From: an uncultured Bermanella sp.
GTDB lineage: Bacteria > Pseudomonadota > Gammaproteobacteria > Pseudomonadales > Oceanobacteraceae
DNA: 44,235 nucleotides
Reading direction: 5' to 3'
Assembly: GCA_913058575.1 (NCBI GenBank)
Contig: CAJXRF010000048.1
Span: 1-44,235 of the forward strand
Shown here: positions 1-44,235 of the stretch, one piece after another
Numbering within the stretch: the stretch's first letter is position 1
Layout: every line of letters starts with the position of its first letter
The notes under the pieces: model-generated
Databases searched by the model: none
What the model was told of the DNA's origin: nothing
The model's input: only the letters and a program-made list of their open reading frames with translations
Position numbers and translations under genes: made by a program

Positions 1-808
1 ATGGAAAATCATCCAAGGGTAAGCCTAGTTCACTGCGCAATGCGGCGTGTAGATGCATTGGGTAAATAAACCTGCCTTTTCCTGTGACGTTAATTTTCAG
101 TGTGCTTGAGTTTATGGGTAATGAATTTTCCCCGCTCATTAATGCTTTAAGGATTAGCCCTAAGCCGACATCTTTGCTTTGTGCTAATGCAACTTCATCA
201 TCACTGGGCAATCGCTCAGTCATGATGATGGTGGCCTGCCTTAGGGTCGGGCCAGTATCGCTCATGGCCACCGTATCTTTGATATTGGCGCGGTAGAAAC
301 TGAGAATGATGCTTAGGTCACTGTCGGTTGGATCAAGAGGCTCAATGGGGTCTTCGCCATCAGATGGGTCATCAACGCTATTGTTATCTTCAGAGGGTTG
401 CTCAGGCATAGTCACAGAAGGCTCATCAGGAATACCTTGGCCTAAAAAGGCTCCTAGCATGTACTCAGCCACATCTTCGGAGCATTGATCGATGCAACTG
501 GATACATCGCCTACTGGTATGGTTTCGCTGACGTATGCGGTCAGTTGCTCATAATTGTCCTCATATTCATTCACAGTACCACCTGGGCCACCGCTGCCAT
601 CAGCACCGTGGCAATTGGCACACTGTTGCGTATAAAGGGCTAAACCATCTTGATTTGTGCTGCTACTACCAGTGGGCTGGTCAGATCTGGCGTCACTCAT
701 GGCCTGGTGATTTCGATTGGTATCACAGTCCACAATCGCAAGAGTTGGCAGCAATATAATCCCAGAGGCCACTTTACGGAGATGTATTGGTTTTTCAATG
801 ACGCTCAT
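1..808 (-). CDS. Exported c-type cytochrome-like protein, partial (continues beyond left edge)
   Basis: An open frame runs without a stop from an ATG at 808 to the window edge (about 269 codons seen). The start is preceded by a strong GGGGGAG ribosome site. Residues 11-26 are basic then hydrophobic, which suggests export; the Cys at residue 28 follows Asp, so a lipobox is not convincing. A haem-binding CANCH motif lies at residues 63-67, inside a segment resembling class I cytochrome c. A strongly acidic, Pro/Ser-rich linker follows (about residues 135-170). The last part, with an RLPSDDE segment, resembles the C-terminal modules of multi-domain cytochromes of the DUF1592/DUF1588 kind. Substrate and redox partner are unknown. 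The haem motif is seen; the family assignment beyond it is inference. Confidence 0.7.
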   Translation of the reverse strand, partial: MSVIEKPIHLRKVASGIILLPTLAIVDCDTNRNHQAMSDARSDQPTGSSSTNQDGLALYTQQCANCHGADGSGGPGGTVNEYEDNYEQLTAYVSETIPVGDVSSCIDQCSEDVAEYMLGAFLGQGIPDEPSVTMPEQPSEDNNSVDDPSDGEDPIEPLDPTDSDLSIILSFYRANIKDTVAMSDTGPTLRQATIIMTERLPSDDEVALAQSKDVGLGLILKALMSGENSLPINSSTLKINVTGKGRFIYPMHLHAALRSELGLPLDDFP

Positions 809-1313
809 TACCGTGCTCCCCCAAAAAAGTGTACAACAGCATTTTATTTTTAATTTTTTATGCTGACGAATAATATTATAAGGGGTGAGTATGGTGAGAG
901 AGAATCGCTTATGAAAGAAAAATTAAAGGAAAAAAGAACCGAATGGAGTTAATGTGAGGTTCGTCAACTCGTAGCTTGGCTTCTATATCATATCTGCATA
1001 GGCGGGTAATGAGGGTGAACACCTAATTTTAAGTGAGCGCTATTGATAATGAAAGATAAAATAATTGGCTTGATTTATTTGTTTAGCTGTTTTTTAAAGC
1101 GATAATAAATTTCAAATATATCATGCATTTTTTTGTATGTGTTTTGAAAAGTTATTTACTCATCTTTTAGCTGTGATACTGATTTTGTCAAGTTTATAAA
1201 TTAAGCTAATTGCACTAAAAAGTCACACAATCTGCTAAGATAGGTCTATTCAATGGAAGCTATTCCCTAGTCAGTAGAATAAGCCAGTACCCCTATTCTA
1301 CAGAGGAACATAA
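809..1313. promoter_or_regulatory. AT-rich divergent intergenic region, no gene seen
   Basis: About 500 bases separate the minus-strand cytochrome-like gene from the plus-strand response regulator. I see no ORF with a plausible ribosome site beyond a few codons. A TGCTAAGAT sequence at about 1233-1241 fits an extended -10 element for the response regulator, but no well-spaced -35 is obvious. The rest is AT-rich and probably holds both promoters. Confidence 0.35.
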
Positions 1314-1925
1314 ATGCTAATAAAAATTATTTTGGCCGATGATCATCAGTTATTTCGTGAAGGCATTAAAACCTTATTAGAGGCGGTAGTTGGTTATACC
1401 GTGGTGGCCGAGGTGGACGATGCTATTAGCCTTAAAGAAGTCATTGGAAAAGTGCCGGCTGATTTAGTACTGCTCGATTACCGTATGCCAGGGGGCGGTG
1501 CTTTAACGAGTCTGAATGAGATTAAAAAAAGATACCCTCAAACCAAAGTGATTGCATTAACGGGAATTGATTCAAGTGCCTTGTTTAAGCAATTAATTAA
1601 TAGCGCTGCCGATGGGGTTTTACATAAAGAAATATCGGCCCAAGAACTGTTGCAAGCCGTCAGTGACGTTTTAAGCGGAAAAAAAGCCTATTCAGCCAGA
1701 GTAAAAGAACAAACCATTAATCAAAAACCTGATTTATCCAATCGTGAATATCAGGTGTTAGATTTAGTGGTAGAAGGCTTCAGCAACAGTGAAATTGGCG
1801 AGCGATTAAATTTGTCTGCCAAGACCATAGAAAATCACCGTTATAACTTAATGAATAAACTTGAAGTGCGTAATGTTGTAGAACTTATGCATTACGCTCG
1901 AAAAAATGGTTTATTTAGCGATTGA
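1314..1925 (+). CDS. NarL/FixJ (LuxR-type) two-component response regulator
   Basis: This 203-residue protein has the classic two-domain layout. The receiver domain (about 3-120) carries the acidic pair D9/D10, phospho-acceptor D55 in LLDYRMP, T83 and K105. A LuxR-type helix-turn-helix follows (about 141-198, LSNREYQVLDLVVEGFSNSE). It should bind DNA after phosphorylation. The start is preceded by AGAGGA at good spacing. Its stop codon overlaps the ribosome site of a tiny leader ORF leading into a hybrid kinase gene, so the two are very likely one operon and probably a cognate pair. The regulated pathway cannot be read from sequence; a linked solute-binding protein/kinase pair suggests control by a small periplasmic ligand. 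Confidence 0.93.
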   Translation: MLIKIILADDHQLFREGIKTLLEAVVGYTVVAEVDDAISLKEVIGKVPADLVLLDYRMPGGGALTSLNEIKKRYPQTKVIALTGIDSSALFKQLINSAADGVLHKEISAQELLQAVSDVLSGKKAYSARVKEQTINQKPDLSNREYQVLDLVVEGFSNSEIGERLNLSAKTIENHRYNLMNKLEVRNVVELMHYARKNGLFSD

Positions 1926-1933
1926 GGATTTAT

Positions 1934-1966
1934 ATGAACTCGCCTGTTAATTTGATTGAATGTTAA
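1934..1966 (+). CDS. 10-codon leader ORF coupled to the hybrid kinase
   Basis: A ten-residue ORF (MNSPVNLIEC) has its own GAGGA ribosome site nine to ten bases upstream, overlapping the stop of the response regulator. Its TAA at 1964-1966 overlaps the ATG at 1966 of the hybrid kinase as TAATG. The kinase start has no Shine-Dalgarno sequence of its own, so ribosomes probably reach it by termination-reinitiation from this leader. Whether the peptide has a function is unknown. Confidence 0.45.
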   Translation: MNSPVNLIEC

Positions 1967-3726
1967 TGTTTGAAAAACTAGTTTCAAAATTTCCCCACCA
2001 AGATGATCCTATTAACCCGGTGAATGAAGTTCGCTTGGACATGCTGTTTAAGCAAACCCAAGTAATGGGATTTTTAAGCTTTGTGCTGGCGGCCATTTTA
2101 GCATTTTTAATGATCGATTCTCCCCATGGAGAAGGTGTGTTTGTATGGGCTAGTCTAATTGGATTACTGTTTATTATTCGTTGGTTTTTTTTCTATCGAG
2201 TCATATTTAAACTTCGTGCGCAGGGGGTACATAGATTTCGTTTATTTCACGGTGTGATCGTTTCTTTTATGTTGATGGCCGGCTTACTGTGGGGCGCTGG
2301 GGCGTTTTTGTTTATGCCCTATATAGATGAGGTAGAGTTATTTGTTACTTTCATTACGATTCTAGTGGGCATTACTGCAGGAAATATTCCCGGTTTTGCA
2401 CCTTCTTTTATAGGGTGTTTGTGTTTTATGGTTCCAACGCTCATGGGAGGCGCTTTTAAAGCATATAGTTTTGGATACTATGTATTATTTTTCGTGGTGA
2501 CTCTTTACACTGGGTACTTGGCATTAACAGCGCGGCGTATGTCTAAAGTGGTTATTCGTACCATTAGTATTAATATTGAAAATGAGCGCTTGTTAAAGCA
2601 AGTGACACAAGCCAAAGAGCACGCTGAAAAAGCGAACATTCAAAAATCTAAATTTTTAGCCTCAGCCAGCCATGATTTGCGTCAGCCGCTAAATTCCATG
2701 GGATTATTTTTATACGCGTTCTCTCAAACATTAAGAGACAATAAACCTAACCTGAATGTTTTTGAAAAGGTTCAGCATTCCTATGAGGCTTTAAAGGAGT
2801 TATTTGATGCTTTACTAGAGGTGTCGCGCTTAGACGCAGGCAATGTTGAATGTGTCATGGAGCCGGTGGCGCTAACCCCTTTATTAACCCATTTGGTAGA
2901 TGAATTTAAAGAGCAAGCCAAAAATCAGAATTTAGAGATTATTTATAATGGTGCTCAAAATACGGTGATGGCAGATCGAATACTGCTGTCGAGAATTGTG
3001 CGAAACCTGTTAGAAAATGCCATTAAATATACGGAACAAGGGAAAATTACGGTTGAAGAATCTGTGCAGGGGCAAACGCTAAGCTTGAGCATTAAAGATA
3101 CTGGCATCGGCATTGCTGACTGTGAACTAGAGAATATTTTTGATGAATATCACCAGCTTTCAAATAATCGTCGAGATCGCCGCCAAGGCATAGGGCTTGG
3201 CCTAGCCATCGTTAAAAAGCTAGCGGCCTTAATGGATTATTCTATTAAGGTGCAATCTTTTTTAGGGCAGGGTTCAAAATTTAGCATTGATTTGGGCATT
3301 GCCATTCAAAAAGAAAGTAAGGCCCCTGAGCACCAAATTGAAACGCTTGCCGAGCCTTTTGTCACTCTGCACAGGGTCTTAGTGGTAGATGACGACCCCG
3401 ATAGCCTTTTGGGTTTAGGCTGGTTGTTAGAGTCTTGGGGGTATCAAGTGGACAAAGCCGCTAGCTATGAAGAGGCGTTGGCGGTTATTGGCAACCATTT
3501 ACCGGACATTATCTTGATGGATTATCGCTTACAGGACAATATGAACGGCATTCAAGTATTGCTGAAGTTGGCTAGGAAAATTTCTAAGCCGGTGGAGGCC
3601 ATTATCATCACTGGGGACACCGACCCTGAGATATTGCAGCATATAAAGGGCAATGGTTTTTTGTGTTTACATAAACCCATTGACGCTGAGCAATTAAAAG
3701 AGGAATTGAATCACCTAATGGCTTAA
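1960..3726 (+). CDS. Membrane-bound hybrid sensor histidine kinase with C-terminal receiver
   Basis: The 588-residue protein begins with six or so hydrophobic segments (about residues 30-195) with little periplasmic sequence, so sensing may occur in the membrane. A HisKA domain follows with H238 in ASASHDLRQPLNS, then an HATPase with N-box RNLLENAIKYT, DTGIGI and GIGLGLAI. The C-terminal receiver (about 465-588) has D521 in IILMDYRL. Two ATGs compete: 1960 and 1966. The latter overlaps a leader stop and is the likelier start, shortening the protein by two residues. The architecture matches orphan-type hybrid kinases linked to NarL-type regulators in pseudomonads and other gammaproteobacteria. 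It probably acts with the upstream regulator; the signal is unknown. Confidence 0.92.
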   Translation: MLMFEKLVSKFPHQDDPINPVNEVRLDMLFKQTQVMGFLSFVLAAILAFLMIDSPHGEGVFVWASLIGLLFIIRWFFFYRVIFKLRAQGVHRFRLFHGVIVSFMLMAGLLWGAGAFLFMPYIDEVELFVTFITILVGITAGNIPGFAPSFIGCLCFMVPTLMGGAFKAYSFGYYVLFFVVTLYTGYLALTARRMSKVVIRTISINIENERLLKQVTQAKEHAEKANIQKSKFLASASHDLRQPLNSMGLFLYAFSQTLRDNKPNLNVFEKVQHSYEALKELFDALLEVSRLDAGNVECVMEPVALTPLLTHLVDEFKEQAKNQNLEIIYNGAQNTVMADRILLSRIVRNLLENAIKYTEQGKITVEESVQGQTLSLSIKDTGIGIADCELENIFDEYHQLSNNRRDRRQGIGLGLAIVKKLAALMDYSIKVQSFLGQGSKFSIDLGIAIQKESKAPEHQIETLAEPFVTLHRVLVVDDDPDSLLGLGWLLESWGYQVDKAASYEEALAVIGNHLPDIILMDYRLQDNMNGIQVLLKLARKISKPVEAIIITGDTDPEILQHIKGNGFLCLHKPIDAEQLKEELNHLMA

Positions 3727-3959
3727 ATGGCCATGAGGTTATTCCTTTCTTTAATAAGGGCCAGCATGAGGCCTAGCTGCTCATCCTTTCTTTTCAATAT
3801 ATGGCTCAAGCTGACTGCCTAGCCTAATTCATTTTTACCCGCTAGATTTCGCTAAAGCCCCGCCTTCAAGTGTTACTGGTGAATTGTAATAATTAAGCCA
3901 AACTTAATGCTGGGTGTTGCTAGATAGGTGGAAAGCTTATTCGGATTTTATTTGACAGC

Positions 3960-5192
3960 TTGAAAGCCGTGTTGACTGCTTATATATCTCGGTGTGCATT
4001 ACGGACAACTCTCGTGATGCTTTTGGCTTGCCTGTTTAATCTAAGTGGCTGTGACTACCAGAAAAAACCACCCATTAAAGTGGGCATTTTACATTCTCTA
4101 ACCGGTACCATGGCCATAAGTGAAACCGCTTTGGTAGACGCATCCTTAATGGCCATTGAAGAGCTTAATAAACGCGGTGGTGTGCTGGGCAGGAAGCTTC
4201 ATCCCATTGTGGTGGATGGTGCCTCAAATTGGGATCAATTTGCTTTAGAGGCAGAAGACCTGATTACTCAGCACCAGGTTTCGGTGATTTTTGGCTGCTG
4301 GACATCCGCTTGTCGAAAAGCCATTAAGCCCGTGATTGAAAAATACAACCATATACTGTTTTACCCTTTGCAGTACGAAGGTTTAGAAGCATCCCCCAAT
4401 ATCGTTTACACCGGTGCAGCCCCTAATCAGCAAATCATTCCCAGCGTTCACTGGGCATTAGAAAATATCGGAAAAAATATTTATTTAGTGGGCTCAGATT
4501 ACGTTTTCCCCCGAACAGCTAATATGATCATTAAAGATTTACTGAAAAATCGAAACATCAGCGTGTTGGGTGAAACTTATTTACCCTTAGGCAGCCATGA
4601 TGTTGCAGAGCTTATTGACGACATTAGATTAAAAAACCCTAACCTTATTATTAACACTATCAATGGCGACAGTAATGTGGCTTTTTTTAAACACCTGCCA
4701 AAAGATCTTAAAATTAAAGTGATGTCATACAGTATTGCTGAAACGGAAGTGCTTAGCATAGGTACTGACTTATTACAGGGGCATTATGCGGCATGGAACT
4801 ACTTTCAAAGCATTAACACATCAGAGAACTTGGAGTTTGTTGAAAATTTTAAAATAAAATTTGGGCAGCATCGGGTGATTGATGACCCCATGGAGGCCGC
4901 TTACACAGGGGTACATTTGTGGGCGCAAACCGCCGAAACCGCTGGTTCACACTTGCCTACTTTAGTTAGGGCAGCCTTAGGGTATCAAAGCATGAAAGCC
5001 CCTCACGGCGTGGTGTCTATTGATAAAAAAAGCCAACACTTATGGAAAACCGTGCGCATTGGGGAGATTATGGCAGATGGACAATTTGAAGTGGTCTGGA
5101 GCAGCGGAACTTCGGTCCGCCCAGCCCCCTTTCCATCGACATACAGTCGCCAGGAATGGTTAAAAAGATTGGAGGCTATTGAGTCCCCATGA
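3960..5192 (+). CDS. UrtA-type (urea/short-chain amide) periplasmic binding lipoprotein
   Basis: The protein has a lipoprotein signal peptide ending in the lipobox LSGC and a type 1 periplasmic-binding fold (Peripla_BP_5). It matches the UrtA/AmiC family very closely: GILHSLTGTMAISE, IEELNKRGGVLGR, VIFGCWTSACRKA, LFYPLQYEGLE and YTGAAPNQQ. No permease or ATPase gene follows. Its last four bases instead overlap the start of a sensor kinase (ATGA at 5189-5192), so it most likely acts as a ligand receptor presenting an amide-like compound to that kinase. The start is uncertain: TTG at 3960 or GTG at 3969 is needed to supply the basic N-terminus, since the first ATG (4017) lies inside the hydrophobic core. 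Confidence 0.85.
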   Translation: MKAVLTAYISRCALRTTLVMLLACLFNLSGCDYQKKPPIKVGILHSLTGTMAISETALVDASLMAIEELNKRGGVLGRKLHPIVVDGASNWDQFALEAEDLITQHQVSVIFGCWTSACRKAIKPVIEKYNHILFYPLQYEGLEASPNIVYTGAAPNQQIIPSVHWALENIGKNIYLVGSDYVFPRTANMIIKDLLKNRNISVLGETYLPLGSHDVAELIDDIRLKNPNLIINTINGDSNVAFFKHLPKDLKIKVMSYSIAETEVLSIGTDLLQGHYAAWNYFQSINTSENLEFVENFKIKFGQHRVIDDPMEAAYTGVHLWAQTAETAGSHLPTLVRAALGYQSMKAPHGVVSIDKKSQHLWKTVRIGEIMADGQFEVVWSSGTSVRPAPFPSTYSRQEWLKRLEAIESP

Positions 5193-7234
5193 ACCAATAT
5201 ACCCTGTCGAAAAAATTATTTATTTGGATATTTTTAAGCGCCATTGTACCTGTGGTGGTGTTGACGACTATTTATTTAGTATCTTTTCGGGCAAGTTTAT
5301 TATCACAAGAAAAAGAGCACCTTTCACAATTGGCCGATAAAAAAGTCGAGCAAGTGGAGGTATATATTTCACAGCGCATTGATGATGCTCGGTTATTGTC
5401 AAAATCGGTACAAAGTGAACAATTATTAGCAGATCTCATTCCCCTTTATAAGCATAAGCAGAAACAAACGCAGGCCTATTATCTTAAGGAGAAAATTCAT
5501 AGAAGTTTTTTTCAAGATTTTAAGGAGCGAGGTTATTTTGACATATTTTTAATTTCTCCTGAGGGAGACATTGTTTTTTCTTTGATTCATGAAAGTGATT
5601 TTGCAACGAATATTTATCGCGGTGAATACCGGAATAGTGGCCTTGGTAGCGTGGTGAAAAGAGCCAGCTATTTTTTGGAAGCGTCTTCTTCTTCTTTTGA
5701 ATATTACTCTCCCTCTGGTGAGGCTGCTGCATTTGTGGCGGCGCCCATATTAAGAGCTGGAAAGCTCATTGGAATAGTAGCCCTGCAGGTGGATTATAAT
5801 ATTATTCAGGATGTTACCCTAGATCTTGGCGGCTCAAAAGAATCTAGAGAAGTGGTGGTGGCTTCAAAGCACGGTAATTATTTCTCTTATCAAACCCGCG
5901 TAAAATATGATCCCAGTATTGAAGTGGGACGAGAATTGCCCATAGCTGAATTGCCTTATCCACTTTATAAAGCCATGGGCGGTGAAAGAAGTACCGCTGT
6001 GGAACTGGACTATCGTAATGTGAAGGTGATTGCGGCTTCTCGTTATTTACCCTCAATGCACTGGGGAATGGTGTTTAAAGAAGATTACAGCGAGGCCATG
6101 CAAGTATTTGATAGGCTTATGTATTTTTCCATTGCAGCTTTAGTATCAATATCTTTTGGGGCGTTAATTCTTGCCCGTTATTTAGGTCAAGCTGTGGCGA
6201 AGCCGTTAGTGAATATGACAAAGGCAACTCGCGCCATCGCTCAGGGAGATATGGACTTAACAGTGGAACTGGAGGGTTTTAAAGAAAGCTTTGAGCTGGC
6301 AGAAAGTTTTAATAAAATGTCAGGACGATTAAAGGATGCGCGTAATAATTTAGAACATAAAGTCATTGAACGGACATTCGAGCTAGAACAAGAGATGAAA
6401 CTTCGAAAAAAAAATGAAATGGATCTAGAAAATAGTTATTTAGAGATTAATCGCTCCATGTTGCATTTAAAGACCGCGCAAGACCAATTGATCGAATCGG
6501 AAAAAATGGCATCTTTAGGCTCTTTGGTGGCCGGCATAGCCCACGAAATTAATACCCCCTTAGGCATTGCTATTACCTCTAATGGCGTGTTGAAAAGTAC
6601 TTTGAATGAAATGGAAAAGGATTTGAATAATAAAACCTTAACCCAGGGAGTATTTAAAGAGCACCTTATTAAAATGAATGAAATAGAGTCTTTATTGGAT
6701 AATAATCTTGGACGTACTGTGACTCTTGTAAAAAATTTCAAACAAGTGGCGGTGGATCAAACTAATTTACACAAAGCTAAATTTTACTTGTTTGAGCTGG
6801 TAGAATCTTTATTGGCAAGCCTACTTCCTGAAACGAAAAGGCACCCTGTGGAAATTATTAACGACGTACGTGATGATATTGTGATTGACTCATATTCAGG
6901 GGACTTTTATCAGTTGCTCACCAATTTAATATTAAATGCCATGGTTCATGCTTTTGAAGGAAAAGAAAAAGGCAAGCTTATTATTAGTGCGCGACTTAAA
7001 GGGGATATCGTCACACTTAGTGTTAGTGATGATGGTAATGGTATTCCAGAAGAAAGCCTTAGCAGTATATTTGAACCCTTCTTTACCACTCGCCGCGGGG
7101 CAGGGGGTTCCGGATTAGGTTTGAGTATCGTGCACAATATAGTGAAACAAAAATTAAAGGGCGATATAGAAGTACATTCTACGATTAATAAGGGCACTGA
7201 GTTTGTGGTGCGCTTCGCCAATAGCCTTCCTTGA
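5189..7234 (+). CDS. dCache-HAMP sensor histidine kinase, partner of the binding lipoprotein
   Basis: The order in this 681-residue kinase is TM1 (about 10-32), a large periplasmic dCache-like domain (about 35-305), TM2 (about 310-333), HAMP, a coiled coil rich in Glu/Lys/Leu (about 380-445), HisKA with H452 in GIAHEINTPLG, and a C-terminal HATPase with DDGNGIPEE and GSGLGLSIV. It has no receiver of its own, so it must phosphorylate a separate regulator; the NarL-type protein 3.3 kb upstream is the nearest candidate. Translation is coupled to the UrtA-like gene by a four-base overlap, which fits a two-part sensor (binding protein plus kinase). A hairpin at 7240-7260 ends the unit. Confidence 0.92.
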   Translation: MNQYTLSKKLFIWIFLSAIVPVVVLTTIYLVSFRASLLSQEKEHLSQLADKKVEQVEVYISQRIDDARLLSKSVQSEQLLADLIPLYKHKQKQTQAYYLKEKIHRSFFQDFKERGYFDIFLISPEGDIVFSLIHESDFATNIYRGEYRNSGLGSVVKRASYFLEASSSSFEYYSPSGEAAAFVAAPILRAGKLIGIVALQVDYNIIQDVTLDLGGSKESREVVVASKHGNYFSYQTRVKYDPSIEVGRELPIAELPYPLYKAMGGERSTAVELDYRNVKVIAASRYLPSMHWGMVFKEDYSEAMQVFDRLMYFSIAALVSISFGALILARYLGQAVAKPLVNMTKATRAIAQGDMDLTVELEGFKESFELAESFNKMSGRLKDARNNLEHKVIERTFELEQEMKLRKKNEMDLENSYLEINRSMLHLKTAQDQLIESEKMASLGSLVAGIAHEINTPLGIAITSNGVLKSTLNEMEKDLNNKTLTQGVFKEHLIKMNEIESLLDNNLGRTVTLVKNFKQVAVDQTNLHKAKFYLFELVESLLASLLPETKRHPVEIINDVRDDIVIDSYSGDFYQLLTNLILNAMVHAFEGKEKGKLIISARLKGDIVTLSVSDDGNGIPEESLSSIFEPFFTTRRGAGGSGLGLSIVHNIVKQKLKGDIEVHSTINKGTEFVVRFANSLP

Positions 7235-7239
7235 TTTAT

Positions 7240-7260
7240 CTAAGGCATGACCTTAGTTTT
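7240..7260 (+). terminator. Short intrinsic terminator after the sensor kinase
   Basis: CTAAGG and CCTTAG form a six-base stem around a five-base loop and are followed by TTTT. It sits six bases after the kinase stop codon. The stem is short and the T tract modest, so efficiency is uncertain. Confidence 0.5.
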
Positions 7261-7348
7261 AAGCAGCATAGGAAAGCCACGAGTTTTAAGAGTTGTCAAA
7301 ATTACGGGTAGGGATACATTTATAACGAATTTCCTTTAGTGTGCTGTC

Positions 7349-8851
7349 TTAACATTCAGTATAACTGACCGCTAAGCCCCCAAGAGCTGTTTCTTTATAT
7401 TTATGGGACATTTCTAAGCCGGTTTGTTTCATGGCGGCGATGCAATTATCAAGCGACATAAAATGCTCTCCTGATCCTCGTAGTGCTAAGGAAGCGGCTG
7501 TGTAAGCTTTAATGGCACCAAAACCATTGCGCTCAATGCAGGGCACTTGCACCAACCCTTTTACCGGGTCGCACGTCATGCCTAAGTGATGCTCAAGAGC
7601 AATTTCGGCGGCGTTTTCAATTTGCTTTGATGTGCCATTTAATACCGCGCATAAACCAGCCGCGGCCATGGCTGCTGCCGAACCTACTTCACCTTGGCAA
7701 CCCACTTCAGCCCCTGAAATAGAACTTTTATATTTTATAATGCCGCCAATGGCCGCGGCGGTCAGTAAAAAAGTACGCACCTGATTTTGTACTTTATTTT
7801 CCAGCTTCTTTTCTAAATTTTTCTGTCCCTGATTTTTATGAGTGGCAGTTTCCAATTGCGATTTAACCCAGTAATACAACACCGAGGGAATGACGCCTGC
7901 CGCCCCGTTGGTGGGGGCGGTTACCACCACATGGCCATCGGCATTTTCTTCATTGACTGCCATGGCATAAGCACACAGCCAGTCATTCAGGTTGGCGCTT
8001 TGCGGATGGGCAGTGAGCTGTTCATGTAAACCTTGTGCGCGGCGCTTAATGTTTAAACCACCAGGTAGTGTACCTTTAACGGTTAAGCCATTTTCAATGC
8101 ATTGTTTCATGGTGGCCCATATATGATCTAGCCCTTTAGTAAGAACGTGCTCATTGATACCTTTTAATTCGTTTTGCATTTTCATTTGGGCGATGGACAA
8201 ACCGCTATCAGCGCTCATGGTTAGCATTTCATTGGCGCTGTTAAAACCATAAGGGTATTCAATATTGGCCATCATTTTTAATGGCGCCACCAGTTGAGTT
8301 ATTTCACGTTGGGTGTTAATGAAGCCACCGCCGATGGAAAAATAGGTTTCCGTTAGCAGTATTTCTTCGCTTGATTTTGCAGGGGGTTGATCTTTTATTA
8401 AGTTAAATACCATGCCATTGGGATGTTCAGGCAGTGGCGGGCCTAGGTCAAAAACAGTATCTTCATTTGGGTTAAAAAATATAACGGCGGGGGTGAGGAC
8501 TGAATTGTTTTTTGACAGTTCAATTTTGTCTTTTTTTAAAAGTGTATTAACCAGCTCATTGATATTTTCGCCGCCTAACTCACTGGGTTGAAAGCCATGT
8601 AACCCTAACACAATGGCATTATCCGTACCGTGACCCTTACCGGTAAAGGCCAATGAACCTTTTAAACGGCAAGTGATGCGCAGCGTTTGGTTGTTGGGTT
8701 GATAGTTTTCATCACTCAAAAAGCCCGCCACCTTTACCATGAAAGCATTGGCCGCAATCATGGGCCCCATAGTATGGGAGCTGGATGGACCAATGCCGGT
8801 TTTAAACAACTCTAAAACACTAATAAACATGCCAATGCCTTGAATGCCCAT
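7349..8851 (-). CDS. sdaA: L-serine dehydratase (L-serine ammonia-lyase, iron-sulfur type)
   Basis: This enzyme converts L-serine to pyruvate and ammonia in the cytoplasm using a [4Fe-4S] cluster. The single-chain form is seen: the N-terminal beta domain starts with [20 protein letters not shown], and the C-terminal alpha domain has the cysteine segments [18 protein letters not shown] and [11 protein letters not shown]. The first ATG (8851) has no clear ribosome site, while the ATG at 8830 has AAGG at good spacing and gives the family-typical N-terminus MFISVLELF, so 8830 is the likelier start. At 500 residues it is longer than the usual about 455, mainly through an insert after LYYWVKSQL rich in Lys, Asn and Gln. 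It is divergent from phoA and appears monocistronic. Confidence 0.95.
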
Positions 8852-8950
8852 TAAAGGTAGGTTTTGTTATTAACAGTATAGTTAACCCAGCTAGACCTCA
8901 CCATTTGGGTGTTAAGTAAGTGGTGATCATTATAACTTTGCATTTCTAAG

Positions 8951-8980
8951 CTGCCTTAAGCCGTCATCTGTGCTTATAAT
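8951..8980 (+). promoter_or_regulatory. Probable phoA promoter with weak PhoB-like half sites
   Basis: A perfect TATAAT (8975-8980) lies 25 bases before the phoA start. Just upstream, CTGCCTT and CCGTCAT (8951-8957, 8961-8967) resemble the Pho-box half site CTGTCAT at five and six of seven bases, but the spacing is three instead of four. No good -35 is present, as expected for an activator-dependent promoter. Phosphate control is plausible and unproven. Confidence 0.35.
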
Positions 8981-9005
8981 CGGCCCATTATAAAAAGGCC
9001 TAATT

Positions 9006-10442
9006 ATGAAACCGATTCCTTACCTTTGCCGTTTAGCCCTGTGCTCTTCATTGTTAGTGGCAATAAGCCCCATGTCGTGGGGAGAAGCGAATGTTAATAC
9101 CGTTACTAAGGGGGCTAAAAATGTCATTTTAATCATTGGTGATGGCATGGATGACCAGCAAATTACGGCGGCCCGAAACTACCTACACGGGGCGCAAGGG
9201 CAAACCATTCTAGATACCCTGCCAGTACGCTCGGCCGTACAGGTAATAACAGTCAGCAATAATGACCCTACTCAGCCCATATACGTGGCTGACAGCGCCA
9301 ATAGCGCCACGGCCATGGCCACCGGCAATATCACCAGCATAGGGCGTATAGCAACGTCTGCAAAAAGCGATCAAGACTTATCTACCATAATGGAACTGGC
9401 GCAAGCTAAGGGGTTAAAAACAGGGTTAGTGACTACCGCCTCCATTACCGATGCGACCCCAGCCGCCTTTATTGCTCATGTGAACATGCGAGGCTGCGAA
9501 GGCCCTGAGCAAATGGTGAATTATGAAAGCTATGGGGACTTTGTGATTGATTGCCAACAAGATACTTTTCAGCAAGGAGGGCTAGGCAGCATCAGCGAAC
9601 AGCTGGCAAGCAGTGATGTGGATGTTTTATTAGGGGGCGGTAAAAAGTTTTTTAAACAAGCGCCTGAAAGTAAGGGTGAAAAAAATATTTTTAATCAGGC
9701 CAAAAATAACGGTTTTGCCGTGATTGATGATTTAAAGCAAGCAGCAGATGTAAGCGACGATCAAAAACTATTGGGCCTATTTGCCAAGAAACATTTACCG
9801 GTTCGTTGGCAGGGCACTGATGGGCGCATTGCCGAGAAACCGCAATACAGTTTTATGAATTTCTTTCACAAATATTTAGGCTCGGTGACCCTACCTGACA
9901 CCATGAAGTGTGAAGCCAACCCCGAGTTTGCAAAACAAAATACCCCTAACTTGAAAGACATGGCGAGCCTAGCGATTAACCGCTTAGATAACCCTAAAGG
10001 TTTTTTCTTAATGATTGAAAGTGCCAGCATCGATAAACAGTCCCATAAACGTAATCCGTGTGGGCACATAGGTGAAGCGCAGCAATTGTTTGAAACTGTG
10101 CAAGTGGCATTGGATTATGCCAATAAGCAAGGCAATACCTTAGTGATGATCACCGCCGATCATGGTCAGGCAGCGCAAATCATTCCCGATGGCAGTTTGT
10201 TTTCAGCTTACGGGGCGCCCATTGCCACGCCGGGTTTCGTGGCCCGTATTGAAACCCCTGAGGGTGGGGTGTTAGCCATGAACTATGCCACCAATGATTT
10301 CAGCCATGAAGAACATACAGGGGTGAATGTGCCGTTTTTTGCTAATAAGCAGGTGGTGGGGGAGAGTGCTGAGAAGGTGATTAAACCTATGTTGCAACAG
10401 ACGGATATTTTTGGAATTAGTCGGGTGTATTTGGGGTTGTGA
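9006..10442 (+). CDS. phoA: Alkaline phosphatase, PhoA family
   Basis: This is a periplasmic phosphomonoesterase that releases phosphate from organic esters. It has a 26-residue signal peptide ending near MSWGEA, the first metal Asp in IIGDGMDD, nucleophile S97 in VADSANSATAMATG, the substrate-binding Arg region NMRGCEGP, metal ligands in MIESASIDKQSH and ITADHGQ, and a final His in EEHTG. Its 478 residues match the E. coli enzyme. The ATG is preceded by a modest AAGG ribosome site and a TATAAT promoter. The gene stands alone, divergent from sdaA. No Pho regulon gene is adjacent. Confidence 0.95.
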   Translation: MKPIPYLCRLALCSSLLVAISPMSWGEANVNTVTKGAKNVILIIGDGMDDQQITAARNYLHGAQGQTILDTLPVRSAVQVITVSNNDPTQPIYVADSANSATAMATGNITSIGRIATSAKSDQDLSTIMELAQAKGLKTGLVTTASITDATPAAFIAHVNMRGCEGPEQMVNYESYGDFVIDCQQDTFQQGGLGSISEQLASSDVDVLLGGGKKFFKQAPESKGEKNIFNQAKNNGFAVIDDLKQAADVSDDQKLLGLFAKKHLPVRWQGTDGRIAEKPQYSFMNFFHKYLGSVTLPDTMKCEANPEFAKQNTPNLKDMASLAINRLDNPKGFFLMIESASIDKQSHKRNPCGHIGEAQQLFETVQVALDYANKQGNTLVMITADHGQAAQIIPDGSLFSAYGAPIATPGFVARIETPEGGVLAMNYATNDFSHEEHTGVNVPFFANKQVVGESAEKVIKPMLQQTDIFGISRVYLGL

Positions 10443-10505
10443 TTTTAGCGTTTCACTTTGAAAAGGCAGCGGTATTTAGTTTACTGATGAATAACGGCTA
10501 GTACG

Positions 10506-10663
10506 TTTTTCCTTTCTGGGGACAGGTATTTGCTCCATGCAATGCCTGCATTCCCTACATCCTTGTAGGTTGAAGTCCCCAGCCCCCTCTTTTCGGCCAC
10601 GAGCAGCCTCACGACCTTGTATATTTAATTAGGGCTTAGTTTTTGAGGCTGCTCAAGGCCGAA
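10506..10663 (+). repeat. Dispersed constant-loop hairpin element, copy 1
   Basis: The element opens with a T-rich lead (GTTTTTCCTTT). CTGGGGAC (10516-10523) then pairs with GTCCCCAG (10575-10582) around a 51-base insert that itself holds the palindrome CCTACATCCTTGTAGG. A second hairpin follows with a two-part stem: TTCGGCC (10592-10598) with GGCCGAA (10657-10663), and GAGCAGCCTCA (10601-10611) with TGAGGCTGCTC (10644-10654). Its 32-base loop carries TATATTTAATTAG. Two more copies at about 30.8 and 43.5 kb keep this loop core but use unrelated stem sequences. It lies about 60 bases after phoA. Function unknown. Confidence 0.7.
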
Positions 10664-10964
10664 GGGTGGACTGGTTCTGGTATGAAACTCGTTTAAAGCT
10701 CAATGATATTTTAAGGTCCTGCATAAATGTGCTGGCCGTTTTAAACCTATTTGTGCAAAATCAGGCTTTTAATAAAAGCATGCCCATTAGCATAAAGAGT
10801 AGTGAATACCCTATAACGTAATGGCCATTGGTTCGTACTTACACTGACTAATGGGAAAGGTATTTACACTTTTTCTTAGGTCCATAAAACGTTATTCGGT
10901 TTTCAATAATATTGCTGTTTTGATAATAATAGTATACGCACGATATAAATTATTAGGTTCTTAC
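10664..10964. other. Intergenic stretch without a supported gene
   Basis: Between the repeat and the likely start of the exported orphan I see only AT-rich sequence. An upstream in-frame ATG at 10851 extends the next ORF, but that extension is not signal-peptide-like and has no ribosome site. A promoter is presumably here; no convincing boxes were identified. Confidence 0.3.
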
Positions 10965-11924
10965 ATGAAAATAATTCTGATTTTTCTTGGTATCATAGCG
11001 ACTACAGCCAATGCGCAGAGGCTAACAGCCCCCGATTATGAAATCGGAGAGAATATTATTGGCTTATACGAGAGACAGTCTAAAGCTGATTCAATTTGTA
11101 TCATTCATAGACAAAAATTATTCACCCTCAATAAAAAAGATAAACTTCCAACCAAGGGGTGTAATGGTGGTGACTTTATAAAGTATGAAGTTAATAAAGG
11201 TATGCCTCCACCGAAGGCTACTGGTAATCAATATTTTTATATCGAAGGTAGTTGCCCTGATAATATAAAGGAATTGTCTGATTCAAATACTGATTTTTCT
11301 GTTTATAAAAGCATGATTTTATCAGATGAAAACAAAATATTGATTTCCAATTCATTAAAGTCATGGAAGGAAGCTCTGCTTAAAGCACCACGTAGAAACG
11401 GTGTTATAGAGTATAAAAATAGTGAGATTCGTTATCATTATTTTTCAAGTGAACGACTTGAAAGTAGTATGCCAACTATATTCTATAATCTAGAGAGTAA
11501 ACTAAAATATAGTTTAGAATCCTCATATGACTTTGAAGGTAGTGAAAGTATATTGGTATTTAATATCTTGTTTGATGCTTCTGGAGACGATATTCAAATT
11601 GGGCAGGTTATCATTTCTGATGCGAATGAATATTCCGAGTTAATTTATAAATACATAGATACACTTCTCGTGTTTGAATATTATTCTTCAAAAAATAGAG
11701 CCGCAAAACAGTTTAAGAATAGTGAGTTTATGTATTCGTTTATAGATGCATATCACTATGATAATACATCATACATAAGAATTGATGATCATCTTCAAAG
11801 GTTGTATAGACTTAGCCCGAAAGATAAAAAAACAGCAATTAAAAATTGGTATAGAGGTAGTTCACATGTAGATTTTAATAACAGGCTAAAGAGTATATTT
11901 AGCGATGGTAGTTCCTGTTATTGA
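10851..11924 (+). CDS. Exported hypothetical protein, AT-rich orphan
   Basis: I do not recognise this protein. The likely start is the ATG at 10965 (residue 39 of the longest frame), which gives a clean signal peptide MKIILIFLGIIATTANA with cleavage before QRLTAPD and leaves about 319 residues. The mature part is hydrophilic and rich in Ser, Tyr, Asn and Lys. It has cysteines near the N-terminus (SICIIH, TKGCNGGD, GSCPD) and a last Cys one residue before the C-terminal Tyr. Base composition is clearly more AT-rich than the flanking phoA and acetyltransferase genes, with many AAA, ATA and TTA codons, which suggests later acquisition. It stands alone. Confidence 0.65.
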   Translation: MGKVFTLFLRSIKRYSVFNNIAVLIIIVYARYKLLGSYMKIILIFLGIIATTANAQRLTAPDYEIGENIIGLYERQSKADSICIIHRQKLFTLNKKDKLPTKGCNGGDFIKYEVNKGMPPPKATGNQYFYIEGSCPDNIKELSDSNTDFSVYKSMILSDENKILISNSLKSWKEALLKAPRRNGVIEYKNSEIRYHYFSSERLESSMPTIFYNLESKLKYSLESSYDFEGSESILVFNILFDASGDDIQIGQVIISDANEYSELIYKYIDTLLVFEYYSSKNRAAKQFKNSEFMYSFIDAYHYDNTSYIRIDDHLQRLYRLSPKDKKTAIKNWYRGSSHVDFNNRLKSIFSDGSSCY

Positions 11925-12015
11925 GCCAAGCATGCTTAGCATATTTCCCTTGGTATAGAGCTTTACACTCATAAACAACTTACATTATTTCGGAATACAG
12001 GGAGCGTAATTAAAA

Positions 12016-12858
12016 ATGGAAAACTTTCGCATTAGAAAAATGAACCAGTCCGAAGTGCAATTAGCAGTTGATTGGGCAGCCAGTGAAGGATGGAACCCAG
12101 GGCTTCATGATGCGGAGCTTTTTTACAGAGCCGACCCTGATGGTTTTTTCGCCGGTGAAATTGACGGACGTATCGTGGCGGTAGGCAGTGCGGTTTGTTA
12201 TGACAACGAATATGCCTTTTGTGGCTTGTATATAGTGGACCCGCAGTACCGCGGCCATGGTTTAGGTTTGGAATTAACCAAGGCTCGTTTACAGTATTGT
12301 GCTGATCGTAATATTGGCATTGATGGGGTGCTGGAAAATGTGGAGATTTATAAGCGTGTGGGCTATCAGCCCCATTACATGAATCATCGCTTTCAAATAC
12401 AAGCCAGTGCTCAAGAAGTTGATGACAAGAATATCTCTGTTATCACCCCAGAGCATATGGGTGAGATTTTTAAATACGACCGACAATGCTTTCCTGCCAA
12501 CCGTGATGCTTTTTTAAGGAAGTGGATTTTACAATCTCAGGGGTTGTCACTGGCCTTTTGGAATGATGAAAAGATTCAAGGCTTTGCAATTCGCCGTAAG
12601 TGTCTAGAGGGTTATAAGATAGGTCCATTGTTCGCTGATGATCCAAATGTGGCTCAAGCGCTTTTTAAAGCCTTGCAGCAAGACATTGAAGGGGAGTTGT
12701 TGATACTGGATGTGCCCGAGAATAATTCAGCGGCCATGGCGTTAGCCGCTGAGTATAATATGCAAGAGGTGTTTGCCACCATGCGTATGTACCAAAAGGG
12801 ATTACCGAAGATTGATCATGAAAAGGTGTACGGCATTACCACGTTTGAATTAGGGTAA
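12016..12858 (+). CDS. Tandem-domain GNAT family N-acetyltransferase
   Basis: This 280-residue cytoplasmic protein has two GNAT-type domains. The first (about 1-130) contains the acetyl-CoA loop in VDPQYRGHGLGLELTKARL, and the second (about 135-275) resembles the Acetyltransf_18 module found at the C-terminus of such proteins. The acceptor substrate cannot be predicted. A GGGAGCG ribosome site precedes the ATG. It converges on the molybdopterin operon, with 23 bases between the stop codons and no strong hairpin between them. Confidence 0.85.
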   Translation: MENFRIRKMNQSEVQLAVDWAASEGWNPGLHDAELFYRADPDGFFAGEIDGRIVAVGSAVCYDNEYAFCGLYIVDPQYRGHGLGLELTKARLQYCADRNIGIDGVLENVEIYKRVGYQPHYMNHRFQIQASAQEVDDKNISVITPEHMGEIFKYDRQCFPANRDAFLRKWILQSQGLSLAFWNDEKIQGFAIRRKCLEGYKIGPLFADDPNVAQALFKALQQDIEGELLILDVPENNSAAMALAAEYNMQEVFATMRMYQKGLPKIDHEKVYGITTFELG

Positions 12859-12881
12859 TACCATAACGACTTTTAAAGTGG

Positions 12882-13379
12882 CTATTGGTCTTGCCACTTA
12901 TCCAAGGCTTTTTCATCTTTTTCTAATGACTCTACCCACCAGTCGCCTTTTTTAGTGGTTTCTTTTTTCCAAAAGGGCGCTTTCTTTTTTAAATAATCCA
13001 TTATGAAGTGACAGGCTTCAAACGCTGCTTCTCGGTGACTACTGGAAACCCCCACAAAGACTATTTGATCACTTAAATATAATTGCCCCACACGGTGAAT
13101 AAGACGCACACGGCTTAACGGCCAACGGCTTTTGGCTTCTTCAATAATCTTAGCCAAGGCTTTTTCTGTCATGGCGGGGTAGTGTTCTAAATACAGCCCC
13201 GTGACATCATTGCCTTGGTTAAAATCTCGCACCAATCCTGAAAAGAAAACAATGGCCCCATCTTGGCTGTTGTTTTCTCTTAATTGGGCGTATTCAAAAG
13301 CTACATCAAAGTCTTGTTCTTGAACCGATAAAAAGTCAAAGTCGCTGTGGCTGTCTGAAACGTTAGAAGAGTCCGTCAC
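12882..13379 (-). CDS. moaE: Molybdopterin synthase catalytic subunit MoaE
   Basis: MoaE, with the MoaD thiocarboxylate, inserts two sulfurs into cyclic pyranopterin monophosphate to give molybdopterin. The C-terminal half is highly typical: SSSHREAAFEACHFIMDYLKKKAPFWKKE, given here as SSSHREAAFEAC followed by DYLKKKAPFWKKE, carries the conserved active-site lysines. The start is GTG at 13379, one base after the moaD stop codon, with GGGAGG inside the end of moaD as ribosome site. It is the last gene of the moa operon. At 165 residues it is slightly longer than the E. coli protein because of an acidic, Ser-rich N-terminus. Confidence 0.95.
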   Translation of the reverse strand: MTDSSNVSDSHSDFDFLSVQEQDFDVAFEYAQLRENNSQDGAIVFFSGLVRDFNQGNDVTGLYLEHYPAMTEKALAKIIEEAKSRWPLSRVRLIHRVGQLYLSDQIVFVGVSSSHREAAFEACHFIMDYLKKKAPFWKKETTKKGDWWVESLEKDEKALDKWQDQ

Positions 13380-13380
13380 A

Positions 13381-13629
13381 CTAGCCTCCCGTAACCGGTG
13401 GAAAGAACGCCACCTCGTTACCGTCGTTCACCATGGCATCGCTTTGCACCATGTCTTGATTCACGGCACACATTAACGCGCGGTTAGCCAGAAACTCTTG
13501 CCATTGTGGATGATTATCCAGCAAAGCTTGCTGAACATCGGCCACCGTACAAGGGGTGCTTAATTCTAACTGCAGTTGATCTGTTTTAAGCTGCTCACGA
13601 AGTTGCGCAAAAAAAACAACATTAATCAT
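13381..13629 (-). CDS. moaD: Molybdopterin synthase sulfur-carrier subunit MoaD
   Basis: This 82-residue ubiquitin-like protein ends in the required Gly-Gly (FFPPVTGG), the site of adenylation and thiocarboxylation by MoeB. It begins [14 protein letters not shown], as is usual for the family. Its ATG overlaps the moaC stop codon by four bases (13626-13629), and moaE starts one base after its own stop, so all three are translationally linked. moeB is not in this window. Confidence 0.95.
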
Positions 13630-14132
13630 GCTACGTAATGTCCTGTCTTGCCGCCTTCTTTTTCTAAAACACGAATGCCGCTAATGACCATGGCTTTGTC
13701 TACCGCTTTGCACATGTCAAACAAGGTAAGAGCAGTAACAGACGCAGCCGTTAGCGCTTCCATTTCGACGCCGGTTTGGCCTGCCAATTTACACAGGCTT
13801 TCTATGCGAATGCGGTTTTGTTCTGGCTGAGGTTCAAATTCCACCGCCACCTTAGACAACATGAGCGGGTGGCATAACGGAATTAAATTACTGCATTGCT
13901 TAGCCGCTTGAATGCCTGCAATACGGGCCACAGCAAACACATCCCCTTTGTGGTGGTTACCCTCTAAAATCATGGTAAGGGTTTCTGGCGTCATGGTGAT
14001 AAACGCTTCAGCGCGAGCAGAGCGAGCAGTGACCTGCTTCTCGCTCACATCTACCATATTAGCTTCGCCTTGGGCATTAATGTGTGTAAATCCCATATTA
14101 AAAATCTCTATTGGTGAAGATGATATTTTCAT
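13626..14132 (-). CDS. moaC: Cyclic pyranopterin monophosphate synthase MoaC
   Basis: MoaC acts with MoaA to convert GTP-derived 3',8-cyclo-GTP to cyclic pyranopterin monophosphate. The core is diagnostic: [57 protein letters not shown] given as [12 protein letters not shown] and [11 protein letters not shown], and the C-terminal GGKTG. The longest start (14132) has no clear ribosome site. The ATG at 14096 gives [11 protein letters not shown], which aligns better with the start of known MoaC proteins and has AGAG upstream, so the true protein is probably 156 residues. It overlaps moaD by four bases. Confidence 0.95.
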
Positions 14133-14198
14133 TTAACAGGCGAACGGTTTGCCTTGGGCATTCTTTAATATAGAGAATGTGTGTAACCCCCATGCTAA

Positions 14199-14744
14199 TT
14201 ACCCTCGGCTCTTACAGTTTTCAATGTCGGTTTCTTTTAGCTGAGCCACAAAATTACAAGGACCTTGGCGGCTGTCTAATTGCTCGCTAATAATTTCATC
14301 CCAAGCAGTGCGACAAGCATTGGTAGAGCCAGGCATGCAAAAAATAATTACCTTGTTGGCCATGCCAGCAATGGCGCGGCTTTGAATGGTGCTGGTGCCA
14401 ATTTGTTGGTGACTAATTTGGCGGAATAGCTCGCCAAAACCTTCAACGGTTTTATCTAATAATGGGGTTACCGCTTCAGGGGTGCTGTCGCGGGACGTAA
14501 AGCCTGTGCCACCGGTGATTAAAATACCTTGCACGCTGTCATCGGCTACCCATTGTGAAATGGCCGCGCGAATTTTGTAAATGTCATCAATGACAATTTT
14601 TTTATCAAACAAGTTATGGCCGGCGGTTTGTAAACGCTCTACCAGTAATTGGCCACTGGTGTCGGTGTCTTCGTTACGGGTATCGCTAACGGTTAAGACA
14701 CAAAGATTTAAAGGAACAAATACGTCGGTTTTTGAATGTGCCAT
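14199..14744 (-). CDS. moaB: Molybdopterin biosynthesis protein MoaB (MogA-like adenylyltransferase family)
   Basis: This 181-residue cytoplasmic protein has the MoCF_biosynth fold that binds molybdopterin. Seen motifs are LTVSDTRNEDTDTSGQ near the N-terminus, GGTGFTSRDSTPEAV in the middle and a PGSTNACRTAWDEII segment near the C-terminus. MoaB proteins are commonly encoded with moaA and moaC; some act as molybdopterin adenylyltransferases like MogA, and no separate mogA is seen here. An AGGAG ribosome site precedes the ATG. It lies between mobA and moaC in the operon, with 66- to 69-base gaps on either side. Confidence 0.92.
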   Translation of the reverse strand: MAHSKTDVFVPLNLCVLTVSDTRNEDTDTSGQLLVERLQTAGHNLFDKKIVIDDIYKIRAAISQWVADDSVQGILITGGTGFTSRDSTPEAVTPLLDKTVEGFGELFRQISHQQIGTSTIQSRAIAGMANKVIIFCMPGSTNACRTAWDEIISEQLDSRQGPCNFVAQLKETDIENCKSRG

Positions 14745-14813
14745 GTGTGGCTCCTAAAATATTAAATGATGGGTTTGCGCTGTAATTTACAGGGCATTAA
14801 TTTTTAAATTGAT

Positions 14814-15392
14814 TTAGCTAAATTCTTTAAGGCTATTTTGCACCAATTGCCATTGCTCTGGAGTATTGGTGTTCACTAGGTGGTCTTGATTTAAAGGCGA
14901 CAGCGGAATACCCGAAAAATAATTGCATAAACCTCGTACAGAGCGATTTTGATTTTCACCATCTGCCACCGACTTTAAATACTCTTTTACGCTGTTATTG
15001 ATGGGTAAAAAAAGCGGCAGGTAGTTTTTTTCAAAATACACGGGCACATGGAAGTTGCGCCCAGCGCTAATGAGTTTTTGTAAATCGTCGGTGGTTAATA
15101 AAGGCATGTCTACCGGTACAATTAATACCGCGTCGCATTTTATGTTTTCTACAATGCTGTAAATGCCCCCTAAAGGGCCTAGCTCTGGATGGGTGTCGGT
15201 AATTAAGGGCATGGAGCTAATGCGTTGGGTTTGCTGGGCATTACGACTTAATACTACGCCGCTAAGGTTTAAGTTTTCTAATTGCTCAAGGGTATAAGAA
15301 AACATATCGCGGTGATCACGGTTTAATAGAGCCTTATCTTGCCCCATACGACTGGACTGCCCGCCGGCTAAAATTGCCCCTTTAATAATCAT
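14814..15392 (-). CDS. mobA: Molybdenum cofactor guanylyltransferase MobA
   Basis: MobA attaches GMP to molybdenum-molybdopterin to make the guanine dinucleotide cofactor used by DMSO-reductase-family enzymes such as nitrate reductases. The nucleotide-binding start AILAGGQSSRMGQDKALL, the GPLGGI loop and the metal-site PVDMPLL are all present in this 192-residue protein. An AAGGG ribosome site precedes the ATG. It sits 44 bases after moaA. Its inclusion in a moa operon near nitrate transporters suggests cofactor supply for nitrate reductase. Confidence 0.93.
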   Translation of the reverse strand: MIIKGAILAGGQSSRMGQDKALLNRDHRDMFSYTLEQLENLNLSGVVLSRNAQQTQRISSMPLITDTHPELGPLGGIYSIVENIKCDAVLIVPVDMPLLTTDDLQKLISAGRNFHVPVYFEKNYLPLFLPINNSVKEYLKSVADGENQNRSVRGLCNYFSGIPLSPLNQDHLVNTNTPEQWQLVQNSLKEFS

Positions 15393-15436
15393 GTCTAGCC
15401 CTTTTTATTTTCCTAGCCCAATTCCAAGCTAAGCCA

Positions 15437-16468
15437 CTAACCGCCTAGCATGGCCAAATGGCGAGTGGTGCCTGTGTTGTTACTTTGCAAATAGTGAGTT
15501 TCTGGTTTGGTTTGTAAGCCTTTATCCACCGCATCACTTAATAAGCTTTCTAAGCCTGGCATTAAATAAGGGCGTAAATCTAATCCCCCCTCGCCAAATA
15601 AACATAAGTGAAGTTTGCCCAAAGAGCTGATGCGTAAGCGGTTACAGGTGGTACAGAAATCCTTGCTATAAGGCATGATTAAACCAATGCTGCCTTGGTA
15701 ATCTGGGTGTAGGTATTCATTGGCGGGGCCGGCATTTTTTTTGCGAACTTTTTGTATCCAACCAGATTTTTCCAAACGCTGTTGAATTTCTTCGCCGCTC
15801 ACGTGATTAGCGTGAAAGTATTCGCGGTTGTCACTGGTTTCCATGAGTTCAATAAAGCGCAAGGAAATAGGGGTATCTTTGATCCAGTTTAAAAAGCGTT
15901 CAAATTCATTGAAGTTGTAGCTTTTAAGCAAGACCGCATTCACTTTAAGGGTTTTAATACCCAGCTCTAAGGCTTTATCTAGCCCGGCCATGATTTCTTT
16001 TAGGCGATTATGACCTGTGATGGTTTCGAATACTCTGGGGTCTAGGCTGTCGATGCTGACATTTAGGGCATCAAGGCCTGCGTCTAGCCATGGGCCAATG
16101 TATTCCCCCAACTTGTAGCCGTTGGTGGTCATGGCCACGGTTTGAATGCCAGGGATGTTTTTAATGGTGTGAATGATCTCAACCAAGTCTTTTCGCACAC
16201 TGGGCTCGCCGCCGGTGATGCGCACTTTATTAATGCCTTTTTGGGCAAAAACCGTGACCACTTGCTTGATTTCTTTAAGGCTAATAGGGGTTTGCTTAGT
16301 TTCGCACTGATAGCCGTCGGGTAAGCAGTAATTACAGCTGAAGTTACACACATCAGTAATAGACAGGCGCAAGTAGCTGAATTGACGTTGGTGACCGTCT
16401 TGTAACGCAAGGTACGACGGTGCACCGGGCTCCCATGAGGGTAGGCCCGTATCTAATGGTTTGTTCAC
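15437..16468 (-). CDS. moaA: GTP 3',8-cyclase MoaA (radical SAM)
   Basis: MoaA performs the first step of molybdopterin synthesis, radical rearrangement of GTP. The N-terminal radical SAM cluster is CNFSCNYC, followed by the RITGGEP segment. The second, substrate-side cluster is in FCTTCNRLRISSLGKLHLC (given as CTTCNRLRI ... LHLCLF), and the protein ends in the conserved Gly-Gly (LAMLGG). The start is GTG at 16468, preceded by GGAAAGG. It is the first gene of the moaA-mobA-moaB-moaC-moaD-moaE operon and has a probable Moco riboswitch directly upstream, so the operon should be repressed when cofactor is plentiful. Confidence 0.96.
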   Translation of the reverse strand: MNKPLDTGLPSWEPGAPSYLALQDGHQRQFSYLRLSITDVCNFSCNYCLPDGYQCETKQTPISLKEIKQVVTVFAQKGINKVRITGGEPSVRKDLVEIIHTIKNIPGIQTVAMTTNGYKLGEYIGPWLDAGLDALNVSIDSLDPRVFETITGHNRLKEIMAGLDKALELGIKTLKVNAVLLKSYNFNEFERFLNWIKDTPISLRFIELMETSDNREYFHANHVSGEEIQQRLEKSGWIQKVRKKNAGPANEYLHPDYQGSIGLIMPYSKDFCTTCNRLRISSLGKLHLCLFGEGGLDLRPYLMPGLESLLSDAVDKGLQTKPETHYLQSNNTGTTRHLAMLGG

Positions 16469-16474
16469 TGTGAC

Positions 16475-16570
16475 ACCTTTCCAAAATAAGGGGAGGCTGC
16501 AGCATTTCTATTGCAACCCATCGGCTAGGCTCCGTTCCTTCCATGGTGAACAAGGTTTAGGAGTGATAGC
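16475..16570 (-). ncRNA. Probable Moco riboswitch (Moco RNA motif) in the moaA leader
   Basis: On the minus strand the leader ends with a stem around AATAGAAATGCT, then GCAGCCTCC, about ten bases, then GGAAAGGTGT just before the GTG start. From memory the E. coli moaA Moco motif has the same succession: stem, AGAAATG, CCTCC, then GGAAAGGTGT. Upstream GGAGCCTAGCC and GGGTTGC blocks fit the rest of the motif. Because the ribosome site lies in the conserved 3' end, control of translation is likely. The comparison is by eye, so the exact 5' boundary is uncertain. Confidence 0.7.
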
Positions 16571-16828
16571 TCGGTGCTTTGGTGAGCCCCTTTAAATGAA
16601 GGGCTTACCGGTTAATTATGAGCCTATCTTATAAAAATTAAGGCCGCTTTAGAATACGGGTCTATGGGTATAGGCGTACTCATAAGGAAGTAGTTTATGC
16701 TGGCTTGGCCCTTAATGTCGAGCTTGATGGCAAATTGCCTTAACCCATATAACCGATAGGTCTTATTATAGCTAGGTTCAACGCTCTATCAGCTATTCAA
16801 AAGCCATAAGTTCACATACTGAAATACA
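16571..16828. other. Non-coding stretch upstream of the moa operon
   Basis: This region separates the moa leader from the porin terminator and presumably holds the moa promoter (minus strand). Inverted GGGCTTACCGG/GGTGAGCCCC-like blocks at about 16580-16611 could fold in the leader RNA. No ORF with a good ribosome site was seen. Confidence 0.3.
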
Positions 16829-16860
16829 AAAAGCCCAGTAGCAATAGCTACTGGGCTTTT
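16829..16860 (-). terminator. Strong (bidirectional) intrinsic terminator after the porin-like gene
   Basis: AAAAGCCCAGTAGC (16829-16842) and GCTACTGGGCTTTT (16847-16860) form a perfect 14-base stem with an AATA loop, flanked by A and T runs on both sides. It lies 32 bases beyond the stop of the minus-strand porin-like gene. Confidence 0.92.
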
Positions 16861-16892
16861 CAGTTTTCATAATGTGAATAATTGGACTGACT

Positions 16893-18059
16893 TTAGAACT
16901 TAGCGGTGCCAGTTACCCACAGTTTGGTGGCGTCTACTGCGCTTGGGCCTTCATCACCTTCGCTGAATTGTGCAAGTTTGATGCTGGCGCCGTAGTCACC
17001 AAACTTCTTGGCGGCCATAATGCCGATTTCAGTACCTAAGTCGTCACTGCCTTCAACAGAGTCAAATTTGTGTAATTGCGCCACTAATTTAACGCCGCTC
17101 ACTTTAGTCACGGCACTGAAGTTAATGTCTTGCAGGCCATTAGCATCGTTACCATTTAGGTAAGCATCACTCCAACCAAAGAACTTATGGTTGGTGCCCA
17201 GTGGTGTGGCAAAGGCGGCGTCGCCACCGTCACTGCCAAATACTTCTAAGCCCAATTTTGCGGTGACACTGGCCACTTTTGTTGCCGCTGAGAAGTTGTA
17301 ATACAAGGCGTCAGTATCCGCTTCGCTTTCATTCTGACTGGCCACCTCTGCCTCGTATTTAATGCCATTAACATCACCTACAGCACGAAAACCTACTGTG
17401 TTTAAGGTTTCACCATCTGTGCCTTCTGCACCATAAAAGAAAGTAGTAGCGGCTAACTCAGGGCTAAAGGCATATTTTGCATTTAAAATGATAATATCTA
17501 ATTCTAGATTGCTATTCGTGATGGTATTTACGTTATCCGCAAAACCTGCGACTACTGTTAAATTCTCAACTGATTGGTTTACAACAGTCACTGCATCAAA
17601 GGTGGCTTCATCTTGACGGAAAGCCACGCTGCCCACGTGACGTTGGTTATCAAGATTAATGGCTTGATTACCCACTTTAACAGTGGTATCAAAACCCTTG
17701 TATTGAACATAAGCTTGGTTAATTTGCGCGGTTTCAGGGTCTTTAACCACATCGTAATCAGTTTCGTCATTCTCTGTAGAGTTAAAGTCTTCTGTGACAT
17801 GTAACACGCTGTCACCTTCAACTAATAACGAAACCCCGCCCACTTCGGCTGATTTAAAAGTAATGCGCGACTTCAATGTATTGGCTAAGGCTGTGTCCTT
17901 ATCGGTAGCATCGTCTACATCAACACTTTCTACACGATAGCGAAAGTTTAAATCAACGCTGCTTTCTTTTACTAAATCATCGAATGACTGTGCTTGTACC
18001 GATACGCCAGAGCTTAAAGCAAGGCTTGAAATGGCGACGGCTAATAGTGTTTTTTTCAT
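16893..18059 (-). CDS. Outer-membrane porin-like beta-barrel protein
   Basis: The 388-residue protein has a signal peptide MKKTLLAVAISSLALSSG cleaved near VQAQS. The mature part has alternating hydrophobic/polar strands, is rich in Val, Asp, Ser and Thr, and ends in a C-terminal Phe (GTAKF), as expected for a protein inserted by the Bam machinery. It resembles the barrel proteins annotated as OprD/alginate-export-like or general porins in marine gammaproteobacteria. Its solute is unknown, though its place beside nitrate transporter genes invites a link to anion uptake. It has its own strong terminator. Confidence 0.8.
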   Translation of the reverse strand: MKKTLLAVAISSLALSSGVSVQAQSFDDLVKESSVDLNFRYRVESVDVDDATDKDTALANTLKSRITFKSAEVGGVSLLVEGDSVLHVTEDFNSTENDETDYDVVKDPETAQINQAYVQYKGFDTTVKVGNQAINLDNQRHVGSVAFRQDEATFDAVTVVNQSVENLTVVAGFADNVNTITNSNLELDIIILNAKYAFSPELAATTFFYGAEGTDGETLNTVGFRAVGDVNGIKYEAEVASQNESEADTDALYYNFSAATKVASVTAKLGLEVFGSDGGDAAFATPLGTNHKFFGWSDAYLNGNDANGLQDINFSAVTKVSGVKLVAQLHKFDSVEGSDDLGTEIGIMAAKKFGDYGASIKLAQFSEGDEGPSAVDATKLWVTGTAKF

Positions 18060-18434
18060 TAGTTTTACCTTTATCAGTTAAATTTTTTAAAATGCGTTAA
18101 TTGAAAAGTGAGTGGGTTAATAAATTTGATGGCTTCAGGGTAAAATATAATTGTTAAAAAAATGTGACTAAGATCAATAAAAACTTTCTTTTGTAAAATA
18201 TGTTAAATCATGGGTATTTTTCAAATAAGTGATTACCTCTTAATGGATATTTTTATCTCTAAATGAAGCCTTCGATAGAGTTTTTTTAAAGGGTAGGTAG
18301 GCACTATGTCTTTTTAATGGTTAGTTTTTAAATACTGGAATTTAAGTACTGTTTTTAGAACTAGGCGTAAAGCGGTAGATTTTAGTGGCCATTCTAACAA
18401 CCACTAAAAATCAGTTTTTATGTAACTTGAAATT
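18060..18434. promoter_or_regulatory. Intergenic region carrying the porin promoter
   Basis: This AT-rich stretch of 375 bases lies between two minus-strand genes. Read on the minus strand, TTGATCTTAGTCACA (about 18164-18178) has one perfect half (TTGAT) of an FNR/Crp-type site, with the other half closer to Crp. The rest shows no ORF or hairpin I would support. Confidence 0.3.
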
Positions 18435-19712
18435 CTAATCTAAGGAAGAGCGCTGAATTTTTTTAAGAAAATCATTTTGCAGTGCACTTTCCATGCGTCG
18501 CTGAAGCTTGTCGGAACGCAACGAGAAATACATGGCAATCATGCATGTGGCGGCCACCCCATATAACATCATAAAGCTTGCACTATACACACCGGCAAAA
18601 TCCACGGTAATACCAAATAGTATGGGTAGTGTGAAGCCACCAATGCCACCAATCATGGCCACAGTACCGCCCACGCTGCCCATATTGTCTGGGTAGCAGT
18701 CATGGATAACTTTATAAACCGAAGCCCGTCCAAAGCCTTGTGCTAAACCAATGATCAGTATTAATGCATTAAAAACCCCAAGGCTTATTTCAATGTCTAG
18801 GTGCACGTCTCTGTCCACGCCGTGAATCACCATGGTGGTGGGTGGGTAACTTAAAAAGAATAAGCACACTAGGCAAATCCAGAAGACGCTCCAATTCACA
18901 CTGCGCCCGCCATATAAGTCACTGTACCAGCCGCCAATGGCGCGCACTAAAGAAGAGCTGGTGGCAAACACCAGTGTCCAAGCCATGGCTTGTGTGGTGC
19001 TGAGTTGATACACATTTACGTAATAAAGGGGCAGCCATAATATTAGCGCCAAAAATGAGCCAAACACAAAATAGTAATATAAACCAAAGCGCCATACAGT
19101 GAGTTCTTTTAACGGTGCCAAATGAAAGCTGATCGGCTTAGGAGGTGCTTTAAGGGCTGCATTAGATCGAGGGGCGAGAAGTAAAAACATGACCATCATT
19201 AAGCTTATGCCTAAGGCAAAGAATGGCCCCAAAAATTGTATGCCCCATTGATCAATAATAAAGGGCGCTAATAACAGTGTAATGGCGGCCCCTGCGTTAC
19301 CGGCGCCAAATATGCCCATGGCTAAGCCTAGTTGTTGGCTTTCAAACCATTGGCTTACATAACGAATACCAATGGTAAATGACACCCCTGAAATACCCAG
19401 CATCAGGCCTACCACTAAATATCCGCTAAAGCTGTGAACATAATTTAAAAGTAATAATGGCGGCAGAGTGAGGAGCATTTGCCAAACAAACAAATTTCGG
19501 CTGGAGTAATACTCACATAGAAAGCCCACCGGTAAACGTAAAAGAGCACCGGTAATTATGGGGCTGGCCACTAAAATGCCGTATTGAGTGGCGTTTAAAT
19601 CTAATAAAGGTGCAAGGTGCACCCCCATTACTGCATACAAAGTCCAAATGGAAAAGTTAGCGGCAAAGGTCAGGGTGGACATGGCCAAAGCCATTTTGGC
19701 TGATTGATTCAT
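18435..19712 (-). CDS. narK: NarK1-type nitrate/nitrite MFS transporter
   Basis: This is a 425-residue, 12-TM inner-membrane transporter of the nitrate/nitrite porter branch of the MFS. The family signatures are present: R-containing LLRLPVGFL after TM2, GISGVSFTIGIRYVSQWF, the glycine-rich FGAGNAGAAITLLLAP, and a second G-rich segment MIGGIGGFTLPILFG in TM11. NarK1-like members are thought to be nitrate/proton symporters. It is divergent from a second, larger NarK-type gene, with shared FNR- and NarL-type sites between them. No nitrate reductase follows it. Confidence 0.88.
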   Translation of the reverse strand: MNQSAKMALAMSTLTFAANFSIWTLYAVMGVHLAPLLDLNATQYGILVASPIITGALLRLPVGFLCEYYSSRNLFVWQMLLTLPPLLLLNYVHSFSGYLVVGLMLGISGVSFTIGIRYVSQWFESQQLGLAMGIFGAGNAGAAITLLLAPFIIDQWGIQFLGPFFALGISLMMVMFLLLAPRSNAALKAPPKPISFHLAPLKELTVWRFGLYYYFVFGSFLALILWLPLYYVNVYQLSTTQAMAWTLVFATSSSLVRAIGGWYSDLYGGRSVNWSVFWICLVCLFFLSYPPTTMVIHGVDRDVHLDIEISLGVFNALILIIGLAQGFGRASVYKVIHDCYPDNMGSVGGTVAMIGGIGGFTLPILFGITVDFAGVYSASFMMLYGVAATCMIAMYFSLRSDKLQRRMESALQNDFLKKIQRSSLD

Positions 19713-19814
19713 ATTCCATAAAGACTCAATTAATGGTTACCTAATTAATTACCCATTGTCTCTTAAAATCAATATACCTAATGAGCAGTTGAATAAAAGA
19801 AGGGTTATTTTACT

Positions 19815-19830
19815 TACCTATATGTGGGTA
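19815..19830. promoter_or_regulatory. NarL/NarP-like 7-2-7 inverted heptamer site
   Basis: TACCTAT-AT-GTGGGTA matches the NarL/NarP 7-2-7 arrangement (TACYYMT, two bases, AKRRGTA) at 13 of 14 heptamer positions. It lies about 100 bases upstream of the minus-strand narK start, in the shared control region of two nitrate transporter genes. A single TACCCAT heptamer is also at about 19751-19757. Confidence 0.55.
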
Positions 19831-19934
19831 TTTTTTAGCAAGATACGCTGCCTGTAAGGCCTTAAAAGCATACTGCTGTGGAGGTAGGTTGCTTGCCTGA
19901 AGATAAGTAGTGCTTGAGGGATATTTTAATTTTA

Positions 19935-19948
19935 TTGATATACATCAA
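19935..19948. promoter_or_regulatory. Perfect FNR/Anr box
   Basis: TTGATATACATCAA matches the FNR consensus TTGAT-N4-ATCAA at every fixed position. It is centred 65 bases before the start of the plus-strand nitrate transporter, so anaerobic activation of that gene is likely. It could also influence the divergent narK gene. Confidence 0.8.
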
Positions 19949-20006
19949 GTTCGCTTTTAAAAGAGCATGGAAACTGAGGCTAAATTATTAGCCTGGAGCC
20001 ACCTAA

Positions 20007-21482
20007 ATGAGCGACCCAACAAGTCTTAATCTGCTGAATATCGGCGATAAGAAGATAAAAACCCTGCACATCACTTGGTTTGCATTTTTCTTAACGTTTG
20101 TAGTGTGGTTTAGCCACGCCCCCATGTTGGCTTTTATTAAAGAAGCCTTTGATTTAAGCACTGCACAAATTAAAGCGTTATTAATTTTAAACGTGGCGCT
20201 GACCATACCGGCCCGTATTATTATTGGCATTCTGGTGGATAAGTATGGCCCTAGAATTGTCTATAGCTGCCTGTTGGTTTCTTCTTCGTTTTTATGCTTT
20301 GGTTTTGCCTTTGCACAAACCTATGAGCAATTAGCACTCTTTCGTTTTCTACTGGGTTTTGTAGGGGCGGGTTTTGTTATTGGCATTCGTATGGTGGGTG
20401 AATGGTTCCCCGCCAAACAAGTGGGTGTAGCCGAAGGCATTTATGGCGGTTGGGGTAACTTTGGTTCAGCCGCAGCGGCCATGAGCCTTCCTACGCTTGC
20501 CATGTTAATTGGCGGTGATGACGGCTGGCGTTATGCCATAGCATCAACTGGTGTGGTGTCAGGCTTATATGGCCTTTTTTACTACACTCAAGCGCGCAAT
20601 ACTCCAAAAGGCTCTACTTACTTCAAGCCTAAAAAATCGGGCGGCCTTGAAGTGACCAGCATGAAAGATTTGTACTTTTACCTTTTCATGAATGTGCCTA
20701 TGTATATCGCTCTTGGCGTGTTGGCTTGGAAACTGTCTCCAGCGGGCGTGAGTTTATTCACTGAGAACACCATGTACATTTTTTGGGGTGTGTTATTAGT
20801 GTTGTTTGCCGTGCAAACCAAATCTATTTGGCACGTGAACCACGAGCACTTAAAAGAAGGCGTGCCTGAACTAGAGAAATACAATTTTAAACAAGTGGCC
20901 ATTTTAGATTTAGCTTACTTTGTAACCTTTGGTTCAGAACTGGCCGTGGTCTCCATGTTGCCCTTGTTCTTCCTTGATACTTTTGAAGGGTTGGATCCTG
21001 TTAAAGCTGGCTTATTGGCTTCTGGTTTTGCCTTTATGAACTTGGTGGCACGACCAACAGGCGGTTGGTTATCTGATAACGTGGGTCGTCGCGCTAGCTT
21101 AATGATTTTGATTGGTGGCCTAACAGTGGGTTATTTAGTATTGAGCCAAATTACGGGTGGATGGTGGATTCCTGTTGCCGTGATAGCCACCATGTGCTGT
21201 AGCTTCTTTGTACAAGCCGGTGAAGGGGCGGTATTTGCCATCGTGCCATTGGTTAAGCGTCGCATGACAGGGCAAATTGCAGGCATGGCTGGGGCGTACG
21301 GAAACGTAGGCGCGGTTACCTTCTTAACCGTATTAAGCTTTGTAGATTACAGCACTTTCTTCTTGGTGATTGCAGGGTGCGCGGCGGTGATTTTCTTTGC
21401 AGCCATGTTTCTTGATGAGCCTAAAGGCCAAATTGCCGAAGTAGCAGAAGACGGTACCGTGCATTTAATTGATGTGGGATAA
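20007..21482 (+). CDS. Nitrate/nitrite MFS transporter (NarK/NasA branch)
   Basis: This 491-residue inner-membrane protein has about 12 TM segments. It has the nitrate porter features [50 protein letters not shown] and [21 protein letters not shown], with conserved arginines in TM2 and TM8 regions. Its closest kind appears to be the assimilatory transporter next to a kinase gene in pseudomonads. A GGAG ribosome site is nine bases before the ATG, and a perfect FNR box lies upstream. The last 70 bases of the gene are repeated just downstream in diverged form. The neighbour at 21696 is a PP2C-kinase fusion. Confidence 0.9.
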
Positions 21483-21510
21483 ATCATCATTGCCCATTAA
21501 TGGTTCCTAG

Positions 21511-21578
21511 ATGAGCCTAAACGTCAAATTGCTGAAGTGGCCGAAGACGGTACCGTACATTTAATTGATGTAGGATAA
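21511..21578 (+). pseudogene. Remnant 3' end of a second, tandem nitrate transporter gene
   Basis: The 68 bases after the transporter repeat its own last codons (GATGAGCCTAAA ... GATGTAGGATAA). Of the six differing codons, five changes are third-position and silent; only one alters the protein (Gly to Arg). The frame would read [22 protein letters not shown] then stop (given as DEPKRQIAEV ... LIDVG). This silent-biased divergence means the copy evolved as a coding sequence before being cut down, so it is best explained as the tail of a deleted paralogue. Confidence 0.7.
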
Positions 21579-21609
21579 ACAAGCGGATCAATTTAACATA
21601 AGGAAAACC

Positions 21610-21655
21610 ATGACCATCGTCAGCTGGCTTAATGTACACACCAGCTGACGATGGT
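21610..21655 (+). terminator. Long hairpin between transporter and PP2C-kinase, with an embedded 12-codon ORF
   Basis: ACCATCGTCAGCTGG (21613-21627) and CCAGCTGACGATGGT (21641-21655) form a perfect 15-base stem with a 13-base loop, followed by only TTTT. It could be a terminator or attenuator. An ATG at 21610 just before the left arm has AAGGAAA upstream and opens a 12-codon ORF (MTIVSWLNVHTS) ending in the right arm, so translation would disrupt the hairpin. Confidence 0.55.
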
Positions 21656-21695
21656 TTTGGCGTTTTAATTACGCGTGAAACAGTAAGGAATACAA

Positions 21696-23435
21696 ATGGA
21701 CACCACCCAAGCCTTGAATGTTGATGGCGGCTTTTTTACCACCGCAGGCATAAAGCCAGTTAACGAAGATGCGGCGGGTGTGTGCATTCCAGAAAACGAA
21801 CACGATTTATCGACTAAGGGAATTTGTGCCCTAGTGGCCGATGGTGTGAGTACCGCAGAAGCCGGTAAGCAAGCCAGTGAAACCTCTGTTAGCCAATTTA
21901 TTAATGATTATTACGACACGCCAGATACCTGGAGTGTGAGTCATTGTGGCGAGAAAATACTGTCTGGCATTAATTTAAAACTGTACCGCTTAAGCCATGA
22001 TTTTAAAGTAGAGGGTAAAGGGTATTTATGTACCTTTAGTGCCGCGGTGATCAAATCTACCACGGCTCATTTATTTCATGTGGGCGATAGCCGAATATAT
22101 TTATACCGCGATAAACAACTTACCCAATTAACCCATGACCACACTGTGGTATTAAGTGCTTCACAAGAGTTTTTATCCCGTGCCATGGGCATGGATAATC
22201 GACTTAATATTGATTACAAAAAAGTGCCATTAAAAGATGGCGATGTTTTAATGTGCTCAAGCGATGGGGTGCATGGTTTTTTAAGTGACGAGCAAATCGC
22301 CAGTACTTTACAAAAGGGCGCAGATGAAAAACAAAGCGCCCAACAAACTTCGCAAAACTTATGTGATGAAGCCAGTAAAATTGGCAGTGATGACAACATC
22401 ACCGCGGTAGTGGTGAATATTCACCAATTACAAATGGAAAGCATTGATGATTTTAATTCACGACTAACCCGTTTGCCGTTCCCCCCTGCGTTATCTAAAG
22501 GCTATAAAATAGATGGCTTTGAAGTGATCAGTGAAATATACGCCAGTGCCCGTAGCCAGCTTTATAAAGTGAAAGATACACAAAGCGGGCGCATTATGGT
22601 TATGAAAACCCCGTCGGTTAATTTCGAACAAGACAATCATTATATCGACCGCTTTATTCAAGAAGAGTGGATAGGCAAACGCATTCACAGCCCCTATGTG
22701 GTGAAGGTCATTAGCATTAACCGTGAAAAACATTTTTTATATTATTTATTAGAATGGGTCGAAGGGGAAACCTTAACCGAATGGATTTCAAATAATCCAC
22801 AACCGGATGCCACACAGGCCATCAATATTGTTGAACAAATTGCCGCAGGTTTACAAGCCTTTCATCAAAACGACAGCACTCATCAAGACTTGCGGCCCAG
22901 CAATATTATGATTAATGAAGGTAAAATTAAAATTGTCGATTTTGGGTCTGTTTTTGTGGCGGGGGTGGCGGAAATATTTTTACCCATTCGCCACGAGGGT
23001 GCTTTAGGCACGGCCAGCTATGCAGACCCACTATATTTACAAGGGCGCAATTCCGGCAGCCAAGGAGATCTGTATTCACTGGCCACCATTTGTTATGAAA
23101 TATTCACCGGTCACTTGCCCTTCGGTGACAAAATTGACGAATGCCAAACCAGTTTAGATTACGACCGTTTGCGTTACTGCCCCAGTGATGAACATAACCC
23201 CATCATTCCCATTTGGTTTGATCGGGCGCTGCAGCGTGCTTTAAAATTTGATTTAAACCAGCGTTATTTAAATATTGGCGAATTTATCAAAGATTTAAAA
23301 TACCCAAATCAAGATTTTTTACGCGATGACCCTAAGCAAGAACTCACCAGTAGCCCTATATTGTTTTGGCAGGTTATGTGTGGTGTATGGATTGTGACCT
23401 TGTTGGCCATGGTGGTGCTTTTCTCTCGAACTTAA
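21696..23435 (+). CDS. PP2C phosphatase - Ser/Thr kinase fusion with C-terminal membrane anchor
   Basis: Residues about 1-245 form a PP2C-type phosphatase with metal-binding Asp residues in ADGVSTAEAG, VGDSRIYLY, SSDGVHGF and GSDDNITAV. Residues about 268-540 form a Hanks-type kinase with Lys304 in VMKTP, catalytic D398 in HQDLRPSNIMI and D415 in VDFGS. A single TM segment is at 555-577, with the enzymes facing the cytoplasm. Two oddities: the glycine-rich loop is replaced by ISEIYASARSQ and HRD reads HQD. The pairing of such a fusion with a nitrate transporter occurs in assimilatory nitrate loci of Pseudomonas (PA1782/PA1783, from memory). It may adjust nitrate uptake by reversible phosphorylation; the target is unknown. 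Confidence 0.88.
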   Translation: MDTTQALNVDGGFFTTAGIKPVNEDAAGVCIPENEHDLSTKGICALVADGVSTAEAGKQASETSVSQFINDYYDTPDTWSVSHCGEKILSGINLKLYRLSHDFKVEGKGYLCTFSAAVIKSTTAHLFHVGDSRIYLYRDKQLTQLTHDHTVVLSASQEFLSRAMGMDNRLNIDYKKVPLKDGDVLMCSSDGVHGFLSDEQIASTLQKGADEKQSAQQTSQNLCDEASKIGSDDNITAVVVNIHQLQMESIDDFNSRLTRLPFPPALSKGYKIDGFEVISEIYASARSQLYKVKDTQSGRIMVMKTPSVNFEQDNHYIDRFIQEEWIGKRIHSPYVVKVISINREKHFLYYLLEWVEGETLTEWISNNPQPDATQAINIVEQIAAGLQAFHQNDSTHQDLRPSNIMINEGKIKIVDFGSVFVAGVAEIFLPIRHEGALGTASYADPLYLQGRNSGSQGDLYSLATICYEIFTGHLPFGDKIDECQTSLDYDRLRYCPSDEHNPIIPIWFDRALQRALKFDLNQRYLNIGEFIKDLKYPNQDFLRDDPKQELTSSPILFWQVMCGVWIVTLLAMVVLFSRT

Positions 23436-23504
23436 CAGCCTAGAAGTTAAGAACTTAGCAGTTAGAAAGGAGGTAAAGAAAGGCAGGCTTAATTTATATG
23501 AACA

Positions 23505-23529
23505 GGTGCCAAAACCCATGTTTGGCACC
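23505..23529. other. Hairpin after the kinase gene
   Basis: GGTGCCAAA and TTTGGCACC form a perfect nine-base stem around a seven-base loop between the converging kinase and DUF6172-like genes. There is no T tract on either side, so it is not a standard terminator. Confidence 0.45.
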
Positions 23530-23552
23530 CAGCACAAGGCTAAATGACGAGC

Positions 23553-23924
23553 TTAATCTTCGTTGCTACCACGTTGAGCAGGCACAGCTAAAATCTCTAA
23601 ATAAAACGATTCAAGTTCAGCCTTCACTGCGCCATCAATGAATTTGTTAATTTCTTTAAGGTGAATGATTTTTGCTTCACCTTCTGTGTTGCCGTATTGG
23701 CAATCGAATTCCCAGTAGTCAGCACCTTCAGGCAACGCTTTATTACGCTCTCTTTTCACGTACTTTTTCACATCATGCTTAATGGAATCTACCAATCTGT
23801 CGATGTTCAATTTAGGGTGGCTTAGTTTGATGGTTTTTTTCATGGTGCTTCCAAAGACAGGTAACGAGGTGCTGCTCAATGTTTGTACAGAGTGCGGCGG
23901 GCATTCTACGTGAAATACCCACAA
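23553..23924 (-). CDS. Small DUF6172-like protein
   Basis: The likely start is the ATG at 23843, with GGAAG eight bases upstream; it gives a 96-residue protein beginning MKKTIKLSHPKLN. The upstream in-frame extension to 23924 looks like untranslated leader. The sequence is basic in its first half (HDVKKYVKRERNKALPEG), then contains YWEFDCQYG, and ends in an acidic tail. This fits my recollection of the DUF6172 family, small cytoplasmic proteins of unknown function with the LSHP and KRERxKALPEG signatures. No partner gene is evident. Confidence 0.6.
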   Translation of the reverse strand: MWVFHVECPPHSVQTLSSTSLPVFGSTMKKTIKLSHPKLNIDRLVDSIKHDVKKYVKRERNKALPEGADYWEFDCQYGNTEGEAKIIHLKEINKFIDGAVKAELESFYLEILAVPAQRGSNED

Positions 23925-24028
23925 GTTACGAGAGGATGTGGGCCTCTAACGGCAAATCAGGCCCCTTGATTTGCTAAGCCTATGGATATTGGCTAAACCT
24001 TAATAATAGCGGGCAATTTGGCACACAG

Positions 24029-25483
24029 GTGAAGCATACGGCAAGATTTCTGGGCTTGCCCAAGGTATGGGCTCGCTGGTATCAACAAAGCTTTAAAAAC
24101 AAGGTGCTGTTATCAGTACTGACCATCTTCGCCTGCATTTATAGCATCACCCTGCAGTTGGTTTACATGCAAACCGCCAATAACTTACTCAGTGCCACCC
24201 AAAAAGAAGCGTTAAGCACCACGGGTATACTGGCCATGGCCCTATATCGCTCTTATGAGGTGGATAACGACCAGCGAGAGATTCAAAGCTTCATTGTGGG
24301 CTCGCAGCTTTACCGCGATAACGCCCTTGAAATTCATGTGCTAGACCGAGAGCTGACCGTCATTGCCAGTACCAATGAAAATATCGTGGGGCAATCGCTC
24401 ACTATGCCCAGACTACAACGGGCGTTAAACAACCAGCATAGCCTGAGTATGGATACCTCGGCCACGCCACCTTATATTCGCGTCAGCTACCCCATATCGG
24501 CGGGTTTATCTAATAAAGGCAATGGCAAAAATTTCGCTGTGGGGGTCATTGAAAACAGGGTTAATATTAGTGAGCAAGTGGCGACCTTAGCCAATATCCG
24601 CTTATTAACCATTCTAGCCGGTGGCATTATTTTATTGGCCTTAGGCTTAGCGCTATCACGGATTTCCTCAGCGCTTACTCGACCGATTAAACAGTTGTTC
24701 CAAGGCATGCTTAAAGTCGATGATGATAACCTTGATGTGCAGGTGGCCATTACCAGTCAAGATGAAATAGGGTTTTTAACCAGCACCTTTAACAACATGA
24801 TCAAGTCCCTTAAACAGTCGCGGGTCAAGCTCGAGCTCATGATCGAATCTTCCACGCGTTTTGTGCCGTCGCAGTTTTTAGAAATGCTGGGTAAAAATAA
24901 CATTACCGACGTGGCTCTAGGGGACGCTCGCTTTGCCAATATAACCGTGTTGTTCATGGATATTCGAGACTTCACCCGTCTATCAAGTAATATGTCGGCC
25001 CAGGATGTTTTGAGTTTTCTGAATACTTTAAATACTTACCTTTTACCCTCCATTGAAAAGCATCATGGCTTTATCGACAAATACATTGGTGATGCCATCA
25101 TGGCGATTTTTCCCCTGCAAGCAGATCACGGCTTAAACGCGGCCATGGAGATGCTAGAGGGGTTAAGTCTTTACAATCAGCAGTTACAAAAACGCGCTTT
25201 ACCCAGTATTCAATTTGGCATTGGCATCAATTGTGGCGAAGCCATTGTGGGCACAGTGGGTAATGCTCAGCGTATGGACACCACGGTAATAGGCGATACG
25301 GTAAACATTGCCTCGCGTATGGAAGGATTAAGCAAAGACCTTAAGTGCCCGGTGATTCTCAGTGAATATTTTTATCAACAGTTAAGTGAGCCATGTAAAA
25401 CCCGCTTTAATATTCAATCTTTAGGACAAGCCCAGGTAAAAGGGGTAGATACGCCCATGCAAGTGTATGGGGTGAAATCATGA
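24029..25483 (+). CDS. Membrane class III adenylate cyclase with periplasmic sensor and HAMP
   Basis: This 484-residue protein has TM1 (about 24-47), a short periplasmic sensor (about 48-190), TM2 (about 193-213), HAMP (about 214-270) and a C-terminal class III cyclase domain (about 300-480). Metal ligands D311 (LFMDIRDFT) and D355 (KYIGDAIMAIF), the adenine-selecting Lys351 and the transition-state pair in NIASRME are all present, so it should make cAMP. The start is GTG at 24029; no earlier in-frame ATG fits. Its stop overlaps the next start by four bases (ATGA at 25480-25483), tying it to a small exported protein and an outer-membrane barrel. Confidence 0.92.
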   Translation: MKHTARFLGLPKVWARWYQQSFKNKVLLSVLTIFACIYSITLQLVYMQTANNLLSATQKEALSTTGILAMALYRSYEVDNDQREIQSFIVGSQLYRDNALEIHVLDRELTVIASTNENIVGQSLTMPRLQRALNNQHSLSMDTSATPPYIRVSYPISAGLSNKGNGKNFAVGVIENRVNISEQVATLANIRLLTILAGGIILLALGLALSRISSALTRPIKQLFQGMLKVDDDNLDVQVAITSQDEIGFLTSTFNNMIKSLKQSRVKLELMIESSTRFVPSQFLEMLGKNNITDVALGDARFANITVLFMDIRDFTRLSSNMSAQDVLSFLNTLNTYLLPSIEKHHGFIDKYIGDAIMAIFPLQADHGLNAAMEMLEGLSLYNQQLQKRALPSIQFGIGINCGEAIVGTVGNAQRMDTTVIGDTVNIASRMEGLSKDLKCPVILSEYFYQQLSEPCKTRFNIQSLGQAQVKGVDTPMQVYGVKS

Positions 25484-25830
25484 CTATTTCACTTAGACCA
25501 TTTTTAATTACTGCATTTACTTTATTCATGGCTGCCACGGGCATAGAGAATGCCACGGCTGACACCACCAAAATAAAATCCGTTAAATCCCTAACGCATA
25601 TGCTAAGCCAGTTAGAAAAAAACCATGGTAAAGACGCCAGCCTTACCACCATGCGCCTGCAAATATACTTAGAAGATGTGTACATCTCCCAAGGCACGAC
25701 ATTATTTATTCGCCAACAGCTGATTTCTAAGATGATTGCCCGCGGCTTACAACAGGGCATGACCAAAGCTGAAATCTCTAAATTTATTTTGCGCCAATAT
25801 AAACGGAGCGAACTTAATGAGACCTTGTAA
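25480..25830 (+). CDS. Small exported hypothetical protein in the cyclase operon
   Basis: I do not recognise this 116-residue protein. It has a signal peptide (MTISLRPFLITAFTLFMAA, cleavage likely near NATADTT), leaving about 88 predicted alpha-helical, basic residues without cysteine. It overlaps the cyclase gene by four bases and the following outer-membrane gene by 14, so the three products are made together. A periplasmic bridging or ligand-like role between the cyclase sensor and the outer membrane is an idea from context only. Confidence 0.75.
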   Translation: MTISLRPFLITAFTLFMAATGIENATADTTKIKSVKSLTHMLSQLEKNHGKDASLTTMRLQIYLEDVYISQGTTLFIRQQLISKMIARGLQQGMTKAEISKFILRQYKRSELNETL

Positions 25831-26974
25831 TCTTGGCCTAACAGTGGGGCTTGGTTGTTTACTCTTGCTATGCATGGGGCGACTTCAGGCCGAGCCCATT
25901 TGGCAAGACTGGCTACTGTCTAGCCGTTTTGAATTAATTCAATATTCAAACTTTGGCGGAAAAATTCGTGAAGTAAAGCCCGAGGAAAATCGCTTGTATT
26001 TCAGTAACGTGTATTTAAATCTAGAAGGGGACATAGGTGACAATAGTGATTTTATTTTAGAAATGCAGGCCGAAACCTCTGACTTATATTTGTTAGGGGG
26101 CTTTGTCACCATTGCTGACTCCTTGGAAGGCATTGGCAGTGATGAAGGTGAAGTGTTGAATGAAAGACAAACCCAAGTATCCGAACTGGTTAGGGGGCAT
26201 TTACAAAATATCACCCGCTCTGAAGATGATATAAAATTTGAACGGGCCAATATAGATTATCAATTCAGTGACTCTCTGGGTATGAAAGTGGGCAGCATTC
26301 GCATCCCCTTTGGATTTTGGGATGACTATTCTCTATTGCGTAACTTAAGTGCCGGCAAGACCGACCCCGTGACCATGGGGGTACAATTAAGGCGCGCTGA
26401 TATGGGGGCCCTGCTGTATTCCGATTTTGGTGTCAGTACTTATAAATATGAATTGGCCCTAGTGTACGGTGAAGAAGTGTTTGAGGTGACCGACAGTGAC
26501 AGCAGCCGAGACCTAGTGATGAAAGTGGGAGGGCGGGTTAATAAATTAGATTTTGGTATGAACACTTATTTGCGCGACATGGATAACATGGGGGATGTGT
26601 ATGCACTGGGGTTGTATTATCGGTATCGTTGGAATACACGACTTACCATATTAGGAGAGAGTGTTTATATGCGCAATGAAACCGAACGCCTGCATACGCG
26701 TTTTAGTTATGTTCAAGGCAATTATGATTTGGGGGATAGCATTGCTGGGCTGCGTTGGAATTTCTTTTTAGAAAGCTATAATTCCGATTTATTAAAAGTT
26801 GATTTAGACGAAGATGTCACTTATGAGTTTGCTGGCACTCATATTCAATTATCCACTGGCTTGATGTATGCCCACACGCGCAATATAGACATGGGTGTGC
26901 AGTATATTTCTGGGGCAGATGAAGAGGGGGATTTAATCTCCCGCTTCACGGCAAAATTGGATGTACGTTTTTAG
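25817..26974 (+). CDS. Outer-membrane beta-barrel protein (porin-like) in the cyclase operon
   Basis: The 385-residue protein has a signal peptide ending near LQAEPIW and a mature region of amphipathic strands with turns rich in Asp, Asn and Gly, ending in the typical aromatic C-terminus KLDVRF. The segment GMKVGSIRIPFGFWDDYS recalls porin O/P-type barrels that begin with a paired strand and a conserved R-x-P-FG motif. Its start lies 14 bases inside the preceding gene. Substrate unknown. Being co-translated with a cAMP-producing sensor, it may be controlled or sensed by it. Confidence 0.8.
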   Translation: MRPCNLGLTVGLGCLLLLCMGRLQAEPIWQDWLLSSRFELIQYSNFGGKIREVKPEENRLYFSNVYLNLEGDIGDNSDFILEMQAETSDLYLLGGFVTIADSLEGIGSDEGEVLNERQTQVSELVRGHLQNITRSEDDIKFERANIDYQFSDSLGMKVGSIRIPFGFWDDYSLLRNLSAGKTDPVTMGVQLRRADMGALLYSDFGVSTYKYELALVYGEEVFEVTDSDSSRDLVMKVGGRVNKLDFGMNTYLRDMDNMGDVYALGLYYRYRWNTRLTILGESVYMRNETERLHTRFSYVQGNYDLGDSIAGLRWNFFLESYNSDLLKVDLDEDVTYEFAGTHIQLSTGLMYAHTRNIDMGVQYISGADEEGDLISRFTAKLDVRF

Positions 26975-27016
26975 TTTTTTTCTAATTAATTTTTAAGTGA
27001 ATTTTTAATTATGTAT

Positions 27017-27412
27017 CTAAAGTGAGTCCACAAACTTCCACGTTTTTTCCCCATCAAAATACTTCACGTTAATTTCTTCACATATGGCTTTATCTACCAT
27101 GCGAAAGTTCACCGCTATGTTTTCGCGCCCAGAATCTTGGGTGGGAATATAATGGGTGGTACAGCCACAGTTTGAGCAATGTTGAAAATCAATATTTTTA
27201 TCCCCCCATTGGTAAGCTTTGCTTGGGTTTTGTTTAGTATTGATAGTGATGTCTTCAGGAAGAAAATAGCCCCACAAAGCGCCTAGTCTTTGGCAAATTG
27301 AGCAGTTGCAATTGATCAAATTCTTAGGGGCTTGTTTAATTGTAATACTCACATTACCGCAATGGCAACTGGCTTGAATCATAGGTTGTCCTATACTATT
27401 CTTGTAAGCCAT
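27017..27412 (-). CDS. GFA-family (glutathione-dependent formaldehyde-activating-like) zinc protein
   Basis: This 131-residue cytoplasmic protein has the cysteine sets of the GFA/CENP-V fold: CHCGNV, CNCSICQRLG and CSNCGCTTHY, which bind two zinc ions. The original formaldehyde-glutathione activity is disputed for this family, so no reaction is assigned. An ATG at residue 11 (MIQASCHCGN) is an alternative start closer to family length. It stands between the cyclase operon and a repeat cluster. Confidence 0.85.
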   Translation of the reverse strand: MAYKNSIGQPMIQASCHCGNVSITIKQAPKNLINCNCSICQRLGALWGYFLPEDITINTKQNPSKAYQWGDKNIDFQHCSNCGCTTHYIPTQDSGRENIAVNFRMVDKAICEEINVKYFDGEKTWKFVDSL

Positions 27413-27453
27413 ACAAAATCCTCAGTCAGAAGCGTAAGCGAGGCAGACTAGGT

Positions 27454-27639
27454 ACAAGTTTGTCAGTTCCCGACACAAACTATGTACTTACCTCCATGTA
27501 GGCAAGGCGTACGGAGGAAATAATTGAGGAGTTTATGTTCCATAAATGACGAAATTATCTCCTCCGAACAACGCAGCATAGTCACAAGTTTGTCTGTTCC
27601 AGACACAAATTATGTACCTACATCCTTGTAGGGAACGCA
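27454..27639. repeat. Direct repeat pair around a long hairpin
   Basis: Two units of about 56 bases (27454-27509 and 27584-27639) share ACAAGTTTGTC, GTTCC, GACACAAA, TATGTAC and a terminal CCTACATCCTTGTAGG-like palindrome with about 80 percent identity. Between them CGGAGGAAATAATT (27512-27525) pairs with AATTATCTCCTCCG (27552-27565) with one mismatch. The small palindrome also occurs inside the copy 1 hairpin element near 10.55 kb. The cluster lies between the GFA and ubiV genes. Function unknown. Confidence 0.65.
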
Positions 27640-27647
27640 GCTAGCTT

Positions 27648-28520
27648 CTAACCCACAAGGGACATGCCGGGAATCTTATGCCAATACCCATTACAATAAT
27701 CCTTGGTAGAGACGGGCGCCTTGCCCTGCATATTTTGTTTAAACAAGGTCAGCCAGGTTAACGACTCCAAGCTGTGCGGATTAATGCGCACCATATCTAC
27801 TAGGCCTTGCATGTGGGGTAAATCGTTAATAAGGTTTTGCGCCTTGCCCGATAAGGTTTGTATGCCGTTCATTAAAAATAACTCTTCCCCTTCTTGGCTG
27901 TCAATGTGTCGGCCCTGTGGGTAATTAATACAGCATAAGTTGCAATCATCCTTAGGGCGGTTTTCCGAGCGTGCGGTAAAGCAGCGCGCCCCATAGGCGA
28001 GCGGTAAATGGCCAAAACCATACACTTCTATTTCAAACTTTTTATGAATGCCCAGTTCTTTGCAACCTTCAATCATGTCACTTAACCAATCTTTGGAAAG
28101 CTCCACCGGCATCACCCAGCGCTGCATGCCTTTTTTATACAGGTATTGTAAATCGTGTTGGTTGTAAACATTTAAAGACGCGCCCGCCACAAACGGAATA
28201 TGCTGGCTTGATAGCAAGTGCACTGCGGCAAAGTCGTTGGCCTCCACCAAAAATTCACCGTTATCGCAGACCTTTTTAAGCACCGCTAATTCGCTCTTGG
28301 CTTCCAATAAGGCAAGGCTTGATAGCACCACTTGCTTACCTTGTTGGCTAATGTCTTTACCTAATTCTAGCCAATCATTTAATTTTAATTCACGGCGTTT
28401 AGAGCACACTGATTCACCTAGATAAAGCGTATCGGCAATGCTGGTTTTAGCATGATCATAAAAATCATGTACCTGTTGTTGTGGCCAAAAAAATAACAAG
28501 TTACCAAGGGAAAGTTTCAT
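27648..28520 (-). CDS. ubiV: O2-independent ubiquinone biosynthesis protein UbiV (U32 peptidase-like)
   Basis: UbiV forms a complex with UbiU that carries out the ubiquinone ring hydroxylations without oxygen, each subunit holding a [4Fe-4S] cluster. The 290-residue protein begins MKLSLGNLLFFWPQQQVHDFY as UbiV/YhbV proteins do (given here as MKLSLGNLLFFWPQQ). It carries the cluster cysteines in RCFTARS and DDCNLCCINYP, typical of the U32 family. The start has GGATAAAG upstream. It lies 70 bases after ubiU, in the same order as in E. coli. Confidence 0.93.
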   Translation of the reverse strand: MKLSLGNLLFFWPQQQVHDFYDHAKTSIADTLYLGESVCSKRRELKLNDWLELGKDISQQGKQVVLSSLALLEAKSELAVLKKVCDNGEFLVEANDFAAVHLLSSQHIPFVAGASLNVYNQHDLQYLYKKGMQRWVMPVELSKDWLSDMIEGCKELGIHKKFEIEVYGFGHLPLAYGARCFTARSENRPKDDCNLCCINYPQGRHIDSQEGEELFLMNGIQTLSGKAQNLINDLPHMQGLVDMVRINPHSLESLTWLTLFKQNMQGKAPVSTKDYCNGYWHKIPGMSLVG

Positions 28521-28590
28521 GGCTTTATCCTTACCGTGCTGTTTTTTTTACTGCCGTGATGGTTAATAGAATAATTTTTAAATTGCATAA

Positions 28591-29583
28591 TCATTGCCAC
28601 TGACGCGCATAAGCGCCCAGAGTGGTTTGTGAGCCTTCCGATAATTGCGCGAGCTGTTGATTCCAGCTGTCTTGGGTGTGAAAGGTGTCGGGATTTTTCA
28701 TGACCGAATCAATGGCTTGGCGCCACACCCGAGTCACTTGGCGGGTGTAGGCTGGGCTGCGTTGGCGCCCTTCAATTTTTAATGAACAAACCCCCAATTT
28801 ATAAAGCTTAGGCAGTAGCTCTAAGGTATTTAAGCTGGTGGGTTCTTCAAGGGCGTGAGTAATCTTGCCATCTACATTAAAACGGCCTTTGCAAAGGGTA
28901 GGGTAGCCGGCTTTTTCATCCTCCTGAAAACGATCAATTAAAACGTTATTTAAACGGCTTTCTAAACCTTGTTCGGTGTCATTCCAACGCACATATTTAG
29001 CCGGGCTACAGGCCCCCACGGTATTGGGGGATTCGCCGGTCATGTACGACGATAAGTAACAACGCCCCTCGGCCATAATGCACAAACTGCCAAAGGCAAA
29101 TACTTCTAAATCGAGATCCGTGTCTTGTTTTAAATTGGCCACCTGTTGAAAAGATAATACCCTGGGTAATACCACCCGTTTAATGCCAAAGGGTTTAAAG
29201 AAATTAATGGCCGCACTACTGGTGGCACTGGCTTGTACCGATAAATGCAATTCTAATTGGGGAAAATGCGTGGCGGCGTATTCCAGTACCGCAATGTTAG
29301 ATGCAATTAACACATTGGCGCCTATGTCTACGGCGTGTTTTACCCCGTCAAACCACACCTGAGCTCGGTTAGGGTGAGCAAAGGTATTAATGGCCACGTG
29401 CACATGGGCATTATGATCGTGTGCATATTGCACACCTTGATTAAGTTGGCGATCGTTAAAGTTTAAACCGGCAAAGTGGCGGGCGTTGGTGTCGTCTTTA
29501 AAGCCCAAATACACCGCATCGGCCCCTTCATCGACCGCTGCCTTCAGTGCAGCCAGACTGCCTGCCGGGGCCAAAAGCTCCAT
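28591..29583 (-). CDS. ubiU: O2-independent ubiquinone biosynthesis protein UbiU (U32 peptidase-like)
   Basis: UbiU is the partner of UbiV in oxygen-independent hydroxylation during ubiquinone synthesis. The 330-residue protein begins MELLAPAGSLAALKAAVDEGADAVYLG (given as MELLAPAGSLAALKAAV), which is the U32 signature. Its cluster cysteines lie in FGSLCIMAEGRCYLS, VGACSPAKY and the later TLCKGRF. It is divergent from ubiT across 82 bases that include an FNR-like box, fitting the known anaerobic role and the FNR control reported in E. coli. Confidence 0.95.
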   Translation of the reverse strand: MELLAPAGSLAALKAAVDEGADAVYLGFKDDTNARHFAGLNFNDRQLNQGVQYAHDHNAHVHVAINTFAHPNRAQVWFDGVKHAVDIGANVLIASNIAVLEYAATHFPQLELHLSVQASATSSAAINFFKPFGIKRVVLPRVLSFQQVANLKQDTDLDLEVFAFGSLCIMAEGRCYLSSYMTGESPNTVGACSPAKYVRWNDTEQGLESRLNNVLIDRFQEDEKAGYPTLCKGRFNVDGKITHALEEPTSLNTLELLPKLYKLGVCSLKIEGRQRSPAYTRQVTRVWRQAIDSVMKNPDTFHTQDSWNQQLAQLSEGSQTTLGAYARQWQ

Positions 29584-29594
29584 AAACGAATTCC

Positions 29595-29608
29595 TTGATC
29601 TCGATTAA
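29595..29608. promoter_or_regulatory. FNR-like box between ubiU and ubiT
   Basis: TTGATCTCGATTAA differs from TTGAT-N4-ATCAA at one base. It lies 58 bases before the ubiT start and 12 before the ubiU start codon. Activation of ubiT is more plausible than of ubiU from this position, as the site is very close to ubiU. Confidence 0.55.
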
Positions 29609-29665
29609 TACTTCATAAATCGTTAACGATTAAACTGGCTTCAGTTTGTTTTATGGAGCGCGCAA

Positions 29666-30277
29666 ATGTTATTACCAAAACGGGTTACTACTATGTTGGT
29701 AGCCAAGGCCAAGCCAGCCTTAAACCGTGCGCATAATGTAGTGTTTGAAAATCTGAAAACGTCGTCATTAACACCTATGTTGGTAGCCAAGGCCAAGCCT
29801 GCTTTAAGCCTAGCCCACAAGCTTGTGCCTACAGCTCTGCAAAATCAGTTGGTATTACAGGGCATGAAGCGGCTAGCGAAAGAATTTTTGGAAAATGGCG
29901 AAATGGATTTTATGGCGGGTAAGGTGGCTCGTTTGCACATTAAAGATATGGATATAAGTTTCTTTTTTACGCTGCAAGATGAAAGTAACAGTCCCAGCCA
30001 AGACAAAAAACTCATCATTCTAGCTAGCCTGCCACAACCTCCTGAACCTAATGTCACCTTCAGCGCCACACTCGAAGCCTTTGTATTATTGGCCTCACAA
30101 AAAGTAGATCCAGATACGTTATTTTTTAATCGCAGCCTGCAAATCAGTGGCGATACTGAGTTGGGCTTAGAAATAAAAAACCTAATTGACCAATTTGATA
30201 TTCAACTTCTACACAAGCCCGTAGGGCAAGTATTAAACCTGTGGTCGCAGCAACTATTGGAGAACCAACATGCCTAA
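29666..30277 (+). CDS. ubiT: O2-independent ubiquinone accessory factor UbiT (SCP2 lipid-binding)
   Basis: UbiT has a sterol-carrier-protein-2 fold and binds the hydrophobic intermediates used by UbiU-UbiV. Seen here are the SCP2 core (about 70-190, including MKRLAKEFLENGEMDFMAG, FNRSLQISGDTELGLEIKNLID given in part as NRSLQISGDTELGLE) and the gene position divergent from ubiU-ubiV. The N-terminus is odd: residues 10-37 and 38-65 are a tandem duplication, each starting MLVAKAKPAL, with the first 23 bases identical. The gene overlaps the next one by eight bases. Confidence 0.9.
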   Translation: MLLPKRVTTMLVAKAKPALNRAHNVVFENLKTSSLTPMLVAKAKPALSLAHKLVPTALQNQLVLQGMKRLAKEFLENGEMDFMAGKVARLHIKDMDISFFFTLQDESNSPSQDKKLIILASLPQPPEPNVTFSATLEAFVLLASQKVDPDTLFFNRSLQISGDTELGLEIKNLIDQFDIQLLHKPVGQVLNLWSQQLLENQHA

Positions 30278-30743
30278 CACCGCCCGAGATTTACGTGATA
30301 TCACCTCAGAGTTAAATGTTGAAAACTTATTAGAAGACGACCACCAGCGTATCGACCAAATGTATCAAGACGTATTAGATGCATTGATTAATCAAAAACC
30401 CCCCATGAGTCAGCATTTATTGTTTAAGTTGTTTAAAAGCGCTTTACTGCGTCATTTACATTGGGAAGAAAAAGTTTTGTTTCCCATGTATATCGAATTC
30501 AGTGGTAAGCAGGGCTCTATTCCTCAGTTGCATTTGCAACACAAGGAAATCATGGACTACCTTACCGAGTTAGAAGAAGATTTATCCAAAGGCCTTGAGA
30601 AAAGTGCCTTTGAATTATTAGGGCAGTATTTAGCCCATCATAATGAGTTTGAAGAGAAGAGCTTGTATCCGGCATTTGAGGCACTGGATAGTAAGGAGCT
30701 GAAGGATAAGTTGGTGTTGGCTATTAGTCGTGGGTTTAAATAG
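30270..30743 (+). CDS. Hemerythrin-like (HHE) diiron protein
   Basis: This 157-residue all-helical protein has the HHE pattern of metal ligands: H in EDDHQRID, H and E in LRHLHWEEKVLFP, H in LQHKEIM and the H/E set in YLAHHNEFEEKSLYP. Such proteins bind O2 or sense oxygen, NO or iron at a diiron site. It overlaps ubiT by eight bases and so shares its likely FNR-controlled promoter. A role in protecting or gating the O2-sensitive UbiU-UbiV clusters is inferred from context only. Confidence 0.87.
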   Translation: MPNTARDLRDITSELNVENLLEDDHQRIDQMYQDVLDALINQKPPMSQHLLFKLFKSALLRHLHWEEKVLFPMYIEFSGKQGSIPQLHLQHKEIMDYLTELEEDLSKGLEKSAFELLGQYLAHHNEFEEKSLYPAFEALDSKELKDKLVLAISRGFK

Positions 30744-30811
30744 GGGTCTTTATCGCAAATTGTTTTTTAGTGTTCTAAATTCGAGCAATATTTCTGCTGT
30801 ATCTTAGTCAG

Positions 30812-30924
30812 ATGTTTTTCTTTTCTGGGGGAGTCCCCAGCCCCCTTTTCGTTCATCTTTTAGCCTTGCTTCCTTATATATTTAATTAGCCTCTTTCGTA
30901 TAGATAGGGCTTGCAAGGCTAAAA
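30812..30924 (+). repeat. Dispersed constant-loop hairpin element, copy 2
   Basis: This is the most compact copy. GATGTTTTTCTTTT leads into CTGGGG (30825-30830) paired with CCCCAG (30835-30840), then CCCCTTTTCG. The second stem follows: TTTTAGCCTTGC (30858-30869) pairs perfectly with GCAAGGCTAAAA (30913-30924). The 43-base loop carries TATATTTAATTAG and CTCTTTC, shared with the other copies, although the stem is unrelated to theirs. It lies about 70 bases after the hemerythrin gene on the same strand. Confidence 0.75.
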
Positions 30925-31431
30925 AATTCACAGGTTGGTATCGGGTCGTTTCTGGTTGTTCCAAATGGCCATGACGTGGTATTGATTGGTATATTAGTTA
31001 TGCTGCTTTCTTAACTTAAATTATGCGGAAGATTAAAGCGAGATTGAAATCAGGGTTAAATAGCCTGACTCAGCGCCTTTAAATGATAATAACCTAGGGC
31101 TAGCGTGACTGCTGATTGTGTCAAATTTAAAATTGTTAGCGACGTCTTTAACTGATAAATCCCTGATAAAAGATCGTGAATAAAAATAAGGCGAAAAGCT
31201 CGTAAATAGCTCATGAATTCGAGTCAAAGTCGTTTTAATGTGTACTAAAAAAAACGAATTTTCAAAGGATTAGAAGCTGAGAATTTATGTGAAAGGCGCA
31301 ATAAAAGATAATGTTTATTGACCAAATAGGCTGTAGGCGTGATGATGACAGCCCTTAAAAATTGAGTCGCAAAAGACGTCGCCTGAAAAGATGTCTAAGT
31401 GATGTAGAATAAACTGTTAGCATTCAATAAT
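30925..31431. other. Intergenic region without a supported gene
   Basis: About 500 bases after the repeat contain only short frames lacking ribosome sites. A minus-strand frame at 31033-31227 has no family resemblance and no start signal. I see no tRNA-like cloverleaf, strong hairpin or direct repeat here. Confidence 0.35.
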
Positions 31432-31863
31432 ATGAAAATAATTTACAAACTTTTAAAATGGACTTTTATTGGTATTTCTTTGTTCGGGGTAGCTATTTTA
31501 CTTTTAGGCTTTGGCTTTATGTGGTTTTGGAACTCTCAATCTGTAAACTCGCTAAGTGAAGCAAAGGAACTATTAAAAAAACACAGAGATTTCGAATATA
31601 GAATTATGATAAATGAGTGCTCTAAGTTATTCGCACTTGACGAAAATATAACTCTTTCTCGTAATGAAATCCCAATAAATCTTAAAAGTATTTCTCCAGA
31701 ATACATAAGAGTTTCAGGTTATAGCTGTGAGATCAATTTATTTAAAGTACCAGGTAAAGGTATCGGCTACTTTGTAAGTAAGACACAGGATGGAAGCTTT
31801 AAAATTAGCTGGCATGATTACTTTGAAAGCTGGGATAGCCATGAAATTAATATTGTGCAATAA
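31432..31863 (+). CDS. Small membrane-anchored hypothetical protein
   Basis: I do not recognise this protein of 143 residues. It has one N-terminal TM helix (about 10-33, GISLFGVAILLLGFGFMWFW) after a basic start, then a hydrophilic domain of about 105 residues with two cysteines (NECSKLF and GYSCEIN) that could form a disulfide if periplasmic. Codon use is AT-rich. It starts an accessory region of small genes and fragments; no operon partner follows. Confidence 0.6.
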   Translation: MKIIYKLLKWTFIGISLFGVAILLLGFGFMWFWNSQSVNSLSEAKELLKKHRDFEYRIMINECSKLFALDENITLSRNEIPINLKSISPEYIRVSGYSCEINLFKVPGKGIGYFVSKTQDGSFKISWHDYFESWDSHEINIVQ

Positions 31864-31905
31864 AGATGCTAATAAAGCCATTAAGCTTGACACACAAAAA
31901 AACGT

Positions 31906-31932
31906 GTGGCGGACAGCATTTTAGACCGCCAC
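31906..31932. other. Hairpin after the small membrane protein
   Basis: GTGGCGG and CCGCCAC form a perfect seven-base stem around 13 bases, next to a CACAC/GTGTG pair. No T tract follows. GGCGTTAAATG just downstream resembles one integron attC core, but the matching partner core was not found. Confidence 0.35.
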
Positions 31933-31938
31933 TTATGA

Positions 31939-32154
31939 CAGGCGTTAAATGACAAGTATGATTTAAAAAATTACCGTCTCTATGCTGGAAAAGGAATATC
32001 TTACTATTCGAATTTTAAAGAAGCCAAGGGTGATTCAAAGTATTTTATGCCTGATAAAGCTGAACTTCGTATAGAAATACTGGTAGGGATTGCTCCAAGT
32101 GAAGCTGATTTTTAAGCCTATGAATATGAGAATAACCAATGGGCACCATCATAA
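31939..32154 (+). pseudogene. C-terminal gene fragment with an in-frame stop
   Basis: A frame without any start codon reads protein-like sequence (NYRLYAGKGISYYSNF, KGDSKYFMPDKAEL, EILVGIAPSEADF) up to TAA at 32113-32115. It then continues in the same frame with AYEYENNQWAPS before a second stop at 32152. The start is missing, since a stop lies directly upstream at 31936. This looks like the tail of a decayed gene hit by a nonsense mutation. I do not recognise the family. Confidence 0.45.
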
Positions 32155-32786
32155 ATATTGATGCTGGTGGCAACTTAACAAGTTTAGGCACACGACTCCT
32201 GAACTTCACCGATAATGCAGGCACCTTTTTAGTCCTAAAGAAACAGATTATGAGTAAAGAACTAAATAAAATATCAAAGTACTTCAGCTATTTACTTCGT
32301 CATGAGCCTGAATCGATTGGTTTATCTCTTGATGAGAATGGTTGGGCGAGTATTGATGAGCTGATCCAGAAAACAGACGACTTCGAATTGAATAACGATA
32401 TCATTGATATAGTCGTTGAAACTAATGATAAGAAAAGATTCAGTATTAGCAAGGATAGGCTTCATATTAGGGCAAACCAAGGGCATTCAATTGTTGTTGA
32501 TCTGGAATTGATTCCAATTCAGCCTCCTCAATATCTAGTTCATGGGACTGCAGAAAGGTTCATCGAAATAATTAGAGAACAGGGACTTAACAAGATGCAA
32601 AGGCATCATGTGCATTTATCGGAGTCCCAAGCTGTCGCAAAAAATGTGGGATCTCGATATGGTAAGCCTATCCTTTTAAATATTGCGACTAAAGAGATGT
32701 TTGATGACGGCTTTATATTCTATAAATCGGCTAACAATGTTTGGTTAGTTGATGGCGTGCCACCAAAGTACATTAAAGAAGCGTAG
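32139..32786 (+). CDS. kptA: RNA 2'-phosphotransferase, KptA/Tpt1 family
   Basis: KptA/Tpt1 enzymes move an internal 2'-phosphate of RNA to NAD, yielding ADP-ribose 1'',2''-cyclic phosphate. The likely start is the ATG at 32250 (MSKELNKISKYFSYLL), giving 178 residues; the 37-residue upstream extension has no family counterpart. Family features are YFSYLLRHEPESIGL, NGWASIDEL, YLVHGTAERF and HHVHLSES, with the catalytic Arg/His set in place. Bacterial copies are sporadic and their substrates are uncertain, since bacteria lack the tRNA-splicing route that makes 2'-phosphates. Its setting among fragments suggests horizontal gain. Confidence 0.9.
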   Translation: MGTIINIDAGGNLTSLGTRLLNFTDNAGTFLVLKKQIMSKELNKISKYFSYLLRHEPESIGLSLDENGWASIDELIQKTDDFELNNDIIDIVVETNDKKRFSISKDRLHIRANQGHSIVVDLELIPIQPPQYLVHGTAERFIEIIREQGLNKMQRHHVHLSESQAVAKNVGSRYGKPILLNIATKEMFDDGFIFYKSANNVWLVDGVPPKYIKEA

Positions 32787-32806
32787 TAATAATAGACTGT
32801 TGGTAA

Positions 32807-32828
32807 CATAACAACCTTGGGTGTTATG
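32807..32828 (+). other. Hairpin after kptA
   Basis: CATAACA and TGTTATG form a perfect seven-base stem with an eight-base loop 21 bases after the kptA stop codon. It lacks a T tract; a weak terminator or an RNA-stabilising hairpin is possible. Confidence 0.35.
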
Positions 32829-32946
32829 TAGCCGATAGGAATTAAATGTTGGAATCACAGAGGTTTAGCCTTGCCTTTTTCCAAGGAAATGATAATAAAT
32901 TCTGAGCTTATTTATTCTTACAATATAGTGTCTCTGGAAAACAAAC

Positions 32947-33573
32947 ATGAACTCAACCCTATATTACATTCACGACCCCATGTGTAGCTGGTGCTGGGGT
33001 TATCGCCCTGTGTGGAATGCATTACAACAACATCTTCCTGTTGCTATAAGAATTGAATATGTGGCAGGGGGATTGGCCCCCGATTCAGATCAGCCCATGC
33101 CAAAGGAAATGCAGAATGCCATTCAAGGGCATTGGCACAATATAAAAGCCAAACTAGGCACTGAGTTTAATTTTGATTTCTGGCGAGAAAACACACCGCG
33201 CCGCTCCACTTATATGGCTTGTCGGGCAGTAATTGCCGCTAAGTTGCAAGGTTTTGAAAAGCAGATGCTAGAAGCCATCCAGTGTGGTTACTATTTGCGG
33301 GCCTTGAATCCTTCTGATATAGAGGTTTTAAATCAGTTGGCAGGGGAGTTGTGTGCCTTAAAGCCAGAGTTAGATTTAGCAAAATTTTCAGCGGATCTTT
33401 TGGCACTTGATACACAAAAAGAATTTGAGCGACAATTGCAGCTGGCAAGAGCATTAACCATTCAAGGGTTTCCATCATTAGTGCTTGAAGTTAAAGGTCA
33501 GCGCTATTCTATAGCCATTGATTATAGCGATTACCAAAATACATTGGCGCAAATAGTGGAGTATGCAGCATAA
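32947..33573 (+). CDS. DsbA-family thioredoxin-fold oxidoreductase (cytoplasmic)
   Basis: This 208-residue protein has no signal peptide, and its active site CSWC (residues 13-16 in DPMCSWCWGYRP) is followed by a DsbA-type helical insertion. The cis-Pro loop is in IQGFPSLVLE. It belongs to the FrnE/DsbA-like cytoplasmic group, in which members act as thiol oxidoreductases or isomerases of unknown partner. It stands alone, with about 160 bases upstream and a compact downstream gap. Confidence 0.88.
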   Translation: MNSTLYYIHDPMCSWCWGYRPVWNALQQHLPVAIRIEYVAGGLAPDSDQPMPKEMQNAIQGHWHNIKAKLGTEFNFDFWRENTPRRSTYMACRAVIAAKLQGFEKQMLEAIQCGYYLRALNPSDIEVLNQLAGELCALKPELDLAKFSADLLALDTQKEFERQLQLARALTIQGFPSLVLEVKGQRYSIAIDYSDYQNTLAQIVEYAA

Positions 33574-33659
33574 AAAGGGCTAGTCTAATTTTACATTAAC
33601 TCAATTTGTTAGCAGAGCATTTCGCGTAGTGATTGAAACTTCTCTAAATTAAGGAAAGC

Positions 33660-34253
33660 ATGAAAAAACTATTTTTTATTTTAATAGCACTTGGCGTATT
33701 CTGGAAATTTTACAATTACACCGGTTCTGTATCATTGGGGCCGGGTGTGATGGTAAGTGAAGTACCGCTGCAAGAAAGTGTCTCTTCAACCATTACCCAT
33801 AAGTTTGATGATTACACCATTAATGAAATTGCCACTTTTCATATTAAAGCAAAAGTCCTTGCTAAGAAAAACTACTATCTGGGCCGTGAATCTGATCTGT
33901 CACCTACTGATCTAGCACTAGGTTGGGGGAATATGTCCGATGAAAGTATTCTAGATAAAATTGAAATATCACAATCGAATCGCTTCTATTTTTGGCGTGT
34001 GGAATCCTTTCCCATACCTCGCAAAGAAATAGAAACCCACAGCGCGAATATGCACCTTATCCCTGCCGATGAATCAGTAGCAAGAATCATTGGTGAAATT
34101 CGAAACGGCGATATTGTTGAAATTTCAGGTAGCCTAGTAAACGTAACCGCTCAAGATAATTGGCGTTGGAGGAGTTCACAAACACGTAACGATACTGGAA
34201 AGGGCGCTTGTGAATTGATTTTAGTGAAGAATCTTTATATCGCCACGCCTTAG
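33660..34253 (+). CDS. Exported or membrane-anchored hypothetical protein
   Basis: The 197-residue protein begins MKKLFFILIALGVFWKFYNYTG, a basic start plus one hydrophobic segment (given as MKKLFFILIALGVFW), likely an uncleaved anchor or signal. The mature part contains GPGVMVSEVPLQ, SDLSPTDLALGWGNMSD, YFWRVESFPIP and NMHLIPADE. This set of motifs recurs in uncharacterised small exported proteins of several bacteria, as far as I recall. An AAGGAA ribosome site precedes the ATG. Function unknown. Confidence 0.75.
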   Translation: MKKLFFILIALGVFWKFYNYTGSVSLGPGVMVSEVPLQESVSSTITHKFDDYTINEIATFHIKAKVLAKKNYYLGRESDLSPTDLALGWGNMSDESILDKIEISQSNRFYFWRVESFPIPRKEIETHSANMHLIPADESVARIIGEIRNGDIVEISGSLVNVTAQDNWRWRSSQTRNDTGKGACELILVKNLYIATP

Positions 34254-34760
34254 AGGCACTTCTATTAATAGCTTGAGACTAACCAAACATCCAACCTAGT
34301 GGCACTATTCAATTAATGCCAGCTTCAAGGGGATAGTTTACTCCTTAATCATTGTATGGCCTGTTGTGCGCGCGGTGCCTTTTAGTGTGGGGAGATAAGC
34401 TATTCGGGTAATTTTATGAACATAGACGTGGTTGAACGCTGACACAGATTATTTAGTAGCACTGTTTTGTCGAACATATATTTTAAAGACGGTGAGTTGC
34501 CAGAAGCTGACGCGTTAGCTTTTCAAACTAACTATGAATCAAAGCGAGTATAGTGGTATCAGCTTGTGTCTTTAGATTTGGCGCTAATTTAGTGAAAGTA
34601 ATTTATTAATTCTCACTATTATGGATGTCTAATTAGTTCACTCAGAAGTGCTCTAATGTCGGTGACTTATTAAGTATTTGTATAGGTCTTCGATTCTTGG
34701 TTATTACTTAGACCAGCATAACCCCTCCCCAAAAAAAATGAGTTTATGGAGTCAGGACTT
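34254..34760. other. Gene-poor stretch with a possible decayed fragment
   Basis: No intact gene is visible. At 34443-34592 one frame reads LFSSTVLSNIYFKDGELPEA and then ALAFQTNYESKRV, meets TAG at 34551, and continues in frame with WYQLVSLDLALI to a second stop. It lacks a start codon and could be another remnant of the decayed prophage whose tail fragment follows. Support is weak. Confidence 0.25.
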
Positions 34761-35449
34761 ATGTCTAAACAGTCATTTATAAGACACTTAGAATATTTGC
34801 CAGAATGTAAAAAAGTATCGATCTCTGAGAGTGTAGAGTTAAAGGACGAAGATGCTGACTTTTTCTTCGCCAACGTGGGTTATCAAGTGGAGCAAGATTT
34901 TAGGCCTAGAAAAGGGGAGCAAAGTAGCGTTGTGCTTGAGCAGGTGAAAATACTTAAAAATATATCAAAAAAGGCCGATGCATGGTGCACTTTGAAGTTG
35001 AATTCGGGAAATGGATGCCTTGAACTCTAGGCGTATGTCTTATGATGGTCTAGGTATTAATATGCCCGGCTTTTCACAAACGGGCAGGGTAGAAGGCATT
35101 ACCAAATCCAAAAACAAGCAAATTATTTACATTAATAATGACTTGAATTGGGGTAATGGCGTTCATCACATAGGTATTCGCCGTCCTAATGGTACGTTAT
35201 CTGGTCCGTATGAATGCACTCAATATGAGTCACCTAGCGCCGTTAAGCTAAAGACTCCTTTAGACTTTGAACCTGTTTTCAATGGCACCCATGAACCCCC
35301 TTTACTTTACTTTTGGCGAGGCCGATAGCTGGGTAGTGCCAGTCTTGGTGACTAAAATAAAACCAAGTGGAACCAATAAAGTTAAGGTTGAGTCTTTTGA
35401 GTACAGTGATGATGTTTATTTGTATGATGATATTTTATTGCCCAATTAG
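34761..35449 (+). pseudogene. Frameshifted phage tail-tip (host specificity J-like) remnant
   Basis: Three consecutive frames make one protein-like reading. Frame 1 (34761-35030) ends LKLNSGNG, frame 2 (about 35002-35328) has MDALNSRRMSYDGLGINM, GRVEGI, RPNGTLSGPYECTQYE and LDFEPVFNGTHEPP, and frame 3 (to 35449) has GEADSWVVPVLVTKIKPSG and VESFEYSDDVYLYDD. The order GRV-G-I, a P-G-SGPY block, FEP-F, then W-LV-P-G-V-Y-VY-D resembles the C-terminal end of TipJ/gpJ-like phage tail proteins. At least two frameshifts and a missing N-terminal bulk mean it is dead. An AGGA ribosome site precedes 34761. No other phage gene is intact nearby. Confidence 0.55.
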
Positions 35450-35493
35450 TCCATCTACTTAATTAAATCTTTGTGCTCATTTATTGAGGGTTT

Positions 35494-36288
35494 TTGACGT
35501 TTTTAGTCCATACATGTTCATTTTTATGGAACTGTTCGGTCTTCCAAGTAGCTATTCTAGTGTGTATTGTTAGGCATCAAATAATTCACAGGTTGATAGA
35601 GTCTATGGACAAATTAACAAAAGTTTTACTTGGTGTAATCCTTGCTCTCACGATAGGGGTAGGTTTATTAACCTACTTTTTGTATAAGTGTGGTGACAAG
35701 CCCCCTTTTATTCCTCCGATGGCTCAAGTGCAGAAATTCATAGGTTACACCGCGGTACTTAAGCACGATATTACCTGCACGAGAAAGCCACTTAATAGAA
35801 AGGGAAAAATAAAGAATAGTGCTTGTAAGCATGTGATGGAGAGTGCAAGGGGTGTAGATCCAGTTAATTATGATAGGAATACGCCTGCTAAGAATGGAAC
35901 TCTACTTTGGGCAAAATATGGATTTAAGTGGTACGAGAAGGTTCTGTTTATGGTGGATTTGTCGGAGGATAAGTATAAAACCCCAGCTGTGAAAGGTAAC
36001 AAGATAATTTATACGCTTCCAGAAGTTATCTATGAAAGGGTTTTGGTTCATGATGCGCAGATTCCATATATAATTGATCGAGCGCCAATTGGTGATGATG
36101 AGGATTACCTAAAGGACATTTCAATAAATAGGTTTGAGTTTACTGCTGGCGAAGTTAAGTCTTATAAAGAACAAGAAATTAGCGAAATAAAGAAAGAAAT
36201 TGGAAAACAGTTTTTGGACTTGATGACGAGGGCAGTAGTTGCTGCTGGGGCAGGGCCTCAAACGAAGGTTGAGGTTGTTTGGGAGTAA
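35494..36288 (+). CDS. Membrane-anchored hypothetical protein (DUF4230-like)
   Basis: The likely start is the ATG at 35605 (MDKLTKVLLGVILAL), giving 227 residues; the upstream in-frame sequence has no ribosome site. One TM helix (about 6-25) is followed by a domain with FMVDLSEDKY, GNKIIYTLPEVIYERVLVHD and a helical C-terminus with EQEISEIKKEIGKQF. The pattern hydrophobic-DLS ... GN-I-LPE ... V-V-D is like DUF4230 proteins, which have the same single-TM layout and unknown function. Placement is by eye. It follows the phage remnant and precedes an IS element. Confidence 0.6.
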   Translation: MTFLVHTCSFLWNCSVFQVAILVCIVRHQIIHRLIESMDKLTKVLLGVILALTIGVGLLTYFLYKCGDKPPFIPPMAQVQKFIGYTAVLKHDITCTRKPLNRKGKIKNSACKHVMESARGVDPVNYDRNTPAKNGTLLWAKYGFKWYEKVLFMVDLSEDKYKTPAVKGNKIIYTLPEVIYERVLVHDAQIPYIIDRAPIGDDEDYLKDISINRFEFTAGEVKSYKEQEISEIKKEIGKQFLDLMTRAVVAAGAGPQTKVEVVWE

Positions 36289-36688
36289 GGATTTGTGTAG
36301 AGCCAATTATGAGGCATTGATTTGCCAAAAAACATTTTTTTAGCCATTTAAGGCAAAGAGAGTGTTTTTTGGGTCTTATATTAGATTGTTAATTCCCCTA
36401 ATTTTAATTCGAGTTTGTTGATAAATTAGGGGGGGTAATAATGAGTACTTTTCTATATTTGAAGTATTTTTTTGAAATGACTAAGCTAACAACAATTAGT
36501 GCTACAGAGCAATTTCTGATACTGGGCAACGCATAAAGCATGCCCGAACTGCGTTCGAATGGCCCAACTCACTTACTCTTGTTTCCAGTCTTGATATCTA
36601 GGAAATCTATTTGATTTGTCGCTGCCAAAAAATCAATGAGCGATGTTTTAGCTTGCTTGTTCATTGCCAAAACATGATTGAGTAGTAA
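36289..36688. pseudogene. Region before the insertion sequence, with an interrupted minus-strand frame
   Basis: No intact gene is seen. On the minus strand, a frame coming out of the insertion sequence boundary (36688) reads LLLNHVLAMNKQAKTSLIDF, then LAATNQIDFLDIKTGNKSK, and stops at about 36569. It may be the 3' end of a gene cut by the element. On the plus strand a 31-codon ORF at 36441-36536 has a G-run (GGGGGGG) upstream but no other support. Confidence 0.3.
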
Positions 36689-37996
36689 GAGGCTGTAGCT
36701 AATTCTGTGTAACTGCCTATCATGAAAGCCAGAAATGGCTAAGGATAGGCTGCAATGAACAAAGAAGCATTGGAAGCCTTTGCCCGCGAAGCGGCCAAAG
36801 GCATTAAAACAGAAGAAGACCTAAATGAGTTTCGTCAGATGCTCACTAAAGTGACGATTGAGCACGCCCTAAATGCTGAGCTAGATGATCACTTAGGTTA
36901 CGAAAAACACGTCGCATCAAGCAACTCAAACAAGCGTAACGGCACCACCAGCAAGACACTTCGTACTGAAGATGGCCAATTTCAGCTCGATACCCCCAGA
37001 GATCGTGATGTCAGTTTCGAGCCCAAGATTGTTAAAAAAAGCCAAACTCGATTTACCTCAATGGACGATAAAATTCTGTTTTTATACGCCCAAGGTATGA
37101 CCACCCGAGAGATCGTTAAAACCTTCAAAGAGCTCTATGGTGCTGATGCTTCGCCCTCGCTAATTTCTAAAGTGACCGACGCGGTTATCGAGCAAGTTAT
37201 CGAATGGCAATCCCGCGAACTAGATGCAGTTTACCCCATCGTTTATCTTGACTGTATCGTGCTTAAAATTCGTCAGGACAAGCAAGTTATTAACAAAGCC
37301 GTTTACTTGGCCCTGGGTGTAAATATGGACGGTCACAAGGAATTATTGGGCATGTGGCTTTCTGAAAACGAAGGCGCTAAGTTCTGGTTGAACGTGCTTA
37401 CCGAACTACAAAATCGTGGCGTGAAAGATATTCTTATCGCCTGTGTAGATGGCCTCAAGGGCTTTCCTGATGCGATTAACACTGCCTTCCCTCAAACTCA
37501 AATACAGCTGTGTATCGTACATATGGTACGAAACTCAGTGAGATATGTACCCTGGAAAGATTACAAAGCAGTGACATCGGACTTAAAGAAAATTTATCAA
37601 GCTAGTACTGAAGAAAGCGCTTTAAAAGCGTTGGATAATTTTAGTGAAAAATGGGACGGGAAATACCCGCAGATTAGCAAATCGTGGCGAATGCATTGGG
37701 ACAATTTAAATACGCTATTTAATTATCCTGCAGACATTCGAAAAGCGATTTACACCACCAATGCCATCGAATCACTTAATAGTGTCATCCGTAAAGCAAC
37801 GAAAAAGCGCAAGGTATTCCCGACCGATGACGCGGCTAAAACAGTTATATACTTAGCAGTACGCCAAGCTTCGGAAAAATGGACTATGCCCATCAGAAAT
37901 TGGAAAGAGGCCTTGAACAGATTTACGATACTGTTCGAAGACCGCTTGAAGGACTATATTTAAAACGGGCAGTTACACAGGATGGTTTACAGGCCC
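36689..37996 (+). mobile_element. IS256-family insertion sequence
   Basis: The element is about 1308 bases with 29-base imperfect inverted repeats. The inner 13 bases (CTGTGTAACTGCC at 36705-36717, GGCAGTTACACAG at 37968-37980) match perfectly, and nine of the 16 outer bases agree. It carries one transposase gene. The usual 8-9 base target duplication is missing: the left flank reads GAGTAGTAA and the right GCAGCAATT. This suggests recombination or deletion after insertion. The right end abuts repeat copy A. Confidence 0.85.
36755..37963 (+). CDS. IS256-family (mutator-type) DDE transposase
   Basis: The intact 402-residue transposase begins with a helical N-terminus (EHALNAELDDHLGYEKH) and is followed by the N-terminal RNG-type region (SNSNKRNGTTSKTL). 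The catalytic core has the first Asp in YPIVYLDCIVLKIR, the second in ILIACVDGLKGFP with CIVHMVRNS, and the Glu in TTNAIESLNSVIRK. Length and motifs are normal, so it could be active. It ends 33 bases before the element's right end. Confidence 0.95.
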   Translation: MNKEALEAFAREAAKGIKTEEDLNEFRQMLTKVTIEHALNAELDDHLGYEKHVASSNSNKRNGTTSKTLRTEDGQFQLDTPRDRDVSFEPKIVKKSQTRFTSMDDKILFLYAQGMTTREIVKTFKELYGADASPSLISKVTDAVIEQVIEWQSRELDAVYPIVYLDCIVLKIRQDKQVINKAVYLALGVNMDGHKELLGMWLSENEGAKFWLNVLTELQNRGVKDILIACVDGLKGFPDAINTAFPQTQIQLCIVHMVRNSVRYVPWKDYKAVTSDLKKIYQASTEESALKALDNFSEKWDGKYPQISKSWRMHWDNLNTLFNYPADIRKAIYTTNAIESLNSVIRKATKKRKVFPTDDAAKTVIYLAVRQASEKWTMPIRNWKEALNRFTILFEDRLKDYI

Positions 37997-38001
37997 GCAG
38001 C

Positions 38002-38203
38002 AATTTAACAAGCAATCTAAAAGAAAACCTAAATAATTCTTTAGTTAACTCCTCTGTAATCTGAAACAACCTCGCTCTCTCGCATCCTCAATTACCGCTC
38101 CTGCGTTATTCTAATTAGCCACATCCATGTGGCGATGCTTCGCTCTACTTCCTAAATCCATTTAGTCATGCAACCGCGACGTACGTTCATCCTGAACGCA
38201 AAA
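38002..38203 (+). repeat. Inverted repeat copy A (left border of the lipase-TonB-BlaI block)
   Basis: Two segments match the right-hand copy B in reverse complement: 38002-38089 (AATTTAACA ... CTCTCGCATCC, roughly 80 percent identity) and 38167-38203 (CATGCAACCGCGACGTACG ... TCCTGAACGCA, nearly identical). Between them copy A has about 77 extra bases, including the palindrome CCACATCCATGTGG, that copy B lacks. The insertion sequence ends five bases before it. Confidence 0.8.
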
Positions 38204-38224
38204 CTGAGCTTGCCACTTTATTCC

Positions 38225-39289
38225 CTAGTAATACTTATCACAATCGTAAGCAGATGTTGATTGGTAACTATTACGAGCCGTCCCCACATTACTGTAACGG
38301 TCACCCTGCGAATTGGGGCCGTTATCAATGGCTTGGTTGGCTACCGCACAGGCATCACCATGATCACCGTCTTCACAGAAATCATCGTAATACACGTCGT
38401 TCATGGCGCCTACAATAACGCCATTACCTTCTTGGCCACACTGCCATTCAAAACCGGCAAGGTATTCCCAAGAATCGCGATGGCCAAATAGTAAGCGCAT
38501 CATGTCGTCTTCATATAAGCCTACCCAGTTAAAGGTCCACATGAAGGTCGAATTAATATTCGCCATATGTTCGATATCACCACTGATATTGTTAAAAGCA
38601 CCCATATCTGAGAATAATCCGAACGTACCGATCAAAGGCCCGCCCACAGACAAACCACACTGAATGCCCCACTCGGCACATTTTTCATTGGCTGCGTCGG
38701 TATCGGAATTGTCATCCACATCAATAATCAGTAGGTTTTCATCATGACCGCCTAGCTGCAAAAGATTTTGCTGAATGGCCGTCACGTAAGGCGTGTTTAA
38801 TTCTGTGGCAGGATAAACCCCCCAGAATTTACGCATTTTACCATCCCCTTCACCCACAGTGGTTTTAACGGTTTGCCTAATATCGGCGTAATCGGCTTCT
38901 GTTTTAGTGGTGGATTTAACATCAAACCAAACAGCGGCAATTTGCGGGTTAACTTCAGCGGCTTCTAAAATGGTCGATAAATTAACCGCCACTGTATCGC
39001 CGTCATGATAGGCACACCAAGTTTCATCACAGGTTTTATTGGCAGGCACGTCATCACGGTGAGTAACATCAATTTCAATGGCGTTAACCCCCAAGTCATT
39101 ACTGGCTGCATTTACAGCCTCTAGGTTATTAACTCGATGGGCAAATACCCAAGTTGAATCCGATGCCATCGCAGCTGTGCTGGAAAACGCGCAGGCAATT
39201 ACCAATAGCCCAGACATTAATAATTTATTCATAAGTGACCTTAGATAGGAATGTAACAAGATGCATGGATTAAGCTGTGGAATGGCCAA
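38225..39289 (-). CDS. Secreted sphingomyelinase D / phospholipase D-like (GDPD-fold) enzyme
   Basis: The likely start is the ATG at 39232, giving a 335-residue protein with a signal peptide MNKLLMSGLLVIACAFSS cleaved after AMA. The catalytic pattern of the Corynebacterium/spider phospholipase D branch of the GDPD superfamily is seen: H32 in FAHRVNN, E53 and D55 in AIEIDV, H76 in CAYHDGD, plus AVWFDVKS for the metal/lysine region. These enzymes act on phospholipid headgroups such as sphingomyelin or lysophosphatidylcholine. Cysteine-rich C-terminus (CGQEGNG, FCEDG, DACAVA, YDCDKYY) suggests disulfides in a secreted protein. Substrate uncertain. Confidence 0.78.
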   Translation of the reverse strand: MAIPQLNPCILLHSYLRSLMNKLLMSGLLVIACAFSSTAAMASDSTWVFAHRVNNLEAVNAASNDLGVNAIEIDVTHRDDVPANKTCDETWCAYHDGDTVAVNLSTILEAAEVNPQIAAVWFDVKSTTKTEADYADIRQTVKTTVGEGDGKMRKFWGVYPATELNTPYVTAIQQNLLQLGGHDENLLIIDVDDNSDTDAANEKCAEWGIQCGLSVGGPLIGTFGLFSDMGAFNNISGDIEHMANINSTFMWTFNWVGLYEDDMMRLLFGHRDSWEYLAGFEWQCGQEGNGVIVGAMNDVYYDDFCEDGDHGDACAVANQAIDNGPNSQGDRYSNVGTARNSYQSTSAYDCDKYY

Positions 39290-39440
39290 GCATCAGGAGC
39301 GCGCATACTATGGTTCCTTTCACTTTTTTTCAAGAAAGAAAATACGGCTATTGTTTGAATTTAGTACACTTTCCATTCAGCCATTTCATGGCGCTTAAAG
39401 TAATCCAAAAAGTTTAATTAACCTTCCTTTACACCCAAAT
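39290..39440. other. Promoter region of the phospholipase gene
   Basis: This is AT-rich sequence between the phospholipase start (39232 or 39289, minus) and the terminator of the TonB receptor gene. It should hold the phospholipase promoter. No motif stands out. Confidence 0.25.
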
Positions 39441-39490
39441 AAAAACGCCGAGCATTTCCTGAAATTAAAAGGAAACGAGTCGGCGTTTTA
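39441..39490 (-). terminator. Bidirectional intrinsic terminator after the TonB receptor gene
   Basis: AAAACGCCGA (from 39442) pairs with TCGGCGTTTT (to 39489), and the inner TTTCCT pairs with AGGAAA around an eight-base loop. A and T runs flank both ends. It lies about 100 bases beyond the stop of the minus-strand receptor gene. Confidence 0.85.
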
Positions 39491-39591
39491 ATTTTTAGTT
39501 AACTCACTAATGAACAATAAAAGCAAAACAAGGCCGAAACCATTTAAGACTTCCGGTTAACTCTCTTATGATCCTTCTTTAAAGAAGCCGA

Positions 39592-41667
39592 CTAAAACTG
39601 ATAGCTGGCCGACACGCGCACGGTTCTAGGCTCTAACACGTGGTAGTGAATATCTTCCGTCCCCACGCCGCTCGTGTTACTGGCCAATCGGGACTCATAT
39701 AGATAATCAATATCGTGGTCATCGCTATCCAGCAAGTTAATCACATCGGCTTTTACGGTGACCTTTTGCCAGCGATAACCGGCTCGTAGGTTCACCAGCG
39801 TGCTGCTGTCAGAGGTGACTGTGCCACTTTCCTCCAATGGGCGTTCGCCGAAATAGCGCAAGCGCGCACTGCCAAACCAGCCGCTGGCTAAATCAGCACT
39901 GAGCCCCAATTGCCAAACCTGCTCAATGGCACCGGGAATTTTATCCCCCGCGGGGTCGGAGTCGGCGAATGTAGAGTCGGCATGGGCGTATTCTAAGTCC
40001 AGTGTCCATTCGTCATTAAGATGGTAATAGCTCGTTACCTCCACACCGCGTCGTTCACTTTTGCGGCTGGCTTCGGTATTGCCCGCATCCCCCACAAATA
40101 ATAATTCACTATCCAGTTCCAGATACCAAAGGGCCATGGATGTATTTAGGTGCTCAGTGAAGAAGCCACGCACCCCCAGTTCAGCCCCAAGGGATCTCAC
40201 CAACGGGTCCACCGCATCTACCGCGGCACCATCAGTTGGGTCCAGTTGAATGGTGGTGCCCCGAGCATCATTGGAATGGAAGCCTTGTCCTGCCGAGCCG
40301 TAAACTTCCCACTGTTCATTAAAGGCATAAATAAGGCTGGCCTTGGACGATAACAGGCCGTCATTACTGCTGCCACTATTGCCAGAGAGATCAATGCCGT
40401 TGATATTCTCGTCGATGCGGCTGTCTACTTCAAAGTCGTAGTAGTCGTAGCGTAGGCCAACAATACTGCGCAGTTTGTCAGTCCATGCCAGTTGGTTTTC
40501 CCAAAAAATTCCGGTGCTGAATTCATCGACTTTGTCGCTGCGGACCGTCCCAAGGCGTTGCCTTTGTGCGGTTTTGTATAGCCCCACTTCGTCGATCACA
40601 TCTAAACGCAGCTCTATGCCAAAACGGTTGCTCATGGCATGCCCTGCTAAGCTGCCGTTAAACTGGTAGCTAGCATTGCCGCCGTAAATCCAGCGATCAT
40701 CCACTTGCTCAAACTGATCACCATTGGTTTCATCATCCAAAAAGTAAGTAAAATTAGACCACAGCGTCATGTCGTAATTAATGGCATAGGCAGAGACTTG
40801 CCAAGCGTCTCTTTGCCAATTGGCACTCAAACTGTAGCGGCTGGATTCGCCGCCGGTGGTGGTATCAATGGAGCCCAGTTCATCGATCAAATCGTTGGTC
40901 ACTGCATACTGAGGAATCTGATCGGCACTATTCCAACGGTTATCATAGGCCATTAAGGTGACAGATAATTCACCGCCCGCTAACGGACGGCTGTGTTTAA
41001 GAACCGAATTAAGCTTATCTAAATCTTCGTCAATGTCAGACCAAGGGCCATCGTAACGATTGGCTTCAACGGCATATAACCACTCAGCACTGCCGCGACT
41101 AACACTGTCCATTACCAGTAATCGAGAGTAATTATTTTCACCCAGCGTAAGCTCCACTTTTCCGTGATTAAAATAGTTAGCGGTTTTCATATGGGCACTA
41201 CCAGCGCCACTGAAGTCGCCCACATCGGCGTAGTAGGGGCCTTTTTTGTAGCTAATGCTATTGATCAATTCAGGAATAATAAAATTTAAATCGCTATAAC
41301 CCTGGCCATGACCATGGGTGCGCATATTCACCGGCATACCATCTACAAAGCTCGCAAAATCGGTGCCGTGATCTAGATTAAAGCCGCGCAAAAAGTATTG
41401 GTTGGCCTTGCCTGTGCCACTGTGTTGGGTCACCACCATACCGGGCACCAGTTCTAACACTTCACCGGTACGGGACAATGGCCGCACCTCGATTTCTTGT
41501 TGGCCAACCAGACCCTGTGATGCCGAGACGGCCTCACCCACCAGGTTATCTCGACCGACCACTTCAACCGGTTCTAAGTGCACAGCTTCACCCCAAGCTA
41601 AACCGGCATAGCTGGCTGTGGTTAAATAGCTTGCTGTGATTAAAATGATTCCCGCGCTGGACCGCAT
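39592..41667 (-). CDS. TonB-dependent outer-membrane receptor
   Basis: The 691-residue protein has a signal peptide (about 1-26), a possible TonB box region EPVEVVGRDN, a plug domain (about 45-165, with RTGEVLELVPGMVVTQHSG, FLRGFNLDHGTDFA and VDGMPVNMRTHGHGQGYSD) and a 22-strand-type barrel ending VSASYQF. The HGHGQGY segment in the plug is His-rich and typical of one uncharacterised receptor subfamily. An AGGAGA ribosome site precedes the ATG. It is divergent from a BlaI/M56 pair, which probably regulates it. Ligand unknown; a metal complex is a guess. Confidence 0.92.
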   Translation of the reverse strand: MRSSAGIILITASYLTTASYAGLAWGEAVHLEPVEVVGRDNLVGEAVSASQGLVGQQEIEVRPLSRTGEVLELVPGMVVTQHSGTGKANQYFLRGFNLDHGTDFASFVDGMPVNMRTHGHGQGYSDLNFIIPELINSISYKKGPYYADVGDFSGAGSAHMKTANYFNHGKVELTLGENNYSRLLVMDSVSRGSAEWLYAVEANRYDGPWSDIDEDLDKLNSVLKHSRPLAGGELSVTLMAYDNRWNSADQIPQYAVTNDLIDELGSIDTTTGGESSRYSLSANWQRDAWQVSAYAINYDMTLWSNFTYFLDDETNGDQFEQVDDRWIYGGNASYQFNGSLAGHAMSNRFGIELRLDVIDEVGLYKTAQRQRLGTVRSDKVDEFSTGIFWENQLAWTDKLRSIVGLRYDYYDFEVDSRIDENINGIDLSGNSGSSNDGLLSSKASLIYAFNEQWEVYGSAGQGFHSNDARGTTIQLDPTDGAAVDAVDPLVRSLGAELGVRGFFTEHLNTSMALWYLELDSELLFVGDAGNTEASRKSERRGVEVTSYYHLNDEWTLDLEYAHADSTFADSDPAGDKIPGAIEQVWQLGLSADLASGWFGSARLRYFGERPLEESGTVTSDSSTLVNLRAGYRWQKVTVKADVINLLDSDDHDIDYLYESRLASNTSGVGTEDIHYHVLEPRTVRVSASYQF

Positions 41668-41910
41668 GTTTGTCTCCTACTATTCACAAATTGTTGATGG
41701 CGCTTTCACCCTAATCTGCACCAGCAGTTGACTGTGTCATTGAATCGTCTATGGTGACGGCAAAACGCGTGTCGAGATTAGAAAGAAAGCCAATGAAACG
41801 CAATATTTTTTACTTAAAAATCAATGAGTTAGCGGTTTTAAGCGCCATAAGCCTGATTCAGAAAACAAGCTACAAAACACCGAGTGGCAATCGGTTTTTT
41901 AGAGGTGTGA
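41668..41910. promoter_or_regulatory. Divergent control region between TonB receptor and BlaI-type repressor
   Basis: This 243-base region must hold both promoters and the repressor operators. A CTACAAA at about 41870 has the TACA half of BlaI/CopY-type sites, but I found no clear TACA-TGTA dyad. The assignment rests on gene arrangement only. Confidence 0.35.
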
Positions 41911-42393
41911 ATGTTTAAGCGCCGCTCTAACAGCAATACCTTGCCACAGCTAGGGGAGTTGGAACTCAGCGTCATGGAGGAGCTTTGGCAGCGACCCGAT
42001 CAGCCCGCCAAGTCGGTTCATAAACGCTTGGCTGACAGCCAAAAACGCAGCCTTTCAACGGTGCAATCCACGGTTGAGAGATTGCATCGCAAGCAGTTAT
42101 TGCAGCGCAGTAAAGAGGGCCATGCCTATGTATACCGCGCGCGGGTGGCGCGTACAGAATTAATGGGCCGATTAATTGGTGGGGTTATTCGCCAACTGCA
42201 CACCGGCAGTCTTGATCCGATTCTTTCTGGCTTTGTGGATTTTGCCGATCGTATGGATGAAAAAACTCTGGACCGCTTAGAGCAGATGATTCAGCTACGC
42301 AAACAACAGCGTGAGGAAAAAGCTGAGTGCCAGAGTGAGGGCTTAGGTGAGGACCAGGGTGAAGGCCAGAGTGAGGAAAAGCGTGATGATTGA
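41911..42393 (+). CDS. BlaI/MecI/CopY-family transcriptional repressor
   Basis: The 160-residue protein has a winged-helix N-terminus with LPQLGELELSVMEELWQRPD, KRSLSTVQSTVERLHRK and the wing EGHAYVYRARVAR, and a helical dimerisation part. These repressors dimerise on operators and are inactivated by proteolysis or ligand. The C-terminal tail is unusual: it is acidic and Gln/Glu/Gly-rich (ECQSEGLGEDQGEGQSEEK), built from a short degenerate repeat of GAG-containing codons. The gene overlaps the next by eight bases. An AGAGGTG ribosome site precedes the ATG. Confidence 0.92.
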   Translation: MFKRRSNSNTLPQLGELELSVMEELWQRPDQPAKSVHKRLADSQKRSLSTVQSTVERLHRKQLLQRSKEGHAYVYRARVARTELMGRLIGGVIRQLHTGSLDPILSGFVDFADRMDEKTLDRLEQMIQLRKQQREEKAECQSEGLGEDQGEGQSEEKRDD

Positions 42394-43309
42394 ATTAATC
42401 GCCACCGCCACACTCACCGGATTTGGACTTTGGTTACTGTTTGGTGTAGTCAGTATTGCCAGCTACCCGCTTATTCGAAACCGCCTGCGTACACTGCACC
42501 CGGCTCAAAGCAGCGTGCTGTTATTGTGCTGGTTGGCCCTGCCTTTTGTGGGCAGCTTGTTTATTAGTTGTCTTTTGTACTGGCCAGAACTGGCAATATG
42601 GCTGATTGATCACCACTGTCACTCCGACAGCTGTCGCCAACACGCACCATCAACACCCTGGGCGTTATTGCCAGCCATGGGTTTGTTAGCTTGGGTCGTA
42701 TTTCGAGTGTTGCGCTGTTATAAGTTGCAATACTTACCGGCGCGGCGGCTAGCCAAGCAGTTAATGCGCGTCGCGATTCCTCGGGGTAATTATTATGAGT
42801 TGTCTTCCCCCGTGCCAACGGCTTTTACTCTGGGTTGGCTAGCTCCCAAAATTTTTATAAGCCAAGGGCTAAAGGAACAGTGTGATGCCAACGATATCGC
42901 CTGCATTCTTGATCACGAACAAGGCCATCGCCAACGCCAAGATAATTTACGTCATTTATTGGCTTGGCTATTAACGGCACCGCTGCCAAAGCGCTGGGTG
43001 CAGAACATGCTTGATGATCATAGACTTAGCTGTGAGCAAGCTTGTGATTTAATTGCCTGTGGTCGCGTACCACCGGAAAGTGTCGCCGAGACTCTGTTGC
43101 GTGTGGCACGTTTACAAGGTGAGCAGTCTAGCCCTGCAGGCAGCAGCGCTTTTGCAGATAATCATACCGAGCTGCGCATTCGTGCATTGCTTAGTGAACC
43201 ACCTACGCAACTTAGTGCTAGCGCATTGATTGCTATGAGTGTTGCGCTTTTGGTTTTGTTGATGTTGTTAGTGAACCCGGTTCACTATTTTTTGGAGCAC
43301 TTTCAATAA
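42347..43309 (+). CDS. BlaR1-like M56 membrane metallopeptidase
   Basis: The likely start is the ATG at 42386 (MIELIATATLTGFGLW), overlapping the repressor stop, giving 307 residues. It has about four TM helices (8-28, 42-66, 88-106 and one near the C-terminus, 285-302) and the zinc motif HEQGH (H177-H181) in CILDHEQGHRQRQD. Unlike true BlaR1 it ends after the peptidase part and has no penicillin-binding sensor domain, so it does not sense beta-lactams directly. It most likely cleaves or triggers loss of the adjacent repressor and so derepresses the divergent TonB receptor. Confidence 0.9.
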   Translation: MRTRVKARVRKSVMIELIATATLTGFGLWLLFGVVSIASYPLIRNRLRTLHPAQSSVLLLCWLALPFVGSLFISCLLYWPELAIWLIDHHCHSDSCRQHAPSTPWALLPAMGLLAWVVFRVLRCYKLQYLPARRLAKQLMRVAIPRGNYYELSSPVPTAFTLGWLAPKIFISQGLKEQCDANDIACILDHEQGHRQRQDNLRHLLAWLLTAPLPKRWVQNMLDDHRLSCEQACDLIACGRVPPESVAETLLRVARLQGEQSSPAGSSAFADNHTELRIRALLSEPPTQLSASALIAMSVALLVLLMLLVNPVHYFLEHFQ

Positions 43310-43335
43310 TTTTAATGTGTTAACACTTTATAACG

Positions 43336-43360
43336 CCAGCCCAAATTGGATTGGGTTTTT
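43336..43360 (+). terminator. Intrinsic terminator after the M56 gene
   Basis: GCCCAA and TTGGGT form a short stem (CCCAA/TTGGG, with a G-T closing pair) around a five- to six-base loop, followed by TTTTT. It lies about 30 bases after the stop codon and just before repeat copy B. Confidence 0.65.
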
Positions 43361-43478
43361 GCGTTCAGGATGAACGTACGTCGCGGTCGCATGGATGCGA
43401 GAGTGCGAGGTTGTTGCAGGTTGCGGAGGCGTTAACTAAAGAGCTATTGAGGTTTTCTTTTAAATTGATTGTTAAATT
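43361..43478 (-). repeat. Inverted repeat copy B (right border of the lipase-TonB-BlaI block)
   Basis: This is the reverse complement of copy A at 38002-38203, without the roughly 77-base middle insert. GCGTTCAGGATGAACGTACG ... (43361-43393) matches with one or two differences, and 43394-43478 matches at about 80 percent. Together the copies bracket 5.2 kb carrying the phospholipase, receptor, repressor and peptidase genes. Confidence 0.8.
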
Positions 43479-43488
43479 TCTGTGTTAA

Positions 43489-43645
43489 AGCTAGATGTTT
43501 TTCCTTTGAAGGGGAGACCCCTTCCACTTCGGCAACTGCTCCCTGCGTTGCTCTATCTTTTGCATCCATGCAGTCGCCCCTTTACTCCCCTTGTGGCCTT
43601 TGGTCATTTATATATTCAATTAGGCTCTTTCAATAAAGGCCACAA
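43489..43645 (+). repeat. Dispersed constant-loop hairpin element, copy 3
   Basis: GCTAGATGTTTTTCCTTT leads into GAAGGGG (43508-43514) paired with CCCCTTC (43518-43524), then about 65 bases with smaller palindromic parts. The second stem is TTGTGGCCTTT (43591-43601) with AAAGGCCACAA (43635-43645). The 33-base loop holds TATATTCAATTAG and GCTCTTTC. As in the other copies the loop is kept and the stem is different but perfectly paired. Confidence 0.75.
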
Positions 43646-44215
43646 AAAGTCGCGATTTATTATCGACTCGCGTTTGGTGCGGTAAAAAGAATAACAGAAC
43701 ACGAAAATACAGGGTATTTGGCGTGTTGTATTTTATTTTTCTACCACTTTTTAAATAGCCTTACAGTAGTCCTTACCTATCTTTACTTTAAAGTAGAAGT
43801 TTTTAATTTAAATTTACCAAAATGAGTTTTGTTGTTTGATTAAGCAAGGCTGGCACTTTAGACTGTGTCCGAATTTTACATGGCGCTTGGCTTGTGCCGG
43901 TTATTTCAATAGAAATGGGATACCGAGACCCCATCGTTATATTAGATATACGGCTTGCGCATTATTAAAGCTGTTATGGCGTATTAAAAGAGTTTTTGAT
44001 TTGAAAGGCTTTCGGTAATCTGCCTTTGGGCTTAGTCTTAAAATCGGTAATTATGTTAATCTTACCAGCCAAAACATTGTCATCGTTTAAGTTAATATCT
44101 TAATCGTTAAAGTAATAACAAGGATTGTTTGTCTCGGCCCTTATGCCTCAGCCTCACAGTCAAACATTAAAATTAAATATATAAATCGGTATCGCATAAC
44201 AAACGGTAGCAGCAA
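43646..44215. other. Gene-free right end
   Basis: This is AT-rich sequence. A 60-codon frame at 43836-44018 starts with a non-ATG codon, lacks a ribosome site and has no recognisable motif, so I do not call it. No tRNA or strong promoter was seen. Confidence 0.3.
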
Positions 44216-44233
44216 GGCCCAATAAATTGGGCC
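44216..44233. other. Hairpin at the window edge
   Basis: GGCCCAAT and ATTGGGCC form a perfect eight-base stem with an AA loop. The window ends two bases later, so whether a T tract follows, making it a terminator, cannot be seen. Confidence 0.4.
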
Positions 44234-44235
44234 GG

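Follow-up and report, generated by a model that had tools for sequence, protein, structure and literature searches.

The analysis of three hairpin-bearing loci in this stretch of DNA reveals a genuine family of repeats, found so far in one genus, in which pairing and not stem sequence is conserved and whose members mostly sit 3' of a gene and share its orientation. At a minority of loci the element stands, by sequence, at the outer edge of an integrase-less integron platform, in which an attI-like site and cassettes, and sometimes an inverted element, follow it. We tentatively favour reading it as a structured 3'-intergenic repeat that may form the outer edge of some of these platforms, a boundary module relying on an integrase in trans, and rate this somewhat short of an even chance. 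The integron context of the repeat is new.

Three copies in the window

The window, meaning the whole stretch of 44,235 nucleotides that was analysed, is the entire contig C48 of a 5.72 Mb assembly of 186 contigs. The earlier note had described three plus-strand loci (10506, 30812 and 43489) with a common layout of T-rich lead, G-rich hairpin and long hairpin, each downstream of a plus-strand gene; all three were present at these coordinates, each with a plus-strand gene upstream. Scores below are from covariance model R1, which was trained on 8 copies, all from this genome.

9006..10442, plus strand: alkaline-phosphatase-family gene upstream of copy 1 (PF00245, 1.2e-69)
10505..10669, plus strand: element copy 1 (R1, 76.3 bits, E 1.5e-16)
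10601-10611 and 10644-10654, plus strand: P2 arms of copy 1, plus outer GGCC/GGCC; core at 10620-10632
30270..30743, plus strand: hemerythrin-domain gene upstream of copy 2 (PF01814, 2.7e-15)
30812..30940, plus strand: element copy 2 (R1 match 30814-30940, 80.9 bits, E 8.2e-18)
30825-30830/30835-30840, plus strand: hairpin P1 of copy 2, after the T-rich lead and before the C-rich linker
30855-30869 and 30913-30927, plus strand: P2 arms of copy 2, with the tail beyond
30877-30889, plus strand: conserved core TATATTTAATTAG of copy 2
42347..43309, plus strand: M56 peptidase (BlaR1-like) gene upstream of copy 3 (PF05569, 8.5e-8)
43497..43662, plus strand: element copy 3 (R1, 82.9 bits, E 2.3e-18)
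43591-43601 and 43635-43645, plus strand: P2 arms of copy 3; core at 43611-43623, P1 being GAAGGGG/CCCCTTC

The pairing of the long stems was borne out in every copy: the arm GAGCAGCCTCA of copy 1 (10601-10611) pairs with 10644-10654, the arm TTGTGGCCTTT of copy 3 (43591-43601) with 43635-43645, and the two arms of copy 2 (30855-30869 with 30913-30927) pair at 93% over 15 nt. The stems had been called mutually unrelated, which is wrong, as a GCCT core is common to TTTTAGCCTTGC, TTGTGGCCTTT and GAGCAGCCTCA, and intermediate stems in other copies (TTTCGGCCTTT, GTGCGACCTCA) bridge the three. The loop, described as constant, does carry its motif in all three window copies but has it replaced in some others, for example by TCTCTTATGGGGAGA in L111; the loop region possibly holds a weak third hairpin, P3, with a perfect CTCAT/ATGAG in L118. 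The hairpin 1/linker region is longer in copies 10506 and 43489, owing to an insert of ~50 nt within hairpin 1 of copy 1 and an inserted repeat of CATCCATG type in the linker of copy 3. Directly before copy 43489, a BlaI-like repressor (PF03965) and the M56 peptidase form a pair at 41911-43309 on the plus strand.

The exact loop motif TATATTYAATTAG has 5 occurrences across the whole 5.72 Mb, 4 of them forward and 1 reverse, where the reversed pattern, as a control, gave 0 and 2; 3 of the 5 are inside the window, and the two outside it are without the element layout. The motif alone was rejected as a family marker: allowing one mismatch gave 131 places, against 98 for the reversed control.

Extent and plan of the repeat family

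In this genome, model R1 matched 16 places at E<=3.4e-4, the next match coming only at E 1.1. Across a set of 93 relatives it gave 44 matches at E<=0.01 in five genomes (16 in G000, which is this genome, 14 in G005, 11 in G008, 2 in G002 and 1 in G007), all five belonging to the same Bermanella-containing genus (5 of its 9 members), and none of the 84 genomes outside that genus had a match. The earlier note had called for such a covariance-model search of the genome and its relatives and had named an absence of further copies, or stems varying without compensation, as grounds for abandoning the idea; further copies were found, with compensated stems. Among 390 genomes drawn from the order, the own genome alone matched at E<=0.001, under a stricter filter that retained 9 of its 16 copies, and a 20-base class A piece was found in Bermanella sp. 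CPC64 and MAG HF-Din24.

When one copy was used as the query in DNA searches, clusters of others came up on contigs C109, C90, C10 and C74. One copy, at ~4060-4330 of L126, was overlooked at first because of its inserts; R1 matches it at E 0.0024 once the filters are removed, and blastn aligns it with another copy at 1.2e-26. A diverged copy lies upstream of the C109 attI (L051:10855-11075; model E 0.81, blastn 1.4e-4). Contigs G002:C103, G000:C109, G000:C172 and G000:C80 stop at or near an element or attI; since assemblies seem to break there, the counts of copies and platforms are lower bounds.

The matched core spans ~105-165 bp, and conserved flanks lengthen the element in G005 and G008. 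In order, its parts are a lead that reads GCCAGCACGGTTTTTCTTT or GCTAGATGTTTTTCCTTT, then hairpin P1 (GGGG...CCCC), the C-rich linker and the long hairpin P2, which has an outer and an inner stem and an apical region with the loop motif; the tail ends in GTTATCG or GGTATCG in most copies. With P2 classes A-F assigned by eye, tandem arrays were found to mix classes, as in A-C-D-B at L109 (spacing 262-543 bp), A-B-A at L110 and A-B-B at L111. Some copies carry a second repeat type inserted in unpaired parts. This second dispersed repeat, TGCTCCCTGCRTTGCTCTA...TGCATCCATGCA, was seen within some element linkers (window ~43525-43575; L065 ~5020-5075).

Paired change in the stems

The alignment of P2 covered 12 class A copies out of the 44, the rest being left out as alignment between classes is unreliable. 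Over 240 cells (outer stem, inner stem and putative P3), 92.9% pair, compared with 85.1% in shuffled and 28.6-46.3% in slid alignments. In the same 12 copies, changes on both sides were found at 9 of 20 pairs (4.5 shuffled) and the covariation score was 0.284 (0.143 shuffled); none of 500 shuffles reached the pairing, the both-side changes or the covariation score, and the number of further pair types was ordinary (198/500 shuffles). The inner P2 stem changed on both sides in 6 of 10 pairs. Support for P3 is weak, since only 83.3% of its cells pair and one pair is open in 7 of 12 copies, and RNAalifold recovered both P2 stems and not P3.

P1 could be parsed in 38 of 44 copies, 31 of them distinct, the pair adjoining GGGG/CCCC being T-A in 11, C-G in 11, A-T in 4 and other in 5. 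The innermost flanking pair is Watson-Crick in 26/31, against 10.9 in shuffles, and the second in 17/31, neither value being reached in 2000 shuffles; the third pair gave no signal (1260/2000). These shuffles do not remove relatedness among copies and neither the P2 nor the P1 statistics are tree-based, yet a single inherited change is unlikely because compensation occurs among paralogous copies within one genome. The proposal that paired change points to selection for structure is supported, with covariation above every shuffle in P2 (12 copies) and P1 (31 distinct).

Which strand folds was approached by wobble counting, and this was dropped because the counts disagree among tests. On the given strand, unpaired cells of the class A P2 helices were A.C/C.A in 4, purine-purine in 3 and G.T in none, with three of the C.A cells at one position and perhaps related. 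A stricter count over all 44 copies gave AC 7, GT 4 and other 6, several of them off-register; the second P1 pair gave T.G 7 against C.A 2. A broad count (AC 81, GT 75, other 71) was unusable, being contaminated by false helix extension.

Comparison with known classes of element

By the tests made, the element is not an attC, a REP, a MITE with terminal inverted repeats, a terminator or an Rfam family. Like REP/BIME and ERIC, the element is a palindromic repeat dispersed between genes, and insert variants occur in some cases; it differs in having several hairpins, in paired stem exchanges within one genome and in not requiring a RAYT-type gene. RAYT-driven REP was rejected, as the distribution of the Y1 transposase does not track the element: PF01797 is present in 4 of the 9 genomes, is absent from the element-bearing G002 and G008 and is present in G001, where no element was found. 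In 5 of the 44 copies, searched with flanks, no terminal inverted repeats with arms of at least 14 nt were found; the search returned only the P2 hairpin in the window and, at L125, a small hairpin further upstream. No intrinsic terminator was found in window 30500-31500, which holds copy 2. In agreement with the view that no named family has this layout, Rfam gave no family on the element at gathering score across the window and none at E<=1 in L109, L110 and L118. Elsewhere in the window, Rfam identifies a Molybdenum/tungsten cofactor riboswitch (RF01055, 60 bits) at 16458-16588 on the minus strand.

PMC9024848 describes attC as conserving structure while stem sequence drifts, and the element behaves likewise. 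An alternative is that the element itself is an unusual integron recombination site, attC- or attI-like, recognised as folded single-stranded DNA. Class A offers GCCTAAC, which fits the RYYYAAC box, at one foot of P2; the other foot, however, carries AAATGGC or similar and no partner GTT box (R'), and the other P2 classes have neither attC box, the AAC box included, as read by eye. Moreover, the hairpin plan differs, the element is not placed at cassette ends, canonical attC scans touch elements only off-register, and separate attI and attC sites adjoin elements, which together make this alternative very improbable.

Further candidates were tried and rejected. A conserved small peptide on the complementary strand (M-R-x-L-S-T-A-like) has a varying start, and its frames stop early at differing places (by reading). 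A retron was considered for a reverse transcriptase beside one copy, at a single locus only; this short reverse transcriptase (L112:6666-7433, minus strand; RVT_1 1.2e-21, YMDD) lies downstream of an element in G008. For a phage, plasmid or viral origin, blastn with a class A copy gave one chance-level phage match (E 0.6) and no plasmid match, and a 17-base pattern found no viral contig.

Position after genes and an RNA-level alternative

The downstream-of-gene orientation seen in the window generalises beyond it: a same-strand gene lies upstream of 28 of 33 first-in-array copies (one-sided p 3e-5), with orthologous loci counted separately and ORFs of at least 130 aa plus tRNAs as the gene set. 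The count began from 46 rows (the 44 matches with L126:4060 and L051:10855, both same-strand), from which 13 were dropped, 9 as tandem followers and 4 for having no upstream gene in the available sequence. The exceptions are L051:13955, L066:4659, L065:2582, L065:4983 and L121:6435. On the downstream side, 18 of 28 neighbouring genes share the strand of the element. At L066 (4659-7344), two elements, each after a similar gene-end remnant (an efflux-pump C-terminus by eye), flank foreign-looking sequence, as if a gene end had been duplicated together with its element; the remnant just upstream of L066:4659 lies on the element's own strand (by eye).

This placement raises the alternative that the copies act at the RNA level, transcribed from the upstream genes as small RNAs or 3'-UTR modules whose constant single-stranded segments are functional, possibly including a Rho-type terminator through the C-rich linker. 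The orientation bias, the covarying stems beside conserved unpaired parts and the T.G excess at the second P1 pair on the given strand are all consistent with it. Tandem arrays that combine as many as four classes behind a single gene would, however, be odd for a 3' UTR, the P2 mismatches (A.C/C.A and purine-purine without G.T) correspond to wobble on the complementary strand, and the terminator scan of window 30500-31500 and the Rfam searches returned nothing for the element; we consider this alternative rather unlikely.

Orthologous loci, with gene names taken from reading translations, keep their elements while the intervening genes differ. The interval from lysC-csrA-tRNAs to maf holds elements and differing genes in G005, G008 and G002 (L110, L113, L114), and the same is seen in G005 and G008 after rplQ (L109, L112) and beside zapE (L111, L118). 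At the rplQ locus of G000, G001, G003 and G004, no element was found by eye or by the model with filters off; the G002 contig ends after rplQ in sequence resembling the element lead. The element-free rplQ loci are too diverged to define an insertion junction for a target-site duplication. A tRNA integration hot spot was rejected as a general cause, with tRNAs in 3 of 19 loci, all at one orthologous site.

Integron parts beside the element

The account in the earlier note had omitted the integron context, which in the window follows copy 2:

31401..31419, plus strand: attI-like site GATGTAGAATAAACT followed by GTTA, 460 nt downstream of copy 2
31432..31863, plus strand: first cassette-like gene, 143 aa, 12 nt past the attI-like site
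31868..31950, plus strand: degenerate attC-like site GCTAATA...GGCGTTAAAT, read by eye and not in any attC scan
32139..34253, plus strand: possible cassette genes (KptA/Tpt1 RNA 2'-phosphotransferase, DsbA-like thioredoxin, unknown 197 aa)

The attI-like core differs at 1 of 19 bases from a site on G000:C36 that lies 490 bp before an integron integrase gene, with no alignment to C36 beyond the core, and the attI-like stretch aligns to G000:C28 at 78% over 144 bp. The 143-aa gene has no Pfam family at E 0.001, the bottom strand of the attC-like site folds at -21.3 kcal/mol and is not a clean single hairpin, and no clear attC lies between the possible cassette genes. Within the window, no attI match follows copy 10506 or copy 43489, the latter sitting 573 bp from the contig end.

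Two types of attI-like site were found downstream of the element in the same orientation, at the window, L110, L113, L114, L122 and C109 (with the diverged element), and the attI pattern gave 0 matches in 444 kb of shuffled sequence; L126 has such a site, also in the same orientation, by eye. L123, too, has an attI-like site downstream of the element in the same orientation; the stretch between its LexA-like box and attI matches the G008 integron at 90% identity over 317 bp, and the element occupies the starting position of intI. That integron (L186) has a LexA-like box, an attI ending ...GATTAAAAT followed by GTTAGGC, and attC-like sites; its first cassette (by eye) is a GmrSD-type gene resembling cargo at L126. 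Element, attI and genes with attC-like sites follow one another at L113, L114, L122 and L123. An inverted element stands at the far end of L110, L113, L114 and L126, and at L110 and L113 an attC-like end abuts it (by eye).

Sites were sought by custom scans on draft contigs and not with IntegronFinder. All scanned loci gave 24 attC-like sites, against 3 in one shuffle, including those at L113, L114, L122, L123 and L051, although not all 24 adjoin elements and some are probably false. Two early scans were too strict and missed clear sites; another gave 2.7 matches per 3.5 kb shuffled, and its single matches were used only if convincing by eye. An integron integrase over the cut-off was found in 7 of 9 genus genomes, the cut-off being critical, as all 14 control genomes give matches below it; this genome has one at C110, C80 and C36, plus fragments below the cut-off.

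CALINs are established and have been proposed to be degraded integrons (PMC9024848). Platforms beside the element at L113, L114, L122, L123 and L051 show attC without a neighbouring integrase, as CALINs do; in the window the evidence for this is one degenerate attC, by eye only. Those of Xanthomonas (PMC12444791) likewise have attC-bearing cassettes apart from intI, at chromosomal sites that recur, with mobilisation in trans; unlike them, several loci here have an attI-like site before the cassettes and some a structured repeat beside them. IMU and other miniature elements bound cassette-bearing segments (PMC13367494), and IMU and Tn3-derived TIMEs resemble the element as short non-coding repeats, inverted in IMU cases, bounding a cassette segment. 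They have Tn3-type terminal inverted repeats, however, which the 5 element copies searched lack, and element copies, unlike them, diverge with compensatory changes. Among the matches listed in the open-access integron literature, no paper described scattered attI platforms bordered by a structured repeat.

Association between the element and integron parts

On our reading, the 26 element loci include 10 with attI or attC (window 30812, C109, C25, L110, L126, L127, L113, L122, L123 and L114), C25 and L127 being assigned from scan matches alone, 12 without attI or convincing attC (window 10506, C10, C90, C74, L109, L111, L125, L112, L118, L120, L121 and L124), and 4 cut by contig ends (window 43489, C172, L119 and L128). 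A pattern for one attI type, built from the window, C109 and C36 sites, gave 17 matches in 5 of 9 genomes, compared with 3 for the reversed control. Eight matches are in this genome, C36 being integrase-linked and C56 and C113 having two mismatches; among the five integrase-less sites with at most one mismatch, a clear element lies upstream at the window only and a diverged one at C109, C28 and C122 having none. Inspection by eye had suggested an element before the attI of C93 as well, which neither the model nor blastn supported, the blastn matches falling in a nested repeat; the second repeat type TGCTCCCTGCRTTGCTCTA...TGCATCCATGCA also occurs there (L206). The nine matches in other genomes (G007:C296 integrase-linked, G003:C302 cut at 37 bp) had no R1 match in the available flanks, several of them having other hairpin-rich sequence upstream.

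In 14 of 15 attI loci, an ORF of 66-425 aa starts within ~70 nt after attI (one locus being cut; search window 200 nt), and an attC-like site lies downstream at 9 of 15. Since attI is often without the element and yet has an ORF or attC, orphan attI platforms are a wider phenomenon than the element. Element-attI spacing is variable (~60-480 bp), which indicates separate modules. Integrases too are found apart from it: the model gave no element at 10 of 12 integrase places over the cut-off (10 examined, several cut by contig ends), and G001, G003 and G004 have an integrase and no element.

These counts bear on a further alternative, that of a selfish REP/ERIC-like repeat accumulating in safe 3' intergenic sites which platforms also use, so that the element-attI link could reflect a common preference for such space and be indirect. 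The dispersed and tandem copies nested with other repeat types, the roughly half of loci without integron parts and the element-free majority of orphan attI of one type all suit this account. It sits poorly with the orientation bias, with the element in the position of intI at L123 and with the same-orientation order of element and attI at every locus having both by pattern. We judge it, too, rather unlikely.

In the preferred reading, the folded element would be the boundary module of integrase-less platforms and by origin a non-autonomous mobile repeat; it may either spread the attI platform or insulate it from the neighbouring gene, a role that we infer, and the attI and attC sites would be worked in trans by an integron integrase whose gene lies in another part of the genome. 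An extended version, a distributed integron in which one or a few integrases serve scattered attI platforms in trans and structure-selected repeats are portable edges establishing some of them at gene 3' ends, is distinctly doubtful. If true, cassettes would not be confined by the integrase to one array but kept at several scattered attI sites, some of them bordered by a repeat whose shape is selected, and the CALIN picture would extend from degraded integrons towards dispersed, possibly live platforms. The family also offers a natural set of paired-change hairpins for asking whether the selected shape is that of RNA or of single-stranded DNA.

Further features near attI platforms

Six loci in other genomes (L193, L195, L198 and L199 in G002 and G005; L200 and L202 in G007) have attI with neither integrase in the available flanks nor element. 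Hairpin-rich sequence precedes each attI, GTCACGTGACGGTGTATTAAGATAAATGGTC-like in G002 and G005, an ORF follows each, and 5 of the 6 have an attC-like site. In the window, a Mutator-family transposase (PF00872; 36755-37963, plus strand) lies downstream of the cassette-like genes. Near the attI platforms of the window (34279-34345), L205 and L207, an inverted sequence ACTAACC...TAGTGGCACTAT...CAGCTTCAAGG...GGTTAGT was seen by eye, which may be either attC-like or an insertion-sequence end.
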